Source: Flavobacteriaceae bacterium
Lineage (GTDB): Bacteria > Bacteroidota > Bacteroidia > Flavobacteriales > Flavobacteriaceae
Direction of reading: 5' to 3'
DNA length: 64,000 nucleotides
NCBI GenBank assembly: GCA_002707025.1
Contig: PALG01000015.1
Span: forward strand, 1-64,000
The notes below the pieces were generated by a model. The model ran no database searches. It had not been told where the DNA came from and worked only from the letters and a program-made list of their open reading frames with translations. The position numbers and the translations under genes are program-made. Positions 1 to 64,000 of this stretch are shown in pieces; position 1 is the first letter of the stretch, and each line of letters begins with the position of its first letter.

Positions 1-211
1 TGAGATTCTTCGCTTCGCTCTGAATGACAACCCACCCCGTCAGTCCTTCGGCCTGCCACCCCTCCCTGTCTAGGGCGGGGAGCACTTGCTACGGAACCAT
101 TTTATATCTTGTGTCTTGTCTCTTGTGTCTTGTCTCCTGTTTCCAAAAAAAAAACACCCTTCGACAGGCTCAGGGTGACAATGAGATTCCTCACTTCGTT
201 CGGAATGACAA
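1..211. repeat. Degenerate intergenic repeat pair plus 14-nt tandem duplication
   Basis: Two related copies of a TGAGATTC-TTCG-type element lie at 1-30 and about 176-211: both read TGAGATTC, then C/T-rich codon-like text, then GAATGACAA. The second copy is preceded by CTTCGACAGGCTCAGGGTGACA. Between them the 14-mer TTGTGTCTTGTCTC occurs twice in tandem (109-122 and 123-136). No credible gene is present. This looks like debris of a family of dispersed intergenic repeats, probably present many times in the genome. Confidence 0.6.
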
Positions 212-239
212 TACCATAAAAATAATAATAAAGAATAGT

Positions 240-1292
240 TTAGGGATTAGTCTCCTTTTGTGCTTCTAGGCCATTATCGATCATTTCCTCTACTTCGATT
301 TCCTCGTCTGGTTCGAGATGGGGTGTGACTTCTTTTTTTTTTGAGCGGGTGTGGTAGATTTCGTAATACATCCCAAAATGGTCGCTCCCAAAATAGGGGG
401 TGCGCTTCATGGTGCCTACGGTGAGATCATCGGTATGGAAAAGGTGGTCCAAAGGGAAACGCATTAAGCCATATTTGGCGTGGTAGGTTGGAAAGAAGCC
501 CCTTCCTACCCGAGGGTCGATCATGCCCGTCATTTTTTTGAAGAGTCTAGTGGTGCGGCTCCACACCACATCGTTCATGTCGCCACAGACCACGGTAGGT
601 AGGTCCCGCTCCTTAATGATCTTGCCCGTGAGCATGAGCTCGGCATCCCGTTCCTTACTGGTTTCATTTTCGGTAGGGCTCGGTGGGGCGGGGTGCAAGC
701 AGATAAGCTGTACCTTTTCGCCTTCCAATTCAATTTCGCAAAAAATAGAAGGTACGTCTTTTTCAATCTGAAATTTTTGGGAGACGTTATGAAGTTTCTT
801 TTTGGAATACAGGTGCATTCCGTAGTAATTCTCCAAGGGGATTTTCATCGAATAGGGATAGTCGGGCTCCAATCGATCTAAAGAGCGTTCCCAATCTTTA
901 TCGGTTTCCATAGCCAAGACCAAATCGGGATTAAAATTGGCTATGATGTCTAAAAATGCATCAAAATCTTTGTTATCCTGAAGAATGTTAGCTCCTAGGA
1001 TGGAAAAACTTTCAAGAGACTTTCGCCACTTTTTCCGTGGATAGAGGGAGGAATACCGGGTTACTTTTTCCAGTTGGTAGACGATGGCGGTAATCAAGCA
1101 GAAAAACAACACCCATTCAAATACATTGAACTCCCAGTGAAAATAAAACAGCAGGACGACCAAAATCACTTCAATGAGTATGGATTGTAATCGTACAAAA
1201 TCGGGCATACGAAATACCCAATGGGCGGTGCCAATGGCAGGAAAAAAAGGCGTGAGGATAAATATTATACAGAGTGCGTACAATAGAATCAT
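240..1292 (-). CDS. Membrane-anchored endonuclease/exonuclease/phosphatase (EEP) family protein
   Basis: 350 aa. The first ~85 residues hold about three hydrophobic segments, then a basic stretch (YPRKKWRK) leads into an EEP catalytic domain. Motifs in order: GANILQDNKDF (Asn), METD (metal-binding Glu), CLHPAPPSP, VVCGDMNDVVW (the GDxN signature, residues ~238-245), and FPLDHLF and SDHFGMYYEI (the terminal DH pair). All catalytic positions seem intact. The family covers phosphodiesterases, sphingomyelinase-like enzymes and nucleases, so the substrate cannot be told. The charged C-terminus (DEEIEVEEMIDN) is probably a disordered tail. ATG start; transcribed away from the flavoprotein gene. Confidence 0.85.
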   Translation of the reverse strand: MILLYALCIIFILTPFFPAIGTAHWVFRMPDFVRLQSILIEVILVVLLFYFHWEFNVFEWVLFFCLITAIVYQLEKVTRYSSLYPRKKWRKSLESFSILGANILQDNKDFDAFLDIIANFNPDLVLAMETDKDWERSLDRLEPDYPYSMKIPLENYYGMHLYSKKKLHNVSQKFQIEKDVPSIFCEIELEGEKVQLICLHPAPPSPTENETSKERDAELMLTGKIIKERDLPTVVCGDMNDVVWSRTTRLFKKMTGMIDPRVGRGFFPTYHAKYGLMRFPLDHLFHTDDLTVGTMKRTPYFGSDHFGMYYEIYHTRSKKKEVTPHLEPDEEIEVEEMIDNGLEAQKETNP

Positions 1293-1387
1293 AGCTCTAA
1301 GGTACTACATGAAAACCATATATTTCAATAATTTTCGGAAGTCTTAACATTTGAAATGCAAATCTTATCATTCCTTTAAATATTCCC

Positions 1388-1395
1388 TAATTTTG
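1388..1395 (+). promoter_or_regulatory. Bacteroidota -7 element, possibly leaderless transcript
   Basis: TAATTTTG matches the TAnnTTTG -7 consensus exactly and ends 4 nt before the GTG start at 1400. The transcript would therefore begin at or next to the start codon. No good -33 TTG is visible at the usual distance. Confidence 0.45.
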
Positions 1396-1399
1396 CGGC

Positions 1400-2647
1400 G
1401 TGAAACAAGCGTACGACATTTTGGTATTGGGCGGCGGAGCTGCGGGTTTCTTTACGGCCCTTAATGTGGTTGAAAAAAATCCAGGGCTTACGGTGGCGAT
1501 CCTGGAACGGGGTAAGGAAGTGTTGACCAAGGTAAAGGTTTCTGGAGGCGGGCGTTGCAACGTGACCCATGCCGAATTCCTTCCGAAGGAACTCTCCCAG
1601 AACTACCCCCGGGGCGAAAAGGAATTGTTGGGGCCGTTTCATACTTTTATGACGGGCGATACGATGGGCTGGTTTGAAACCCGTGGGGTACCCTTGAAGG
1701 TGGAAGACGACGGACGGGTATTCCCGGTGAGTGATAGCTCACAAAGTATTATCGACTGTTTTTTGAAGGAAGCCCAACGGCTGCACATAGATGTGCTTAC
1801 ACAAACCTCGGTAAAGCAAGTAACGCGATTGGATTCGGGTTTTGAAGTAAGCACCAATAATGGAAAGTTTACTTCGGAAGCTCTAGTGGTTGCCACGGGA
1901 AGCAATCCTAAAGTATGGAAACTTTTGGAAGGTTTGGGCCATACCATTGTACCACCGGTTCCCTCTTTATTTACATTTAACATAGAAGATACCCGTATTA
2001 CCGATTTGCCCGGGGTGGCTACGGAAGCTACCGTGATGGTATTGAATGAAGCGGGGAAACCCATACTGACTTCGGAAGGGCCATTGCTTATTACCCATTG
2101 GGGGATGAGTGGACCTGCCATTTTGAAGTTATCGGCTTGGGGCGCCCGATTGCTGGAACCCCTGAAGTATCAATTTACCATTGCGGTGAACTGGTTGCAA
2201 GGAATGTCCCTAGAAGCGGTTTTGGAAGCGTTGCTGGAGCTGAAGACCGTACACCCCAATAAGACGTTATACAAATACCCACAGTTGGGCTTGCCCAAAC
2301 GCTTGTGGCAAAATCTGCTTGTCGCGGCAGGAATCCCTACCACCGAAACCTGGGCGCAGGTAAGCAAGAAATCCTTACAGGCCTTTAGCGAACAACTTAC
2401 CCAGTCCACTTTTGAAGTACTGGGAAAAAGCACTTTTAAAGAGGAGTTTGTGACCGCTGGAGGGGTGGATTTAAAGGAAATTCATTTTAAAACATTTGAA
2501 AGCAAGGTGTGCCCGCAGTTATATCTGGCCGGGGAAGTGCTGGATGTAGATGCCATTACCGGTGGATTCAATTTTCAGAATGCGTGGACGGGTGGCTATA
2601 TGATCGCGGAAGCCCTTGCAAATAAACAAAATAATAAAAACCAATAG
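1400..2647 (+). CDS. NAD(P)/FAD-dependent oxidoreductase, HI0933/YhiN/BaiN family
   Basis: 415 aa, starting with GTG; no in-frame ATG lies before the FAD-binding motif. Residues ~6-20 (ILVLGGGAAG) form the N-terminal dinucleotide fold. KVKVSGGGRCNVTH near residue 50 is the diagnostic motif of the HI0933 family, and VATGSNPKVW is the second nucleotide contact. LAGEVLDVDAITGGFNFQNAW near the C-terminus is the family's closing FAD motif. Length fits the family (about 400). The family is cytosolic and mostly of unknown substrate; BaiN, a bile-acid reductase of clostridia, is one member, but that activity should not be assumed here. The decarboxylase gene starts 1 nt after the stop codon. Confidence 0.9.
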   Translation: MKQAYDILVLGGGAAGFFTALNVVEKNPGLTVAILERGKEVLTKVKVSGGGRCNVTHAEFLPKELSQNYPRGEKELLGPFHTFMTGDTMGWFETRGVPLKVEDDGRVFPVSDSSQSIIDCFLKEAQRLHIDVLTQTSVKQVTRLDSGFEVSTNNGKFTSEALVVATGSNPKVWKLLEGLGHTIVPPVPSLFTFNIEDTRITDLPGVATEATVMVLNEAGKPILTSEGPLLITHWGMSGPAILKLSAWGARLLEPLKYQFTIAVNWLQGMSLEAVLEALLELKTVHPNKTLYKYPQLGLPKRLWQNLLVAAGIPTTETWAQVSKKSLQAFSEQLTQSTFEVLGKSTFKEEFVTAGGVDLKEIHFKTFESKVCPQLYLAGEVLDVDAITGGFNFQNAWTGGYMIAEALANKQNNKNQ

Positions 2648-2648
2648 A

Positions 2649-4085
2649 ATGATTCATAAAAAAGGCACGTTAGAACTCACTCCAGAAGCCATGCAGGAAT
2701 ATGGGTATCAAGTGATGGAGGCGATTGTGCAGCACTATACCCATCTCAATGAAAAGAAACCCGTGGCACTAAGTTCGCGGGAGGAAATGGACGAACTGTT
2801 TTTGGAGGAAGCTCCCGAGCAGGCGGCTTCACCTAAGGAAGTATTACAGCTAGTATTGGACCAAGTGATGGCCAAGAGTACCAATGTGGCCCACCCCAAG
2901 TCGTATTCCTTTGTTCCGGGGCCTAGTAATTTTGTAGGGGCGATGGGCGATGCCTTGGCTTCGGGCTTTAATATCTTTTCTGGCGGGTGGGCTGCTTCGC
3001 CTGCGGCTGCGGAACTGGAGATTGTCACCTTAAATTGGTTGCTGAAAATCTTTGGGTTCCCCGTAAAGAAAGGCGGTGGAATATTTACCAGCGGGGGCTC
3101 CATGGCAAATCTTACGGCCGTGGTGACCGCACGGCGTGTGAAATGTGGTGATGATTTCTCCAAGGCCGTGATTTACCTGTCGGATCAGGCGCACTCGTCG
3201 AACATCAAGGCCATCCGTATTTTGGGTTTCCGAAAGGAGCAAATACGGATCATCCCCACCGACCAAGAATTTAAGTTTGGCGTAAACAAGCTGAAGAATG
3301 CCATTGCGAAGGACCGTTTGGAGGGGTATCAGCCGTTTTGTTTGATAGCCACTGCGGGAACCACGAATACGGGAACCGTGGATCCGTTGACCGAATTGGC
3401 AAAAATCTGTAAGCACGAAGATATCTGGTTTCATATTGACGGGGCGTATGGTGGCGCGGCCATTTTAGGAAAGGACGGCAAGCAATTGCTGAAGGGCATC
3501 CAAAAAGCCGATTCGTTAACGGTAGATCCCCATAAGTGGTTTTACCAACCCTATGAGATTGGGTGTTTGTTGGTGCGTAACCATAAATGGTTGAAAAGTA
3601 CCTTTACCGAAAAGCCCGAATATTTAAGGGATGTGGAAGGGAATACTTCGGAAATCAATTTTTACGACCATGGGGTAGAGTTGACCCGTCGTTTTAGGGC
3701 ATTGAAGTTTTACATGTCGATCAAGACCTTTGGTTTGAAGGAATTCCGTAGGGCGATCGACTATAACATGCAGTTGGCCGAAAAGGTAGAAAAAAAGCTG
3801 CGGAAGAGTGCCCATTGGGAAGTGATTTCCCCAGCGACCCTAGCGGTGATCAATTTTCGGTACAACCCCATAGACAAAGGCTTTTCAGAAAAGAAATTGG
3901 ATGCGTTAAATCAGTTGATCAGTAAAAAAGTAGTCGAATCGCGAGAAGCCTTATTGGTGACGACAATATTGAACAAACAAGTGGTATTGCGAATGTGTTT
4001 GATCAATCCCAGGACGACCTTGCAGGATGTGGAAGAGACCTTGGCCTTGTGTGAGCGATTTGCTGCGGAAAGTATGGAGAAATGA
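2649..4085 (+). CDS. Group II PLP-dependent amino-acid decarboxylase
   Basis: 478 aa from the ATG at 2649; a longer reading frame from 2616 would run into the flavoprotein gene, so the internal ATG, directly after that gene's stop, is preferred. Motifs: FTSGGSMANLTA (PLP phosphate contact), HIDGAYGGAA (the Asp that binds the PLP ring nitrogen) and TVDPHKWF (Schiff-base Lys). This is the pyridoxal-dependent decarboxylase family that includes aromatic-amino-acid, glutamate, diaminobutyrate and tyrosine decarboxylases. The sequence does not allow the substrate to be named. It overlaps the next gene by 4 nt (ATGA), suggesting translational coupling. Confidence 0.9.
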   Translation: MIHKKGTLELTPEAMQEYGYQVMEAIVQHYTHLNEKKPVALSSREEMDELFLEEAPEQAASPKEVLQLVLDQVMAKSTNVAHPKSYSFVPGPSNFVGAMGDALASGFNIFSGGWAASPAAAELEIVTLNWLLKIFGFPVKKGGGIFTSGGSMANLTAVVTARRVKCGDDFSKAVIYLSDQAHSSNIKAIRILGFRKEQIRIIPTDQEFKFGVNKLKNAIAKDRLEGYQPFCLIATAGTTNTGTVDPLTELAKICKHEDIWFHIDGAYGGAAILGKDGKQLLKGIQKADSLTVDPHKWFYQPYEIGCLLVRNHKWLKSTFTEKPEYLRDVEGNTSEINFYDHGVELTRRFRALKFYMSIKTFGLKEFRRAIDYNMQLAEKVEKKLRKSAHWEVISPATLAVINFRYNPIDKGFSEKKLDALNQLISKKVVESREALLVTTILNKQVVLRMCLINPRTTLQDVEETLALCERFAAESMEK

Positions 4086-4615
4086 CACCCTATGTAGCTT
4101 TATTGCGCGGAATCAATGTAGGGGGGCAAAAAAAATTCCCCAAAGCCGAGCAGGTAGCGCTGTTGGAATCCCTGGCGGTGGCGAATCCGCAGGTGTATTT
4201 GCATACCGGAAATTGGGTATTTGCTTCTGAAAAGGAAGCTTCTGTTTTGGAGAAGGAAATTTCAGCAACCCTTAAAAAGCAATATGGCTGGGAGCTCCCC
4301 GTCGTGGTGAAATCGGCTACGGAATTACAAGCTATTTTTGAAGGCTGTCCCTTTCCGAAGCAAGAAAAAGAACAAAGTTATTTTGCATTATTACAGGCGG
4401 TGCCTTCCGAAGCCCACAAAGAAAAAGTGAAGGCATACGATTTCCCGGGGGAGACTGCCCATGTGACCGATGCCTGTGTGTATTTTTTTAGTGCCACGGG
4501 CTATGGCAAGGCTAAAATGAACAACAATTGGTTTGAAACGAAGCTGAAGGTAGCGGCTACCACACGGAATTATAAAACCATGAATCGTCTCTTTAGGATG
4601 TTATTTGATTCATAA
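4082..4615 (+). CDS. DUF1697 domain-containing protein
   Basis: 177 aa, typical length for the family. The N-terminus YVALLRGINVGGQKKFPKAE is the hallmark of DUF1697, and the C-terminus (NNWFETKLKVAATTRNYKT) is the second conserved block. The biochemical role of the family is not established. Start codon overlaps the decarboxylase stop (ATGA), so it is the last gene of a three-gene unit that ends at the bidirectional terminator just downstream. Confidence 0.9.
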   Translation: MTPYVALLRGINVGGQKKFPKAEQVALLESLAVANPQVYLHTGNWVFASEKEASVLEKEISATLKKQYGWELPVVVKSATELQAIFEGCPFPKQEKEQSYFALLQAVPSEAHKEKVKAYDFPGETAHVTDACVYFFSATGYGKAKMNNNWFETKLKVAATTRNYKTMNRLFRMLFDS

Positions 4616-4646
4616 AAAACCCGATGGAGAATTCGCATCGGGTTTT
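4616..4646. terminator. Bidirectional intrinsic terminator
   Basis: Perfect 11-bp stem AAAACCCGATG (4616-4626) / CATCGGGTTTT (4636-4646) with a 9-nt loop. A-run on the left and T-run on the right let it work for the + strand DUF1697 unit and for the minus-strand transcript arriving from 4668. Confidence 0.8.
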
Positions 4647-4667
4647 AAGGGTTCTTAACTTAACAAA

Positions 4668-4808
4668 TTAGAACATGCTTTCTTGGAGTTTAAAGGTTTC
4701 CTTGAGTCCTAAAAACCTCCTGCTCACAAACTTTTTCCATTGATCCCTATTTGAAACGGTTTCCATTTTTTTGGGAGGGGCTACGATGTCTATGAGCTCT
4801 AGTGGCAT
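4668..4808 (-). CDS. Small hypothetical protein downstream of the T9SS adhesin
   Basis: 46 codons from ATG (4808) to TAA (4668). The product begins MPLELIDIVAPPKKMETVSN, continues with a basic middle (WKKFVSRRFLG) and ends KLQESMF. It starts 11 nt after the adhesin stop codon and ends shortly before the terminator at 4616-4646, so it would be the last cistron of that transcript. Composition looks protein-like (mixed charged and hydrophobic, no low complexity), but the frame is short and I do not recognise a family. A chance frame is possible. Confidence 0.4.
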   Translation of the reverse strand: MPLELIDIVAPPKKMETVSNRDQWKKFVSRRFLGLKETFKLQESMF

Positions 4809-4819
4809 GCAATTACTGA

Positions 4820-7800
4820 TTAACGAATCATGATTTTCTTTACCTGTTTTGTAGTATCGGTTTCAATTAGTAAGGTATAGAGACCAGACGGTAAGTCTGG
4901 GAGGGTTATTTCCCTAACATTGCCAGTGTCCCGTGTTTGTGACTCTAAAACCTTCCTGCCTAAAGGATCCAATAAATGTAACTGTGCTTCCCCGGTAATC
5001 CCAGTTAAGAATATATTTTTTTGAGTAGGGTTGGGGAATACTTTAATTTCTGAAAAAGAAGCAGAGGAAGTGCCTAAAACGCTTTCCGGTTCAAATAGTA
5101 ATTGGAAGCGATCGGGGAAGTTTCCGGGGCCACTTTCAAATCCGTAGGCTTCATCGGTAAGCAGGGTCAATTCATTTAAATACCTATCGAAAAGATAGAT
5201 GGTGGTGTTCGACAACAGATCACTATCGATGTTGGATAGGGATATTTTATAGGAAGTGACCTCGTTCAATAAAGAGGAAAATCCTATGGGAATCATGATA
5301 CTTTCTTCAAATAGTTCCCGAGATTGAATGCCCAGTTCCACTTGTTCCCCTTCGATACCGGAATAGATGGAAAGTACGGTTGCCAAGCGGTTACTATCAT
5401 AGCCCGCATCGATTCCTTCCGTAGTAATTTCTGAAAAGCCAATTAAACAATTACTTTGAAGGGGGTAGGCTGTACTCTGTATTTTAAGCCATATACGGTC
5501 CTTATTAAGCGGATTTCTTAGGGTGGTATTGCCCGAGGTGAGTCGCATGCTATTATTAAAAACAGCCGTTCCAGCCCCAGTAGCCTTAATTCCGAATCCT
5601 TGCCCGGTAGCGATGACCCCATTAGGTTGTGTATCGATTCCGGAAGGGTCTGCTGCGGCAGCTGTACCTCCCATGAGGTTATACATGGAAATATCTTCCA
5701 TGCTAAAGTTCATGCTTCCAGCTCCAGGAAGGGAAGGGCTGGGAGGGGTAAGGTGTTCCCAGAAATATACTTCGTTGAACAACGTATTGGCGGTTAAAAA
5801 TGCATCGGCGTCCAGAGCAGAAGCATACGGGTTTGCCAATACATTGGGACTCGCATTACGATTGTCTGCGGGAGTTGGGCCGGGAGTGTTGTAGAGAATT
5901 GAAAAATGGACCATCCCATTATTTAGAGTCCCCAGTTGGTGTGTCATCGTGAAAATTCCTCCAGGCTGTCCATATCCAGCCTGTGGCCTTACAATATACC
6001 CTTCTCCTGGATTGATGGAACCACTATATGGATTCCAATTGTCGTAATTATCATCGGCAAAGTTTTCAGCCATCGGGAATTGTATGGCTACATCGGGATT
6101 GGGCACAAAGTTAAGGGTGTTGTGATTTAACACTAGGAAAGCACTTGCAAAAACATCGTTTCTAGTTTCGGCGGTCATGGGACTTCCCATTACCATAAAA
6201 TCCCGCGAGGCCAAGTCTGGCGTAATGACTTCCACTTGAATGGTTCCTGTTTTTATGACCTGGGCAAAATCGTATTCCTGTACCACACTTCCTTGATGGG
6301 CTATAAATAAGTTTCCGTTTACAGTGATGTTGTTGGCAGAAAAAAGGTAATCGTTGGCTGCTATGGTTAGGTTACCGGAGGCATCCACTTCGCAGGTACA
6401 GGTGTTGATGGATCCTTCTGAGGCAGTATCATACAAACCTGTAATAATCGCATTGCTTCCCGCATTGGGTGCTCCGTTATCCCAAACCCCTCCCGTATAG
6501 GTGGTGTCTGTTCCCAAAACGGTCACTGTAGCAGAAGCATTGGCGCTGTTACCCGCTTCATCGGTAACGGTAAGGGTAACGGTATTATCCCCTATATCTG
6601 CACAACTAAAGGAGGTAACATCCAACATGTATGCTAAGTTGGCTGGGGTAGAGACATTATCTGTGGTTCCATTATCAATTTGTGCAGGGGTGATAGACAC
6701 ATTCCCCGTAGGATCTAGATAAACAGTGATGTCCTGTGTTACTACGGTTGGCGGAGCGATATCTGTTTTTTGGATAATGGTGAGCACTAATTGATTGGGG
6801 TTGGTGGAACAATCGGTGCTGAATTCATATTCAATTCCGTTGTGTACGGGGGTGTTGGGTGCCAATAAATTACAAGTGGTAATGGTACCGGTGGTGGTGG
6901 CTACGGTAAAGGTATCATTGATAAACCCTTCAAACCCCATGGAAATATTTACGTTACCTTCCAGGATGGCATTTCCGGTAATAGCCAGTACATCGTATTC
7001 GGTACTCGGGGTATAGCCGTTAAGTTCTACATCCAATACAGAGGAAGCAGTAGATTCAAAATCCCCAATGATCGAAAGTGTTCCGGGAGACGCACCAGGG
7101 GCAAAGGTTCCGTTGTTGACAAAATCTGCTGGTGCAGGAAGGTCTATGGTTCCTATTCCTTTGATGATTCCTGATGCAGTGTTATTTAGGGTATTTGGAC
7201 CACTAAATAGAAGGGTTCCAGAGGCTACCTCAATCGTTCCGGTATTGGTGGTCTCTACATACAAATTTGAGGCATTGGTTCCTGCAGTTTTGATTAATAC
7301 TCCTGCATTATTGAAAATATGGGAAGTTCCTCCCGAAAAGCTAAAGTCCCCAAAGTTATCTTGAAAATCGATGGTCCCCGTAGCTTGGTTGTTCAGCACC
7401 CCTTGGGTGATGAATAAATCGCCGTTGCTCGCAATATTGATGATGCCTTCATTATTAAAAGTAGTATCTCCAATAATGGATTTTGTTACAGAGCTAGTTA
7501 AATTCATGACCCCAAGATTGGTTAAATTACCCCCGCCCGTTAAAATACTAGCGGTCCAGTTTACCCCCACTGTTCCCGAAAAATCGAAGGTAGCAGAAGT
7601 ACCCGGTGCTACGGTTACTTGATTGCCCCAAGTAATGGGTCCGTCGAGGGTTCCCGTTAAGGTTCCTTCGCAGGTTATCGGGCCGTTCCAAAAGAAGTTG
7701 GCCCCTGGAAGCACATTGTAGACTCCATCTGTTAGATTCTTATTAAGTGCTTGCAATCTAAGTTCGCTGGTTTCTACGTTGATCGTTCCCGTATTGTTGA

Positions 7801-9499
7801 GCACTACATCAATTATGGCATACCCTGTTGGTGTGGCATTTCGAAGGGTTCCCATATTGTTAAAGTCGTGTAGACTTCCACCCGAATAGCTGATGTTCCC
7901 GAAAGCTGCTTCCAAGGAAACGGTTCCGCCCATTAGGTTGTTTAGGATACCATCAGTAATAAACAAATCGCCAGCATCTGTAATTTGTAAGGTCCCGGTA
8001 TTATTGATTGTGGTGTTATCCAATATTGATTTGCTAGCGGTACTTGTGAGATTCAAGTTGCTTAGATTGACCAAGGTTCCACCTCCTCGAAGGTTGCTGG
8101 AGCTCCATAAAACCTGGGAAGCCCCCGAAAAATTGAAGGTAGCTGTCGTAGCAGGAGCAATAAACACTTCACCACGCCAGTCAATAGGGCCTTCCAAGAG
8201 TCCGGTAAGAGTACCAGAACAGTTAATGGGCCCTGCCCATTCCAATTCTGCTGCAGCTGCCACATTGTAAACCCCTCCTGTTAAATTTTTAGCAAGACCC
8301 AATAAACGTAAAGTACCACTTTCCACACTAATGGTTCCTGTATTGTTTACCACTGCATAAATATTGGCTATTCCTGTGGTGGTACTTCTTCTGATGAGTC
8401 CTGCGTTATTAAGAATTTGGGAAGATCCTCCAGAATAACTAATTTCACTAGCGTTAGCTTGAATATCTATAACCCCGCTAGATTGGTTGTTTACAATACC
8501 ATCGTTAATATTAAAATCCCCTCCATTTTGCAGGGTCATGGTCCCTTCATTATTTAGGGTTGTGGTTCCTATAACGCTCTTTGTTCCGGCGGTAGTTAAA
8601 TTTAAAACACTTTGGTTGATAAGGGTTCCGCCTCCTGTAAGATTACTGCTGGTCCATTGCACTCCAGTACTTCCGGAAAAATTAAATATGGCGGTGGTTG
8701 CTGGGGCTACGGTAAGAATGTTGTTCCATTCCAAAGCCCCATCTAACGTTCCTGTAAGCATTCCCGAGCAGGTTGTGGGTCCGTTTATTTGAAGTTTTGC
8801 ACCAGCGGCAACATGGTAGGTTCCCCCTATGAAATTCTTATTCAAACTTTGAAGGCGAAATTCACCACTTTGTACGTTAAGGGTTCCCGTATTGTTTAAC
8901 TCTGCGTAGAATACAAAAATACTTGAGCTTTGAATAAGCCCGGCATTATTCAGGATATGAGAACCTGCACCGGAGTAGCTAATATCGCTAAAAAGGCCTT
9001 GTACGTCTATGATCCCTGAGGTTTGGTTATTCACCACTCCGTCATTAATATATAGGTCCCCTCCAGATTGAAGGATTAGGGTGCCTTCATTATTAAGTGT
9101 GGTAAATCCTATAATGGATTTTGTTCCGGCTCCAATAAGGGTTAAGGTCCCTTGGTTGGTGAGTGTTCCCCCGCCAGTTAAATTATTGCTGTTCCAATTA
9201 ATAGTAGAATTGGAGCCAAAACTAGAAGCTCCTGCGATGGAAAGCTGATTGCTCCAATTAAAAACGGAAGTCCCTTGCACCTGTAATGAATTGATGGTAG
9301 CGCCCACGTTGAGATTCACGGTAAATCCGGTAGGTATGACCGCATCATGGGCCGCTGTAGGCACTATCCCAAGACTCCAGTTGCCCGAGGTATTCCAATT
9401 GTTGTTTACAGCTCCTGTCCAAGTATTGGTTTGTGCTTTTGCAAAGCTTATTAGAGCAAAGAAAAAAAAGCAATTTAGAAGTAATTTTTTTGTGATCAT
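4820..9499 (-). CDS. Large T9SS-secreted repeat adhesin-like protein
   Basis: 1559 aa. A Sec signal peptide (LLLNCFFFFALISFAKAQ) precedes a WxGxxxxxW-type start (TWTGAVNNNWNTSGNWSLG). About four repeats of ~181 residues follow (NLTGGGTL at ~105, ~285, ~468; a diverged copy at ~651), each made of beta-strand-like NNxG(T/I) rungs, as in beta-helix adhesins. A HYR-like domain lies near residues 910-1000 (APPTVVTQDITVYLD; VTDEAGNSA). The C-terminal ~80 residues (VFPNPTQKNIFLTG ... GLYTLLIETD) are a type A T9SS sorting domain. The product should be exported and attached to the surface or released. Upstream lies a copy of the shared ECF-type promoter (9519-9545), which links it to the sigma operon. 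Ligand unknown. Confidence 0.85.
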   Translation of the reverse strand: MITKKLLLNCFFFFALISFAKAQTNTWTGAVNNNWNTSGNWSLGIVPTAAHDAVIPTGFTVNLNVGATINSLQVQGTSVFNWSNQLSIAGASSFGSNSTINWNSNNLTGGGTLTNQGTLTLIGAGTKSIIGFTTLNNEGTLILQSGGDLYINDGVVNNQTSGIIDVQGLFSDISYSGAGSHILNNAGLIQSSSIFVFYAELNNTGTLNVQSGEFRLQSLNKNFIGGTYHVAAGAKLQINGPTTCSGMLTGTLDGALEWNNILTVAPATTAIFNFSGSTGVQWTSSNLTGGGTLINQSVLNLTTAGTKSVIGTTTLNNEGTMTLQNGGDFNINDGIVNNQSSGVIDIQANASEISYSGGSSQILNNAGLIRRSTTTGIANIYAVVNNTGTISVESGTLRLLGLAKNLTGGVYNVAAAAELEWAGPINCSGTLTGLLEGPIDWRGEVFIAPATTATFNFSGASQVLWSSSNLRGGGTLVNLSNLNLTSTASKSILDNTTINNTGTLQITDAGDLFITDGILNNLMGGTVSLEAAFGNISYSGGSLHDFNNMGTLRNATPTGYAIIDVVLNNTGTINVETSELRLQALNKNLTDGVYNVLPGANFFWNGPITCEGTLTGTLDGPITWGNQVTVAPGTSATFDFSGTVGVNWTASILTGGGNLTNLGVMNLTSSVTKSIIGDTTFNNEGIINIASNGDLFITQGVLNNQATGTIDFQDNFGDFSFSGGTSHIFNNAGVLIKTAGTNASNLYVETTNTGTIEVASGTLLFSGPNTLNNTASGIIKGIGTIDLPAPADFVNNGTFAPGASPGTLSIIGDFESTASSVLDVELNGYTPSTEYDVLAITGNAILEGNVNISMGFEGFINDTFTVATTTGTITTCNLLAPNTPVHNGIEYEFSTDCSTNPNQLVLTIIQKTDIAPPTVVTQDITVYLDPTGNVSITPAQIDNGTTDNVSTPANLAYMLDVTSFSCADIGDNTVTLTVTDEAGNSANASATVTVLGTDTTYTGGVWDNGAPNAGSNAIITGLYDTASEGSINTCTCEVDASGNLTIAANDYLFSANNITVNGNLFIAHQGSVVQEYDFAQVIKTGTIQVEVITPDLASRDFMVMGSPMTAETRNDVFASAFLVLNHNTLNFVPNPDVAIQFPMAENFADDNYDNWNPYSGSINPGEGYIVRPQAGYGQPGGIFTMTHQLGTLNNGMVHFSILYNTPGPTPADNRNASPNVLANPYASALDADAFLTANTLFNEVYFWEHLTPPSPSLPGAGSMNFSMEDISMYNLMGGTAAAADPSGIDTQPNGVIATGQGFGIKATGAGTAVFNNSMRLTSGNTTLRNPLNKDRIWLKIQSTAYPLQSNCLIGFSEITTEGIDAGYDSNRLATVLSIYSGIEGEQVELGIQSRELFEESIMIPIGFSSLLNEVTSYKISLSNIDSDLLSNTTIYLFDRYLNELTLLTDEAYGFESGPGNFPDRFQLLFEPESVLGTSSASFSEIKVFPNPTQKNIFLTGITGEAQLHLLDPLGRKVLESQTRDTGNVREITLPDLPSGLYTLLIETDTTKQVKKIMIR

Positions 9500-9518
9500 T
9501 GGTTGAGGTTTTTCTTTA

Positions 9519-9545
9519 CATCGATAGGGTAAAGAAATGTCATCA
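9519..9545 (-). promoter_or_regulatory. Predicted ECF sigma promoter, copy A (adhesin)
   Basis: On the minus strand TGATGACATT (9545-9536), 12 nt, CGATG (9523-9519), then 19 nt to the ATG at 9499. The same two words at exactly the same spacing occur upstream of three other units nearby. Confidence 0.75.
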
Positions 9546-9553
9546 CCTAAAAA

Positions 9554-12500
9554 TTAGAATTTTTTGCGAAGCAGGAGCCACAACAGAAATAAAAAGATGG
9601 CTATGCCTATCCACCAAAGAAAAGAAACCGAAGTATCTATAGGAATGGGTGCAGTATCTCCCATTAAAACCAGGCCTGCCCAATATTGGGGTGCCAAACT
9701 CCTGCCTTTGGCTTGAGCTAAATAGGTGATTTTTGCTTGTTGAAGTGCCTCATCCTTAGAAAGCCCTTTCTGTAGATTTTCGTAAAAAAGACTTACTATT
9801 TCAGCACTGGATTTCTCGTCTATTTCCCAAAGGCTGGTTAAAATACTCTCGCTTCCTGCATAAGTAAAAGCATGTGCTAAGCTTATCATTCCTTCCCCTG
9901 GTTGGTAACCTGGTTTTCCAGTTTCACAAGCGGTAAGCACGGCTAAATCGGCATTGATATTGTAATTGTAAATTTCGTAGGTGTATAGATAATTGTTTTG
10001 ATTGTCCAAGCTATCCACTTGTTTGGCAAAAACCAATCGGGAAAGTTCGGGGCTCACGTTGTTGGATTCGGCATGGGTACCTATATGGATGATTTTGTAT
10101 TCGGAAGCTTGATTAAGGAACACCTGCTTTGAAGCACCTTCGTTGTAAAAGGCTTTCCCTTTAAAAGTGTTCTCCGATTTTTTAATAAGATGAGCACTGA
10201 ATGGCTGTGGAAGAAGGGTGAGGTAGGTTTGATCGGTATTGGAAGAATCGGCTAGGGCCATTTGGTAACGCTCTTTCATCTCTGAAGAAAATGCCGGCGC
10301 AAAGCCTATATAATTTTCTTTGAAATACCGTGGCTGATCCTGAGAGCCTGTGAGATACAAGCTAAAATTGTAAGAAAAAACATGCTCTTTTAAAAGGCTA
10401 TGTGCCTGAAAATCCTCAAAATCGTTAATAGGTTGTTTTGTGAGCATTTCAAAACTAAGATTGTACAGCGGGCCATCGGGGAACACTACTACCTTTTTGG
10501 TGTTCACAAAGGGCTGAAGGGGTTTCCATAGAATTCGGTATAGTTCAAAAAGATTTGCACCTTGTTCTGAAGCATGTAACCGGTTTTTCTCCAATTGGGA
10601 AATATGTTCCTTCAGTTTCCCTTGCTCTAAAGGGACTATCCTTTTGTGTTGTTTTGTAAGAATGATGGCATAAAGTTTTTCAGAAATGGTAAGATACCTT
10701 ACCCACGTAGTTTCGGGAGCAATATTTGAAGTATACTGCAATGGAACCGATAATAATGAAGCATACCGAAGTTGAAAATAGTCGGGTTGTTGTACCTGTA
10801 GTTTCTTTAAAAAATCGTTCCACTCATGATTTAGCTGAAGAAATTTCCCCAAACTTTTTTCATCGTTACTATCTAGCGAATAGGATAAGGCTTTTCGTAG
10901 TTGACTTTCCTCTTTAAGAATAGCCTCTGGCACTTTAGCAAATTTAATATTGTCCCGAAGGTTGAGGCGGGCCCTAATACGGTTATAGATACTGGATTCA
11001 TGAAGATGTAAGATGCTATCTAGATACTCATCGTTCTCCGTAATGCCATAAAGTTTGTAATTGAGTTCTTTTGCTAAGTCTATTAATTCGGCATTTTGGG
11101 CAATAAGTGATTGTGTGTCTTGGTAATTTTTAATGAATGTATTCCGAAGTTCCAGTAACTGTAGTCCCTTTTGAACTTCTTCAAAGAGCTGTTTTAGTAA
11201 TTCCTTATCGGTATTGGGTTGTTGGGCCAATGTAGATTTTACATATAAGAGGATTGCCCTAGGAATATTTAAGGTTTTTACTACATCGTCGGTACTTGCC
11301 ACATTGTTTAAGTTGAGGGTTGGGGATTTGTCTAGGATTTCCTTACAAATATGCTGCGTCTCCCCGTAGTCTTTCAACAAGTAATAGGTTTCAGCCAAGG
11401 CCATTTGGTATTGTAACTGCAACGGTGTTCCATACACTCCTTCCCTTTGGGATTCTTTGTAAATATTCTTTACAATTTTAAGTGCCTTTTCAGGATAATT
11501 GTTTTTGGCATAAAAAAGAGCCATATCCTGAAAGTTGTTTATAACATCGGTGTTGTACTTACCCTCTAAAGCATCGTAATAAGTGGCTTCCGATTTTTGA
11601 TATAACTGGACCGCTTTTTCCTTTTCATTAAAAAAGTCGTGTATCTTGGCCCTAGCGGCGAAAGCACTTCCCCTCCAATAAGAATCCAAACCCTGTGATT
11701 CTTCCAATTGCAACAAGACCTCATCCATGAGTTTTTCGGCCCCTTTCATGTCTTGGGTGTTAAACTTGGCTTGGGTCAATAAAATTTTTGAAATGATGAC
11801 GTTGGGGTCGTTTTTGCTTTTGTCTTTTAGCTTTTGTTGATAGCTGTAGTTGACCAATTGTTCTGCTTTTTGGAACTCTCCTATGGTGTTGTAAAAAACC
11901 CCCAGATTGTCGATAGCCATACCCTTACTGGTTTTAGCAGCATTTATTCTTTGTTCATCTACGGAGACTTCCATAAATTGATTGAATTTTTGAATGGCTT
12001 CTTCAGAATAGGCAATGGCTTCTTCATTTCTACCCAATAGGTTAGATACTACGGCCATATTCATGCGTACCAATCCGGGGCGATAATAATCATTAGAAGG
12101 GTTGCTTTCGGTCTTTTTTAAGGCTTCCAAAGACTTTTCAAAATAATAATTGCAACTGTCCATTTGCCCTTTCCGCCACATGACTCCTCCTAGGGCGTTG
12201 TATACCTGTTGGAAGGTAACGTAATCTGGAGGGTTCGCTTTTTGGTAATATCCCAAGCTTTCTTCGTAATAATTTTTAGCGCTGGTATAATCACCTTTAG
12301 CAGAAGAATAATACCCCATATTATAAATGATATCGGAGATTTGAGGCGCTTTATCTGCCGTACCTTTTTTGGCCGCTTTCAGTGCTTTTTCCAACGAAAG
12401 AAGCGAAAGATCTGGTCTTCCCGCTTCATCTTGAATCCAGGCCAATTCCTTGTAGGCATATTTGGTGACATCTGGGCGATCTAGTTGTACCAATTCTTCT

Positions 12501-12787
12501 ACAAAATGATCTGCTTTCTGTAGGGCAAGCTCCCAATTATTATTATTAAGAGAGTAGCTTCCTATAAACTCGACATATCTGGAAAGACTGTCCCAGTTTT
12601 TTTGTGCTTTAAGTGTCGCTACTTGGGACTGAAGTTGATTTTTTGCTTCGTTAAGCTGTTGATTGGCAATTAACTGACGTATTTTTGGGATTCCTTGAAG
12701 GGAGTCCCCTTCTTGCGAATATACAAGGAAGCTATTTAAGAAAAGAATGATACTTAAGTACCATGAAAAGGATTTATGGCTTTTCAT
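9554..12787 (-). CDS. TPR-CHAT domain protein, predicted caspase-like cysteine protease
   Basis: 1077 aa. N-terminal signal peptide (YLSIILFLNSFLVYSQ), then a long alpha-helical tetratricopeptide array (roughly residues 30-500), a helical linker, and a C-terminal CHAT domain (about 730-1040). The CHAT His-Cys dyad is present: His905 in HIGTHAES and Cys954 in VLTACETGKPG, followed by the conserved SLAHAFTYAGS and SLWEID segments. One transmembrane helix (WWIGIAIFLFLLWLLL) and a basic tail (RKKF) end the protein, so TPR and protease domains should face the periplasm. It overlaps the TPR membrane protein gene by 14 nt and is the third gene of the sigma operon. Inference: it senses or cleaves something in that signalling pathway. 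Confidence 0.85.
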   Translation of the reverse strand: MKSHKSFSWYLSIILFLNSFLVYSQEGDSLQGIPKIRQLIANQQLNEAKNQLQSQVATLKAQKNWDSLSRYVEFIGSYSLNNNNWELALQKADHFVEELVQLDRPDVTKYAYKELAWIQDEAGRPDLSLLSLEKALKAAKKGTADKAPQISDIIYNMGYYSSAKGDYTSAKNYYEESLGYYQKANPPDYVTFQQVYNALGGVMWRKGQMDSCNYYFEKSLEALKKTESNPSNDYYRPGLVRMNMAVVSNLLGRNEEAIAYSEEAIQKFNQFMEVSVDEQRINAAKTSKGMAIDNLGVFYNTIGEFQKAEQLVNYSYQQKLKDKSKNDPNVIISKILLTQAKFNTQDMKGAEKLMDEVLLQLEESQGLDSYWRGSAFAARAKIHDFFNEKEKAVQLYQKSEATYYDALEGKYNTDVINNFQDMALFYAKNNYPEKALKIVKNIYKESQREGVYGTPLQLQYQMALAETYYLLKDYGETQHICKEILDKSPTLNLNNVASTDDVVKTLNIPRAILLYVKSTLAQQPNTDKELLKQLFEEVQKGLQLLELRNTFIKNYQDTQSLIAQNAELIDLAKELNYKLYGITENDEYLDSILHLHESSIYNRIRARLNLRDNIKFAKVPEAILKEESQLRKALSYSLDSNDEKSLGKFLQLNHEWNDFLKKLQVQQPDYFQLRYASLLSVPLQYTSNIAPETTWVRYLTISEKLYAIILTKQHKRIVPLEQGKLKEHISQLEKNRLHASEQGANLFELYRILWKPLQPFVNTKKVVVFPDGPLYNLSFEMLTKQPINDFEDFQAHSLLKEHVFSYNFSLYLTGSQDQPRYFKENYIGFAPAFSSEMKERYQMALADSSNTDQTYLTLLPQPFSAHLIKKSENTFKGKAFYNEGASKQVFLNQASEYKIIHIGTHAESNNVSPELSRLVFAKQVDSLDNQNNYLYTYEIYNYNINADLAVLTACETGKPGYQPGEGMISLAHAFTYAGSESILTSLWEIDEKSSAEIVSLFYENLQKGLSKDEALQQAKITYLAQAKGRSLAPQYWAGLVLMGDTAPIPIDTSVSFLWWIGIAIFLFLLWLLLRKKF

Positions 12788-13562
12788 AGAATTTCTTTAT
12801 TTCCTCTTGAAGGCGTTGGCTTTGCTTAGATGTGTTCTGTTTCAGTTTATCCAAGCTTTTTTGCCATTCATTGTTCTTTAAATACAGAAGCCCCAGATAG
12901 TAATTGGCATCTTCGTGAAACGAACTTTGCTGGTTATGGGATACCTCATTTAAAAATTTTAAAGCCTCCGAATCGTTTTCTAGAGCAGTATGTGCCACTC
13001 CTATAAAATATTGAAGGGTGTCGTTTTTCGGATTTTCTTTATGAAGGGCTTTCCAAGTTTGTAAGGCCTCTTGAAAATGACCTTGTTTATACCGAACCAT
13101 TCCCTCGTAAAAAGTATATTGCGAAGTGCTGCTCATGGTCGTAGGTAATCCAGCATCTTGAATGTAATACTTGTTGTACAGTTCTTCATTTTTAGGGGAT
13201 TTATTCAAAAACCAAAATAATCCAATAAAAAGGAATATTGAAGCCGCTACTCCATACCAAGCATAGTTCTTTTTCTTCTTTTTAATGAAAGTATTTGGGG
13301 TCTTTACTGCCGAATGGGTAGGTTGTACTTTGGAGTGGAAGGTTTCTAACTTATCTTTTAAAGCAGCAGCTTCCACACCAGCTATTAGGATACGAACTTC
13401 GTTGACTTTTTGTTGAAGGCTGCTATTAGAAGCAATTTCGCTTTCAAAAGCAGATTGTTCTTCCACATCCATAGAATGCGTAAGATAGCGTTCAATTTTT
13501 TCAAATTCCTGGGGTGATATGTTAGGTTCTTGTTTCAATAGTATTGATTTGGGTTTGGGCAA
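12774..13562 (-). CDS. Single-pass TPR membrane protein, candidate anti-sigma factor
   Basis: Up to 262 aa. A cytosolic N-terminal ~95 residues (ERYLTHSMDVEEQSAFESEI) resemble the helical sigma-binding part of anti-sigma factors. Next come a KKKKK stop-transfer, one transmembrane helix (YGVAASIFLFIGLFWFL) and a periplasmic TPR region (YEGMVRYKQGHFQEALQTW; YYLGLLYLKNNEWQKSLDKL). No ATG precedes residue 31. The likely start is TTG, either at 13562 or at 13538, overlapping the end of the sigma gene by 41 or 17 nt. Order (sigma, membrane protein), overlap and topology suggest an anti-sigma role; there is no recognisable ZAS zinc motif, so this is inference. Confidence 0.75.
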   Translation of the reverse strand: MPKPKSILLKQEPNISPQEFEKIERYLTHSMDVEEQSAFESEIASNSSLQQKVNEVRILIAGVEAAALKDKLETFHSKVQPTHSAVKTPNTFIKKKKKNYAWYGVAASIFLFIGLFWFLNKSPKNEELYNKYYIQDAGLPTTMSSTSQYTFYEGMVRYKQGHFQEALQTWKALHKENPKNDTLQYFIGVAHTALENDSEALKFLNEVSHNQQSSFHEDANYYLGLLYLKNNEWQKSLDKLKQNTSKQSQRLQEEIKKFYEKP

Positions 13563-14112
13563 TTTCTTTTAACTTTTGGAGGCATCGATACTTTTTGTTT
13601 TTGGCAGAAGCCTCTCCAATATTTAATTTTTCAGCAATCTCCCGTAAGGATGTCTTACTGAAATAAAACTCTTTTAAAATTTCTTGACAGGAGCTTCCAA
13701 GTTTCTTGAAAGCTTCCATGGTGCTTTTTATTTTTGCTTCATTTTCCAAAGCGGTGTTTTTTTCAATTTCCTCGAACGATTCGCTCATTGCTGAATCTTC
13801 ATCCCTAAGCAAATTTGTTTTTTTATAACGGGACGAACGTAAAAAATCCAGCCACTTGTTTTTTGCAATTTGATACAAATACCCTTGTAGGGCCGATTCA
13901 TTTTTCGGAATGAACTTATCCTGTTTTATATTTTGCCATAAGGTTATAAAGGCATCTTGGTACAGATCTTTTGCTTGGGGCATGGTTCCGTTGTTTTTTA
14001 GCACATAGGCTTCCACCTTTGTGTAATTATCTTGATACAGTTGTTTTAATACAGCTTCGTCGTTCAATTTAATTTTTGAAACGAGCGCTTGCTGGTTTAT
14101 GAATTTTGTCAT
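13522..14112 (-). CDS. ECF-type sigma-70 family RNA polymerase sigma factor
   Basis: 196 aa. Region 2 is residues ~20-90 (AKDLYQDAFITLWQNIKQ; LYQIAKNKWLDFLRS, the core-binding and -10 recognition helices). Region 4 is ~130-190 (SLREIAEKLNIGEASAKNKKYRCLQKL, a helix-turn-helix). Regions 1 and 3 are absent, as in ECF factors. First gene of an operon with the TPR membrane protein and the CHAT protein; all three overlap. The upstream region holds TGATGACATT-N12-CGATA in the correct orientation, so the factor probably activates its own transcription. The leader to the ATG would be about 60 nt. Confidence 0.92.
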   Translation of the reverse strand: MTKFINQQALVSKIKLNDEAVLKQLYQDNYTKVEAYVLKNNGTMPQAKDLYQDAFITLWQNIKQDKFIPKNESALQGYLYQIAKNKWLDFLRSSRYKKTNLLRDEDSAMSESFEEIEKNTALENEAKIKSTMEAFKKLGSSCQEILKEFYFSKTSLREIAEKLNIGEASAKNKKYRCLQKLKEIAQTQINTIETRT

Positions 14113-14178
14113 TGCCCCTCCAAAAGTAGATAGGGAAAGATAGTAAAATTCAAATTAACTACCTGTATTCTTTCTATA

Positions 14179-14205
14179 TATCGAAAGTTTTAAAAAATGT
14201 CATCA
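14179..14205 (-). promoter_or_regulatory. Predicted ECF sigma promoter, copy B (sigma gene, autoregulation)
   Basis: Minus strand TGATGACATT (14205-14196), 12 nt, CGATA (14183-14179). It lies back to back with copy C, and the two -35 words form an 11-bp inverted repeat (14195-14205 / 14216-14226). Confidence 0.75.
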
Positions 14206-14215
14206 ATACAATTTA

Positions 14216-14242
14216 TGATGACATTTAATTTTTTATTCGATG
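14216..14242 (+). promoter_or_regulatory. Predicted ECF sigma promoter, copy C (serine hydrolase)
   Basis: TGATGACATT (14216-14225), 12 nt, CGATG (14238-14242), then 28 nt to the ATG at 14271. Diverges from copy B across a 10-nt spacer. Confidence 0.75.
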
Positions 14243-14270
14243 GTAGGATATAACCATTTAAATAGACAGT

Positions 14271-16154
14271 ATGAAAACCTTAAAATTACTTATTCTTTCG
14301 CTTCTAACGGGTTGGATGTTAAATGCTCAAAATGGCATTCCAGTTCCTGGGATGACCTCTTGTGATGCTCAAATCCAATCTTTTATGAACACTTTCGATA
14401 TACCAAGTGTTACCATGGCGCTTGCAAAAGACGGTGAATTAAAATATATGCGTTCTTTTGGTTATGCAAATCTTGCTCAAAATGAAGAATCGCAACCGTA
14501 CCACATGTTTAGGATAGCAAGTATCTCAAAACCAATAACGGCCATAGGGATTATGAAAATGGTGGAAGACGGGACGATCGCATTAAACGATAAAGTGTTT
14601 GGTCCTGGGGCAATTTTGGAAAACCACTGGTATTTTTCCAATAGCTCTATAGTTGATACAGAAGTATACGATATTACCGTACAGCATTTATTGGAACATT
14701 CGGCTGGTTGGGATAGAAGTGTGAATTGTTTTCCAAATCCAACGGATCCTTACCCATGGTTTTTTTCTGGTTGCGACCCCATTGTAGCTCCTTTGCATGT
14801 TACTCAATCTCAAGGGCAATCCAATCCTGTAAAGGAGGAATTTTTAATTAATTATCTATTGGAAAAGAATTTAAATTTTTCACCAGGAACTTCATATAGT
14901 TATTCCAATATGGGGTACTTAGTGCTTAGCGAAATTATAGAGGAGGTTTCAGGAATGGATTATGAAGCATGGATGCAGCAGGAAATTTTTCATCCGCTAG
15001 GGATTTATGATATGTATATTGGTGAAAACCTTTTGGAAGATAAAAAAGAACGAGAAGGGGAGTATGTAGGAAATGGCTTTACAAACTTAGATTTGTATGG
15101 AAGTGGCAATACGGTGCCTTGGGAGTATGGTGGCTTTTCGGTGAATGCGATGGATGGTCATGGAGGATGGATTGCATCTGCTAGGGATATGGTAAGGCTA
15201 TTGGTAGCTGTTGACGGATTTCCTACCAAACCAGACATTTTAAGTCCGGCAACGATTACAAGCATGGTTACTCCTTCTACAAATAATGCCAATTATGCTA
15301 AAGGATGGTCGGTAAATAGCCTTAATAACTGGTGGCATACCGGGGCTATAGATGGAACTGCGAGTGTATGGGTACGATCCAATGGAGGCTATACTTGGGC
15401 CGTGGTGTTAAACAAAAGAGTGGTGGATAGTAATGCCACTGCCTTTTGGAATGCCTTGGACGGAATGGGATGGAATTGCATCTCCAGTACAGCAAACTTT
15501 CCCGATTTTGATTTGTTAGACGCTCCCACGGTGAATGCCAGTAATTTGAATGTTTCTGGAGACGAAGTAAGTTCTATGGACCTCTCTTGGACAAATGGAA
15601 ATGGAACCTCAAGGGTGGTAGTAATGAAGGATATCACCAATAGTACCGATGTTTATAATTTCAGTAGCTATCCAATTGACGGTATCGATTATACAGGAAA
15701 CAGCTCCTTTGGAAGTGGTGAAAACCTTGGAGATGATACCTTTGTGGTGTATAGCGGAAATAACAATCAGGTTACCGTGACTAACTTAGATCCTACCAAG
15801 CAATATGCCATGAGGGTATATGAGTATAGGAAAACGGCAACTAACGGCAATAATGCATTATACTTGTTAGGAAATCCTGCGGAAAGAGAAGCGTTTCTTA
15901 GTGTGGATGGCCATGAACTAGCTCAATTTGTGAAGGTAGCTCCAACCATAACGCAAAACTTTGTACACCTTGAAAACAATTATCCTGAAAGTCTACATTG
16001 TGAGGTATATGATGTAAGCGGAAGAAAATTAAATGCCTTGCAAGTTCCTATGGGAAAAAGTTCCATAAATTTTTCACCGTATCAAAATGGATTGTATGTA
16101 ATGATTTTCAAAAGCGGAAAAAATTCTTGGATCAAGAAAATCGTAAAAAAATAG
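14271..16154 (+). CDS. T9SS-secreted serine hydrolase, beta-lactamase/penicillin-binding fold
   Basis: 627 aa. Signal peptide (LLILSLLTGWMLNAQ), then a class C beta-lactamase-like domain at about residues 25-400. Its catalytic motifs are SISK (Ser84-Lys87), YSN (in YSYSNMGY, ~214) and HTG (in WWHTGAIDG, ~356). Residues ~410-540 form a fibronectin-III-like beta region (MDLSWTNGNGTSRVVVM), and the last ~70 residues are a T9SS sorting domain (VYDVSGRKLNALQ; NGLYVMIFKSG). The family includes D-aminopeptidases, esterases and DD-peptidases; the substrate is unknown. The T9SS tail and promoter copy C make it a likely exported effector of the sigma operon. Monocistronic, ended by the hairpin at 16181-16205. 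Confidence 0.88.
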   Translation: MKTLKLLILSLLTGWMLNAQNGIPVPGMTSCDAQIQSFMNTFDIPSVTMALAKDGELKYMRSFGYANLAQNEESQPYHMFRIASISKPITAIGIMKMVEDGTIALNDKVFGPGAILENHWYFSNSSIVDTEVYDITVQHLLEHSAGWDRSVNCFPNPTDPYPWFFSGCDPIVAPLHVTQSQGQSNPVKEEFLINYLLEKNLNFSPGTSYSYSNMGYLVLSEIIEEVSGMDYEAWMQQEIFHPLGIYDMYIGENLLEDKKEREGEYVGNGFTNLDLYGSGNTVPWEYGGFSVNAMDGHGGWIASARDMVRLLVAVDGFPTKPDILSPATITSMVTPSTNNANYAKGWSVNSLNNWWHTGAIDGTASVWVRSNGGYTWAVVLNKRVVDSNATAFWNALDGMGWNCISSTANFPDFDLLDAPTVNASNLNVSGDEVSSMDLSWTNGNGTSRVVVMKDITNSTDVYNFSSYPIDGIDYTGNSSFGSGENLGDDTFVVYSGNNNQVTVTNLDPTKQYAMRVYEYRKTATNGNNALYLLGNPAEREAFLSVDGHELAQFVKVAPTITQNFVHLENNYPESLHCEVYDVSGRKLNALQVPMGKSSINFSPYQNGLYVMIFKSGKNSWIKKIVKK

Positions 16155-16180
16155 TGCTCCCCAAGCTATGTTAAAAAATA

Positions 16181-16205
16181 AAAGCCATCCTTTAGAGATG
16201 GCTTT
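16181..16205. terminator. Bidirectional intrinsic terminator
   Basis: Stem AAAGCCATC (16181-16189) / GATGGCTTT (16197-16205), 7-nt loop, flanked by AAAAAATA on the left and TTATTT on the right. It lies between the convergent serine hydrolase and lipoprotein genes and can serve both. Confidence 0.75.
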
Positions 16206-16224
16206 TTATTTATGGAATATTTTT

Positions 16225-17400
16225 CTATTGTTCTACGGCAAATTTGGTCCAGTTTTTTTCATTGACCCCTCTTTCGGTGTTTGGATTAAATAAAGCATTG
16301 TCGGTGCCAATATACATACCGTCGTTAGAGACCCAATAATAATTAGATCCCATTGGGACATTATAATGCTCTCCTGTTTCATGGTTGCCAATCATGGTGG
16401 TTTCATTAATTCCCCAAATGGTCTTGGAATGCCCTGCATCGTTTATATTGCTTCTGTTTAGGTATCCTTTATGGGAAATGTCCAGGATGTCGCTATAGGT
16501 ATCTCCTATGCTTTTATTGGTGGTGCCCGCCGCGGCTATCGCATTCATTCTTTGTTGATGAGCCACCGTGCTTTGCTTTGTGGCTTGCGCCCAAAACTGG
16601 TTGCTTTTTTGGATATCGTTGACTAGCTTTCCATTCATATATTGAATCCATTGCGGATTTAATTCCGCATTTGCATAAGAGTAGGTGTAAGCCCTAATTG
16701 CTTCGTCGAAATAAGAAGGTAGCGCTTCCATTTCGGTAGTTTGAATGGTCCAGTTGATAGTTTGGGATTTTGCCACATAAAAATTTACCATTAAGATAAA
16801 CGATTGGGTGCCGTTGGGTGTTTTCCATTCGGTTCCTAAAACTTCTACCCCTCTTTGGGAATTCGTGTAGGGCATGCCATTAAAAAGCCTTTGCCAAAAC
16901 CCAGCTACTTCCGGAAGCTCATAGCTTTTAATAAAGGAATACCCTTGTGCTTGGGCATTCGGTTTTAGTACTTGCTGTAAGATTTGCTGATTGCGCATCG
17001 GCGCTCCAACAGCCGTACCGCTCATTTGAAGTGTTTGTCGCATCATAGGATCGTTGCTCCAGGCATAACTTTCAGACTCCATTTTATATACTTTCAGTTC
17101 TTGAGGGCCTTCCATAAATATGGGAGCATTGATAGGGTTTACGGTCCAACTTTTTGGGAGGGGATAGCGAGCTTGCACCAAACCATTGTTGGGGTCAACA
17201 TAATGATAGTACTTTGTGGTTTCTACATTTTCCATAGAGGATTTTTGTAATGTGTTAATGGTTTCTTGGCTGTTGTTACTTTCGGAGATTATTTTTTCAG
17301 AATCGTTCTTAGGAAGATTATTTTTTTGACCATTACTGGAATTACACCCAAATAATGCCATACAAAAGCTTAGGTAGATTAATTTTCGGTATGTTTTCAT
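16225..17400 (-). CDS. Hypothetical lipoprotein, candidate member of the ECF regulon
   Basis: 391 aa. Lipoprotein signal peptide with lipobox LFGC (Cys19), then a Ser/Asn-rich linker. The central part (YHYVDPNNGLVQARYPLPKS ... WTIQTTEMEALPSYFDEAIR) looks like a globular domain of the kind that summarises protein use statistics in eukaryote-like DUFs, but I do not recognise it. The C-terminus has NETTMIGNHETGEHYNVP and YYWVSNDGMYIGTD, a beta-rich segment. No catalytic motif is evident. Its 5' region carries promoter copy D, which is the main clue to its role: co-expression with the adhesin, serine hydrolase and sigma operon. Confidence 0.75.
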   Translation of the reverse strand: MKTYRKLIYLSFCMALFGCNSSNGQKNNLPKNDSEKIISESNNSQETINTLQKSSMENVETTKYYHYVDPNNGLVQARYPLPKSWTVNPINAPIFMEGPQELKVYKMESESYAWSNDPMMRQTLQMSGTAVGAPMRNQQILQQVLKPNAQAQGYSFIKSYELPEVAGFWQRLFNGMPYTNSQRGVEVLGTEWKTPNGTQSFILMVNFYVAKSQTINWTIQTTEMEALPSYFDEAIRAYTYSYANAELNPQWIQYMNGKLVNDIQKSNQFWAQATKQSTVAHQQRMNAIAAAGTTNKSIGDTYSDILDISHKGYLNRSNINDAGHSKTIWGINETTMIGNHETGEHYNVPMGSNYYWVSNDGMYIGTDNALFNPNTERGVNEKNWTKFAVEQ

Positions 17401-17422
17401 AAATGAGATTGTTTATTATAAA

Positions 17423-17449
17423 CATCGAAAAAGCTGTGTAATGTCATCA
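17423..17449 (-). promoter_or_regulatory. Predicted ECF sigma promoter, copy D (lipoprotein)
   Basis: Minus strand TGATGACATT (17449-17440), 12 nt, CGATG (17427-17423), 22 nt before the ATG at 17400. Confidence 0.75.
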
Positions 17450-17487
17450 TTTTTATAGCAACTTCTATTTTCACCTACCTAATTGTC

Positions 17488-17495
17488 TATATTTG
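17488..17495 (+). promoter_or_regulatory. Bacteroidota -7 element of the mevalonate operon
   Basis: TATATTTG matches TAnnTTTG exactly; the predicted transcript start near 17499 leaves a ~15-nt leader before the ATG at 17514. Confidence 0.5.
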
Positions 17496-17513
17496 TTATT
17501 GAAATAATTACGA

Positions 17514-18593
17514 ATGACCCATTCCCTTTTCCTTCCAAACAGTTACAAACACTACCCCGAAAAAGGCTCGGTTTCCTACCAATCGCCCAGCAACATTGCT
17601 TTGGTAAAATACTGGGGGAAATATGGAGAGCAGCTGCCTAAAAATGCTTCGGTGAGCTTTACTTTAAGTCATTGCCATACACAAACCACATTGGAATATA
17701 AAATGAAGCGGGGCGCTGGATTTCATGTGAAGGTGTTTTTGGATGGAGTGGAAACCCCTGCCTTCCTTCCGAAGATTGAAACTTTTTTTGAACGCATAAA
17801 GCCCTATGTCCCTTTTCTGGAAAGGTATGCTTTTATGGTTCGTACCACCAACAGTTTTCCGCACAGCAGCGGTATCGCCTCTTCTGCCAGTGGGATGAGT
17901 GCTTTGGCACTCTGCTTGGTAGCCTTGGAAAACCAACTATTGAGTAGGGAGATGACCAGCGACTATTACCATCAAAAAGCTTCCTTTTTGGCGCGTTTGG
18001 GCTCTGGAAGTGCCGCCCGCAGCGTGGAAGGGCCTTTGGTGGTTTGGGGGGAGCATCCCAAGATTCCTACGGCGAGTAATAATTTTGGTTTGCGCTATCC
18101 ATTCAAAGTACATCCTAATTTTGAAAACTATCAGGATACGATTTTGTTGGTAGATAAAGGGGAGAAGCAGGTGAGTAGTACCGTGGGGCACGATTTAATG
18201 CATGCCCATCCGTTTGCGGAGCAACGCTTTCAGCAGGCCAATGATAATCTTTCGAAGCTCATTTCGGTCTTTGAGAGCGGCGATCTTGAAGCTTTTATTG
18301 AAATCGTGGAAAGTGAAGCTTTGTCGTTGCATGCGATGATGATGACTTCGATGCCCTATTTTATTTTAATGAAGCCCAATACTTTGGAAATTATTCAGAA
18401 ACTATGGGCCTATCGAAAGGAAACCGGAAGTAAGGTATGTTTTACACTAGATGCCGGGGCCAATGTGCATGTGTTGTATCCTGAATCGGAAAAAGACCCT
18501 GTGCTCCAATTTATTAGCAAAGAATTAGCACAATTTTGTCAAAAAGGTCAGTATATTTGTGACGAAGTTGGATTCGGTTCAAAAAAACTGTAA
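17514..18593 (+). CDS. mvaD: Diphosphomevalonate decarboxylase
   Basis: 359 aa, GHMP-kinase fold. SPSNIALVKYWGKYGEQLPKN (residues ~25-45) is the diagnostic N-terminal motif of the decarboxylase. SFPHSSGIASSASGMSALAL (~118-137) is the phosphate-binding loop, and SGSAARSVEGPLVVWG holds the conserved Ser/Arg of the active site. CFTLDAGANVHVLYP is the C-terminal substrate motif with catalytic Asp. Converts mevalonate diphosphate to isopentenyl diphosphate with ATP in the cytosol. First gene of a run with a GHMP kinase and a prenyltransferase (27- and 23-nt gaps), which supports the mevalonate route to isoprenoids. Confidence 0.92.
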   Translation: MTHSLFLPNSYKHYPEKGSVSYQSPSNIALVKYWGKYGEQLPKNASVSFTLSHCHTQTTLEYKMKRGAGFHVKVFLDGVETPAFLPKIETFFERIKPYVPFLERYAFMVRTTNSFPHSSGIASSASGMSALALCLVALENQLLSREMTSDYYHQKASFLARLGSGSAARSVEGPLVVWGEHPKIPTASNNFGLRYPFKVHPNFENYQDTILLVDKGEKQVSSTVGHDLMHAHPFAEQRFQQANDNLSKLISVFESGDLEAFIEIVESEALSLHAMMMTSMPYFILMKPNTLEIIQKLWAYRKETGSKVCFTLDAGANVHVLYPESEKDPVLQFISKELAQFCQKGQYICDEVGFGSKKL

Positions 18594-18620
18594 TTTTACA
18601 TAACCTGTAATCACAAGCCT

Positions 18621-19559
18621 ATGCACGGTCCCCTTTTCTATTCAAAAATCTTGCTCTTTGGTGAATATGGTATCATCAAGGACTCCAAAGGACTTTCCAT
18701 TCCGTATAATTTTTACAATGGGGCTTTAAAGATTGATGAGCACCATACCGTTCATACGCACAAATCGAATGCAACGCTAAAACGTTTTTCTGAATACCTA
18801 AAATCTTTAGAAACCAGCAATCCAAAATTGGTTTCGTTCGATTTGGACCGATTTAATGAAGACATTGAAAAAGGCCTGTACTTCGACTCCAGTATTCCAC
18901 AGGGATATGGGGTTGGAAGTAGCGGTGCTTTGGTGGCGGCTGTGTACGACAAGTACGCTACCGATAAAATTACGGTGTTGGAAAACTTGACCCGTGAGAA
19001 GCTGTTAAAGCTAAAAGCCATCTTTGGGGAAATGGAATCTTTTTTCCACGGAAAGTCATCGGGACTGGACCCTTTAAACAGTTATTTAAGTCTTCCAATC
19101 TTGATCAATTCCAAAGACAACATTGAACCCGCCGGAATCCCTTCGCAAAGTGCCGATGGTAAAGGCGCCGTATTTTTGTTGGATAGCGGAATTACAGGGG
19201 AAACGGCACCGATGGTTCAGATTTTTATGGAAAAGATGAAGCAAGATGGTTTCCGTAAAATCGTAAAAGATCAGTTTGTGAAACATACCGACGCTTGTGT
19301 GGAAGATTTTTTGAAAGGCGATGTGAAATCCCTCTTCGGAAACATCAAGCACCTTTCGAAAGTAGTGTACGACAACTTCAAGCCCATGATTCCGAAGCAA
19401 TTTCATACCCTTTGGCAAAAAGGAATTGAAACCAATGCGTATTATTTGAAATTGTGTGGTTCTGGTGGTGGCGGGTACATGTTAGGCTTTACCGAAGACT
19501 TGGAAAAAGCCAAAGAAGCATTGCAAGGTCATAAATTGGAAGTGGTCTATACCTTCTAA
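18621..19559 (+). CDS. mvk: GHMP kinase, probable mevalonate kinase
   Basis: 312 aa. SKILLFGEYGIIKDSKGLSI is the N-terminal GHMP motif (LFGEY is typical of mevalonate kinases), PQGYGVGSSGALVAA (~93-107) the glycine/serine-rich phosphate loop, GKSSGLDPLNSYLS carries the catalytic Asp, and LCGSGGGGYMLGF is motif 3. Position directly after mvaD supports mevalonate kinase; phosphomevalonate kinase is the main alternative, since both steps are needed and only one such kinase is in the window. Confidence 0.8.
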   Translation: MHGPLFYSKILLFGEYGIIKDSKGLSIPYNFYNGALKIDEHHTVHTHKSNATLKRFSEYLKSLETSNPKLVSFDLDRFNEDIEKGLYFDSSIPQGYGVGSSGALVAAVYDKYATDKITVLENLTREKLLKLKAIFGEMESFFHGKSSGLDPLNSYLSLPILINSKDNIEPAGIPSQSADGKGAVFLLDSGITGETAPMVQIFMEKMKQDGFRKIVKDQFVKHTDACVEDFLKGDVKSLFGNIKHLSKVVYDNFKPMIPKQFHTLWQKGIETNAYYLKLCGSGGGGYMLGFTEDLEKAKEALQGHKLEVVYTF

Positions 19560-19582
19560 AATCCCTTTAAAATCACGCTCGT

Positions 19583-20494
19583 ATGTGGAGCAGGAAGCAA
19601 AAGCATTTTCTTTGGAAACTCTTCAGTTTGTTTTCTGTGGTGCGGGGTTATAATATCCTCATCATTATTTTGGCACAGTACCTAACGGCCATTTATATAT
19701 TGGCTCCAGGGCTTCCGTTGCGTCAGGTATTATTTGATGTCAATCTTTTTATGATTGTATTGGCTTCGGCTGCCGCGATTGCCGGAGGCTATATTATCAA
19801 TAACTTTTATGATCGGGAAAAGGATTTGATCAACCGTCCTAGGAAAACCATGCTCGACCGATTGGTGAGTCAGCGGACCAAGCTAAGTACCTACTTTATC
19901 TTGAATTTTTTATCGGTAGTATTGGCAAGTTATGTGTCGTTTCGGGCGGTTCTGTTTTTTTCCATTTATATTTTCGTGCTGTGGTTTTATTCGCACAAGT
20001 TAAAACGGTATCCTTTTGTAGGGAATATTACCGCGGCTGTTTTGGCGGTAATTCCTTTTTTTGCCGTATTTATTTACTACCGAAACTTTGCGGAGATCAT
20101 TTTTGTTCATGCCACCTTTTTGTTTTTACTGATTTCCATGCGCGAATTGGTAAAAGATTTAGAAAACATTAAAGGGGATTTGGTCCAAAATTACCGTACC
20201 ATACCCGTGGTCTATGGAGAACGATTTTCCAAAGGGATGCTCACGGTGTTAGCCATTCTAACCTTAGTGCCCATATACTTTTTACTGGCCTATTTTGACA
20301 TTGGCTACATGCGTTATTATTTCTTGGCTACCATTCTGGCTTTGGTTGTTTTTGTCCTCATGCTATGGTTTTCTGCACGAAAGCTTCACTATGTGGTGCT
20401 GCACAATATTCTTCGGTTGGGGATAGTGATTGGGGTATTTTGTATTGCCCTATTGGATGTAGATGTGTTGTTGAGTCGCTTCGGCTTATTCTAA
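19583..20494 (+). CDS. UbiA-family prenyltransferase, geranylgeranylglycerol-phosphate transferase-like
   Basis: 303 aa, about eight transmembrane helices. The first Asp-rich motif is NNFYDREKDLINRPRKT (~73-89) and the second is DLENIKGD (~194-201), the two metal-diphosphate sites of UbiA enzymes. RPRKT after motif 1 resembles the digeranylgeranylglyceryl- and geranylgeranylglycerol-phosphate synthase branch used in Flavobacteria annotation. It should transfer an isoprenoid chain in the inner membrane; the acceptor is uncertain. Follows the mevalonate genes, so substrate supply and use are co-encoded. Confidence 0.8.
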   Translation: MWSRKQKHFLWKLFSLFSVVRGYNILIIILAQYLTAIYILAPGLPLRQVLFDVNLFMIVLASAAAIAGGYIINNFYDREKDLINRPRKTMLDRLVSQRTKLSTYFILNFLSVVLASYVSFRAVLFFSIYIFVLWFYSHKLKRYPFVGNITAAVLAVIPFFAVFIYYRNFAEIIFVHATFLFLLISMRELVKDLENIKGDLVQNYRTIPVVYGERFSKGMLTVLAILTLVPIYFLLAYFDIGYMRYYFLATILALVVFVLMLWFSARKLHYVVLHNILRLGIVIGVFCIALLDVDVLLSRFGLF

Positions 20495-20560
20495 AAATAC
20501 TAACAGAATATCGTTTAGCAAACTTTTACACCTACTTCTTTATATGTCCGTTACTTCCTG

Positions 20561-20568
20561 TATCTTTG
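20561..20568 (+). promoter_or_regulatory. Bacteroidota -7 element of the pseudouridine synthase gene
   Basis: TATCTTTG, a perfect TAnnTTTG followed by CA as in many strong flavobacterial promoters; transcript start expected near 20572. Confidence 0.5.
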
Positions 20569-20612
20569 CACTTTATTAATTAAAAGAGTCCTGCCTTATG
20601 CAGGAAATGATT

Positions 20613-21497
20613 ATGAGCAGAAGCGATTACAGCGGAAAAGGAAAAACTTCAGGAAGAGGCGGGGGAAATTCACGAAAGAGAAGTAGTGCAAGAGGAAATG
20701 CTCCCTTCAAAAAAGAAAACCCCAATAGCCCTGCAGGGCGTCAAAACAAAGTAAGTTCCCATAAAAAGAAGTCGGCCGGCAATAGCCAAAAGTCCAATGA
20801 CGGCATCCGATTAAACAAGTACATTGCCAATAGCGGTATTTGTTCCCGTAGGGAGGCAGATACTTACATCGCCACAGGGTTGGTGACCGTAAATGGTAAA
20901 ATTGTCAACGAGATGGGGTATAAGGTGCAGTTGAGCGATGACGTGCGTTTTGATGGACGTCGTATCAATCCCGAACCCAAAACCTATGTGTTGTTGAACA
21001 AGCCCAAAAGTGTGTCCAGTACCACTAGTGAGTCCAAAGGGCTTACCGTAATGGATTTGGTTGCCAATGCCCCTGCACAGAAACTGAAGCCCGTAGGTCG
21101 CTTGGGAAGAAATGCCACCGGATTGTTGCTGTTTACGAACGATGATGAGTTGATGAACAAGCTTCATAAAAAAGGGATGCCACGTTTGTTTCATATTGAA
21201 TTGGACAAAAACCTAAAAGGCGAGGATCTACAAAAAATTCGTGAAGGCTTGACCATAGAAGGAAAGGAAGTGACGGTAGAGGAGATTAGCTTCGTTAACA
21301 ATGCGACCCATAAAGAGCTAGGGCTTAAAATCAAGAATATGGGGAATAGTATTATTCGCGATATTTTTGAATCTTTAGGCTATCAAGTAGTGCGCGTAGA
21401 CTGTGTGACCTTGGCCCATCTTACCAAAAAAGACCTTCCCAGAGGAAGATGGCGTACCTTGACCAATGAGGAAATTCAGCTGTTTTCCATGCTGTAA
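20613..21497 (+). CDS. RsuA/RluB-type rRNA pseudouridine synthase with altered catalytic motif
   Basis: 294 aa from the ATG at 20613 (in-frame ATGs at 20598 and 20607 are alternatives). The first ~65 residues are basic and Gly/Ser-rich and probably disordered. An S4 RNA-binding domain follows (IRLNKYIANSGICSRREAD ... VTVNGKIV), then the synthase domain. The catalytic motif, GRLD in E. coli RsuA and RluB, reads GRLGRNATGLLLFTND here: codon GGA at 21105-21107 (residue ~165) stands where the catalytic Asp is expected. Either this clade uses a different residue, or the protein binds rRNA without activity. The later motif (DIFESLGYQVVRVDCVTLAHL) is normal. Confidence 0.85.
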   Translation: MSRSDYSGKGKTSGRGGGNSRKRSSARGNAPFKKENPNSPAGRQNKVSSHKKKSAGNSQKSNDGIRLNKYIANSGICSRREADTYIATGLVTVNGKIVNEMGYKVQLSDDVRFDGRRINPEPKTYVLLNKPKSVSSTTSESKGLTVMDLVANAPAQKLKPVGRLGRNATGLLLFTNDDELMNKLHKKGMPRLFHIELDKNLKGEDLQKIREGLTIEGKEVTVEEISFVNNATHKELGLKIKNMGNSIIRDIFESLGYQVVRVDCVTLAHLTKKDLPRGRWRTLTNEEIQLFSML

Positions 21498-21537
21498 GCC
21501 CCTTTTTGAAATACTTTTTATTTTTTTTCTGAAAACG

Positions 21538-21567
21538 TTTGCCGTATCAGAAAATAATTTACATTTG
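21538..21567 (+). promoter_or_regulatory. Promoter of the arginine decarboxylase operon
   Basis: TTTG (21538-21541), 18 nt, TACATTTG (21560-21567): a close match to the Bacteroidota TTTG-N19-TAnnTTTG pattern. A start near 21571 gives a leader of about 270 nt, unusually long for this window. Confidence 0.6.
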
Positions 21568-21602
21568 CCCCACTTTTAGCTGAACCGTTGAACCATGTTT
21601 TT

Positions 21603-21755
21603 ATGTTCGGGTTTTTGAAAATCAGGAAGTCATATTCAAAAACCGTCTGCCAGGCAGATCACCGAAATTTAAAGCTAGCTTCCGCTTTACCAACCTATTG
21701 GGTGACTACTTTTCTTAGAAAAAAGGTATGGGCACTTCTGCCTATCATTGTTTAA
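21603..21755 (+). CDS. 50-codon ORF in the leader of the arginine decarboxylase gene
   Basis: ATG at 21603 to TAA at 21753-21755. The peptide starts MFGFLKIRKSYSK, is basic (Arg at 8, 21, 39; several Lys) and ends in a hydrophobic VWALLPIIV. It covers the hairpins described for the leader. It could be a regulatory leader peptide, comparable in idea to the ornithine-sensing speFL peptide of enterobacteria, with no claimed homology, or a chance frame in a structured RNA. A still shorter frame (MFLCSGF) starts at 21595. Confidence 0.35.
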   Translation: MFGFLKIRKSYSKTVCQADHRNLKLASALPTYWVTTFLRKKVWALLPIIV

Positions 21756-21820
21756 TGTTTATTTAAGACTTTTCCGAAAAATCTTTTTTAATTTAACCCT
21801 TTTGGGATTAAACCCTTTTT
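21610..21820 (+). promoter_or_regulatory. Structured leader with competing hairpins and terminator-like hairpin
   Basis: Part of the 344-nt gene-free stretch 21498-21841. Hairpins: GGTTTTTGAA/TTCAAAAACC (21610-21619 / 21635-21644); TCTGC/GCAGA (21646-21650 / 21654-21658); GGGCA/TGCCT (21730-21734 / 21739-21743). AGGCAGA (21652-21658) can instead pair with TCTGCCT (21737-21743), excluding the two local hairpins. A stem TTTAACCC/GGG(A)TTAAA (21792-21799 / 21804-21112 region, ending 21812) is followed by CCCTTTTT and lies ~22 nt before the ATG; it looks like an attenuator. I know no named RNA family that fits. Confidence 0.5.
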
Positions 21821-21841
21821 CAAACTGAACAACCATTTACA

Positions 21842-23239
21842 ATGAACACAAAATACTTTGATCTTATCGATCAAACCTATCACTTTCCCCAAGAAGAATT
21901 TACCTTGGAAGGGGACCATTTGGAATTTCATGATATCGACCTTATGAAACTCGTAGAAGGGTATGGTGCTCCTTTAAAGTTTACCTATCTTCCGAAGATT
22001 TCAGACAATATTAAACGCGCCAAACGTTGGTTTTCCAAAGCGATCAAAAAGCATGATTATAAAGGAACCTACAATTATAGTTATTGTACCAAAAGCTCCC
22101 ACTTTAAACACATTTTGAATGAAGCTTTAAAAAACAACATTCATATTGAGACTTCTTCGGCTTTCGATATTAATATCGTAGAGAATCTGAAAGCAGAAGG
22201 GAAAATCACCAATGATACCTATGTGATCTGCAATGGTTTTAAACGCGATCAATACATCGATAATATTGCACGATTAATTAATGGGGGTCATGAAAACTGT
22301 ATTCCTATTATCGATAACTACGAAGAGCTGGATCTTTTAAGCGAGAACATTGAAAAGGATTTTAAGATAGGAATCCGTATTGCTTCTGAAGAAGAACCCA
22401 AGTTCGAATTCTATACGTCGCGTCTCGGTATTGGCTATAAGAATATTGTTCCTTTTTATGAAGATCAGGTAAAGAACAATGAAAAAGCGGAGCTAAAAAT
22501 GTTACACTTTTTTATCAATACCGGAATTCGCGACAATGCCTATTACTGGAACGAATTGCAAAAATGTTTAAAAGTGTATACGCGTCTTAAAAAAGTATGT
22601 CCTAGTTTGGACAGCCTGAATATTGGCGGTGGATTTCCTATTAAAAACTCTTTGGCATTTGAGTACGATTATGCGTACATGGTCGACGAAATCGTGAACC
22701 AGATTAACTTGGCTTGCCAGGCCGAAGGGGTTCCCGTGCCGCATATCTTTACCGAATTTGGAAGTTTTACCGTAGGGGAAAGTGGCGGGGCCATTTATGA
22801 AGTGTTATACCAAAAACAACAAAATGACCGTGAAAAGTGGAATATGATCAATTCGTCTTTCATTACCACACTTCCCGATACTTGGGCCATCAACAAGCGT
22901 TTTATCATGCTAGCCGTAAACCGTTGGAACGATGAATACGAACGGGTGTTATTGGGCGGACTCACCTGCGATAGTGACGATTACTATAATAGCGAACAGC
23001 ACGTGAACGCTATTTACTTACCGAAATTTAAAAAGGATAAGCCTTTGTATATTGGATTTTTCAATACGGGGGCCTATCAGGAAACCATTGGGGGCTTTGG
23101 CGGATTGCAACACTGCTTGATTCCTTCTCCCAAACATATTTTAATTGACAAAGACAAAGAAGGTAACATTTCAACTAAATTATTTACAGAACAACAAACG
23201 AGCAATCAACTGCTCTCAATTTTAGGTTATGACAACTAA
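21842..23239 (+). CDS. speA: Arginine decarboxylase, fold-III PLP enzyme, short form
   Basis: 465 aa. YNYSYCTKSSHF (~76) holds the Schiff-base Lys, HFFINTGIRD the anion site, NIGGGFPIKNS (~262) the glycine loop for PLP phosphate, and LGGLTCDSDDYY (~378) the Cys-Asp pair from the partner subunit. The last motif is typical of alanine-racemase-fold decarboxylases. It is much shorter than E. coli SpeA (~650), lacking the large helical insertions, as usual for this clade. Overlap with agmatinase (11 nt) supports arginine as substrate over diaminopimelate or ornithine. Product agmatine enters polyamine synthesis. A long leader with candidate attenuator precedes it. Confidence 0.85.
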   Translation: MNTKYFDLIDQTYHFPQEEFTLEGDHLEFHDIDLMKLVEGYGAPLKFTYLPKISDNIKRAKRWFSKAIKKHDYKGTYNYSYCTKSSHFKHILNEALKNNIHIETSSAFDINIVENLKAEGKITNDTYVICNGFKRDQYIDNIARLINGGHENCIPIIDNYEELDLLSENIEKDFKIGIRIASEEEPKFEFYTSRLGIGYKNIVPFYEDQVKNNEKAELKMLHFFINTGIRDNAYYWNELQKCLKVYTRLKKVCPSLDSLNIGGGFPIKNSLAFEYDYAYMVDEIVNQINLACQAEGVPVPHIFTEFGSFTVGESGGAIYEVLYQKQQNDREKWNMINSSFITTLPDTWAINKRFIMLAVNRWNDEYERVLLGGLTCDSDDYYNSEQHVNAIYLPKFKKDKPLYIGFFNTGAYQETIGGFGGLQHCLIPSPKHILIDKDKEGNISTKLFTEQQTSNQLLSILGYDN

Positions 23240-24161
23240 AACGTATGCCGGCATCCCACAGAAGTATGCCGCACTGGAAACTAGTAAAATTGTTTTGATC
23301 CCTGTTCCCTACGATGGGACCAGTACGTGGCAAAAAGGTGCCGACAAAGGCCCTGAGGCTTTCTTAAATGCTTCTGAAAATATGGAGCTTTACGACATCG
23401 AAACCCAAACCGAGGTTTACAAGCAAGGGGTGTATCTTGCCGATGCCATTACCGAGAAATCGTCTCCTGAAGCCGTGGTTAAGGAAGTTCATAAAACCGT
23501 GAAGGACTATATCCTTCGGAATAAATTCGTGACCATTTTTGGCGGGGAGCACAGTATTTCCATTGGGACCATTCGTGCGTTTAATGAATGTTTTGACGAT
23601 TTAACCGTATTGCACATTGATGCGCATGCCGATTTACGTAAAGAATACGAAGGTTCGAAGTGCAATCATGCTTGCGCGGTCTACGAGGCAAGTCAGAATA
23701 CCAACTTAATCCAAGTAGGTATTCGCAGTATGGACGTTGCCGAAACTACCGTGATGGATGAAGAAAAAACTTGGTTTGCCCACGATATGGCCAACGACGA
23801 GTATTGGATGGACAGTGTGATTGAAGCTTTGGGGGAAAATGTATTTATCACCTTCGATTTGGATGCGTTCGATCCTTCCATCATGCCCTCTACGGGAACT
23901 CCGGAACCTGGCGGATTGTTATGGTATGAAACGCTGGATTTCTTGAAACAGGTTTTTGCCGAAAGAAATGTGGTAGGGTTCGATATTGTAGAGCTTTGCC
24001 CAAGACCAGAAGAAAAATCTTCCGACTTCCTAGCTGCCAAATTATATTACAAAATGTTGAGCTACAAGTTTGAAGGAACCGACAAAGACGATGAGTTTGA
24101 AAGCAATTTCAACGAAGCGAAGAAAGGAGTTTCAAAATTTAATACCGAAGAAGATGTCTAA
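23229..24161 (+). CDS. speB: Agmatinase, ureohydrolase family
   Basis: 310 aa. Manganese ligands appear in order: FGGEHSISIG (~110), LHIDAHADLR (~131-140) and FITFDLDAFDPSIMPSTGTP (~210-229), the complete arginase/agmatinase set. Hydrolyses agmatine to putrescine and urea in the cytosol. Overlaps arginine decarboxylase (11 nt) and the deoxyhypusine-synthase-like gene (8 nt), so the three are almost surely translated together. Arginase or formiminoglutamase activity is less likely given the neighbour. Confidence 0.9.
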   Translation: MTTKTYAGIPQKYAALETSKIVLIPVPYDGTSTWQKGADKGPEAFLNASENMELYDIETQTEVYKQGVYLADAITEKSSPEAVVKEVHKTVKDYILRNKFVTIFGGEHSISIGTIRAFNECFDDLTVLHIDAHADLRKEYEGSKCNHACAVYEASQNTNLIQVGIRSMDVAETTVMDEEKTWFAHDMANDEYWMDSVIEALGENVFITFDLDAFDPSIMPSTGTPEPGGLLWYETLDFLKQVFAERNVVGFDIVELCPRPEEKSSDFLAAKLYYKMLSYKFEGTDKDDEFESNFNEAKKGVSKFNTEEDV

Positions 24162-25128
24162 TAAAGGACCTATTTCAAATTTCATTCAAAATTATTATTT
24201 GCACTTCAACGCAGCAGCTCTGGTCGATGCGGCCAAAGGCTATGAAGCCCAATTGCAGAGCGGTGCCAAAATGTTGGTTTCCCTGGCGGGTGCCATGAGT
24301 ACGGCCGAGCTGGGAAAGATCTTTGCCGAAATGATCCGTCAGGATAAGGTGCATATCGTTTCTTGTACTGGGGCCAACTTGGAAGAAGATATCATGAACC
24401 TTGTAGCACACTCACACTACAAGCGCGTACCGAACTATCGTGATTTAACCCCTCAGGAAGAGTGGGACTTGTTGGAAAACGGATTGAACCGTGTCACCGA
24501 TACTTGTATTCCAGAGGAAGAGGCTTTCCGAAGACTGCAAAAACACATCGTAAAAATATGGAAGGATGCCGAAGCCAAAGGCGAGCGGTATTTTCCTCAT
24601 GAATTTATGTACAAAATGTTGTTGAGCGGCGTGTTGGAGGAGTACTACGAAATCGATTTGAAAGACTCCTGGATGTATGCTGCTGCTGAAAAGAATTTAC
24701 CGATGGTGGTTCCCGGTTGGGAAGACAGTACCATGGGAAATATTTTTGCCAGTTATGTGTTGAAAGGCGAACTGAAGGCTTCCACCATGAAAAGCGGGAT
24801 TGAATACATGACCTTTTTGGCCGATTGGTATACCGATCATTCTGAAAAAGGAATCGGTTTTTTCCAAATTGGAGGTGGAATTGCTGGGGATTTCCCTATT
24901 TGCGTAGTACCAATGCTGTATCAGGATATGGAACGTACAGACACTCTATTCTGGAGTTATTTCTGCCAAATAAGCGATTCTACGACCAGTTATGGAAGTT
25001 ATTCGGGAGCCGTTCCCAACGAAAAAATCACCTGGGGAAAATTGGATATCAATACCCCAAAATATATCATAGAAAGTGATGCTACTATTGTCGCACCACT
25101 TATATTTGCCTACTTATTGGATATGTAA
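24154..25128 (+). CDS. Deoxyhypusine synthase-like enzyme
   Basis: 324 aa from the ATG at 24154, which overlaps the agmatinase stop; longer frames would run deep into that gene. Rossmann-type residues bind NAD (LVSLAGAMSTAELGKI; HIVSCTGANLEEDI). The catalytic Lys block NEKITWGKLD matches the DEAVSWGK motif of human deoxyhypusine synthase, so the enzyme intermediate Lys is kept. Bacteria lack eIF5A; bacterial homologues are thought to transfer aminobutyl groups from spermidine to small amines (homospermidine synthase-like). Placement after agmatinase supports a polyamine product. Confidence 0.88.
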   Translation: MSNKGPISNFIQNYYLHFNAAALVDAAKGYEAQLQSGAKMLVSLAGAMSTAELGKIFAEMIRQDKVHIVSCTGANLEEDIMNLVAHSHYKRVPNYRDLTPQEEWDLLENGLNRVTDTCIPEEEAFRRLQKHIVKIWKDAEAKGERYFPHEFMYKMLLSGVLEEYYEIDLKDSWMYAAAEKNLPMVVPGWEDSTMGNIFASYVLKGELKASTMKSGIEYMTFLADWYTDHSEKGIGFFQIGGGIAGDFPICVVPMLYQDMERTDTLFWSYFCQISDSTTSYGSYSGAVPNEKITWGKLDINTPKYIIESDATIVAPLIFAYLLDM

Positions 25129-25131
25129 TTA

Positions 25132-25431
25132 ATGAAAAGAGTAATTGTAGATTATAAAAAACTGAACACGGATATTTTGGACCTATTGGTTGATAAATTT
25201 CCGTATGGTTACGAAACGGAAGATATTATTACGTTTCGTAATGCCCAAAATGAAGTCATTGAAGCCGTCGAAGTACGTACCGAAGACACTATTTATTTGG
25301 TGAAGGTAAGTAAGCGTTTGGCCGATACCATGGAAAATTACGAGGAGGACGACGATGACAACTTCGATCCAGAGGATGAAGGAACGGGAGAAACTCCCGA
25401 AATGGCAGACGAGGACGAGGACGACTTTTAA
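25132..25431 (+). CDS. Conserved hypothetical acidic protein
   Basis: 99 aa. The first ~70 residues look folded (VIVDYKKLNTDILDLLVDKF; DTIYLVKVSKRLADTM), and the last ~30 are almost all Asp/Glu. The product is very acidic. It follows the deoxyhypusine-synthase-like gene by 3 nt and precedes a terminator, so it is the last gene of the polyamine operon. No enzymatic motif. The acidic tail could bind polyamines or basic proteins, but this is a guess. Confidence 0.75.
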   Translation: MKRVIVDYKKLNTDILDLLVDKFPYGYETEDIITFRNAQNEVIEAVEVRTEDTIYLVKVSKRLADTMENYEEDDDDNFDPEDEGTGETPEMADEDEDDF

Positions 25432-25461
25432 CCCATAACGTATTTTTACTTTAACTTCTTG

Positions 25462-25494
25462 AAGTTGGTAGCCCATAAGGTTACCAACTTTTTT
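25462..25494 (+). terminator. Intrinsic terminator of the polyamine operon
   Basis: Stem AAGTTGGTA (25462-25470) / TACCAACTT (25482-25490), 11-nt loop, followed by TTTT. Confidence 0.8.
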
Positions 25495-25581
25495 ATGTTC
25501 ATAATTCTTGGGGCAGGGTGTTTTTTGGAAAGGAATATTGTATAAATTCATGATAGGTACAACTTTAATAAAACGCTTGTT

Positions 25582-25995
25582 ATGGATCATCACTTTCACA
25601 TTTCCTTACCCTGCAGGCATATTGATGCTACACAGAAATTCTACACCAAAATTCTAGGGGCATCTAAGGGGCGAAAAGCTCAAAATTGGGTAGATATCAA
25701 TCTTTTTGGACATCAAATTACGTTTACCAAATCGGGGACGTTTAAATTTGAATATCCCAGTTATAGTTTTGAAAAAACGGTGTTGCCTTCCTTTCACTTC
25801 GGAATTATTTTACCCGATACCGAATGGTCTACACTGTATCAAAAAATGAAACAGGAAGACTTCCTTTATATTGATGAAACGGCGTTCCTTTCGGAAAAAC
25901 CAGGGGCTCACAAGTCTTTTTTTCTACGCGATCCCAATGGATACATTATCGAATTTAAGTGTTTTGAGACTCCTGAAGAGGTATTTCAGGAGTAG
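25582..25995 (+). CDS. VOC family (glyoxalase/bleomycin-resistance fold) protein
   Basis: 137 aa. Two beta-alpha-beta-beta-beta modules are visible: HHFHISLPCRHIDATQKFY at the start and FHFGIILPDTEWSTLYQKM in the middle, ending with FFLRDPNGYIIEFKCFE, the classic metal-binding Glu strand. Likely metal ligands are His (N-terminal HIS), His in FHFGI and Glu in IIEFK. Substrate unknown. Its 3' end overlaps the convergent mannosyltransferase by 41 nt. Confidence 0.85.
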   Translation: MDHHFHISLPCRHIDATQKFYTKILGASKGRKAQNWVDINLFGHQITFTKSGTFKFEYPSYSFEKTVLPSFHFGIILPDTEWSTLYQKMKQEDFLYIDETAFLSEKPGAHKSFFLRDPNGYIIEFKCFETPEEVFQE

Positions 25996-27346
25996 TTTTT
26001 CTGAAAAAAAGCTCCCAAAGGGCAAACCCAATAACTGTGGTATATTCTATTGCTACCCAAACCATATTTTCTTCTACGGAAGTTTCCCCATAGGCAGCAT
26101 AACTCACCATAACCATTACGCTCCATAGTAATGGAAAGCGGTACTTCGTAAAAATACTGAGGAGTAGAGGTGTTGCTAAGTACCAAGGGTGTACGGTGGT
26201 GGAGAGTAAGAAGTAGCCACTTATCGCAAACAGCATTGCGGTGATTAAGGATTTAGCATTTTTATTGCTTCGGAAGAAAGTAAGCAGTAAAATGAATAGC
26301 ACTACTACAAGTGGTAGGATTTTACCCACGGATTCAATAATATTCCAGCCAATGGTTTGAAAACCAATCCAGCGAATCACATAATACACACTGGCATTGA
26401 ATTCGAAGTTTTGAAACCACAAAGCGGTGGTGGAAACATAGTTATTCAAAAAGCTTTCTGAAACAAAGGGCACAAAAGTAAGTACGGTAATGATGGTTAC
26501 TAGACTATAAAATGCTAGTAACTGAAAGATGTTTTTAGACTTGGATGCCTTTCGATGCCAGAACCACTGTACAAAAAGAGGTAAAAAGAGTAATGGGATT
26601 AGTTTGGTGCTAATGGATAAAGCCCACACAGCGGCCGCTCCCAACCATTGTTTTTTCTGAAACAGGTACAACCCGCATACTACAAAAAAGAGCATGACCC
26701 CTTCAAAGTGCAGGTTGCCCGTGAGTTCGATGATGATAAACGGATTCAGGAAATACCAAAAAATATTTTTCTGGGGAAATTGAAGGTTTTTCAACAATTT
26801 CCTTCCGAAGTAAAGAATCCCTAAATCGGCCATGATAATGGGAAGCCGAAGCAATAGGATTCCCAACCCAATGTGTTTTCCCATGAATGTGCCAGCAAAG
26901 GCAAAAAACAATTGGTTTACGGGGGGATAATTGCTAAAATGACTGGCGTTTAAATCGCCCATGCCTTGGTGAAGGGTGGAAGCGAGATTCATGGAAGCCC
27001 CATAAAATGAAGGGTTTTTCATAAAGGCCTGTACGGTAAATTCGTACGGACTTACTCCTTGGGCGACTAATTGTCCGTCCCATAAAAAACGATAAAAATC
27101 CTGAGAAAGATTGGGGGTGGCTAGAAGAAAAACCAATCGGAAAACAATACCAATCACTACCAAAAATCTAAAATTCCAACCTTGAAGTTTTAGTAGCTGG
27201 TAGCTAAGAAAGCACAAGCCTGCGTAGAGGGTAATAAGTTTTGGAAAATCACTTCTCACCAAATCATACGCAAAACTCCCATACATGACCGCGCAAAGCA
27301 GTGCTAAAAGTAAGGGAGTTCGGTATAATTTTAACTGGTTAAGCAT
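25955..27346 (-). CDS. GT-C family mannosyltransferase-like membrane protein
   Basis: 463 aa with about ten to twelve hydrophobic helices. LSQDFYRFLWDGQLVAQGVSPYEF (in two parts: residues ~80-104) is the Asp-Arg-WDG signature of polyprenol-phosphate-dependent mannosyl/hexosyl transferases, and FSNYPPVNQLFFAF follows as the second lumen-side motif. Acts in the inner membrane, using a lipid-linked sugar; acceptor unknown. Starts 7 nt after the TolB-like gene ends, so it shares that transcript. Confidence 0.8.
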   Translation of the reverse strand: MLNQLKLYRTPLLLALLCAVMYGSFAYDLVRSDFPKLITLYAGLCFLSYQLLKLQGWNFRFLVVIGIVFRLVFLLATPNLSQDFYRFLWDGQLVAQGVSPYEFTVQAFMKNPSFYGASMNLASTLHQGMGDLNASHFSNYPPVNQLFFAFAGTFMGKHIGLGILLLRLPIIMADLGILYFGRKLLKNLQFPQKNIFWYFLNPFIIIELTGNLHFEGVMLFFVVCGLYLFQKKQWLGAAAVWALSISTKLIPLLFLPLFVQWFWHRKASKSKNIFQLLAFYSLVTIITVLTFVPFVSESFLNNYVSTTALWFQNFEFNASVYYVIRWIGFQTIGWNIIESVGKILPLVVVLFILLLTFFRSNKNAKSLITAMLFAISGYFLLSTTVHPWYLATPLLLSIFTKYRFPLLWSVMVMVSYAAYGETSVEENMVWVAIEYTTVIGFALWELFFRKTTPEIPLQESQNT

Positions 27347-27353
27347 TCATGTG

Positions 27354-28457
27354 TTAATCCGTCCATTCGGCAATAAAGAGGTTGGTATCCCTTGTGCCTC
27401 CGTTGTTTCGGTTGGAGGAGAACACCAGGTACTTTCCATCGTTGCTAAAAACAGGGAAAGCATCAAAGGTTTCACCGTGTGTGACACGCTCTAAGTTCTT
27501 CCCGTCGATATCGATCATGTATAAATTAAAAGGAAACCCTCTTTCGGCTTCAAAATTACTGGAGAAAAGTATTTTTTCGCCACTTGGGTGGAAAAACGGA
27601 CTCCAATTAGCATTGCCCAAATTGGTGAGTTGCTTTAAATTACTTCCGTCGGCATCACAGATAAAGAGTTCCATTTCGGTAGGTTGCACCAATCCTTCAG
27701 AAAGCAATTGTTTGTATTCCTGAATGGCTTCTTCGGTTTTAGGTCTTGATGCCCTAAAGATAATTTTGGTTCCATCGGGAGAGAAAAAGGCACCGCCGTC
27801 GTATCCAAGTTCGTCGGTAATTTGAGTGACCTCACTTCCGTCGATATTCATGGTGTAAAGCTCCAAATCGCCACTACGGGTTGAGGTGAAAACAATTTTA
27901 TCCCCTTTTGGAGAAACCGTGGCCTCGGCATCGTACCCGGGCTCGTTGGTTAATTGTCCTGTAATATTCCCTTCTAGATCGGCCACGAAAATATCGAAAC
28001 TATCGTACACCGGCCATACATAGCGCCCATTTTTACGAAGGGGCACTTCAGGACAGTTTTCGTCTACCAAATGGGTAGAAGCATAGACAATGTGCTGGTT
28101 GTCTGGCAAGAAGTAGGCACAGGTAGTTCGCCCCTTACCTGTGCTCACCATGGGTGGCTTAGTATCTTGGAACGTTTCATCGGCATTCATCAAAAACATC
28201 TGGTCACATTCCAATCCCCATTCGCTGTAATTGGATTGGAAGATTAATTTTTGATCATCGAAACTCCAATAAGCTTCTGCGTTATCCCCACCAAAAGTAA
28301 CTTGTCGCAATGACTTAAAGTGGGTTTCCTCTGGATAGATTAGGGAGTCTTTTGTGCTTTCTATTGGATTTTCGGTTGGGGCTGCTACTTTTTTTTCTTC
28401 GGAATTTTTACAAGATAAAAGCGAAGAAAGTAACATAAGTGACCATAAGTATCTCAT
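27354..28457 (-). CDS. TolB-like beta-propeller lipoprotein
   Basis: 367 aa. Lipobox SLLSC (Cys16). Several WD40/PD40-type blades follow: YWSFDDQKLIFQSNYS, VSPKGDKIVFTSTRSGDLELY, FSPDGTKIIFRASRP, FHPSGEKILFSSN and FSNDGKYLVFSSNRNN. Such periplasmic TolB-like propellers usually bind peptides or proteins. Divergent from the M28 peptidase with only 31 nt between start codons; also cotranscribed with the mannosyltransferase. Confidence 0.88.
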   Translation of the reverse strand: MRYLWSLMLLSSLLSCKNSEEKKVAAPTENPIESTKDSLIYPEETHFKSLRQVTFGGDNAEAYWSFDDQKLIFQSNYSEWGLECDQMFLMNADETFQDTKPPMVSTGKGRTTCAYFLPDNQHIVYASTHLVDENCPEVPLRKNGRYVWPVYDSFDIFVADLEGNITGQLTNEPGYDAEATVSPKGDKIVFTSTRSGDLELYTMNIDGSEVTQITDELGYDGGAFFSPDGTKIIFRASRPKTEEAIQEYKQLLSEGLVQPTEMELFICDADGSNLKQLTNLGNANWSPFFHPSGEKILFSSNFEAERGFPFNLYMIDIDGKNLERVTHGETFDAFPVFSNDGKYLVFSSNRNNGGTRDTNLFIAEWTD

Positions 28458-28465
28458 ATTTCAAT

Positions 28466-28483
28466 TATTTTTGTGCAAAAATA
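28466..28483. promoter_or_regulatory. Overlapping face-to-face -7 elements
   Basis: TATTTTTG (28466-28473) for the + strand peptidase and the reverse complement CAAAAATA (28476-28483) for the minus-strand lipoprotein flank a central TG, making an 18-bp near-palindrome. Each -7 box predicts a leader of about 12 nt. Confidence 0.55.
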
Positions 28484-28488
28484 GAGAT

Positions 28489-29724
28489 ATGCGACTAATT
28501 CTTCCACTTTTTTTGATAGTCATTTTAATTTCCTGCCAGGAAAAAGCTGAAACCAAGGTTGTTTCCTTGGAAGAGGATGTTACTTTTTTAGCTTCCGATA
28601 GCTTACAAGGACGTGCTACGGGTACGCAAGGCGAGAGAATTGCGGCCGATTATGTAGCCGAGCGATTTGAAGCGATGGGCTTGCAAGGGAAAGGGGAAGC
28701 GGGCTATTTTCAAGACTTTGTATTTAAACCCAGTACCAATCCGCATCAAGAAGCCACCTTTGTAGAGGGTGCTTCCGATAGCACGCAGACGGGAAGGAAC
28801 GTAATTGCTTATATAGATAATCAAGCAGCTAAGACAGTAATTATCGGAGCCCATTTTGATCATTTGGGTATGGGAGGTCAAGGTTCCTTATATCGTGGAG
28901 AAGTACCTGCCATTCATAACGGAGCCGATGATAATGCCAGTGGAGTGGCCGTGATGTTACAATTGGCTGGCCGATTGAAAAAGTTGGAGAACGCACAAAG
29001 CAATTTTCTGTTCATCGGATTTTCTGGAGAAGAATTAGGCCTTTTAGGATCCAATTACTTTGCAAAAAACCCAACCATCGATTTGCAAAAAGTAAATCTG
29101 ATGATCAATATGGATATGGTGGGACGGTTAAATGCTGAAAATACCCTAGCGGTTCATGGGGTGGGAACTTCCCCAGGTTTCAAGCAATTACTATTTGCCA
29201 ATAACGATCAAGAATTCAATATTGCGGAACACGAGAGCGGGATAGGCCCCAGTGACCATACTTCTTTTTATTTAGCCGATGTGCCCGTGTTACATTTCTT
29301 TACAGGACAGCATGAAGATTATCACAAGCCCAGTGATGATTCTGAAAAGCTGAATTATGAAGGCATGCGTAAAATCGAAAATTACATTTTCAATATTGTG
29401 ACCGACTTAGATGATGATGCGAAGTTGGCCTTCCGAAAAACCAAAAACGAAAGCGAAGAAACCCCACGATTTAAAGTTGGATTGGGAGTGGTGCCCGATT
29501 ATCTGTTTACCGGGGAAGGAATGCGTATCGATGGTATTAGTGAGGACAAGCCTGCCCAAAAAGCGGGATTACAAAAAGGCGACATCGTTAAAAAATTGGG
29601 GGATCAGCCCATTACCGACATGATGAGTTATATGAAAGCTTTGGCTACCTATAGCGAAGGCGATAGTACCTTAGTAACCATTGAGCGTGAGGGGGCTTCA
29701 ATGGAGGTAGAGGTGCAGTTTTAA
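28489..29724 (+). CDS. M28 family zinc aminopeptidase lipoprotein with PDZ domain
   Basis: 411 aa from the ATG at 28489; an upstream in-frame start would read back into the divergent lipoprotein gene. Lipobox LISC (Cys11). Two-zinc peptidase motifs: GAHFDHLG (first His), NGADDNASG (bridging Asp), SGEELGLLGS (catalytic Glu plus ligand Glu), INMDMVGRL (Asp) and GPSDHTSFYLADVP (His). A PDZ domain fills the last ~90 residues (IDGISEDKPAQKAGLQKGDIV). Likely releases N-terminal residues of peptides at the cell envelope. Its stop overlaps the convergent LpxR-like stop codon (TTAA). Confidence 0.9.
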   Translation: MRLILPLFLIVILISCQEKAETKVVSLEEDVTFLASDSLQGRATGTQGERIAADYVAERFEAMGLQGKGEAGYFQDFVFKPSTNPHQEATFVEGASDSTQTGRNVIAYIDNQAAKTVIIGAHFDHLGMGGQGSLYRGEVPAIHNGADDNASGVAVMLQLAGRLKKLENAQSNFLFIGFSGEELGLLGSNYFAKNPTIDLQKVNLMINMDMVGRLNAENTLAVHGVGTSPGFKQLLFANNDQEFNIAEHESGIGPSDHTSFYLADVPVLHFFTGQHEDYHKPSDDSEKLNYEGMRKIENYIFNIVTDLDDDAKLAFRKTKNESEETPRFKVGLGVVPDYLFTGEGMRIDGISEDKPAQKAGLQKGDIVKKLGDQPITDMMSYMKALATYSEGDSTLVTIEREGASMEVEVQF

Positions 29725-30626
29725 AAACTTCTTGCATAACTTACTTGTAAGTATTTGATGTTGCCCAAACCTTCGGCTTCACTACTCACAAAATAATACC
29801 CTACTCGGTATTCATTTTTATTAAAACGATGATGAAACTTGTAGGCAGTTAACTTAACATGACTATTGGGCTCTTGTATGAGTCCGGGTAAATTCTGCTC
29901 AAATAGGACATTTCGGGAGACCCATCGGTAATTCCAATGGATGGAAAAATAGATTTCACGTTCCAAATCGCCAATTTGTCCATAAGCCATGCTTTTGCGA
30001 ATCGGACTTTTCCTTCCAAAGAAAATCTCGCCTCCCATTTCTGCATAAATATCCTTGGTGCCATAGGTGACACTTGGCGTAGGCACAATAGATACTCCAA
30101 AAGGAATAGGAGCCAATTGCCATTCGGTTTTATAGGATAAGGAAAGATTGGTGTGGAACTGGTTGGGCATTTCCTCGGCCCAACTAGGTACAACATACTG
30201 GACAATGTTTTTATGGTACCAACGCTGAAAACCCCCTGCACCAGAATTGGGTCCTATAATCCCCAACAGCAGTTTTGCTTCAAAGAGATCTTGGGTGGCA
30301 ACAGTATAGCTAGTTTCGAGGCCTAGGAAACCTGCATACCTTCGGTCCATATCCCGAAGGGAGGAGGTTCTTAAATTGTCGGGAGTATAGGCTTTTTGAT
30401 ACAGTTGAAAACGAATTTGTTCCCGGGTGTTCTTAAAAATGCCTTGCTTCCATTTTCTTGTGTAATCAACCCCTAAGCCAAAAGAGTAGTAGCGGTCTGT
30501 AAGGGTAAGGAAATCGTTGTCATGCCAAATTGCTATTTGATTTTTAGGGGATTCTTGGCTAAAAGTTGCCAAGGGCAAACTCATTAAACATAACATTTTA
30601 AGGAAGCTCCTAAAAACTTCGGGCAT
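29721..30626 (-). CDS. LpxR-like lipid A deacylase family outer-membrane protein (copy 2)
   Basis: ~301 aa from ATG 30626 (alternative 30596), with a short signal peptide (LKMLCLMSLPLATFSQ). The HDNDFLTLTDRYYSFG block carries the Asn-Asp active-site pair of DUF2219/LpxR, and QRWYH holds Gln-x3-His, matching the Gln118/His122 spacing of Salmonella LpxR. Alternating beta strands to the C-terminal Phe (QVSYARSF) fit an outer-membrane barrel. LpxR removes 3'-acyl chains from lipid A; activity here is inferred. It overlaps the neighbouring paralog by 17 nt. Confidence 0.8.
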   Translation of the reverse strand: MPEVFRSFLKMLCLMSLPLATFSQESPKNQIAIWHDNDFLTLTDRYYSFGLGVDYTRKWKQGIFKNTREQIRFQLYQKAYTPDNLRTSSLRDMDRRYAGFLGLETSYTVATQDLFEAKLLLGIIGPNSGAGGFQRWYHKNIVQYVVPSWAEEMPNQFHTNLSLSYKTEWQLAPIPFGVSIVPTPSVTYGTKDIYAEMGGEIFFGRKSPIRKSMAYGQIGDLEREIYFSIHWNYRWVSRNVLFEQNLPGLIQEPNSHVKLTAYKFHHRFNKNEYRVGYYFVSSEAEGLGNIKYLQVSYARSF

Positions 30627-31548
30627 AGGTAAACGAAATATACAAGTGAGGCTCGGCTTTAAAAGTTCTTGGGGTTTCAAAATTATAGGTAAGTTTTAGG
30701 TCATTTCGTCCTCTTCTAAAAAAGAGTTCAAAATTGTAAAAGAATATTTGATGATAGGGTTCCAATAGGTACGTAGAACTATCACTAATGATATGTCCTT
30801 CGATTAAGGAGTCATGAAACAAGTAGCGGTAGCCTAACCGAACCGCAAAAAAGAATTCCCTTTCCAAGTGCCCCAATTGTTTGTAAGCGATACTATTTTG
30901 AAGGCTGCTTCTTTTTCCGAAGTAAAAAATGGCATCATTCTGTAGGTATAAATCCCTTGTGCCGAAAGCAGTTTTGGGGTTCAAGGCAAAATGGACACTA
31001 AAGGGGTTGGGAAGCAGCTTCCATTCCCTTACAAAATCCAAATAGAAATTTGCATGCACATTGTTTTCTATTTGTTCGTTCCAGGTTGCCACTCGTGAGC
31101 CTTCTGCCGCGGTACTATGAAAGGAACTTTGTACAAATTCGGCTCCAGAAATAGGGCCTGTAACCCCTATTACAAAATTGAAATTCCAAAACCTTTTGGG
31201 ATTGCTATAGCTTAGTTCATTCGAAAAACCTAAAAACCCTGCAAAGGGTCTTTCGTAGGTTAAATAGTTGGGTTCTTCCAAATCGGCCGGAGTATAGATT
31301 TCCTGAAAAAGATAAAAGCCAAAATGGGATTTTGAAAGACTGTCGGGAGATTGGGTGAGGAGCTTTCTAAGTCCTAGAAAAGTCCCTGTGGAATAATACC
31401 GATCGGTGAAATGAAGAAAGTCGTTATCTTCCCGAAGCTCAAATTGTTTATGATAACCGGTAAGGGGTTTAGGTTGTTTTTTTTGCCCCAACGAGGAAAA
31501 AGACTGAAAGGCAAAGAGAAGGCATATAAAGTGTAATGTTCTTTTCAG
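30610..31548 (-). CDS. LpxR-like lipid A deacylase family outer-membrane protein (copy 1)
   Basis: Paralog of the downstream gene. Same block (REDNDFLHFTDRYYSTG), same QSSFH spacing and the same C-terminal ITFTYARSF. No ATG exists near the start: TTG at 31491 would drop the signal peptide. The in-frame upstream codons encode KRTLHFICLLFAFQSFSSLG, a good signal peptide preceded by CTG (31548) and ATT (31551), so I set the start at CTG 31548 (~312 aa). This rests on an unusual start codon. Lies 15 nt after the GT2 gene. Confidence 0.75.
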   Translation of the reverse strand: MKRTLHFICLLFAFQSFSSLGQKKQPKPLTGYHKQFELREDNDFLHFTDRYYSTGTFLGLRKLLTQSPDSLSKSHFGFYLFQEIYTPADLEEPNYLTYERPFAGFLGFSNELSYSNPKRFWNFNFVIGVTGPISGAEFVQSSFHSTAAEGSRVATWNEQIENNVHANFYLDFVREWKLLPNPFSVHFALNPKTAFGTRDLYLQNDAIFYFGKRSSLQNSIAYKQLGHLEREFFFAVRLGYRYLFHDSLIEGHIISDSSTYLLEPYHQIFFYNFELFFRRGRNDLKLTYNFETPRTFKAEPHLYISFTYARSF

Positions 31549-31563
31549 AATAGCGTTGGTTAG

Positions 31564-33054
31564 TTATACTTTACTCAAAATACTCTTGAAAAATACAAAA
31601 CCAAAACCAATAAATAACATCAAATGGAACGGAAATAATCCAAAATCCCCGCCTTGGTCACCTACTACAAAGGCACTGTACATGCCAAATGCAAAATAAA
31701 GCATCAAGATTCCTTCAATAATAATATTGGGTGTAATGCCTTTCCGAAGGTATTTGTTGTTCTTCCAACTGTCTTTCACGGCCGATAAATTGAATTTCGG
31801 AGTACGGACAAATTCACTTTTTTTTCCTAAGTGTCCTTCAAGAACTGCTACCGAATTATGTACTGAAAACCCCATAGCGATCGAAAAGAAAACAAAAAAC
31901 ATTCCTACATATTCCATGAACTTCAGAAAACCACTTCCGTAGATTTTTTTAAAAGTATACCAATAACAGATAAAAAAGATGAGCGTGCTTATCACAAAAA
32001 AGCTCATCACGATAAAGTAGGTTTTTAAATGTGCATATTCATTTTTGATATACAACATCGGGATGCTTAAAATGGCAACAATTAAAACATTCAAGAACAT
32101 GGTACTATTCAATAAATGTAAAATACCATGCACTTTGGTTTTAAAGGAAGCATTTTTATTTTTTAGTACTTTCCAGAGCATTTTCTGAAAGTTTTCGGCC
32201 CCTCCCTTATTCCAGCGAAACTGTTGTGATCTTGCCGCACTAATCACCACAGGAAGTTCGGCCGGGGTTTGCACATCTTCCAGGTATTTGAATTTCCAAT
32301 TCTTCAATTGCGCCCGGTAGCTCAAATCCAAGTCTTCCGTAAGGGTGTCTCCTTCCCAATTTCCGGCATCTAGGATGCAGTCTTTTCTCCAAATTCCAGC
32401 GGTGCCATTAAAATTGATAAAGTGTCCCTTACTGTTCCTTCCAACTTGTTCTAAGGTGAAATGAGCGTCCAATGCAAAAGCCTGTACGCGTGTGAGAATT
32501 GAATAATCCCGGTTGAGATGCGCCCAGCGGGTTTGAACCACACCAATTTCAGGATTTTTAAAAAAGGGAACAGTTTTTAGCAACCAATCGCTTTCTGGCA
32601 GGAAATCGGCATCAAAAATGGCGATAAATTCCCCTTTCGCAATTTTTAGCCCCTCTTTCAAGGCTCCTGCCTTAAAACCGGTTCTTTTTTCTCTGGTGAT
32701 ATGTTGAATATCCAGTCCAGTTTGCTGAAGTTCCTTCACTTTTTGTGCGGTGGCTTCCAGGGACTCATCGGTGGAATCGTCCAATACCTGAATTTCCAGT
32801 TTGTCTTTAGGGTAGGTGATATGCGAAATATTTTCCAATAGGCGTTCCATCACATATAGTTCGTTATACACGGGAAGCTGAATGGTTACATAGGGGGTTT
32901 CTTCGGGAAGGGAAAGATTGAATTTAGGTGCTTTGTCGTCTCTTTTCTTGGCACGAAGGTAGTTGAATAACAAGTTTAGCTGAGATAGCGCATACATGAA
33001 AATCAATAAAAGTGCTGCGGAATAAATAAGGATGACAATGGTTTCCCAAATCAT
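31564..33054 (-). CDS. Membrane GT2 glycosyltransferase, cellulose-synthase-like
   Basis: 496 aa. One N-terminal helix, then a GT-A domain with DDSTDE, FDADFLPE (DxD metal site), TEDLDLSYRAQ (catalytic Asp region) and QQFRWNKGG (QxxRW product motif). Four C-terminal transmembrane helices complete a processive-synthase layout. Could make a polysaccharide or a glycolipid; the sequence does not tell which. Overlaps the other GT2 gene by 4 nt. Confidence 0.88.
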   Translation of the reverse strand: MIWETIVILIYSAALLLIFMYALSQLNLLFNYLRAKKRDDKAPKFNLSLPEETPYVTIQLPVYNELYVMERLLENISHITYPKDKLEIQVLDDSTDESLEATAQKVKELQQTGLDIQHITREKRTGFKAGALKEGLKIAKGEFIAIFDADFLPESDWLLKTVPFFKNPEIGVVQTRWAHLNRDYSILTRVQAFALDAHFTLEQVGRNSKGHFINFNGTAGIWRKDCILDAGNWEGDTLTEDLDLSYRAQLKNWKFKYLEDVQTPAELPVVISAARSQQFRWNKGGAENFQKMLWKVLKNKNASFKTKVHGILHLLNSTMFLNVLIVAILSIPMLYIKNEYAHLKTYFIVMSFFVISTLIFFICYWYTFKKIYGSGFLKFMEYVGMFFVFFSIAMGFSVHNSVAVLEGHLGKKSEFVRTPKFNLSAVKDSWKNNKYLRKGITPNIIIEGILMLYFAFGMYSAFVVGDQGGDFGLFPFHLMLFIGFGFVFFKSILSKV

Positions 33055-33746
33055 TTTTTGAAAGCGTATTTAAAAATCCAACCTAAGATTTTGAACCCTG
33101 CAAAGATAGCACCTTTTACCGTACCTGAAACTTTTGAGACACCTATTCGATTTCGGTAGGGTACAGGAATTTCTTGATAGGTATATTTTCGCTTTAACAC
33201 TTTTAACTGCATCTCTACCGTCCATCCATAGGTTTTGTCTTCCATTTGCAGGGCTAAAAGCTTGTTGTACTTAATGGCACGAAAAGGTCCTAAATCGGTA
33301 AATCGGGATCGAAAAAACACTTTCATGAGGGTGGTAGCCAGCCAATTCCCAAATATTTGGGGGAGTGTCATGGAGCCTGCTTCCCGAAGGTTTTTGCTAC
33401 GGGCTCCCAAGGTAAAGTCGATATCCTTTTGTAGAATAGGAGCTACAATTTCCACTAGTTTTTCGGGGTAGTCACTGTAATCACCATCCAGAAATACGAC
33501 AATTTCAGGCTTTTCTTCCTGGGTTTGAATATACGCTAACCCTTTTAAACAGGCATAGCCATATCCCTTTTGGGTTTCCAATAATACCGTGGCACCTGCT
33601 TTTTGGGCAACCTCAGCGGTTTTGTCGGTAGAATGGTTGTTTACCACGATAACTTCGGAAACTATTTCAGGAAGGTCTTGAATCACTAAACCAATGGAAG
33701 CTTCTTCGTTGTAAGCGGGGATAATGACTTTGATGTTAGGGATCAT
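33051..33746 (-). CDS. GT2 glycosyltransferase, polyprenol-phosphate sugar synthase-like
   Basis: 231 aa, no clear membrane helices before the C-terminal amphipathic tail. VIIPAYNEEASIGLVIQDL opens the GT-A fold; VFLDGDYSDYP is the DxD site and GPFRAIKYNKLLAL the acceptor segment, close to DPM1/GtrB-type enzymes. Likely loads a sugar on polyprenol phosphate for the neighbouring membrane transferase. Starts 18 nt after the ferredoxin-type gene. Confidence 0.88.
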   Translation of the reverse strand: MIPNIKVIIPAYNEEASIGLVIQDLPEIVSEVIVVNNHSTDKTAEVAQKAGATVLLETQKGYGYACLKGLAYIQTQEEKPEIVVFLDGDYSDYPEKLVEIVAPILQKDIDFTLGARSKNLREAGSMTLPQIFGNWLATTLMKVFFRSRFTDLGPFRAIKYNKLLALQMEDKTYGWTVEMQLKVLKRKYTYQEIPVPYRNRIGVSKVSGTVKGAIFAGFKILGWIFKYAFKK

Positions 33747-33764
33747 CGAACGGTAACGGAATTT

Positions 33765-35351
33765 CTATTTGTTTAAAAGCTTCAGCAAATCTACGTCATT
33801 TCCTAACAAAACCTCTTGCGAATCGATTCTTCCTTCCAACGGTCCATTTTCCAGTTTTAGGACGCCCCGAGGGCACACCGCCGAGCAAATTCCGCAGCCT
33901 ACACAGCTGGCGCGAACAATATTTTCCCCTTTTTGGGCATAGGCACGTACATCGATACCCATTTCGCAATAGGTGGAACAGTTTCCGCAGGAAATACATT
34001 GTCCGCCATTGGTGGTAATCCTAAATTTACTGAAAAGCCTTTGCTGCAATCCTAAAATAGCCGCCATGGGGCATCCAAAACGACACCATACCCGACTTCC
34101 AAAAATGGGATAAAAACCAGTACCTATCACTCCGCTAAAGATCGCCCCTATTAGAAATCCGTAGGACTTCCGAAGGGTTTCCGCTTCAAAAAGAAAAAGT
34201 TGGGTATTCGAAAAATAATGAATGCCTATTAAACTCAATAGGATCACTAAATAGCCCACAGCTCCGTATTGGGCATCTTTTTGAAGTTCCTTTCTTTTAA
34301 ATACCATAATTAGAACGAAAAGAAGTGTCAGGAACACCGCGACTCCATTTAGAAACACGTCTTTGGTGAGCCAGTATTTTTCAGCATCATATCCTAAATA
34401 GGTCGCCACTACCGCTGTGGTCATGACTACCACAAACACCAAAACACTATGAATGACCCAACGTTCTACCTTCCAGGCCATAGTGGTTTTGTCTGACAGG
34501 TGCCGAAATGGGTCCCCAGCCGTTTCTGCGAGTCCGCCGCAACCACACACCCAGCTACAATACCAGCGTTTACCATATTTGTAGGTAAGAATGGGGGTAA
34601 TAATAAAGATGGAAACGATTCCGAAGCCCAACAAAATAAGTCCTACGGTTCCTGCCGAAATAAATTCGTCCACCCGGTATTGTTCGAAATTGTAATAATT
34701 AAGGGGCCAAATGTTTTTTAGGTCGTAATAGGGCAGTTTGAAGCTTTCCGAATTAAGCCTAGCCATAAACTCTGGGATTAAAAAGGCAAAAGACGTTTGG
34801 AAAAACATGACGCTGATGGTGCGCAATTTTTCATAGCGATTATGACGGTATTTCCAGATAAATTTTATTCCGAAGGCGAAGATTGCAATGGTATAGAGCG
34901 TTCCGTAGACAAACCATTGGCTGGCTGGATTGCCGCTTAAGAAATTGCTCAACGGATCGAAAAGTGCAATCACGCCCGTATTGCTTCCTTCAGCACGTAG
35001 CCCTAAGAACTGCGGAAAAAAATATAGAACGATGTAGAAACCCGTTAAAGAGAGTCCTGCGACCCATGCCCAAAAGCCCCTGCTGGAAATGGAATGGAAC
35101 CATACGCCATCATTCTTAATTCCTTGGGAAGCACCTTTATAGGCTCCGTAGGAAAATAAAATAATTCCCAAGGTAATCGCTGTTAAGGAAACCGTGAGCC
35201 ATGTTGTTTTATTTGGGAAGTTAAGATTGAAGCAGGCCAATAACAAAATGGCCAATCCAGCCAATCCTACTATGGTGGAAATTTTTTGTAGTACATTCAG
35301 GCTTTTGGGCGGTTGTCCGGTTAGGGATAGGTCTCTTTGAAAGGTACTCAT
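33765..35351 (-). CDS. Membrane 4Fe-4S polyferredoxin, NapH/CcoG-like
   Basis: 528 aa. Many transmembrane helices surround two membrane-side Cys motifs (WYCSWVCGCGG and VWCRFGCPMAA), followed by two cytoplasmic/periplasmic 4Fe-4S clusters (CISCGNCSTYC and CVGCGICSAVCPRG). This is the NapH/RdxA-type layout of electron carriers between quinone and soluble partners. The adjoining FAD enzyme, overlapping by 4 nt, is the likely partner. Terminal electron acceptor unknown. Confidence 0.88.
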   Translation of the reverse strand: MSTFQRDLSLTGQPPKSLNVLQKISTIVGLAGLAILLLACFNLNFPNKTTWLTVSLTAITLGIILFSYGAYKGASQGIKNDGVWFHSISSRGFWAWVAGLSLTGFYIVLYFFPQFLGLRAEGSNTGVIALFDPLSNFLSGNPASQWFVYGTLYTIAIFAFGIKFIWKYRHNRYEKLRTISVMFFQTSFAFLIPEFMARLNSESFKLPYYDLKNIWPLNYYNFEQYRVDEFISAGTVGLILLGFGIVSIFIITPILTYKYGKRWYCSWVCGCGGLAETAGDPFRHLSDKTTMAWKVERWVIHSVLVFVVVMTTAVVATYLGYDAEKYWLTKDVFLNGVAVFLTLLFVLIMVFKRKELQKDAQYGAVGYLVILLSLIGIHYFSNTQLFLFEAETLRKSYGFLIGAIFSGVIGTGFYPIFGSRVWCRFGCPMAAILGLQQRLFSKFRITTNGGQCISCGNCSTYCEMGIDVRAYAQKGENIVRASCVGCGICSAVCPRGVLKLENGPLEGRIDSQEVLLGNDVDLLKLLNK

Positions 35352-36658
35352 ACGGTAGCAGTTTCTTTTTGGTTGCGGTAGGCGGTAAGTATGTCTTTTT
35401 CGAACGATTGGTAAAACTCTGGATCGAAGTTGGCTTCCTTCAAATGGTGTATGACATGGTCTACAGAGCGGTTTTCATTCAACCAACGCTCAAAAGTTTC
35501 ATGTTTCATGCGAATTCCGAAGGTATTAATACCTAAAAACTTTTGGGAGTCTTTGTGGTAGGCTGCCGTGATGCATTGGGTGTCATTGGGATGTTTCCAA
35601 TGAAAATGTTTTTCATAGTCTTTTTTATGGCGTTCGCTGAAGACCCATCCATAAGTTTGGTACTCAATATCAAAAAACTTGGCACTATTGAACCAGTGGC
35701 TGGGCTTGTAGGCCATTTTATTACCACAAAGGGTCTGTGCCACTACTTCCCCCATCATTCGGCCGGTATACCAAACCGCTTCAATGGCTTTTCGTTGCCC
35801 TACAGGCTCTTGTTGCTCGGCACAATCGCCAATGGCATAGATATTTTCTACGTTGGTTTCCAAAAAGCGATTTACTTTCACGCCTTTTCCGAGGGCAATT
35901 CCGCTGTCTTTCAAAAAATCGATATTGGGGGAAACCCCTGCGGTAAGGCCAACCAAATCACAAGTAATTTCTTCTCCGGTTTCTTCAATAATGATGGATT
36001 GTACCTTTCCGTTGTCCTCGGAACGGATTTCCTTTAAATTGGTGCCTAACCGCAAATCGATATGATGGCTTTGAATATGCCGATTCAGCATTTCGCTTTC
36101 CCCTTTCGGAAGCACCCCGTTCCAAAAACTTTTTTCGCGCACTAAAAACGTCACCGGAATTTTACGGGTGGAAAGCATTTCAGCAAGCTCAATGCCAATG
36201 AGTCCGCCGCCCACAATCACTGCCCTTTTGCAAACTTCGTTATTGGGTGCGTTCCGTTCTAAATTTTCTAAATCCTGAAAGGAATACAGCCCTTGCACTC
36301 CTTCTAAGTCTTGCCCAGGCCAACCAAATCTATTGGGTTTGGAACCCGTGGCAATTACTAGTTTATCATAGTGTAAGGTTTCTCCATCTTGGAAATGGAG
36401 CAATTGCTTTTCCGTCACTACTCTGGTAACGTAGCCTTTTTTAAGTTCTAGGTTGTTTTTGGCCCAAAAATGATCCTCGTAGGGTTTGGTGTGCTCGTAT
36501 TTCATGTGACCCATATAAATGTACATGAGTGCCGTACGGGAAAAGAAATGTTCGGTTTCCGAAGAAATAATCGTAATTCGATGATGCGACATTTTCCGAA
36601 TATGCCTTGCGGCAGTCACGCCAGAAATTCCGTTGCCAATAATTACAATGTGCTCCAT
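35348..36658 (-). CDS. NAD(P)/FAD-dependent pyridine nucleotide-disulfide oxidoreductase
   Basis: 436 aa. FAD-binding IVIIGNGISGVTAARHI at the N-terminus, a central NAD(P)-binding AVIVGGGLIGIELAEML and the closing NIYAIGDCAEQQEP with an FAD Asp. No redox Cys pair is obvious, as in nitrite- or rubredoxin-reductase-type enzymes. First gene of the six-gene unit ending at the LpxR-like genes; it overlaps the polyferredoxin gene, suggesting they pass electrons to each other. Confidence 0.88.
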   Translation of the reverse strand: MEHIVIIGNGISGVTAARHIRKMSHHRITIISSETEHFFSRTALMYIYMGHMKYEHTKPYEDHFWAKNNLELKKGYVTRVVTEKQLLHFQDGETLHYDKLVIATGSKPNRFGWPGQDLEGVQGLYSFQDLENLERNAPNNEVCKRAVIVGGGLIGIELAEMLSTRKIPVTFLVREKSFWNGVLPKGESEMLNRHIQSHHIDLRLGTNLKEIRSEDNGKVQSIIIEETGEEITCDLVGLTAGVSPNIDFLKDSGIALGKGVKVNRFLETNVENIYAIGDCAEQQEPVGQRKAIEAVWYTGRMMGEVVAQTLCGNKMAYKPSHWFNSAKFFDIEYQTYGWVFSERHKKDYEKHFHWKHPNDTQCITAAYHKDSQKFLGINTFGIRMKHETFERWLNENRSVDHVIHHLKEANFDPEFYQSFEKDILTAYRNQKETATV

Positions 36659-36752
36659 AGGGTAGGGTCGATAGCGATTCAGTCGTTAGGAAAGTTACAT
36701 ACATTACACGTGAGGTGCAATTTATGAAGCGAATAAATTGTATTTTCACTGC

Positions 36753-37757
36753 ATGAGAGTTTCATTTTTCATCTGGATTTGTGGCGGATTCCTATTTTTT
36801 AGCTGTGCCCAAAAGCCTATTCCTAAAATAAATGGAGTGAGTTTTGTGGCTTCGCGAGACTCTGTGACGCAACAACAGGTGAACCCGATAAAGGATTTGC
36901 ATTCCAATTATGCAGCGATTATGCCCTTCGGATTCATACGCAGTTTGGACCATCCTGATATTGTTCATAATACCGATCGGCAATGGTTTGGGGAAACTGT
37001 TGCAGGAGCTGCCCAGTATATTGAGTTGCTGCATCAAAATAAGGTAAAAGTCATGCTGAAGCCTCAGTTATGGATTTGGCGTGGCGAGTTTACGGGGCAT
37101 TTAACCATGAAATCGGAAGCCGATTGGCAAGCTTTGGAAAAATCGTATCGGGATTTTATTTTAACCTATGCCTACTTGGCGGAAGAACAACATGTGGATC
37201 TCTTTTGCATTGGAACGGAATTGCAGGAATTTGTAATGCAACGTCCCCAGTTTTGGAAAACATTGGTGAAACAGGTACGAAGCATTTATTCAGGAAAACT
37301 TACTTATGCGGCCAATTGGGACGAGTACAAGCGAATTGATCTTTGGGAAGAGCTCGACTTTATTGGGGTAGATGCTTATTTTCCCATTTCTGAAAGCAAA
37401 ACCCCTACTCTTGAGGAAGTCACGAAAGGATGGCAACCCTGGAAAAAAGAATTACAACAAGTCGCTGAAACCTTTGATAAACCTATCTTATTTGCCGAGT
37501 ATGGTTATCGCAGTGTGGACTATGCAGGAAAGGAACCTTGGCAGAGCAGTAGGGAAATGAAAGGTGTTAACTTGCAGGCACAAGAAAATTTATTGCAAGG
37601 CCTGTATCAGGAACTTTGGCAAGAACCCTGGTTTGCGGGAGGGTTTCTTTGGAAATGGCACATTCAACATCAAGCGGTTGGCGGCATGGAAGATACCCAG
37701 TTTTCCCCGCAGAATAAACCTGCGCAACAAATCGTAAAAAGAGCCTATCAAAAATAA
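36753..37757 (+). CDS. Lipoprotein glycoside hydrolase, GH113 beta-mannanase-like
   Basis: 334 aa from the ATG at 36753 (a TTG at 36738 would give a longer frame). Lipobox FFSC. TIM-barrel features: MLKPQLWIWRGEF, DLFCIGTELQEFV (acid/base Glu), WDEYKRIDLWEELDFIGVD and ILFAEYGYRSVD (nucleophile Glu), WKWHIQHQ near the end. This matches the GH113 family (beta-1,4-mannanase) more than GH5. Cell-surface or periplasmic. Convergent with the hemerythrin gene, 4 nt apart. Confidence 0.75.
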   Translation: MRVSFFIWICGGFLFFSCAQKPIPKINGVSFVASRDSVTQQQVNPIKDLHSNYAAIMPFGFIRSLDHPDIVHNTDRQWFGETVAGAAQYIELLHQNKVKVMLKPQLWIWRGEFTGHLTMKSEADWQALEKSYRDFILTYAYLAEEQHVDLFCIGTELQEFVMQRPQFWKTLVKQVRSIYSGKLTYAANWDEYKRIDLWEELDFIGVDAYFPISESKTPTLEEVTKGWQPWKKELQQVAETFDKPILFAEYGYRSVDYAGKEPWQSSREMKGVNLQAQENLLQGLYQELWQEPWFAGGFLWKWHIQHQAVGGMEDTQFSPQNKPAQQIVKRAYQK

Positions 37758-37761
37758 ACGC

Positions 37762-38196
37762 CTAGCGCATTTCCTTCATAGCTTTCAGGTATGCTTCGCC
37801 TTTGGCGGTTTTTTCTTTTTCTGAAAAGACTTTTCCGGCAAGTTGGAAGAAGGTGTGTTCCTCATCGTCCAGATGGTGCTCCACTTTTTCACAAAGTTGT
37901 TTGGCGTAGGTAAGCCAAGCAGGGGAATCCATGTCGGTTTCGTCAATTTTCTCGATTAATTCGTCCATTTCATGATGTTCTGCAATTCCGTGGCGGGCAT
38001 GTTCCTGCATCATGTCATTTTGAATGAGCGGAGAGTAGAAAACCCGTTCCTCGGCATCGGCATGTACTTCGAGTTCGTGTTTCAGTTTTTCCCACATTTC
38101 CTTTCTTCCCTTGGATTCTCCAGAAGTAGAATTTACTAATTTGCAAAGTTCGCGCTGTTTGTCATGGTCTTTTCTGATGGCTTCAAAAATGTTCAT
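37762..38196 (-). CDS. Hemerythrin domain-containing protein
   Basis: 144 aa four-helix bundle. Candidate diiron ligands: His near residue 10 (IRKDHDKQR), His/Glu in EVHADAEERVF, His in RHGIAEHHEMDEL, and His/Glu in VEHHLDDEEHTFF. Binds O2 or NO, or acts in iron or nitrosative stress response; soluble. It follows the arsenosugar operon by 76 nt in the same direction and may share its transcript or have its own promoter. Confidence 0.88.
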   Translation of the reverse strand: MNIFEAIRKDHDKQRELCKLVNSTSGESKGRKEMWEKLKHELEVHADAEERVFYSPLIQNDMMQEHARHGIAEHHEMDELIEKIDETDMDSPAWLTYAKQLCEKVEHHLDDEEHTFFQLAGKVFSEKEKTAKGEAYLKAMKEMR

Positions 38197-38272
38197 ATAT
38201 TTTTTCTTTTAAGATACGGTGTCTCTGGAAAACGGACTGTTTACAAAATCTTAAAACTGAAAAATAAACTTA

Positions 38273-38965
38273 CTAGAGATACTTCTTGTAATAGTTGAAA
38301 AGCTCTTTCGGACTGGCTCCGCGCCATTTTTTGAAGTAAATGATAAGGAAATGAAATTGTACCTTCCAGACCCCTTTCCTTTCATATAAACGGGCCGAAC
38401 TCTTTATTTTTTCCTGAATGACTGCGAAGGAGGTTCTTTGGTAGATTTCATTTAAAAGAATATTGTCTTCATAAATAATATAACTTTCATCGTATCCGCC
38501 AATTTCCTGAAAAAGAGGTTTCGTAATAAATAAACTTTGATCTCCACCCCGACAGGCCCTCCAGGAAAATCGAGTAAACCAACTCACCAATTTTAGCCAC
38601 CAATGGGAACTATCAAATTGCATTCGGAAACAACCTGCAGGGTTTCCCTTGGCTATTTCTTTAGCAATTAAGGTGTCGAAACCCTTGGGTGGAAAGGAAT
38701 CGGCATGCAAAAAATAAAGGATATTGCCTTGAGCATTTTTTGCCCCTAGATTCATTTGTTTGGCCCTTCCTTTGGCAGACTCCAATACTTTTATGGGAAA
38801 GGGCGAGGAATGATTTTTAATAAGAGGGACCGTGTTATCGGTACTTCCGCCATCTACCACAATGATTTCGGCGAGAAGTTTCCCTATGGCATTTTGGGAA
38901 AGATGCGTTAGTAGTTTTGGAATGTTTTCGGCTTCATTTAAAACCGGGATGACCACACTTATCAT
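38273..38965 (-). CDS. TIGR04283-type arsenosugar biosynthesis glycosyltransferase
   Basis: 230 aa GT2 fold: SVVIPVLNEAENIPKLLTHL, IIVVDGGSTDN and FLHADSFPPKG (DxD), then FSWRACRGGDQSLF. This is the glycosyltransferase form found with ArsM and ArsS. It sits at the 3' end of that operon, 15 nt after DUF547. Likely adds a sugar or glycerol unit to the arsenoribose intermediate; no biochemical proof for this protein. Confidence 0.85.
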   Translation of the reverse strand: MISVVIPVLNEAENIPKLLTHLSQNAIGKLLAEIIVVDGGSTDNTVPLIKNHSSPFPIKVLESAKGRAKQMNLGAKNAQGNILYFLHADSFPPKGFDTLIAKEIAKGNPAGCFRMQFDSSHWWLKLVSWFTRFSWRACRGGDQSLFITKPLFQEIGGYDESYIIYEDNILLNEIYQRTSFAVIQEKIKSSARLYERKGVWKVQFHFLIIYFKKWRGASPKELFNYYKKYL

Positions 38966-38980
38966 GTTCCTAAGATAGGT

Positions 38981-39775
38981 CTATTGTTGCTCGTTTAAGC
39001 TCCAATTGTATTCTAAATACGCTATTGATGTTTCAGGATTGATCTTTACTTTGGCATATTGATTTATATACCCAATCACATCTTTTTCCCCTTTTACTTT
39101 AAAATCTTTTTTATACCATTTAAAGATGGAGGAAAGCTTGGGGTTGTTTTTAGTGATTTCATTTTTATCACCATTGATGCAGTCTTTTGTGACCTTCTCC
39201 AGCTGCTGATTTATTTTGGAAGCCACATACGCTTCATTCAACAATTTTGGGCAGGAAAAGGAGGCGCAATTAATGGCAAAGTGAATACGGGGCTCGTCCA
39301 TTTTACGTAAAATACCGTTTTCAATCCCACCAAGGGAAAGGGTTTTGTCCCCAATAGGCACAAAACTCTTGGTCCAAGGCCCATTAAGGTCCTTGATGCT
39401 TTTTGTTGGGTAGTTTTTCAGAATTAACTCTACCGTATAGGCATTATACGTATTGATATAATAAGCGAGTAGTTCGGCCGTACTCCAACTTTCTTGTGGG
39501 GGATTTTCAGAAAGCATTTTTAGATATTGCTGAAGGTCCTCCCGGTCTTTTTGAAAACCTTTATAATCGACCATCCCGTTCTTATCCACATATTTTTTTA
39601 GCAATGCATCCCACTGGGAATGGTCTACTATATTATTTTGCGCTGACGAGAAATCCTCGGAAACCTCTTTTACGGGTTGCCCTTGGCTGGTCAATCCTGC
39701 TGCTGAAAGTAAATTGCAACCTTGCATGGTTTGTGCTAGTAGAATGACGGTGATGATTTTGATAAAAGTTTTCAT
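38981..39775 (-). CDS. DUF547 domain lipoprotein of the arsenosugar operon
   Basis: 264 aa. Signal peptide with lipobox MQGC (residue ~20); DUF547 domain from ~55 on. STAELLAYYINTYNAYTVELI and IHFAINCASFSCPKLLNEAY are the characteristic motifs, with a conserved His/Cys set. Function unknown; the family has been compared to thiol-protease-like folds. Lies between the sterol desaturase-like gene and the TIGR04283 glycosyltransferase, so its association with arsenosugars is by location. Confidence 0.85.
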   Translation of the reverse strand: MKTFIKIITVILLAQTMQGCNLLSAAGLTSQGQPVKEVSEDFSSAQNNIVDHSQWDALLKKYVDKNGMVDYKGFQKDREDLQQYLKMLSENPPQESWSTAELLAYYINTYNAYTVELILKNYPTKSIKDLNGPWTKSFVPIGDKTLSLGGIENGILRKMDEPRIHFAINCASFSCPKLLNEAYVASKINQQLEKVTKDCINGDKNEITKNNPKLSSIFKWYKKDFKVKGEKDVIGYINQYAKVKINPETSIAYLEYNWSLNEQQ

Positions 39776-39813
39776 ACGGTTTAGTTTGAATGCTACTTAA
39801 TATACGAAATACA

Positions 39814-40698
39814 TTACTTGTTAGTTTTTAAAGGGTACATTTCCTGCTGAAGGAAATTTTCCGGAAAATCTTCATCCCCCGGGAAACCCAGTTCAATATC
39901 CCTGCCATTGTAGGGAATATGAGCAGTACCAAAAAGGTAATCCCAAATGCTAAGTGTGAGCCCGAAATTGACTCCATACCGCGCTGAAGCAGGTAGTTTT
40001 TTGGCATGGTGCCAAATATGCATTTTAGGGTTGTTGATGACGTATTTCAGAAAACCATAATCCCAACCTAAGTTGGCATGGTTTAAATGCCCGACGGTGA
40101 GTGCAAAAAAATGAACGATGGCAACATCCTGCGCATCAAAGCCGCCTATAATGGCAATGGGTATGTATAATAACGATTTGTATACTACGGGTTCCATCCA
40201 ATGGTACCGTAACTGTGCGGCAAAGCCCATCTCCTTAACCGAATGGTGTACTTTGTGAAAATTCCATAGAAAATCCACACGGTGCAGCAAACGGTGGGTG
40301 TTCCATTGTACGAAATCGGATACCAGAAAGAATACCAATAATCCCACTCCATAGGGAAGGACATCTACATCAAATAACTGAAAATCCTGAACTGAGAAGT
40401 TGAAAAGTCCCAAGAAATCATTGACTAAGGCTTCAAACGTGTTGGAGAGTGCTATAAAGACAATTAAATTCAGTAAAAAGAAATTGAAAAACATATAAAA
40501 CGTGTCCAACCAGAAGTCTTTTCTAAAGATACTTTGGTCTTTCCGCCAAGGGAAAAGAATTTCCAATAGCCAAACCATCAAGGATACTAAAATCAATCCG
40601 TAGAAGTAATTTTCCCAATGCAATCGGGTAATTTCATCTACTAGGTAATTAAAGTATCCCTGATAGGAATTTTTAATGATGTCCCAGTATTTTTCCAT
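39814..40698 (-). CDS. Sterol desaturase / fatty-acid hydroxylase family protein
   Basis: 294 aa from the ATG at 40698, 2 nt after the ArsM stop. Histidine boxes of the family: HRLLH, HKVHH, and HLNH / WHH (in MHIWHHAKK) for the di-iron site, set among about four membrane helices. It is a membrane oxygenase acting on a lipid or sterol-like substrate. In this operon it may modify the lipid part of an arsenolipid; that is inference. Confidence 0.85.
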   Translation of the reverse strand: MEKYWDIIKNSYQGYFNYLVDEITRLHWENYFYGLILVSLMVWLLEILFPWRKDQSIFRKDFWLDTFYMFFNFFLLNLIVFIALSNTFEALVNDFLGLFNFSVQDFQLFDVDVLPYGVGLLVFFLVSDFVQWNTHRLLHRVDFLWNFHKVHHSVKEMGFAAQLRYHWMEPVVYKSLLYIPIAIIGGFDAQDVAIVHFFALTVGHLNHANLGWDYGFLKYVINNPKMHIWHHAKKLPASARYGVNFGLTLSIWDYLFGTAHIPYNGRDIELGFPGDEDFPENFLQQEMYPLKTNK

Positions 40699-40700
40699 GC

Positions 40701-41669
40701 TTAACAGCAACCACCGCCATCGTAATGATAAGTAGATTCGCTAATAAAAATATCTTCCCGATCTAAATTGGCCAAAGCACCGGCGGTCTTGTCGCAAACA
40801 GCCAACGGCTGATTTTTCAAGAGGACATGCCCTTTTTGGTCGTCAAAATAGGAGTCTTCCCCATAATAGATTGCCGCTTTCCCTGTAAAAACACAAGGAC
40901 CATCGGCTGGCATTGGGTCTTTAATAGATGCAACTTCAATGGATTCAATATAGATAAGTTCCTCGGTGGGGTAGTGCTTGGGATCTAAGATACGGTAGGG
41001 TTTTCTAGCTCTAATTTCAATAGTTCCGAATCCCACATCGGTAAGGGCCTTTACATATTCTTTGATAGGAAGGCTTCCGCTAAGGCACAATGCTCGAAGT
41101 CGGTCGTCATTCCGAAGCGTATCGTTCATGGGTTGTTCGCAGGTAGGATCGCTCATGACCAATCTTCCGTGGGGTTTTAAAACCCGGTACATCTCTTCCA
41201 AAGCTTTCTTAAGATCGTCTTCCTTAAAAATATTGAACAAACAATTTTGAGCGGCCACATCGATGCTATTGTCTTCCACAGGAAGGTGCAAGGCATCCCC
41301 TTTTTTCAAATCTACAAATTCACTTTGAAACCAAGGGTTCATGGCTTCCGCTTCCTTGAAGTTTTTGCGGGAAGCTTCTAGCATTTCGTCGACCACATCC
41401 ACACCAATAACGCCGTTTTTTTGGCGCGAAAAATAGGCGAACTGAAGCAGCTCCATTCCGCCGCCAACCCCTACGTACAGAATTTTAGGGTTGTTGGAAA
41501 GGTCCCTAGGATGCACGGTAGAGCCACAACCGTAGTTCATTTCCTGCATAATTTTAGGGATTTTCAATCCTGGGAGTTCCCAAATAGGGTTGGTGGTACA
41601 GCACAGTCCTATCTCTGGCGTAAGAGCCGCATCTTTATATACATTTTTGGTCGTTTCTAAGTAACTCAT
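40701..41669 (-). CDS. arsM: Arsenite methyltransferase of arsenosugar biosynthesis
   Basis: 322 aa. SAM-binding ILYVGVGGGMELLQF and ALHLPVEDNSIDVAAQNCLF, with conserved Cys in GLCC (23-24), NYGCGS, NCLF, and the C-terminal pair GGGCC. ArsM uses such thiols to bind As(III). It carries the C-terminal extension typical of the arsenosugar version. Produces dimethylarsenite for ArsS. 39-nt gap to the nucleoside phosphorylase gene. Confidence 0.9.
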   Translation of the reverse strand: MSYLETTKNVYKDAALTPEIGLCCTTNPIWELPGLKIPKIMQEMNYGCGSTVHPRDLSNNPKILYVGVGGGMELLQFAYFSRQKNGVIGVDVVDEMLEASRKNFKEAEAMNPWFQSEFVDLKKGDALHLPVEDNSIDVAAQNCLFNIFKEDDLKKALEEMYRVLKPHGRLVMSDPTCEQPMNDTLRNDDRLRALCLSGSLPIKEYVKALTDVGFGTIEIRARKPYRILDPKHYPTEELIYIESIEVASIKDPMPADGPCVFTGKAAIYYGEDSYFDDQKGHVLLKNQPLAVCDKTAGALANLDREDIFISESTYHYDGGGCC

Positions 41670-41708
41670 AACAGTGTTTTTAAGTTTGTCAAAATAATTG
41701 AAAAAAGC

Positions 41709-42521
41709 TTACAGCTTGGCAATCAATTCTGAGAATAAGGTAATCATTTTGGGTTCCGCTTTGGCTGCTTGGGCAATAATATCTGAAATATCCACGGGCT
41801 CCAGATGGTCTGGGTCGCATTCATCAGTAAGCACTGAAAGCGCCGCCACTGGTAATTTTAGGTGATTGGCTACGATGACCTCAGGAACGGTACTCATTCC
41901 TACGGCATCAGACCCAATAACTTTTAGGTAACGGTATTCGGCACGGGTTTCCAATTGCGGGCCCAATACACTAGTGTAAACCCCTTTATGCAATTGAATG
42001 TCTTTGTCTTTTGCAATTTGTTCCAACATGTCGCTCATTTCCTTGTCATACGGCGCACTTAGGTCTACAAAGCGTTCCCCTAACTTTTCGACCCCTAAAA
42101 AGGCCAAAGGAGAAGAGCCTTGAAGGTTGATATGATCATCAATAAGCATAATTTCTCCTTTTTTAAAGTTGAGGTTAATCGCCCCAGCAGCATTGCTTAC
42201 CAATAATTTTTTAATCCCAAGACGGTTCATGACGCGCACCGGGAATGTTACATCCTGCGGGGTATACCCTTCATAAAGATGGAACCTTCCTTGCATCACC
42301 ACCACTTTTTTTCCACTAAGGTTTCCGAAGATCAACTTCCCTTTGTGAAACTCGACCGTTGCTGTGGGGAAATAGGGAATGTGGTTGTAGCTTACTTCTG
42401 CGAGGATCTCAATTTTATCGATGAGCTGTCCTAAACCTGTTCCTAGGATGATTCCGATTTCTGGATTTTCGAAGCCCCTCTTTACAAGAAAATTGGTGGC
42501 TTCCTGAATGTTATTCGTCAT
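41709..42521 (-). CDS. Purine-nucleoside phosphorylase
   Basis: 270 aa, class-II (PNP/MTAP-like) size. Motifs: GIILGTGLGQLIDKI, GRFHLYEGY, LLVSNAAGAIN, EYRYLKVIGSDAVGMSTVPE. Releases adenine from a nucleoside by phosphorolysis. In this operon it should cleave the 5'-deoxy-5'-dimethylarsino-adenosine made by ArsS, giving the arsenoribose-1-phosphate. It overlaps the TIGR04282 gene by 11 nt. Confidence 0.9.
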   Translation of the reverse strand: MTNNIQEATNFLVKRGFENPEIGIILGTGLGQLIDKIEILAEVSYNHIPYFPTATVEFHKGKLIFGNLSGKKVVVMQGRFHLYEGYTPQDVTFPVRVMNRLGIKKLLVSNAAGAINLNFKKGEIMLIDDHINLQGSSPLAFLGVEKLGERFVDLSAPYDKEMSDMLEQIAKDKDIQLHKGVYTSVLGPQLETRAEYRYLKVIGSDAVGMSTVPEVIVANHLKLPVAALSVLTDECDPDHLEPVDISDIIAQAAKAEPKMITLFSELIAKL

Positions 42522-43194
42522 TTTTTAAGTGTTTTAAAAAAGGTTGAAATACTTCTATGTCTTTAATGTCTTCGTAGTAGTCTACATCATTTTTTTGGGA
42601 AAGAAGCACGGTGCGTTCATTTTTTAAATCTTCTAAGGTGTCACTTAAAACCGAATCGCTTCCCCAAATTTTATTTTGAAAAATAGTAGGTTTTGGTTTT
42701 TTCATGCCCAAAAGGTAGTATCCTCCATCTTCAGCGGGCCCAATCACAAAATCATCTTTTTCCAAAGCCCGGAAGGCCGCTTCAATATCATGTTGCGTTA
42801 AATCGTAAAGATCGCTACCAATAATAATTATTTTTTCATAACCGTCCTTAAATCCTTGGTCAAAGGCGTGCTGCATCCGTTCGCCCAAATTGTTTCCTTT
42901 TTGAAGCATTTTATGGTAATACTTTGGCTCCCAGAGATCCTTTTCCCAGATTTCTTCAGAATAATACACCCTTTTATCTGCGGTACTATCTTTAGTGACA
43001 CTTACCGTATGCTCCAATAAAAAACAATATATTTCCAAGGCAGTTTTATCGCCAACAGTAGCGGCGAGGCGGGTCTTGCATTGGCCCAACTGAGGGTTTC
43101 GGGTAAAAATAAGAAGCAGTTTTTGGGAGGTTGGGAAGTGAAAAACGTCTTCGGCGCAGTCATCTCCCGTATCGTTGGTGGTAAATAAACCCAT
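42511..43194 (-). CDS. TIGR04282-type arsenosugar biosynthesis glycosyltransferase (DUF2064)
   Basis: 227 aa. LLIFTRNPQLGQCKTRLAATVG is the N-terminal block of the TIGR04282/DUF2064 family and IIIGSDLYDLTQHDIEAAF the nucleotide-sugar site. GPAEDGGYYLLG is highly conserved in this set. Probably uses arsenoribose-1-phosphate as sugar donor. Starts 2 nt after the rhodanese gene. Confidence 0.88.
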   Translation of the reverse strand: MGLFTTNDTGDDCAEDVFHFPTSQKLLLIFTRNPQLGQCKTRLAATVGDKTALEIYCFLLEHTVSVTKDSTADKRVYYSEEIWEKDLWEPKYYHKMLQKGNNLGERMQHAFDQGFKDGYEKIIIIGSDLYDLTQHDIEAAFRALEKDDFVIGPAEDGGYYLLGMKKPKPTIFQNKIWGSDSVLSDTLEDLKNERTVLLSQKNDVDYYEDIKDIEVFQPFLKHLKNDE

Positions 43195-43196
43195 AG

Positions 43197-43694
43197 TTAG
43201 TGCACTTTAATGCCTTTGGTAAGATAAGGCGCCCACTTTTCGGAATAGGTATGGACCTTTTCGGTTTCCTTTCCCAAACTGTCTACTACCGGGAAGCCTT
43301 CATTCTTCCATTCAAAGATACCACCATATAAATTTTTTACATGGGTATACCCCAGTTTTTTTATCTTTTCTGAAATCTTTTCGGAACGGATACCTATAGA
43401 GCAATAGACAATAATTTCCTGGTCTTTGTCTTGGATGGTTTTTTGAAGGCGTTTTTCTGAAAACTGCTGACTTCCAATGTACATAGCAGAAGGTATTTTG
43501 CTTACTTCAAATTCTTCTTTTTCCCGGGCATCCAAAATAAGGGCATCGCCATTTAATTGATGCATCCTTGCTTCGGTAACCGAAATGTAGGGAATGGATC
43601 TCTGATTGTACGCTTTCAAAAGTGCCTCAAGAGGCTTTTGTGCAAAAGAGGTTCCAAAAAAAAGAAGGAGTGCTATGTTTCCAAGAAGTTTCAT
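43197..43694 (-). CDS. Periplasmic rhodanese domain protein
   Basis: 165 aa from the ATG at 43694; the preceding codons lie inside arsS. Signal peptide KLLGNIALLLFFGTSFAQ. Rhodanese domain with ALILDAREKEEFEVSKIPSA and IIVYCSIGIRSEKI: Cys of the CSIGIRS active-site loop is present. Sulfur or arsenate transfer at the periplasm is possible. The start codon A overlaps the last A of arsS stop (TAATG), so the pair is coupled. Confidence 0.85.
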   Translation of the reverse strand: MKLLGNIALLLFFGTSFAQKPLEALLKAYNQRSIPYISVTEARMHQLNGDALILDAREKEEFEVSKIPSAMYIGSQQFSEKRLQKTIQDKDQEIIVYCSIGIRSEKISEKIKKLGYTHVKNLYGGIFEWKNEGFPVVDSLGKETEKVHTYSEKWAPYLTKGIKVH

Positions 43695-44758
43695 TAGGCA
43701 ACACTTCCTTGGCAACTACTACCGGCACCTGCGGTGCATCCGTAGCAATGTTGGGAAATCACAATGTTTCGATTATTCAATATGTCTTCATTGTATTCTG
43801 AAATGTGCTTCACTTTGCTTGCTACTTTCAATTCCAACATTTGGTTAAAATCGCAGTCATACAACCAACCGTCCCAACTTACAGAAAGGGTGTTGGTACA
43901 CATCACATTGGATACTGCAGCCGGATTAAATGCCTCTACCAAGGAATACATATAATCTTCATAATTATCGCTGGCAATGAGAAAGTCCAAAAAGCGTGAA
44001 ATGGGTAAATTGGTAATGGCAAACAGACTATGGAAATGAATTCCGAAGTCTTCCAACAACGCTTTTTTAAAGTCTTTTTCCATGCTCGCCTGATTGGTGG
44101 GAAGGAAGGCGCCACTGGGGTTGTAGACCAAATCCAGCTTTAAGTCACTGCCCGGCATTCCATACCCTACCTCGTTAAGCATTTTTAAAGCGGTGATAGA
44201 AGCGTCAAAAACACCGTCACCTCTTTGTTTGTCGGTCTTTCCTTTGGTCCAGTGCGGCATACTACTAACTACATGGATGTTGTGCTTTTTGAAAAACTCG
44301 GGTAGATCGTGGTATTTTTTATTGGCTACGATAATGGTTAAATTACTACGTACAATAAAATCCTGAATACCGGCTTTACTGGCCTCTTCCACAAACCACC
44401 TAAAATCGGGGTTCATTTCGGGCGCTCCTCCGGTGAGATCCAACGTATGCGCCCCCGAAGTTTTAATCACTTCCAAGCATTGCTTCATGGTTTCCCGGGT
44501 CATGATTTCCTTTCGGTCGGGGCCCGCATCTACATGGCAGTGTTCGCACACTTGGTTGCACATGTATCCCACATTGATCTGTAGGATTTCCAAGGGTTTT
44601 GGCTTTAGGGGAAATTGTTGCGTTTCTTGAAGCTTTTCTGCGAACCTTGGCAAATCGCCTTCTTCAAAAATACCATTGGAAAGAAAATCTACTTGTTTTT
44701 GCGCTTTGGCAAGTTCACTGTCTCTTTTATGTAAGGATTGGGTTTTTAATTTGGTCAT
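43694..44758 (-). CDS. arsS: Arsenosugar biosynthesis radical SAM protein
   Basis: 354 aa. Radical SAM cluster motif MCNQVCEHCHVDAGPD (Cys-x3-Cys-x2-Cys). Later GGAPEMNPDF and a C-terminal SPASM-like region ending QHCYGCTAGAGSSCQG. In many genomes this family is a selenoprotein at the C-terminal SSU position; here it is an ordinary Cys (SSC). Joins dimethylarsenite to the 5'-deoxyadenosyl group of SAM. Starts 4 nt after the peroxidase-like gene. Confidence 0.92.
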   Translation of the reverse strand: MTKLKTQSLHKRDSELAKAQKQVDFLSNGIFEEGDLPRFAEKLQETQQFPLKPKPLEILQINVGYMCNQVCEHCHVDAGPDRKEIMTRETMKQCLEVIKTSGAHTLDLTGGAPEMNPDFRWFVEEASKAGIQDFIVRSNLTIIVANKKYHDLPEFFKKHNIHVVSSMPHWTKGKTDKQRGDGVFDASITALKMLNEVGYGMPGSDLKLDLVYNPSGAFLPTNQASMEKDFKKALLEDFGIHFHSLFAITNLPISRFLDFLIASDNYEDYMYSLVEAFNPAAVSNVMCTNTLSVSWDGWLYDCDFNQMLELKVASKVKHISEYNEDILNNRNIVISQHCYGCTAGAGSSCQGSVA

Positions 44759-44762
44759 ACGA

Positions 44763-45092
44763 TTATCCGTCCAGTTTTTTAACTTTATTCATCATCATGA
44801 CGCCATGCACCAAGCTGGCCCCGCTTTTAATAGCGGCTCCAACGTGTACGGCTTCCATCATTTCTTCCTTGGTAATGCCGCGTTGCAATCCATCTACCGT
44901 GTAAGCATCAATGCAATAGGGGCACATTTCGGTATGGGCCACCGCTAAGGCAATTAAGGATTTTTCTCGGGCAGAAAGAGCACCTTCTTCGAAAACCTTT
45001 CCGTAGTAATCGAAAAATTTAGTTCCCAATTCTTCACTCCACTCGGTAATGTTAGCAAATTTTCGAAGGTCTTTAGGGTCGTAATAGGACAT
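44763..45092 (-). CDS. Arsenosugar biosynthesis-associated peroxidase-like protein (AhpD/CMD family)
   Basis: 109 aa. CPYC redox pair (in VAHTEMCPYCIDAYT, ~57-60) with following His of VGAAIKSGASLVHG, the carboxymuconolactone decarboxylase/AhpD fold. This is the small companion seen next to arsS. First gene of the operon 45092 to 38273; a -7-like TAATTTCG (45121-45114) lies 22 nt upstream. May keep thiols reduced or handle arsenical oxidation state. Confidence 0.88.
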   Translation of the reverse strand: MSYYDPKDLRKFANITEWSEELGTKFFDYYGKVFEEGALSAREKSLIALAVAHTEMCPYCIDAYTVDGLQRGITKEEMMEAVHVGAAIKSGASLVHGVMMMNKVKKLDG

Positions 45093-45204
45093 AAATGGTT
45101 TTTTAGTGATATACGAAATTATTAGTATAAAGGTTTTACACTATAATGGTAAATATAACGAAGTAGTCTTTCAATTGCTAAAAAGCTTACGGAAGTTTTC
45201 CATT

Positions 45205-45957
45205 TTAATCGAAACTATAGGTAATCCCTGTGGTAAATTCGTATTGCGAATTAGGAATTCCTACTGCGGGTACGGCATCATATATAAACCGGTAGGTGGT
45301 TTTTAAGGCAAAGTTGGTAAACATTTCTACCAAAAGGGAACTCTCACTGGAAATTCGGTAGTCACTAAACTGTTTAAATAACGGTTGGTAATAAGTGGTG
45401 CTTACCATGGAAATACGTTCGGTAGGGTAAAGGCTAAACGATAAATAACTGCTTCCGCGGAGGTTTCTTTGCAAAGGCGTAACCCCATCGTCCACTTCTT
45501 CGTATTCAAACATCGCTAGGGTACCTAGATAAAACTTATAGTTTTCGGAATTGGTAAGCTTTACACGAGGCCCTGTGCCCAAAAGCCCTCTAAAATTTAT
45601 GAGGTTTACTTTGTTGTACTGTCCTTGCGTAAACACTTCCCATGCAATACGATCGTGGAAACGATAGTTGTAGCGAAGGTGCGACACCAAGCTATTGTCA
45701 AAATTTTCCCCTTCTATTTTCTGAAAGGAAACGTCATTTTTGAAGAGCACCAAATGCTTTTTCATTTTATACTGAATATGAATTCCACTGCTAACGGTCA
45801 CAAAGTCGTTTACATTTCTTTTTAAGCTGAAGTTTACACTGGCAGAACCCGACCAGCCTGAAGTATCGGTGACTTTTCGAAGGGATTCTACGTTGAGGAT
45901 TTGAGCAGTCCCTGAGAAAAAAAAGAAGAGTGCGCAAAGCGTTATAAAATTTTTCAT
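45205..45957 (-). CDS. DUF481 domain-containing outer-membrane protein
   Basis: 250 aa. Signal peptide (FITLCALFFFFSGTAQ), then a beta-barrel-like series typical of DUF481 proteins (FSLKRNVNDFVTVSSGIHIQ, RYNYRFHDRIAWEVFTQGQ), ending with a C-terminal aromatic strand (TGITYSFD). Function unknown. Divergent from the sodium:solute symporter with a 109-nt gap. Confidence 0.85.
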   Translation of the reverse strand: MKNFITLCALFFFFSGTAQILNVESLRKVTDTSGWSGSASVNFSLKRNVNDFVTVSSGIHIQYKMKKHLVLFKNDVSFQKIEGENFDNSLVSHLRYNYRFHDRIAWEVFTQGQYNKVNLINFRGLLGTGPRVKLTNSENYKFYLGTLAMFEYEEVDDGVTPLQRNLRGSSYLSFSLYPTERISMVSTTYYQPLFKQFSDYRISSESSLLVEMFTNFALKTTYRFIYDAVPAVGIPNSQYEFTTGITYSFD

Positions 45958-46066
45958 GGTTAGTGAAGTTGATTTCCAGAATAAAAGTAAGAAAACTTTT
46001 AGGGTGCTTCAACTATGGATTAATTTTCCTACTTTTAAAACTCAATTAACGACCAAAACTTTCTTT

Positions 46067-47740
46067 ATGGACCATCTCCATTCACTCGACTTTGTTATCA
46101 TTGCTGGTTATTTTTTATTGGTTTTTGCCATTGCTTGGTATGTGACCAAAAAAGAAAAGGCAGGCGCAGATTCTGCGAATTATTTCCTTGGCGGAAGAAA
46201 CCTGGGGTGGTTTGCCATTGGGGCCTCACTTTTTGCCAGTAATATAGGTTCGGAACACTTAATAGGACTCTCGGGAGCGGGTGCCAGAGGGGCATTTCCA
46301 GAAGCACAGTTCGAGATTTTGGCAGCCTTGATTTTATTGTTGTTGGGATGGGTCTTTGTGCCTTTTTACATTCGGACCGGCGTATACACCATGCCCGAGT
46401 TTTTGGAGAAACGTTATAACAAAGGCGCCCGGACTTACCTTTCTTTAATTTCTATTATTTCTTATGTACTCACAAAAATTTCGTTTACCATTTTTGCAGG
46501 GGCGTTGGTTTTTGAGGTGCTTTTAGGAATTCCTTTTTGGACGGGAGCCATCATTACGGTTTTAGCTACGGGGCTATATACGGTTTTCGGCGGACTCAAG
46601 GCCGTGATTTATACCGATATGATTCAGGCATTGGTATTTATACTGGGAGGCGTTGCAGCGACCTATTTTGGATTGGAAGCCATTGGTGGTTGGGATAATG
46701 TATTACAAGCCATTCAGGATAATGCTCCCGAGCCCGATACGTTTATGAGTTTGTGGCGTAACAAGGAATATCCTTGGACGGGAGTACTTTTAGGAGCTCC
46801 TATTCTTGGGATTTGGTATTGGTGTACCGATCAGTTTATTGTGCAACGGGTACTTTCAGCAAAAAACATTCCCACGGCCAGAAAAGGAACTATTTTTGGC
46901 GGATTCTTAAAATTACTTCCATTATTTATTTTTGTGATTCCAGGAATTATAGCCTATGCGCTTTCAGTAACTGAATTTCCTGATATGTTCACGATAGAAA
47001 ACCCCATTACGGGAGAAGTGAAAACCACGACCGATGCGGCCTTACCCGCCATGATTTTAAGAGTGATGCCGGTAGGGATCAAAGGATTGGTAGTGGCTGG
47101 ATTTTTAGCGGCACTTATGAGTTCGCTTTCCAGTGTGTTTAACAGTACCTCGACCTTGTTTACTTTCGATTTTTACAAACAGTGGCGCCCCGATGCTTCG
47201 GAAAGGGAATTGGTAAATATTGGTCGTGTAGCAACCATCGTTTTGGTCATTGTTGGGTTGGCTTGGATCCCTTTGATGCAAAAGCTTACCGAAGGCGGTG
47301 GTATCTATAAATACTTACAAAGTGTACAAGCTTATATTTCGCCACCGATTGCCGCTGCATTCCTATTAGGGATTTTCTATAAAAAAATCAATGGAAAAGG
47401 TGCGTTGGCAGCACTCTGGACGGGTTTTGTGTTGGGAATAGGGCGTTTGGCTCTGGAATATATGACACAAGAAGGTGGATTGGCGATTTCTGAAACTTCA
47501 TTATTGGGAACGTTGATTACCATGAACTTCCTTCATTATGCCATATTCCTATTTGTGGTAAGTATTAGTATCATGCTCTTGGTAAGTTTGACCACGCAAT
47601 CTTCTTCAAAAGAATTGGAAGAAAACTTGGTGTATCAATACGGTCAAAAGCGAAAGGAAAGCCTTTTCAAAACGAAGGAATTTTTCCTTACCATGGTTAT
47701 TATTGTAATCGTTTTGATATTGTGGTACGTCTTCCGATAG
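46067..47740 (+). CDS. Sodium:solute symporter (SSS family), SGLT-like sugar transporter
   Basis: 557 aa from the ATG at 46067, where the first membrane helix begins (DFVIIAGYFLLVFAIAWYV); an upstream frame from 45956 adds a non-membrane tail unlike the family. About 13-14 transmembrane helices. FLGGRNLGWFAIGASLFASNIGSEH is the conserved first/second helix sodium site, FGGLKAVIYTDMIQAL and LAALMSSLSSVFNSTSTLFTFDFY are diagnostic. Lies next to sugar-kinase and disaccharide genes, suggesting sugar uptake. Confidence 0.88.
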   Translation: MDHLHSLDFVIIAGYFLLVFAIAWYVTKKEKAGADSANYFLGGRNLGWFAIGASLFASNIGSEHLIGLSGAGARGAFPEAQFEILAALILLLLGWVFVPFYIRTGVYTMPEFLEKRYNKGARTYLSLISIISYVLTKISFTIFAGALVFEVLLGIPFWTGAIITVLATGLYTVFGGLKAVIYTDMIQALVFILGGVAATYFGLEAIGGWDNVLQAIQDNAPEPDTFMSLWRNKEYPWTGVLLGAPILGIWYWCTDQFIVQRVLSAKNIPTARKGTIFGGFLKLLPLFIFVIPGIIAYALSVTEFPDMFTIENPITGEVKTTTDAALPAMILRVMPVGIKGLVVAGFLAALMSSLSSVFNSTSTLFTFDFYKQWRPDASERELVNIGRVATIVLVIVGLAWIPLMQKLTEGGGIYKYLQSVQAYISPPIAAAFLLGIFYKKINGKGALAALWTGFVLGIGRLALEYMTQEGGLAISETSLLGTLITMNFLHYAIFLFVVSISIMLLVSLTTQSSSKELEENLVYQYGQKRKESLFKTKEFFLTMVIIVIVLILWYVFR

Positions 47741-47748
47741 GGAAAAAA

Positions 47749-48684
47749 TTAAATTCCCAAGACTTTGGAAATCACATCGGCATAGTCGGGGATGCGCCCT
47801 ACATTTTGTAATTTAATAGCGGCCATTTGAAGGGCTGCTTCCATACATTTTTCATTCGGTTTCTCTTTTAGATAGGCAAAAAGGAATCCACTCCAAAAGG
47901 CATCGCCAGCACCCGTGGCATCCATAATTTTCTCTACTTTTAAAGCCGATAAGGTAATAATGGGTTTTCCTTTTTCACTAAGCTTGGCGCCGTCTTTTCC
48001 CATGGTAAAGCACACCGCTTTGGCACCAAATTCATGAAGTATTTCGAATACTTCCTCATGACTCAATCCTTTCCCGAACAATCGATCTACATCATCCTGA
48101 CTCACCTTTACCAGGGGTTCGTAGCTGCAATAGGTTTTAATAGCTTCTCGGGCGGCATCGATGTTAGGCCAAATCTTTTTAGAATAATTGACGTCAATAC
48201 TTAATTGGCACCCAAGTTCGTGGGCTCTTTTGGCTCCTTCTAGGATGGTGTTTCGAGCTGGTTTTTTGCTTAAAGCAAAGCAAGTGGTATGGTAAATTTT
48301 GGTATTTTTCAATAATGTTTCCGGAAGCTGCTCGGGCAGAATTTGGGTATCCGCCCCTCGAAAAGGGATGAACTCTGGGGTGTGTTGTGTTCGGTTTACA
48401 AAAATAACTGTGGTAGGTTTTAGGTTAGTTTCATGGAGGTACCCCATTTTAATATCGGCTTCTTGCAAACGATTTTTGATATAATCGCCAAAACCATCTT
48501 CCCCAACCGTAGCAACCATTTGAACGTTCAGTCCCAATCGGGCCATATTCATGGCTACATTGGTAGGGCTCCCTCCCAAATAACGATGGTAATCTTTGGT
48601 ATTACTAATGGGTTGTTCTACTTGCTCCCCAATAAAGTCGATTAGGATTTCCCCTACGCAAATAATGTCAATTTCCCTATCCAT
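47749..48684 (-). CDS. PfkB-family carbohydrate kinase, probable fructokinase
   Basis: 311 aa. GGSPTNVAMNMARLGL is PfkB signature 1, and DATGAGDAFWSGFLFAYLKE signature 2 with catalytic Asp. Ribokinase fold. Substrate cannot be fixed from sequence; the trehalase and transporters upstream suggest a hexose such as fructose. It overlaps the trehalase gene by 8 nt and is last in the operon. Confidence 0.88.
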   Translation of the reverse strand: MDREIDIICVGEILIDFIGEQVEQPISNTKDYHRYLGGSPTNVAMNMARLGLNVQMVATVGEDGFGDYIKNRLQEADIKMGYLHETNLKPTTVIFVNRTQHTPEFIPFRGADTQILPEQLPETLLKNTKIYHTTCFALSKKPARNTILEGAKRAHELGCQLSIDVNYSKKIWPNIDAAREAIKTYCSYEPLVKVSQDDVDRLFGKGLSHEEVFEILHEFGAKAVCFTMGKDGAKLSEKGKPIITLSALKVEKIMDATGAGDAFWSGFLFAYLKEKPNEKCMEAALQMAAIKLQNVGRIPDYADVISKVLGI

Positions 48685-50545
48685 GAAAAATAGTTTCTGG
48701 AGTTATTAATTGGTTCAGTTTCTCTCTATAACTAGGTTTTAATAGGCTCAATCCGTATTGAAAGGAAGCATTCATCCATCCAAAGCCTTCTTGGGTAATG
48801 TATTGAAATTCGGTCCCTACATTTCCATATTCGGCAAATACCTTGTGGGTGGCACTCACCACATCGTATTTTTCGGGAATCGTCCCGTTGTAATCTACCG
48901 CGTTTTTGGTAATCATGTACAGCCAGCGGTAGATCAATTCTTGGGCTTCATTTTCAAAGCCATACTGGTAGAGTCCTTTCCAAATCATCATCTGGTGGGG
49001 TGCCCATCCATTGGGATAGTCCCATTGTTTTTGAGGTCTTGCTTCGGAAATAGGTCCACGGCTCTCTTTTGTGCAGGAAGCAATACCTCCTTTTTCTTTA
49101 AGCAGTGGAAGCGCATTTTTTACAATCTCTGAAGCTTGATGGGGCGTACACATTTTTGCCCAAAGTGGGGTAAAAGTGGTTGCTGAAACAAACGAAGTTT
49201 GTTGTTTCTCTATAAAGTTATAGTCGAAATACATCCCTTTCGTTTCATTCCAAAGAAATTTGTTGGCCAACATGTTCCGTTTTTCTGCTTTTTCCAGCCA
49301 ATATTGAGAAGTATATTTTTTACCATCACTCATGAATTCATTTTCAAATACCGTTTTTATGATTTCAGCAAAATCGGTTTCATATTTATATAGAAAAGCA
49401 TTCAATTCGACCACGTTGAGGTGGGAACAAATACCTTCGAGTCGGTAGGAGGTATCATGTCCCGATTCGCGAACGCTTCGGTCGTGAACGAAATAGGCGT
49501 CTAACGCCTTATTTTCAATACTTCCCTCTTGATACCTTTTTTCATATTCAGAAACGGTGATACCCATTGCAGCAGCATACGGACCCATTTCATGATTAAA
49601 ATGGCCTTTTTCAGCCTCTGGTGGTTGGCCAATGCCTTCCGCCAGATATCTATTCAAACCATTTTCAGTGAGTCTTTGGTGATCCACCATCCAAACGGTT
49701 TGGTACTCCTTAATGGCAGTTTGTAAATGGGAGGCGAGCCATTCCTTATCTTGGGTAACTTCAAAAACCTCCCGAACCAAACTACTGTAGAAAGGGGGTT
49801 GTGTTCTCGTTAAGTAGTAAGATCGATTGGCATTCAGTATTTTTCCGTAGTAATCAATTTCATATTGAAAATTATCGGCCATGGCTTTTGCCAAATCTAC
49901 ACGGCCATCCAGAAGTAGCCCAATCGCTTCAAAATAGCTGTCCCAACCATACATTTCATTGAAACGTCCCCCAGGAACTACAAATGGGGCTCCTTGTATT
50001 TTCCCTTCTTTACTGAAAAGCTTCAGGGAAAGGATTCCCGGTTGGTGATTGATGGATTTTACATACTCCGGTGTAATATTTTTGGGAAGCTGAAGCACTT
50101 CCACGGGTAATTTTTTTTGAAGCTCTTGATAGTATTCGAGGGCTAGGGAATCTTGATGCGGAACATATACCCGCAAAACCGATTCGGCTTCCAGGGTTTC
50201 ATTTTTGGTATCGCTTAGCAACGCTGAAATGCCTTTTTCATCCATGGTGCGGGTGAGCCCGTTCCAATAATACTCCTTGATCATTCGGGAAATACGTTGG
50301 GTAGGGGGTTCCTCAATTTTTGAAAGGGAAATTTCTGCAGTGTCTTTTCCTTCTAATCTTGCCAATACCAATTCCTGAAGCAAATTGGATACATGGTAGG
50401 TTCCATTTATTTCAGAAGTTTTTCCGGTGTCGTCCTTCAGAAGAAAACACTTAGGGCCTTGATCCTCGATGGTAATTTTTTTATCGCCGTCGGTATCTTC
50501 TTGTTGTAATAAACGTTCTAGGGTTTCATTAATGGGAACTTTCAC
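48677..50545 (-). CDS. GH37 alpha,alpha-trehalase, fungal neutral-trehalase-like
   Basis: 622 aa without a signal peptide, so cytosolic. The N-terminus has an EF-hand-type loop DTDGDKKITIED (residues 17-28), with GPKCFLL next, then GTYHVSNLLQELVLARLEG. This layout follows the calcium-binding domain of yeast neutral trehalase Nth1. Trehalase signature 1 is PGGRFNEMYGWDSYFE and signature 2 is QWDYPNGWAPHQ. The catalytic acid is Asp in RESGHDTSYRL and the base region is FQYITQEGFGWMN. Splits trehalose to glucose. Overlaps the MFS gene by 17 nt and the kinase by 8 nt. Confidence 0.92.
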   Translation of the reverse strand: MKVPINETLERLLQQEDTDGDKKITIEDQGPKCFLLKDDTGKTSEINGTYHVSNLLQELVLARLEGKDTAEISLSKIEEPPTQRISRMIKEYYWNGLTRTMDEKGISALLSDTKNETLEAESVLRVYVPHQDSLALEYYQELQKKLPVEVLQLPKNITPEYVKSINHQPGILSLKLFSKEGKIQGAPFVVPGGRFNEMYGWDSYFEAIGLLLDGRVDLAKAMADNFQYEIDYYGKILNANRSYYLTRTQPPFYSSLVREVFEVTQDKEWLASHLQTAIKEYQTVWMVDHQRLTENGLNRYLAEGIGQPPEAEKGHFNHEMGPYAAAMGITVSEYEKRYQEGSIENKALDAYFVHDRSVRESGHDTSYRLEGICSHLNVVELNAFLYKYETDFAEIIKTVFENEFMSDGKKYTSQYWLEKAEKRNMLANKFLWNETKGMYFDYNFIEKQQTSFVSATTFTPLWAKMCTPHQASEIVKNALPLLKEKGGIASCTKESRGPISEARPQKQWDYPNGWAPHQMMIWKGLYQYGFENEAQELIYRWLYMITKNAVDYNGTIPEKYDVVSATHKVFAEYGNVGTEFQYITQEGFGWMNASFQYGLSLLKPSYREKLNQLITPETIFHG

Positions 50546-51764
50546 CTTGCTTTTGGATTATTTTCCTAATAAGGATTACGGTAATAATAAGTAATGCAAT
50601 AGGAATAATTAAAAAATAGAAGGCATTGACCCCTCCAATTTGCTCAAACAGTGTCCCAACGATCCGCGACCCTAAAGTGCCTCCCAGAGCAGAGAAAATA
50701 ATGATGAGTCCGCTCATGGGGGAATGCAATCGTTTGGGTAAATGACTTAACACAGTTGAGTTTAATAAGGGATAAATGGGTGCGATAAAAAGCCCAATTA
50801 AAGGAAGGATAAATCCTAAAAAGGGCACGTCACCTAAGGATGTAATTAGTGTCGTATTGTTATCGTCGGGTTTCAATTGCGGGAGCACGGCTAGTAAAAT
50901 CCCTACGGAAATAATGGAACAGGCCACTATAATGACCGACCAATTAATTTTTTTGGAGGCCCAACCCGCGATGAACCTTCCTAAAGCTAAAGAAATGGCT
51001 AAGATGGCGGCCATATTTACGCTTAGTATTTCATCGAAAGCAAATATTTTTTGATTGAAATGAGGCAGCCAGGTCATCACCCCTTGCTCAATCATTACAA
51101 AAAAGAAAGCCGAAAAAATAAAAACCAATACCAAAGGCATCGCTAGGAGTCCGAAGGAATTTTTAACGTCCTCCATAAGATTGCTTCCGGCGGCTTCAAT
51201 GGGGACTTCAATTTTTGAAAAAAGTAAAATAAGAAACGATATTCCTACAAGACCACAGAGAACAGGATATACGCCTAACCAAGCATTTTGGTCGGTATCG
51301 CTAAAAAAAACGGGGAATAAGAAGTATGCTGAAGCAATCCCCACCATAAAAAATCCTTCAATCGAACTCATTAAAGCCGAGTGCTGTTCGGGCGTTTCCG
51401 TCACCACTCCTATAAGGCTGTACACGGAAATTTTGATCAAGGCAAAGCTTACCCCTACGGTTAGGAATAAAATTTTGGCCGCATCGAAGCTATTTCCGAA
51501 GTACATTCCCAAGCATCCAAAAAACACAATTAGCAATCCTAGCAACATTGCTTTTTTGTAACCAAAACGAGGTAGAAAAGAAGCGACAAAAAAGGAAACA
51601 ATGGCGATGGGTAAATCCTTAAAGGCTTCTAGGATGGAAGCATTGGACTCGGTAACTTGATACACATTTATGGATTTTGAAATAACAATCCCTACACTAT
51701 TAAGCAGAATGGCAAATACAAAATAATTAATGTAAAGGGATAATTTTATCGCAAGATGTTTCAT
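50529..51764 (-). CDS. MFS transporter (sugar porter-like)
   Basis: 411 aa from the ATG at 51764, 10 nt after the preceding MFS stop. About 12 transmembrane helices with the central cytosolic loop (FSKIEVPIEAAGSNLMEDV). No typical RGRR motif is visible in loop 2-3, where FGYKKAMLLG stands instead. Unlike the upstream permease in sequence, so two non-identical transporters serve one operon. Substrate unknown; probably the sugar released or taken in with trehalose. Confidence 0.85.
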   Translation of the reverse strand: MKHLAIKLSLYINYFVFAILLNSVGIVISKSINVYQVTESNASILEAFKDLPIAIVSFFVASFLPRFGYKKAMLLGLLIVFFGCLGMYFGNSFDAAKILFLTVGVSFALIKISVYSLIGVVTETPEQHSALMSSIEGFFMVGIASAYFLFPVFFSDTDQNAWLGVYPVLCGLVGISFLILLFSKIEVPIEAAGSNLMEDVKNSFGLLAMPLVLVFIFSAFFFVMIEQGVMTWLPHFNQKIFAFDEILSVNMAAILAISLALGRFIAGWASKKINWSVIIVACSIISVGILLAVLPQLKPDDNNTTLITSLGDVPFLGFILPLIGLFIAPIYPLLNSTVLSHLPKRLHSPMSGLIIIFSALGGTLGSRIVGTLFEQIGGVNAFYFLIIPIALLIITVILIRKIIQKQGESSH

Positions 51765-51774
51765 GGCTTTGGTT

Positions 51775-53085
51775 TTAAGCAGCGTTTGTTGCCTTTTTCT
51801 CATTTAATCGCATGGCCAAAAAGGCAGCAATAGCGAAGAAAACACCTGCAAATAACATGGCATTGATGGCATTATTTCCTAAAAGGTATTTATAGATAGG
51901 TCCAAATGAGAGCGTTTGAATAAACATAGGAATCACAATCATCATGTTTAGGATTCCCATATAAACCCCACGTCGTTCCTGAGAGACAATTTTGGAAACC
52001 ATGGTATAGGGGATTCCCATCATGGCGGCCCAACCAATTCCAAATAAAACCATGGGCACTAACACCAAGTTAGGGTCTGAAATGTAAGGAATGGTAAATA
52101 GTGCCGCAGCTGTTCCCAGCAAACTTAAAGCATAGATCTTCTTACCGCCAAATTTAAGGGTTAGGGGGACCAACATCAAGGCTACGATCATGGTCACGGT
52201 ATTATAGGTGAGACTCATTTTGGCTGCTTGAGATGCTGCTTCAGAGGTAGTATAGTTCATGGTCTTCATGAACAAGGGTGTGGTAAATTGCCAATAGATA
52301 AATAATGCATACCACTGAAATAGATAAACGGCTCCAATTTTCCACATAAATTTGGGCATTTCCTTCACGGCATCCTTAATTTCCACAAAAGGTTTGCTAA
52401 TGCGCTGTGAAAGTGGCAATGCTTTTATTTCATTGATTTCTTTCATTTCCTCTTCGGAAGGAGGTATTTCCGGGGTTTTTAATACCGACCATAATATGGT
52501 GACAAGGGAAAGGAATGCCCCAATGTAGAAGGAATAGTAGATCCATTGTGGAATGACCCCAGCTTCTTCGACCGATTCGCCTCCAAATAGCCATTGAAAC
52601 AAGACAATAGAGCCGTTAGCCAATAAAATTCCTGCCCCTACAAACAAGCTTTGCATTTGATAACCTAAACTCAATTGTTTTTCGGGTAATTTATCCCCTA
52701 CAAAAGCACGGTAGGGTTCCATCGCCATATTATTTCCTACATCTAAAATCCAAAGTAAGCCCACGGCAAACCACAAAATGGGGCTATGCGGGAAGGCAAA
52801 TAAACACAAGCTTCCCATAAGGGCCCCAATTAAAAAGTAAGGTTTTCGTCTTCCCCATCGGTTGGACCAAGTTTTGTCGGACATGGCGCCAATTATAGGC
52901 TGTACAATAAGGCCCGTAACGGGTCCTGCAATATTTAAAATAGGAAGCATATCTTCATTTGCCCCTAGATATAAAAAAATGGGATTAATGGCCGTTTGTT
53001 GAAGCCCGAAACTATATTGAATTCCTAAAAACCCAACATTCATATTAAGAATTTGCCAAAAGGACAGACGTGGCTTATTGATCAT
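51775..53085 (-). CDS. MFS transporter, SLC45/GPH-type disaccharide permease
   Basis: 436 aa, 12 helices. WSNRWGRRKPYFLIGA is the loop 2-3 signature of the sucrose/SLC45-like symporters, and FGIGWAAMMGIPYTMVSKIV another conserved helix. First gene of the operon with a LacI-type operator-like site ~113 nt upstream. Likely imports trehalose, sucrose or maltose with protons. Confidence 0.88.
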   Translation of the reverse strand: MINKPRLSFWQILNMNVGFLGIQYSFGLQQTAINPIFLYLGANEDMLPILNIAGPVTGLIVQPIIGAMSDKTWSNRWGRRKPYFLIGALMGSLCLFAFPHSPILWFAVGLLWILDVGNNMAMEPYRAFVGDKLPEKQLSLGYQMQSLFVGAGILLANGSIVLFQWLFGGESVEEAGVIPQWIYYSFYIGAFLSLVTILWSVLKTPEIPPSEEEMKEINEIKALPLSQRISKPFVEIKDAVKEMPKFMWKIGAVYLFQWYALFIYWQFTTPLFMKTMNYTTSEAASQAAKMSLTYNTVTMIVALMLVPLTLKFGGKKIYALSLLGTAAALFTIPYISDPNLVLVPMVLFGIGWAAMMGIPYTMVSKIVSQERRGVYMGILNMMIVIPMFIQTLSFGPIYKYLLGNNAINAMLFAGVFFAIAAFLAMRLNEKKATNAA

Positions 53086-53197
53086 ATTTTGAAGACTTTA
53101 ATGGACGTTAGATGAAAACATTGAGTTTTCTTATGGTAATATCTGCAATTTTTAACAAAAATTTATTTTTTGGGAAAGGATTTTCTGAATTTAGCAA

Positions 53198-53211
53198 CGA
53201 AAACGTTATCG
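53198..53211. promoter_or_regulatory. LacI-family operator-like palindrome
   Basis: CGAAAACGTTATCG: six of seven base pairs are symmetric about the central CG of AACGTT, the form of many LacI/GalR operators. It lies in the 148-nt gap upstream of the MFS-MFS-trehalase-kinase operon. No LacI-type gene is present in the window. Confidence 0.5.
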
Positions 53212-53233
53212 GAATCTTTTAATGAGAATGAAC

Positions 53234-54394
53234 TTAAGCTTCCATGGCTAATTTCATAAAGACAATTCCAGAAGCTGAATACCCCATTTTAGTCTTGCCT
53301 CCTAACTGTAAAGTTTTCGGGTTAATATATTCCTGAAAGTCCCAAGCAGGGTTTTTTACTGTAGTATCTGTAAAGGCATTAATGATTTTAAAGGCTTTAT
53401 CCTGTAAACCATTTTGAGAAAGGGCATAACAAAAAAGTCCCATCCAAACGGGCCAAACCCCGCCATTATGGAAATCGCCTGGTTGATTTTTAAAAGCAAA
53501 GGAGTAATTTCCTTCCAATAAATTCCAATCGGTACTTTCGGGAGTGATCATAGGCCAAAAAGCAGGAACAAGATGTTTAGGCAAGGTCTCTACAAAGGTA
53601 GAGATGCTTGTTTTTTGGGATTCAGAAAGGCCGAAAAATAATATGGCCAAAGCATTCCCAGCAGCATCAAACCTATTGTCGTATACCCCTGGAAGAATAA
53701 AGGCTGTAAAATGATTTTGTTTTTCTTGTAACGCCTTTTCAAAAGCAGGCTGCTGGTAAATAAGTGCCCTGTCGTTTTCTTCGGAAGGCCAAAAATTGGT
53801 CTTTGTTTTTTGTTTTATGTTTTCAAAACCTGAAAAAGTTTCTCCTGTAATTTCACCCCAAAGTTGTTCTCCCCAAAGGCGTAGCACATTGTCGTAAAGT
53901 GTGTATCCATGGACGGGATATTCGTCTGCCCAATTTCCACTGAGCGGGGTATAAATCCATCCCCGGTTGTTGAATTCGGTTGCTTTTAAAAAAGCCCTAC
54001 TTTTCTGAATGGAAGGTTTCAGTAGTTTCCAAGTTTCTTCGTCTTGTGTTTTTTGATAATAAAGACAGCTTCCTAGGATAAACCAAGTGTTGGTATCAAT
54101 GCGTCCTGCCAAACTTCCGTAGGAAACGTCTTTGGAGTTAGGCATTACATTGGACGGAATGGCCCCTAGTTCATTTTGGTACTTTGCAAGGGTCAATAAA
54201 GAATCCCGAAGCCCCTTAATTAAAACAGTATCATCTATCCAAAGGCCTGCCAATCCACAAACGACGCTATCCCTGGCCCAGATACGTTTGTAATTATCGG
54301 CTTCGATGGTACTGGCGAGAAATCCATGAGGGGTAACCAACTGGTGGAGCAAAGTTATGGCATCTTTGTAAAGGGAAGATAGGGCGAGCTCCAT
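53234..54394 (-). CDS. (alpha/alpha)6 glycoside hydrolase, GDE/GH100-like
   Basis: 386 aa, cytosolic, no signal peptide. Motifs: YKRIWARDSVVCGLAGLW (N-terminal, like the WxRD of glycogen-debranching C-domains and neutral invertases), LSGNWADEYPVHGYTLYDNVL with a candidate catalytic Asp/Glu, HNGGVWPVWMGLFCYA, and GYSASGIVFMKLAMEA at the end. I cannot separate amylo-alpha-1,6-glucosidase from GH100-type invertase. Last gene of the second operon; 9-nt gap to the GyrI-like gene. Confidence 0.7.
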   Translation of the reverse strand: MELALSSLYKDAITLLHQLVTPHGFLASTIEADNYKRIWARDSVVCGLAGLWIDDTVLIKGLRDSLLTLAKYQNELGAIPSNVMPNSKDVSYGSLAGRIDTNTWFILGSCLYYQKTQDEETWKLLKPSIQKSRAFLKATEFNNRGWIYTPLSGNWADEYPVHGYTLYDNVLRLWGEQLWGEITGETFSGFENIKQKTKTNFWPSEENDRALIYQQPAFEKALQEKQNHFTAFILPGVYDNRFDAAGNALAILFFGLSESQKTSISTFVETLPKHLVPAFWPMITPESTDWNLLEGNYSFAFKNQPGDFHNGGVWPVWMGLFCYALSQNGLQDKAFKIINAFTDTTVKNPAWDFQEYINPKTLQLGGKTKMGYSASGIVFMKLAMEA

Positions 54395-54403
54395 GCGTCA
54401 AGA

Positions 54404-55306
54404 TTATTTTTTTAAAGGTAATAAAATATCTGTTTTCCAACGTAGACTTTCCCCTCCTTCATGTGGGTCGTTCCAGAATACTTCTGTTGGCAAAGACTCA
54501 ACCTTTCTGTTATTTCGTTCCGCATGATCCAATAAAGCATACCAAGCATTATGGGAAATCCTATAGTTTCCATTAAATACTACTTTCAGTCCTTTCTTAG
54601 GAGCTGTTTCTTTGTATGAGAAATAAGGGCTTTGGGGAAGGGATTCCTTTTTGGGAATCGGAAAACAAAAGTTAAAATAAATGGAATCGTTTGCTTGGTT
54701 CCAGTGGGTGACTTCTAAAAAAGGTGGCCCCGAGAGTGAAATGCTGTCATCTTTCAAGGTAGGAATTACGAAACTTATATTTGAAAGCATTACCTGTGCT
54801 TTGGTTTTTGTAGTAGCTTTCAATGGAATGTAGGCACAATAGGTACTCGGCAAAAGGGTGTCTGAAACACTTCCTATTTTAAAATTTTCTGACTTGTTTT
54901 TCAGTTCTTGTGCGACATCATAAACACTCTTAAAGGCTCTTTTTTTAAAAGCATTGTTTGAAAAAGGAATTTGGACCTTTTGCTTTATGGGATGCTCTAT
55001 ATCGGTAATCTTCGCTTTTACTTGTGTGGTGGAATCGTTTTTCCTCTCAAAAGACCATTCAAATAGAAACAAGGAGTCGTTTACGCTTACTTGTTGTGCA
55101 ATGTGTTGGTATCTTTCTTCTGAAACTAGATTGATGGAAATAGAATCTTTTTTTCCGTAGATAGGCCAATCCATTAGGTGATGGTATACCATTCCTGGAG
55201 ACTCTGGGGTGGTAAATGTAATTTGATAGTGATCTTTTTTTATAAATAAGTACCACAGTAAGCCTACTAGCAACGCACAGCCTAAAATCCAACCAAGTTT
55301 TTTCAT
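54404..55306 (-). CDS. Membrane-anchored SRPBCC plus GyrI-like ligand-binding protein
   Basis: 300 aa. A single N-terminal membrane helix (LGWILGCALLVGLLWYLFI). Residues ~25-150 resemble a polyketide-cyclase/SRPBCC domain (TTPESPGMVYHHLMDWPIYG), and ~160-300 a GyrI-like effector-binding domain (YCAYIPLKATTKTKAQVML; ISHNAWYALLDHAE). Function unknown; a small-molecule sensor or carrier at the inner membrane would fit. Starts 3 nt after the haloperoxidase-like gene. Confidence 0.7.
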   Translation of the reverse strand: MKKLGWILGCALLVGLLWYLFIKKDHYQITFTTPESPGMVYHHLMDWPIYGKKDSISINLVSEERYQHIAQQVSVNDSLFLFEWSFERKNDSTTQVKAKITDIEHPIKQKVQIPFSNNAFKKRAFKSVYDVAQELKNKSENFKIGSVSDTLLPSTYCAYIPLKATTKTKAQVMLSNISFVIPTLKDDSISLSGPPFLEVTHWNQANDSIYFNFCFPIPKKESLPQSPYFSYKETAPKKGLKVVFNGNYRISHNAWYALLDHAERNNRKVESLPTEVFWNDPHEGGESLRWKTDILLPLKK

Positions 55307-55309
55307 TCG

Positions 55310-56647
55310 CTATTGAACCTTCATTGTTAGTTTTTCGTTCACTAAGTTACCTACTTTAAAACCTTGTTGCAAACCATTCTCAATGGCAGCACGGTAATGG
55401 ATTCCTCCATACATACGGCTAATGGCTGCTTCTTTGGCAGCATCAATAAAGGAGGGAAAGGTTCTAACCGGAAGTCCGTAGGGAAGTTCGGTATCATCCA
55501 AAAATTTGAAATTATCTCCAAACACACTCGTTAAAACGGTCGCTGAGGCACCAGAAACAACCGAATGCCCACTACTATATTCAGGAAATGGCGGGGTTTG
55601 TAGGATAGGTTTCCAGTTTTCATCAATATGCTGATTAATTAAGGTCTCTGGACGAATTAAGTTACTTCGGTATTTCTCATCCCAACAACTTATAAATCCA
55701 TCGAAAATACCAATAGAAGCTTTGGTAAAAGCATATACGGTTTCATTGAAGTTGGAACCGGCTTCTCTTGTAGCGATTTCGGTGATCCCAATCCAATGGG
55801 CTCCTGGAGTGATTTTTTTAGTGGCAAACATGAGGTGGCCACGGGTTACTGAAACATAAGGGTTGCAATCCCAGAATCGTGCAATAGCTACTTCTTCAGA
55901 TTCATCCCCATTTTCCTGAATTTGATTTCCCGTATCATAGACTTCCATTAATTCTTTATGAAAGTCGGTACCTTTTTCCATAGAAAAGGCCGGTGGTGGA
56001 ACAGGTTTAAATTGGGCGGCAGAATCCAATACAAAAGGGCGTATTTTTTCCCAGTGGGGCTCAATTCCATCCATATAAGCAGGTGGGGTGGGTTGCCAAC
56101 GGGCAGGGTCTTCCGTAATTACCGTAAATTTAGGCATGGTTCGGGTTTCCTTATACATATCCCCATCCATCCATTGTTTGATAAATGCAGCGACTTCCAT
56201 TCCATAAGCTTTGGAAGCCTCGAACTCCTGTTTGTTTTGCTTTTCCCAGACTCCGTACAGACTGTCGCGATAGCTTTCCATACGCTCTTCCGAAAAAATA
56301 ACCGATTTGCTCACATCCATGTGTGCGACCAATGCAGCTACCGAATAATTAACATTTACATCCTTAGCTTTTGGAATGGGCTTCAAATGTTTTATTTGTC
56401 CGGCCAAAGAGCGATAACTGGAATCTCCCTGTGCAATGATTTCATAAGCAGCAATATTGGGATACGCATAAATTCTGCTTGCTACCGGAGGTGAAAAGAT
56501 ATCATGTACCATTATTTCGGTCACTTTATCCACTTCATTGTGGAAGTCGACCGGTGTAATTGTAATAGGTTCGCTCTTCTCTTCTTTACAGCCTACCCAA
56601 AGTATGGCTAGGGATAGCAGTAAGGTATATTTACTAATTGATTTCAT
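55310..56647 (-). CDS. Vanadium-dependent haloperoxidase-like PAP2 lipoprotein
   Basis: 445 aa from the ATG at 56647 (ATG 56665 also possible). Lipobox WVGC. Vanadate/phosphate motifs: K-x6-RP in KYRSNLIRPE, SSGH in PEYSSGHSVVSGA, and SR-x5-H in ISRMYGGIHYRAA. All three are complete, apart from Pro to Ser before SGH and no terminal Asp. The family splits into haloperoxidases and acid phosphatases, and activity cannot be told. Overlaps the preceding FG-GAP gene by 14 nt, a frequent association in Flavobacteria sugar loci. Confidence 0.85.
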   Translation of the reverse strand: MKSISKYTLLLSLAILWVGCKEEKSEPITITPVDFHNEVDKVTEIMVHDIFSPPVASRIYAYPNIAAYEIIAQGDSSYRSLAGQIKHLKPIPKAKDVNVNYSVAALVAHMDVSKSVIFSEERMESYRDSLYGVWEKQNKQEFEASKAYGMEVAAFIKQWMDGDMYKETRTMPKFTVITEDPARWQPTPPAYMDGIEPHWEKIRPFVLDSAAQFKPVPPPAFSMEKGTDFHKELMEVYDTGNQIQENGDESEEVAIARFWDCNPYVSVTRGHLMFATKKITPGAHWIGITEIATREAGSNFNETVYAFTKASIGIFDGFISCWDEKYRSNLIRPETLINQHIDENWKPILQTPPFPEYSSGHSVVSGASATVLTSVFGDNFKFLDDTELPYGLPVRTFPSFIDAAKEAAISRMYGGIHYRAAIENGLQQGFKVGNLVNEKLTMKVQ

Positions 56648-59600
56648 AAACTTCAGCTTTTTCATTGTTGTATACTACGAGTAAATAGGGTTTATTGTTT
56701 GCGGTTATTATTTTTAAATGGCGCACCGATTTTTGCGTTATATTAAGCCCGAGGGAGCTTCCTAGGGTTATCTTATTTTCATTAGTAATTAGGGCACCGG
56801 GGAAACTGTCAAATCTGCCATGAAAAGGAATCACTCCAAAATAGTTTCCTCCCACTAATACCTCTTCTTTTCCATCGCCATCGAAATCATATTTTGTAAA
56901 GGCCATTAGCGGAGAAATTTGTAGTGTATTTGCGAAAGGGACAAACGAAAACTTCCCGTTTTCATTCCGAAGGAATCCGGAAGCAAGAGTGTGTACTTCA
57001 AATACGGAAGCTCTTTGCAGGGGATCTCCCATAACTTCTTCAATGGTTTTTCCTGCAAAATCCTTATAGTTGTTAAATTTTTTACGAAGGAAAACCATTT
57101 GCCCTGCTAATTCATCCAATCCTAAAAGTGGATAGTAGCGACCGTTTTTTTCTACGCTCACCACCGTTTCGGTACTGCCATTGGTATCGAAGTCTGAATA
57201 ATACATTTTCATCGGGAAAGCTTCCGAAGCTTTAAACTTTGTGTTTAGTCCCCAATTCCCTAACAAATAATCCTTATCGCCATCCCCATCAATATCGAAA
57301 GGAACAATTGCTTGCCAGAGCCCATTAAGGGGCTGCTCCAACACTTCTTGTTTTTCAAACTCGCCATGATTATTGGCAAGAAATTGTGGGGCCATCCATT
57401 CGCCCACGACAATCAAATCTTTTTGTCCATCATTGTTGAAGTCATCCCAAATGGCATTCGTCACCATACCGGGAAGATTCAGGTTTTGTTTTTTTCCTTC
57501 TGAAGAAATGATATGGGAAGCGACGGGTTTTCCATAATCGAAAGGAGCCGAATGGTTCCCTACAAAAGTAAAACCTTCCGAAGAAGTGATGATACTGGTA
57601 TTTATAAAAGGATCTTCGGTGATTTTATTTTCTTCTGAAAAGTATTTCCTGTTTTGTAAAACCTTTACGGAAGGATAGATCACGTTTCCTCCCGAAGCGA
57701 CCCAAAGCTGTTGGTTTACAACAGCCGCTGAAACATCCTCGGAAGCCGAATCCTTTTCAATTTCAGGGATGTGTTGTTTTACAAAAGCGCCATTTTTCTG
57801 AAAATAGACTTCCGCTTTTTGGTTATAGGAGCCGCCTAGAAATAAGTCTTCCTTTCCATCTTTATTGAGGTCTCCCAGAGCCAAGGCAGGACCGCGATCA
57901 GACACTTCATAAGGAATTAACTTTTGCATGTTGAAATCGGTATGATTGTCTTCCTTGTGCGTATACTGAATGCCCAAGTTGCCTTCTACTTTGCGAAATA
58001 GCTTTTGCGACTCTAGAGTGGGGTAGGTGTAGGGTTTCGTGTTTTCAGGGCGTACCGTTAAAATTTGATTTGTTTCAACCTTGTAAAGGGTTTGCTGCGT
58101 TTGGTTGGGCCAGATAATTTGCAGGGAATCTATTTGGGAAGCATTTCCCAAACCAAAGTGAATCATGGGCTGTGAAGAAGCTTGGAACCCTCTTACGGTA
58201 TAAAGCTCTTTGTATTGCATGGTTTCATTGGCATAGCAATACACTTTGGTGCCATACCCTTGAATATTTCCTTTTTCATACTGAAAGTTCAGTTCCAAAT
58301 ACGACTTGTCCTTGCTTTTATTTTCATAAATAGTAGCGGGTTCATTGCTGTTGTTCGTGACCAAATCCAAATCGCCATCATTGTCTAAATCCCCTATGGC
58401 ACTTGCCCCAGAAATGGTAGGTTTTGCATCAACCCAATTGGTGGATTCGTTGGTAAAAGTGAAGTTCTCATGGCCTTTAAAAAAATAATTGAGCACTTTT
58501 CCCGAAGGCATCATCTCCAGCGCTTTTTGGTCTACTAATCGTGTGTTGTTTAATTGTTGGTGGATCTGCTCGTTCGAGATAAATTTGATATAGTCTAGGT
58601 TGTTGGGTCTTTTTGGAATTCCGTTCGAGATAAAGAGATCTTGCTCCCCATCTAGGTCGTAGTCGGCAAAAAGAGCGCTCCAACTCCAGTCTGTCGCTGC
58701 CACCCCATCCAATAAAGCGGTTTCTAGATAAGGTTTTCCTGGCTGACTCGTAAAGAGCATGTTTCGGCTGTACTGGTAATGATACCCATATTGTTCGGTA
58801 CGCATTTTCAGCGTTTGATACATGTCGTCCCCTTCCGAAGATTTAATAACAACATCGTCTTCGGGAAGCATGTCCAAGGAAATTAAATCGGGCCAGCCAT
58901 CGTGATTGATATCGGTCGCATCATTTCCCATGGAAAACCGACTGGTGTGCCCGAAATAAGCTTTAAGGCTTTCCGTAAAGCTGCCATCGCCATTGTTAAG
59001 GTAGAAATAGTCATCTTCATGGAAATCGTTCCCCACATAAATATCGGGATAGCCATCTTTGTTGAAATCGGCTACCGAAATTCCCAGTCCATAGCCGTTA
59101 ATTCCGCCATAAATACCTGCTTCCTCACTCACGTCAGTAAAGACATTACCATCGTTTCGCAACAGTTTATCCCCTGTTTTTTCGTTTCGTTGCGTTCTTA
59201 TCTGTGCCCTTCCGAAGGATTCTGGGGTATGTATGGCATGGTTGAGCACATAGAGGTCTAGGTCACCATCTAGGTCGTAATCCAAAAAGGCTGCGGAGGT
59301 ACCATAACTTTGAATATCTAGGTGGTATTCTTTTGATTTTTCTGAAAAAGTACCATCTTGGTTGTTGATAAACAGTTCGTTGTGTCCTTGAAAACCATTG
59401 ATCCCTACTACGGCAGTTACATAAATATCCAGCCAACCATCACCGTTGATATCGACCATAATAGCTCCAGTATTCCAAGTGCTTTTTCCGGTAATTCCTG
59501 CAGTTTCTGAAACATCCTCAAATTTCAAGTGGCCTTTATTGAGATATAGTTTGTTGGCTTCTTGGTTGGAAGAAAAGAACAAATCGGTTAAGCCATCGTT

Positions 59601-59849
59601 GTTGAAATCCCCCATGGCTAGCCCTCCTCCATTGTAAAAATAGAGGTAGTCCAGAATATTCAAAGAATCGCTTTCGGATACGGTATTTTGAAAATCCACT
59701 CCGGTTTGGGAAGGTGGCAAGATTTTGAATAGCGTATTATTTGCTTTTGGTTCTTCTTCCGAAGAGTTGCAACCCAAAACAAGAAATACAAGGCTTAGTG
59801 CTAGGTAATATGTATTATGGATTGATTTCAAAAACTCTTGGCTTTTCAT
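56634..59849 (-). CDS. FG-GAP/VCBS repeat lipoprotein with UnbV/ASPIC domain (copy 3 of 3)
   Basis: 1071 aa. Lipobox VLGC. Many FG-GAP/VCBS blades with Ca-binding loops such as DFNNDGLTDLFF, DINGDGWLDIYV, DYDLDGDLDLYV and DFNKDGYPDIYV, forming a beta-propeller. At ~520-600 is the UnbV/ASPIC domain (YGTKVYCYANETMQYKELYTVRGFQASSQP; RGFQASSQPMIHFGLGN), then a second propeller set. Surface lipoprotein often found with SusC/SusD. Overlaps copy 2 by 35 nt. Confidence 0.88.
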   Translation of the reverse strand: MKSQEFLKSIHNTYYLALSLVFLVLGCNSSEEEPKANNTLFKILPPSQTGVDFQNTVSESDSLNILDYLYFYNGGGLAMGDFNNDGLTDLFFSSNQEANKLYLNKGHLKFEDVSETAGITGKSTWNTGAIMVDINGDGWLDIYVTAVVGINGFQGHNELFINNQDGTFSEKSKEYHLDIQSYGTSAAFLDYDLDGDLDLYVLNHAIHTPESFGRAQIRTQRNEKTGDKLLRNDGNVFTDVSEEAGIYGGINGYGLGISVADFNKDGYPDIYVGNDFHEDDYFYLNNGDGSFTESLKAYFGHTSRFSMGNDATDINHDGWPDLISLDMLPEDDVVIKSSEGDDMYQTLKMRTEQYGYHYQYSRNMLFTSQPGKPYLETALLDGVAATDWSWSALFADYDLDGEQDLFISNGIPKRPNNLDYIKFISNEQIHQQLNNTRLVDQKALEMMPSGKVLNYFFKGHENFTFTNESTNWVDAKPTISGASAIGDLDNDGDLDLVTNNSNEPATIYENKSKDKSYLELNFQYEKGNIQGYGTKVYCYANETMQYKELYTVRGFQASSQPMIHFGLGNASQIDSLQIIWPNQTQQTLYKVETNQILTVRPENTKPYTYPTLESQKLFRKVEGNLGIQYTHKEDNHTDFNMQKLIPYEVSDRGPALALGDLNKDGKEDLFLGGSYNQKAEVYFQKNGAFVKQHIPEIEKDSASEDVSAAVVNQQLWVASGGNVIYPSVKVLQNRKYFSEENKITEDPFINTSIITSSEGFTFVGNHSAPFDYGKPVASHIISSEGKKQNLNLPGMVTNAIWDDFNNDGQKDLIVVGEWMAPQFLANNHGEFEKQEVLEQPLNGLWQAIVPFDIDGDGDKDYLLGNWGLNTKFKASEAFPMKMYYSDFDTNGSTETVVSVEKNGRYYPLLGLDELAGQMVFLRKKFNNYKDFAGKTIEEVMGDPLQRASVFEVHTLASGFLRNENGKFSFVPFANTLQISPLMAFTKYDFDGDGKEEVLVGGNYFGVIPFHGRFDSFPGALITNENKITLGSSLGLNITQKSVRHLKIITANNKPYLLVVYNNEKAEVYEIN

Positions 59850-62800
59850 TATTTATAGCTACAAAAACGAAGGTTTTTCCGTTTTTATCCTTAAACTGGT
59901 TTATGTGTTTTATTTCTTCCCGTATAAAGAAACCACTGGTGTCATACTCCTGCCAAGTGAAATCTTCGTCACCGTTATTGATCAATACACTCCCATAATC
60001 GGCATCCAAGCGGGAAAATTGCGGCCGGAATTCAAAATTATTTCCCCCCATAATAATGTCGAGCTTTCCATCTTTATTCACGTCGCTACAAGTAATTCCG
60101 CATACACAAGACAATTGGGTTCTGGCTGGTAACGCTTTGGTGGTAAAGTTGCCGTTTCCATCGTTAAAGGCAATTAAGGTTTCAGAAGTATTTACTTCCC
60201 TTACGGTAGTTTTTTGTAAGACACTTTCTGAAAATAATTCCTGAATGGATTTTTTTGCATATTCAGAAGCTTTAAGGTTTTGCTTTTTCAGCACTACCAT
60301 TTGGGTCGTTAACTGGCTTTTTTGATGAATGGGCCGATCCTTACCTTCGATATTTTGGGTCACAATCTGTTCGAAAGTCCCATTATTGTCAAAATCATTG
60401 ATCCAGATTTTCATGAGATTTTCTTCGGAAGGCTTGTAGTGTAGGTTTTTTCCTTGGTTTCCTAGAATAAAATCCTGGTCTCCATCTCCATCAATATCCA
60501 CAGGGTAAATAATATTCCACCAGCCCTTTAAATTATTTAATGAGGAAGGAATGCTTTTTAAGTTTCCATTCTCAAAGCGATAGACCATAGGTGCTCCCCA
60601 ATCGGAAACGGTAACCAATTCTACTTCAGGGGTGTTGTCAATATTAAGCCATTTGGCATCGGTAATCATGCCACTTTCTTGTACGGCTTTTATTTTTTCG
60701 GAAGCTTCCCTAAACGTTCCATCACCTTGATTTTCCAGGTAGAGATGTTTTGGGGTCATTCCATACACTCCCACAATGCTACGGGCCCCTATAAAAACAT
60801 CTAGGTCTCCATCTCCATCCATGTCATTTGGTGCAATGACCGAAATATTGGCGATTGCCGAAATAGAAGGGAGCTCCTGCTTAGTAAAACGACCTTTGCC
60901 ATCGTTGAGGTATAATCGAACGGTTTCCCTTTCCATTTCATTAACTTGATTTCCTCCAGAACCCACCATAAGGTCTAAATCCCCATCTCCATCTACATCG
61001 AATAGGGAAGAAGCGGTATCTTCAAAAGCGGCATCCTCCTGAAGTGCGGGAACTGTCAACTCCTTAAGGGAACCGTTTCCGGTATGAAGGTAGAAAACTC
61101 CAACTTGATCTTTGGCTCCTCCAAGAAAAACATCTTCATGGCCATCTCCGTTGATATCCCCAATGGACATGGTTGGGCCTTCTTGCGAAAGTTTTTTATC
61201 CAATAATCCTTCATAATCGAAATCGTTGTAAGCGTTCTCCTCGTGCTTTACTAGCTGTGAGTTGGGCAGTTCTTTTAAAAGGGTCTTGGTTTTAGACTTA
61301 CTAGGGATTTTGTAACTTTCTGTGGCATCCGATTCTTTTAAAGTAAGGGTTTGGTTGGCTGAAATATTCTTTAATTGCGTGGTTTTATCGTTAGGCCAAA
61401 TCACCCTTATGGAGTCAATAGTTGTGGCATACCCCAAACCGATGGTCATTGGGTATTCCATAGAAGACTGAAATCCTCTAACAGGCATCAATTCTTGAAG
61501 AACCACATTGTCTTCGTAATATAATTTTACGGTGGTTCCAATAGCAAATTTATTCTTTTCGGGACCTTCAAATTTTAGCTTGAGGTAATTGTATTGGTTC
61601 AATTCATTTGTATTGTTTTGATAGACAAAGGCCTGCATGTTTACATTATTGACGACCAAGTCCAAGTCCCCATCGTTGTCCAAGTCGCCATAAGCAGCTC
61701 CATTAGAGAGGCTTGGTACACCTAGGCCCCATTCTTCAGCGGCATTATCGAAAGTTAAGTCCTTATTGTTTTTGTAGGCGTAGTTAGGAACGGGGACCAC
61801 GGGCATTTTGTTGATAATGGAATCGATGGCTTCTTTTTTTCCGGTAAGGGCCATGTCTTGAATAATTTCATTGGCAAAAAAGTCCACAAAATCCAGATCG
61901 GTGAGATCGTGGTTAATTCCATTTGTTACATAAATATCCCGGAAACCATCGTTGTCCATATCGAAAATAAGTCCCGACCAGCTCCAATCGGTGGCCGAAA
62001 TCCCGCTGAAATAAGCAATTTCAGAATAGGTGCCGTTTCCATTGTTTAGCTGTAAGGTATTTTGAATGTACTGCTGAAAGAAATCCTTGCTTTGCTTCAG
62101 TTTAAATACATTGTAGCCTTCAAACTCCATCACCGATTTCACCCGTTCGTCTCCTTCCGGAAGCATATCGGTAATAAATATATCGGCATTTCCGTCGTTA
62201 TTGATGTCGGCCATATCAATTCCCATAGCCGAAAGGCAAAGGTGTGAAGTCCAACTTTTAATGTCTTCCGTAAAGGTGCCATCTTGATTATTGATATACA
62301 GGTAATCCCTTTCGTAGAAATCGTTTGAGACATAAATATCGGGATATAAATCATTGTTTACATCACTAATCATGACACCCAGGCCAAAACCAATCAAACT
62401 TCCATAAATCCCGGCTTCCTCGCTTACTTCAGTAAATTTTCCATCATCGTTTCGTAACAGCATATCGCCAACGCCCCGAAACATTTTTGGGACATTCCAA
62501 TCTTGTGCCCTTACATTTCTTTGATGTGCATACCCAAGGCTACTAACGGGGATATTACTATTGTTTAAGATGTATACATCGAGATCACCATCTTTATCAT
62601 AGTCGAAAAAAGTGGCCTGTGTGGTAAACCCGGTTTCGGCAAGATTGTATTCCTTTGCTTTTTCGGTAAAAGTTAAATCGCCATTGTTGATATAAAGGTC
62701 GTTATTGTGATTTTCACCTTCCATATTTCCAGCATTGCTCACATAAATATCCAAAAGCCCATCTCCATTTACATCGGCCATAACAACCCCCGTAGACCAA

Positions 62801-63159
62801 GGTTTATTCCCTTCAATGCCAGCTTTGGCAGAAATATCTTCAAACTCAAAATTTCCTTTGTTAAGGTAGAGTTTGTTTTTTCCCATATTAGCGGTAAGGT
62901 AAATATCGGGTAACCCATCGTTATTAATATCACCAATAGCTACACCTCCACCATTGTAGAAGTTTCGGTATTTAAAAATATTAAAGTCTTTCTGGTTTTC
63001 CACTTTGTTTTCAAAAGTGATATTCGACTTTGTGGAAGCCACAAGTTCAAACATCTTTTTCTCTTCAGAAGGCGTTTTGGTTTTGTCTTCCTCTTTGTGG
63101 TTATTACAGCTAAATGCTATTAAAGCTGAACATGCGATCACTATTCTTGAAAAATTCAT
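59815..63159 (-). CDS. FG-GAP/VCBS repeat lipoprotein with UnbV/ASPIC domain (copy 2 of 3)
   Basis: ~1114 aa from the ATG at 63159 (ATG 63171 would overlap the neighbour). Lipobox AFSC. Same plan as the next copy: first propeller with DINNDGLPDIYL and DVNGDGLLDIYV, UnbV/ASPIC near ~530-620 (AIGTTVKLYYEDNVVLQEL; PVRGFQSSMEYPMTIGLGY), second set with DINGDGHEDVFL, DVDGDGDLDLMV and DMDGDGDLDVFI, ending GSVLINNGDEDF. Sequence is clearly diverged from copy 3, so the duplication is old. Confidence 0.88.
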   Translation of the reverse strand: MNFSRIVIACSALIAFSCNNHKEEDKTKTPSEEKKMFELVASTKSNITFENKVENQKDFNIFKYRNFYNGGGVAIGDINNDGLPDIYLTANMGKNKLYLNKGNFEFEDISAKAGIEGNKPWSTGVVMADVNGDGLLDIYVSNAGNMEGENHNNDLYINNGDLTFTEKAKEYNLAETGFTTQATFFDYDKDGDLDVYILNNSNIPVSSLGYAHQRNVRAQDWNVPKMFRGVGDMLLRNDDGKFTEVSEEAGIYGSLIGFGLGVMISDVNNDLYPDIYVSNDFYERDYLYINNQDGTFTEDIKSWTSHLCLSAMGIDMADINNDGNADIFITDMLPEGDERVKSVMEFEGYNVFKLKQSKDFFQQYIQNTLQLNNGNGTYSEIAYFSGISATDWSWSGLIFDMDNDGFRDIYVTNGINHDLTDLDFVDFFANEIIQDMALTGKKEAIDSIINKMPVVPVPNYAYKNNKDLTFDNAAEEWGLGVPSLSNGAAYGDLDNDGDLDLVVNNVNMQAFVYQNNTNELNQYNYLKLKFEGPEKNKFAIGTTVKLYYEDNVVLQELMPVRGFQSSMEYPMTIGLGYATTIDSIRVIWPNDKTTQLKNISANQTLTLKESDATESYKIPSKSKTKTLLKELPNSQLVKHEENAYNDFDYEGLLDKKLSQEGPTMSIGDINGDGHEDVFLGGAKDQVGVFYLHTGNGSLKELTVPALQEDAAFEDTASSLFDVDGDGDLDLMVGSGGNQVNEMERETVRLYLNDGKGRFTKQELPSISAIANISVIAPNDMDGDGDLDVFIGARSIVGVYGMTPKHLYLENQGDGTFREASEKIKAVQESGMITDAKWLNIDNTPEVELVTVSDWGAPMVYRFENGNLKSIPSSLNNLKGWWNIIYPVDIDGDGDQDFILGNQGKNLHYKPSEENLMKIWINDFDNNGTFEQIVTQNIEGKDRPIHQKSQLTTQMVVLKKQNLKASEYAKKSIQELFSESVLQKTTVREVNTSETLIAFNDGNGNFTTKALPARTQLSCVCGITCSDVNKDGKLDIIMGGNNFEFRPQFSRLDADYGSVLINNGDEDFTWQEYDTSGFFIREEIKHINQFKDKNGKTFVFVAINNEKPRVFEINP

Positions 63160-63160
63160 A

Positions 63161-64000
63161 CTATTTATCAACTTGTTTTTTTATAAAAATAGGCGATTGG
63201 TTATTTCGGGTAATCATAAAAATTTCCTTTCCTTGATGGTTCCATTTTTGAATATTTCTACAAGCTCCCGAAAGAGGTACCTGTTCGCCTCTTTTTTCAG
63301 AAAAATTTCCTTTTCCATCGTTTAGCAAGATGGTGCCGTGCGAAGCATCCATTCTTCCCAATTGGGTGCTAATTTCAAAATTGTTTCCCACTAACAAAAC
63401 ATCCAAGAAACCATCGCTGTTAAAATCTTCAATCCAGAGGTCGTTGGTGGTCGAAATTTGTGCACCAAAAGGTAAAGGGTGTTTTTGAAAGGTATTGTCC
63501 CCTAGATTTTCAAAGTAGCAAGAGGCCAATTCGAACACTTTTTTCTGAAGGGCATTTTGTAATTGTTCTTCTGAAAAAATTTCTGTCACCGAAGCTTTGG
63601 CAAAATCCTTGAACGACAGGTAGTTTTTATTCAGGAAAGGCATTTGTTTGGCGAGCTCTTCTTTGGAAGCCAATGTAGTTTCCTTCCCTTGGTAAAAATA
63701 AGTGATTAAGGTTTCTTCGGAGTGATTCTGATCAAAGTCTTTTTTGTAAAGTGTGATAGGTTCTTCTTCTGAAGCTTTTAATCTACTGTTTAAACCCCAA
63801 TTTCCAGCGATAAAATCAAGGTCCCCGTCTTGGTCAAAATCGGCTGCTTTTAGGGTATTCCACCATCCATGTGTTTTTTGAAGTCCGTTGTCTTCTTGTA
63901 AGGTCAGTTTTTCCCCATCGTTCAGGAAAATAGAAATAGGCATCCAATCTCCTGCTACTATGGCATCCTGAAACCCATTATCATCAATATCCACCCAGAT
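63161..64000 (-). CDS. FG-GAP/VCBS repeat lipoprotein, partial (copy 1 of 3, C-terminal part)
   Basis: Only the last ~280 residues are in the window; the gene continues past 64000. VDIDDNGFQDAIVAGDWMP, ADFDQDGDLDFIAGNWGLNS and DFNSDGFLDVLLVGNNFE are FG-GAP/VCBS blades; GRMDASHGTILLNDGKGNF matches the end of the neighbouring copies. First visible gene of the operon, stopping 1 nt before or overlapping the start of copy 2. Confidence 0.85.
   Translation of the reverse strand: MWVDIDDNGFQDAIVAGDWMPISIFLNDGEKLTLQEDNGLQKTHGWWNTLKAADFDQDGDLDFIAGNWGLNSRLKASEEEPITLYKKDFDQNHSEETLITYFYQGKETTLASKEELAKQMPFLNKNYLSFKDFAKASVTEIFSEEQLQNALQKKVFELASCYFENLGDNTFQKHPLPFGAQISTTNDLWIEDFNSDGFLDVLLVGNNFEISTQLGRMDASHGTILLNDGKGNFSEKRGEQVPLSGACRNIQKWNHQGKEIFMITRNNQSPIFIKKQVDK

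Follow-up and report, generated by a model that had tools for sequence, protein, structure and literature searches.

We propose that three overlapping genes of a Flavobacteriaceae bacterium encode what is probably an envelope-signaling switch, in which a CHAT-domain protein acts as the site-1 protease of an anti-sigma stalk and the freed sigma factor drives its promoters. In this switch, the N-terminal cytosolic helices of a small membrane protein, here called TPRm, would tether the sigma factor to the inner membrane, and a TPR-CHAT protein would be exported, with its C-terminal helix as an anchor and with a periplasmic CHAT domain. Once the TPR domains sense a signal, the CHAT protease would become active and cut TPRm in an exposed stalk; the likeliest position of the cut in this clade is after Met143, ahead of Ser/Gly. 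An RseP-like M50 protease, for which the genome has one gene, would finish the TPRm stub and thereby release the sigma factor, and the free sigma factor would transcribe its own operon and genes for T9SS-exported surface proteins and lipoproteins. We infer activation as the direction of the response, as well as the site-2 step.

The genes are located in the window, by which we mean the whole stretch of DNA that was analyzed (64,000 nucleotides):

13522..14112, minus strand: 196-aa ECF sigma factor with regions 2 and 4
12774..13562, minus strand: TPRm, single-pass anti-sigma-like protein; start at either of two TTG codons, 13562 or the likelier 13538
9554..12787, minus strand: TPR-CHAT protein, 1077 aa

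The three-gene locus and its conservation

All three genes of the operon overlap on the minus strand of the source contig, as the original prediction had described for an ECF sigma factor, a single-pass TPR protein and a TPR-CHAT protein. The sigma and TPRm genes share 41 nt or, more likely, 17 nt, depending on the TTG start used; the shorter overlap is favored because most TPRm orthologs start at the position of TTG 13538. The TPRm and CHAT genes overlap by 14 nt. Profile matches identify the first product as an ECF sigma factor with regions 2 and 4 (Sigma70_r2 in Pfam, E = 5.7e-11, 42.5 bits versus a cut-off of 24; TIGR02937, E = 1e-22, 80.6 bits versus a cut-off of 42.9), with region 4 scoring just under its threshold (22.9 bits versus 24.1).

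In the AlphaFold2 model of TPRm (pLDDT 87.8), three helices at the N-terminus precede a membrane helix (residues 102-119) and TPR helices (residues 146-260), and the predicted topology places the helices of residues ~17-78 in the cytosol and the TPRs in the periplasm. The membrane helix is found in 171/171 paired relatives, and K/R residues are richer on its N side in 156/171. By prediction, TPRm has the features of a membrane anti-sigma factor: a single pass, an N-terminus inside the cell and a helical cytosolic domain. We suggest that it binds the sigma factor in an anti-sigma role. Anti-sigma profiles give weak matches at E 0.01 (NF052375 in 30/61 and NF047528 in 20/61 TPRm members), and the match of the window's TPRm reaches 18 bits versus a curated cut-off of 100. 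When a profile of the TPRm N-terminal domain was compared with the PDB, no anti-sigma factor was found at E 1, and the matches were weak and to unrelated proteins. Similarly, a Foldseek comparison of the TPRm model returned TPR and designed helical proteins, with no anti-sigma factor among the best 50 matches listed. A weak PADLOC match of TPRm to CARF_TM (E = 0.0086) was set aside, and neither the CHAT protein nor the sigma factor matched a PADLOC profile at E 0.1.

The TPR-CHAT protein has a signal-peptide-like start, TPRs, a CHAT domain at residues 748-1044 (PF12770, E = 1.6e-42, 146 bits versus a cut-off of 24; the sole PF12770 match in the genome) and a predicted C-terminal hydrophobic helix at residues 1056-1076. 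Peptidase_C50 is matched at E 0.01 in 2/26 CHAT relatives. Both His905 and Cys954 are present, and the claim of an intact dyad combined with a membrane anchor, the latter by prediction, stands. The expectation that the CHAT residues do not vary among orthologs was also confirmed: the dyad is intact in 171/171 paired CHAT proteins, and each position is retained in 101/110 once fragments and all CHAT-tagged frames are counted. Among paired CHATs, the signal-peptide-like start is found in 160/170 and the C-terminal membrane helix in 167/170, of which 166 carry a positively charged tail.

Related loci were retrieved with an alignment as the query, a single-protein query having given none, and flanks were fetched for 100 of 130 other matches, mostly the better-scoring ones; the named-locus alignments took in 60 of 64 TPRm proteins and 45 of 79 CHAT proteins. 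The sigma-TPRm pair is directly upstream of the CHAT gene in 59/79 named loci and within three genes of it in 5 more, while 12/79 have a CHAT gene with no pair within three genes (11 of these are Aequorivita). All three genes are found within four genes of each other, in three orientations, in 76/101 family loci, and the other 25/101 lack the pair. More distant paralogs keep the trio together in convergent or divergent order, and the association is also seen outside the family. Because the trio is conserved together, as had been anticipated, a chance association of the three genes is implausible. The literature searched, whose coverage leaves out most subscription papers, gave no description of the trio in Bacteroidota.

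A stalk motif that co-varies with the CHAT domain

The putative cut site is in the stalk of TPRm:

13128..13157, minus strand: TPRm stalk motif DAGLPTTMSS, residues 136-145; proposed cut Met143-Ser144

Only 12 columns are invariant across 61 aligned TPRm rows. D136, G138 and M143 account for 3 of them, and in the AlphaFold2 model these residues are inside loop 133-145, between the membrane helix and the first TPR. Across the pairs, the stalk is of the Arg type in 84, of the Lys/Gln type in 12 and of the D-x-G-[LM]-x-x-x-Met-[Ser/Gly] type in 75. Because the automatic alignment places Arg/Lys two residues past Met143, the exact cut position in this clade is uncertain.

The residue at CHAT column 991 follows the stalk type: Arg stalks are paired with Asp (84/84), Met stalks with Glu (75/75) and Lys/Gln stalks with Glu (11/12) or Gly (1/12). 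This column best separates Arg from not-Arg stalks. On a tree of 121 of the 171 rows, among them 25 of the 75 Met rows (quick LG+G4 search), the stalk changed independently three times and 991 changed along with it in 3/3 cases, too few events for a sign test to become significant (P = 0.25); the rough chance of the 991 co-variation is 9e-4 after 449 columns are taken into account. Column 952 (Cys minus 2), a position that lines the S1 pocket of certain clan CD enzymes, is the best column for Arg, Lys and Met as three states (Arg with Ser in 81/84, Lys/Gln with Asp in 11/12 and Met with Thr in 75/75), with no independent event beyond two large clades. Identical CHAT sequences were counted once, columns gapped in more than half of the rows were excluded, and so were four phylum-level pairs (L220, L222, L231 and L233), in which the stalk residue was not assignable. 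Stalk labels were not assigned blind: in the first set, 133 came from a pattern, six (L059, L098, L099, L108, L123 and L251) by eye with the CHAT stretch already seen, and the 32 added labels by eye, for some loci with the stretch containing column 991 displayed alongside. In the added set, 6 of 38 loci gave no pair, and at L280 a short TPRm frame beside the sigma gene was lost to the length filter.

The identity of column 991 with D2151, the P1-reading residue of separase, was rejected. D2151 is equated with Csx29 K670 in PMC9729208, and the Csx29 alignment puts D2151/K670 at column 995, which does not co-vary with the stalk residue. Column 991 is four residues earlier in the same segment and aligns with Ser666 of Csx29 in the numbering of that paper, which cites a cut of Csx30 after Leu407 (PMC9729208).

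Because a cut-site-like stalk motif co-varies with a CHAT position, the idea that CHAT cuts TPRm gains support, and cleavage of the stalk is what these sequences suggest. It is unlikely that CHAT is instead a periplasmic sensor that binds the stalk uncut. In that case the motif would dock as a peptide in the active-site groove, and a conformational change or a different protease would free the sigma factor. The stalk carries a fixed motif in each clade examined, as expected of a docking site, and DdvA, with its anti-sigma and CHAT parts in one chain, could act without cutting in trans. However, a pure scaffold would not need the dyad that all 171 paired proteins retain, Arg/Lys/Met ahead of mostly Gly/Ser resembles P1-P1', and the co-varying column 991 is close to the separase P1-reading position in the same segment.

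We give less credence still to the hypothesis that CHAT cuts TPRm to shut off or tune the pathway, for example if TPRm is needed for sigma activity as some transmembrane sigma regulators are, or that CHAT acts mainly on other exported proteins. In its favor, positive action is known among Bacteroidota regulators, and some loci have a CHAT gene without a sigma-TPRm pair. Against it stand the order of sigma factor then membrane partner, the short cytosolic helical domain, the weak anti-sigma profile matches and the precedent of Csx29 and Csx30, for which the authors of PMC10028731 propose that cutting relieves inhibition. That the three genes of the operon act separately, with the sigma factor under other control, is very improbable: co-occurrence is the sole direct evidence for their joint action, but the association persists in three gene orientations and beyond the family, and the stalk varies in step with CHAT.

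A promoter-like element and the predicted regulon

If the proposed switch frees the sigma factor, its targets may be recognizable by a candidate promoter, TGATGACA-N14-CGATGT, whose spacing was derived by counting gapped words. The sites and predicted targets in the window are as follows:

14178..14205, minus strand: promoter-like site TGATGACA-N14-CGATAT, 65 bp upstream of the sigma gene (putative autoregulation)
9518..9545, minus strand: exact match to the promoter-like pattern, 18 bp ahead of the gene for the 1559-aa T9SS protein
14216..14243, plus strand: match to the promoter-like pattern with a single mismatch, 27 bp ahead of the divergent gene for the 627-aa T9SS serine hydrolase
17422..17449, minus strand: exact match to the promoter-like pattern, 21 bp ahead of the gene for the 391-aa lipoprotein
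4820..9499, minus strand: 1559-aa T9SS-exported protein (Por_Secre_tail), predicted regulon member
14271..16154, plus strand: serine hydrolase of the beta-lactamase family, 627 aa, ending in a T9SS tail; predicted regulon member
16225..17400, minus strand: 391-aa lipoprotein-like protein, lipobox LFGC by eye, predicted regulon member

The whole 3.05-Mb genome contains four sites with at most one mismatch, all at this locus. Across related loci, the pattern gives 120 sites in 69/80 loci versus 1 for the reversed pattern. Upstream of the sigma gene, there are 15 exact sites and 24 sites with at most three mismatches in 83 regions (some genomes counted twice), where ~1 is expected; the best site has at least four mismatches in 59/83 regions. 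An earlier pattern with the wrong spacing, which gave 1 site in the 83 regions and missed the window's own, was discarded. The 391-aa lipoprotein-like protein has no Pfam match, and its homologs are found in 38/80 loci. Because the promoter-like element is common to the sigma gene and both flanking T9SS genes, the idea that the sigma factor switches on T9SS proteins gains support, and we suggest from these patterns that this sigma factor reads TGATGACA-N14-CGATGT.

Relation to known proteolytic switches

The proposed switch resembles the signaling arm of Craspase (type III-E CRISPR: Csx29, Csx30 and CASP-sigma) in having a TPR-CHAT protease with a His-Cys dyad, a sigma-binding inhibitor partner and a sigma factor. 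Among the solved folds listed, Csx29 (7y9x) has the highest Z with the CHAT model (Z = 29.1, rmsd 8.1, 587 residues). Craspase is cytosolic and RNA-triggered via Cas7-11, whereas the protease and stalk described here are predicted to be periplasmic and membrane-anchored, with a small single-pass TPR protein in the role of inhibitor. With its signal-peptide-like start and C-terminal anchor, the CHAT protein is, by prediction, not a cytosolic protease of the Craspase kind, and no CRISPR-related genes were found among the seven neighboring genes scanned with Pfam. In D. ishimotonii, the Csx29 cut in Csx30 falls within a loop, between 427 and 429 (PMC10028731).

DdvA (PDB 8ROT and 8RW5) is likewise a transmembrane anti-sigma factor with a CHAT domain, as indicated by the entry titles and a profile match, but it is a single chain of 991 aa, whereas here there are two proteins. 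DdvA is the top Foldseek match, although its TM-scores are only 0.21-0.28 and its rmsd is > 26, and it is absent among the 50 matches listed in a second structure comparison. The ECF sigma factor DdvS of Myxococcus xanthus becomes active once DdvA is inactivated (PMC4374960).

With the RseA-DegS-RseP pathway of sigma-E, the proposed switch would share a single-pass anti-sigma factor, a periplasmic first cut ~25-30 residues past the membrane helix, as in RseA, and an M50 protease, for which a gene is present in this genome. The site-1 protease of RseA is a DegS-type serine protease, whereas the one proposed here is an operon-encoded, separase-like cysteine protease. Separase (peptidase C50) has the same fold and dyad as CHAT (protease domain 5fby versus the CHAT model, Z = 23.8, rmsd 3.2, 310 residues); the CHAT protein differs in being bacterial, in its predicted export and membrane anchoring, and in its clade-specific predicted cut residues.

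Bacteroidota have many ECF sigma factors, and the activating step of many of them is unknown. In Bacteroidia, separase-like CHATs may serve as site-1 proteases for an extensive class of envelope ECF sigma pathways not described so far, with a cut code (Arg/Lys/Met versus CHAT 991 and 952) that separates paralogous pathways in each cell, and with the Craspase arm (Csx29, Csx30 and CASP-sigma) as a cytosolic offshoot of an older switch. We offer this wider reading tentatively, and lean somewhat against it. If it is true, a separase-related protease family known from CRISPR Craspase would be a common envelope sensor, its substrate, cut site and target promoter would be predicted in testable form, the co-varying positions would reveal determinants of CHAT protease cut specificity, and the Craspase signaling arm would gain a plausible ancestor.

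The trio and its conservation across relatives

The original prediction of three overlapping genes for an ECF sigma factor, a single-pass TPR protein with an anti-sigma-like cytosolic end (TPRm) and a TPR-CHAT protein agrees with the coordinates and with Pfam and NCBIfam matches. The genes overlap, all on the minus strand:

13522-14112, minus strand: sigma, regions 2 and 4 by Pfam and NCBIfam (region 4 just under the cut-off)
12774-13562, minus strand: TPRm, single-pass TPR protein, TPRs by Pfam/NCBIfam
9554-12787, minus strand: TPR-CHAT protein, CHAT domain at residues 748-1044 (Pfam/NCBIfam), TPRs

The start used by most orthologs suggests that TPRm begins at the second TTG, 13538. A genome-wide search of the window's genome found no PF12770 match besides the CHAT gene.

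The trio, which had been proposed to act as one system, is conserved together at most loci of the same family. Relatives of the CHAT protein occur in at least 86 of 199 genomes of the same family (E 1e-10), a lower bound with three candidates scored per genome. We retrieved flanks for 100 of 130 other family matches, making 101 loci with the window. In 76 of these, TPRm is encoded no more than four genes away from a CHAT gene of 840 aa or longer, and all 76 have sigma adjoining TPRm. Sigma and TPRm lie upstream of CHAT on the same strand in 24 loci, CHAT faces the sigma-TPRm pair convergently in 37, and the order is divergent in 15. The remaining 25 loci include fragments, contig ends, a different CHAT cluster and a broken CHAT gene (locus L054 in genome G044), which is interrupted by several stop codons, with sigma and TPRm still open. 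Among the named relatives (the best 80 of 196 from the genome collection, kept as 79 loci), the pair is directly upstream of CHAT in 59 and within three genes in 5 more; one other locus has a tandem CHAT, two are at a contig edge, and 12, including 11 from Aequorivita, have no pair within three genes.

At the level of the phylum, CHAT is present in 188 of 395 genomes, and all three genes are close together in 11 of 40 sampled loci. By origin, these are 3 of the 5 loci from the same family, 7 of the 13 from other families in the class and 1 of the 22 from the rest of the phylum; the search profiles were derived from the family and may miss distant TPRm proteins. The single trio from outside the class has an unusual stalk, the TPRm segment between the membrane helix and the first TPR.

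Several loci depart from this arrangement. Tandem CHAT genes follow one sigma-TPRm pair at loci L045, L156, L166 and L177. A fourth kind of CHAT locus (L111, L118, L121, L127, L128) encodes a CHAT protein of ~865 aa alongside a gene row with products of ~145, 328, 669, 149 and 210 aa, and has a divergent sigma gene in 4 of 5 cases and no TPRm. A second gene (a 263-aa frame), at G000:C32:104743-105048, weakly matches the anti-sigma portion of TPRm (E 1e-6); its contig has no CHAT gene.

Topology, catalytic dyad and the stalk

The catalytic dyad (His905/Cys954 in the window's protein) is intact in all 171 paired, non-identical CHAT proteins. By simple hydropathy rather than a trained predictor, a C-terminal membrane helix is seen in 167 of the 170 CHAT proteins of sufficient length, 166 of these 167 having a net positive tail, and a signal-peptide-like start in 160 of the 170. 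The same counts place a membrane helix in every one of the 171 TPRm proteins, with a Lys/Arg excess on its N side in 156. Under the positive-inside rule, both the CHAT domain and the TPRm repeats are predicted to be periplasmic. A zinc-type anti-sigma fold is unlikely for TPRm because 155 of the 171 sequences have no Cys in the first 80 residues. His76, at the end of the third cytosolic helix of the window protein, is invariant in 61 aligned TPRm proteins.

AlphaFold2 models were built from alignments of the named relatives. In the TPRm model (pLDDT 87.8, 61 rows), three N-terminal helices precede a membrane helix (102-119); a helix (124-132) and a loop (133-145) then lead to the TPR helices, which start at 146. 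The CHAT model (pLDDT 79.1, 46 rows) shows TPRs and the CHAT fold, with a helix at the C-terminal end (1056-1076). Every TPRm carries a conserved segment between the membrane helix and the first TPR, which in the window's clade reads D-x-G-[LM]-x-x-x-M-[SG]; D136, G138 and M143 are among 12 columns invariant in the 61 aligned rows. The corresponding stretch of the other clades has Arg as its last residue, or more rarely Lys and in one case Gln, and the next residue is mostly Gly, Ser or Asp. The register between clades is uncertain, as automatic alignment places Arg/Lys two residues past Met143. The motif, in an exposed loop, resembles the P1-P1′ positions of a protease cleavage site.

The stalk residue co-varies with the protease. 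Over 171 pairs, CHAT alignment column 991 is Asp in 84 of 84 proteins paired with stalk Arg, and Glu in 75 of 75 paired with Met; of the 12 paired with Lys/Gln, 11 have Glu and one has Gly. Labelling was not blind, and four more pairs whose stalk residue was not assignable were left out. Of the CHAT columns with residues in half or more of the rows, 991 best separates Arg from not-Arg and is the sole column explaining the label fully, with column 952 (two before the Cys) as runner-up; when Arg, Lys and Met are treated as separate states, 952 ranks first and 991 second. On a quick tree (121 rows, columns 991 and 952 removed), the stalk residue changes three times, in the Met clade, a Lys/Gln clade of 11 and locus L281. 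Starred branches force each of these changes, and all three are accompanied by loss of Asp at 991. A sign test on three events gives P = 0.25, a small P being out of reach with n = 3; the rough chance of three changes in one column on exactly those branches is 2e−6, or 9e−4 after 449 columns.

Column 991 lies in the segment after a conserved Trp, and the alignment places the position of separase D2151 four residues on. According to PMC9729208, D2151 reads the P1 Arg. We rejected 991 as the equivalent P1-reading position because D2151 aligns with column 995, which does not co-vary. The same paper cites cleavage of Csx30 after a Leu, and, as an outside check, the Csx29 that fits its numbering has Ser666, not Asp, at the position of column 991.

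A candidate promoter element and its targets

The pattern GATGACATTT-N10-14-TCGAT, first spotted by eye, occurs three times in the window and 0 times in 100 shuffles. A gapped-word count upstream of sigma, independent of this pattern and covering 64 non-redundant loci, found the same element in 16 of 64 versus 0-1 in three controls. In 83 regions upstream of sigma (some genomes counted twice), TGATGACA-N14-CGATGT matches exactly at 15 sites and with up to three mismatches at 24, against ~1 expected; 59 regions do not have it directly before sigma. At many loci the element instead precedes a gene homologous to that for the 391-aa lipoprotein, in many cases the one just before sigma.

With at most one mismatch, the element has 120 sites in 69 of 80 loci (the 79 named loci and the first 24 kb of the window), versus 1 for the reversed pattern. 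These include 106 outside open frames, 15 without a gene start within 260 bases, 30 before lipoprotein homologs and 17 before sigma. In the same 80 loci, control spacers of 12, 13 and 16 bases gave 0, 1 and 0 sites, and a 15-base spacer gave 17. All four such sites in the window's genome are at the trio locus:

65 bp upstream of the sigma gene
18 bp upstream of the gene for a 1559-aa T9SS protein
27 bp upstream of the gene for a 627-aa T9SS hydrolase
21 bp upstream of the gene for the 391-aa lipoprotein

The original prediction that sigma switches on exported T9SS proteins gains support, in that the same element precedes sigma and both T9SS genes. Across genomes, 17 of 24 that have a close CHAT relative hold 36 exact sites in total, and 23 genomes drawn from the 113 without a CHAT match in the family survey hold none; with one mismatch allowed, there are 94 sites (reversed control 15) versus 18 (control 14). 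Domain scans of ten targets at other loci gave six proteins with known domains (T9SS subtilases, adhesin-like or FG-GAP proteins with a T9SS tail, YadA-head or endosialidase-chaperone proteins) and four with none; other targets begin like lipoproteins.

The most frequent named target is the 391-aa lipoprotein-like protein (window 16225-17400, minus strand), which has no Pfam match; its homologs are found at 38 of 80 loci, in many cases immediately before sigma, and it may act in the pathway as a sensor or effector. In 1.55 Mb of sequence from loci of other clades, counting both strands, the motif occurs a single time. The sigma genes of class B may have another element: a promoter-like ~TGTTAACCTTTT-N-ATTAA is found upstream of them in up to 12 of 37 regions, which hints that each clade's sigma has its own promoter.

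Structural relatives and the proposed mechanism

In a second look, the best matches of the CHAT model were Csx29 chains (7y9x: Z 29.1, rmsd 8.1, 587 residues), followed by the separase protease domain (5fby: Z 23.8, rmsd 3.2, 310 residues), and a profile of 26 Arg-type CHAT domains matches Csx29 at E 1.2e−7. The top Foldseek hits were the DdvA entries 8RW5 and 8ROT, with low TM-scores and high rmsd; DdvA was absent among the 50 entries listed in the second look. Profile searches (E 0.0015 and 6e−5) identify DdvA (991 aa) as a CHAT-domain protein. Because this solved transmembrane anti-sigma factor has its CHAT domain in the same chain, it is a natural link between the two activities, which in the trio would be divided between a separate CHAT protease and TPRm.

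The best-supported reading makes the CHAT protein the site-1 protease that acts on an anti-sigma factor. If TPRm is cut after Met143, ~24 residues would remain beyond its membrane helix, and this stub would be a fitting substrate for an M50 protease, which the window's genome encodes. RseA is much alike, with a similar number of residues beyond its membrane helix after the first cut. In the CRISPR system described in PMC10028731, Csx29 cuts Csx30, which blocks CASP-sigma, and the authors take the cutting to relieve this block. Protease-controlled anti-sigma factors, CHAT proteases and their combination in CRISPR are already known. The widespread membrane version, with its separate CHAT protease, predicted stalk cut code and candidate promoter element, appears to be new to the literature surveyed.
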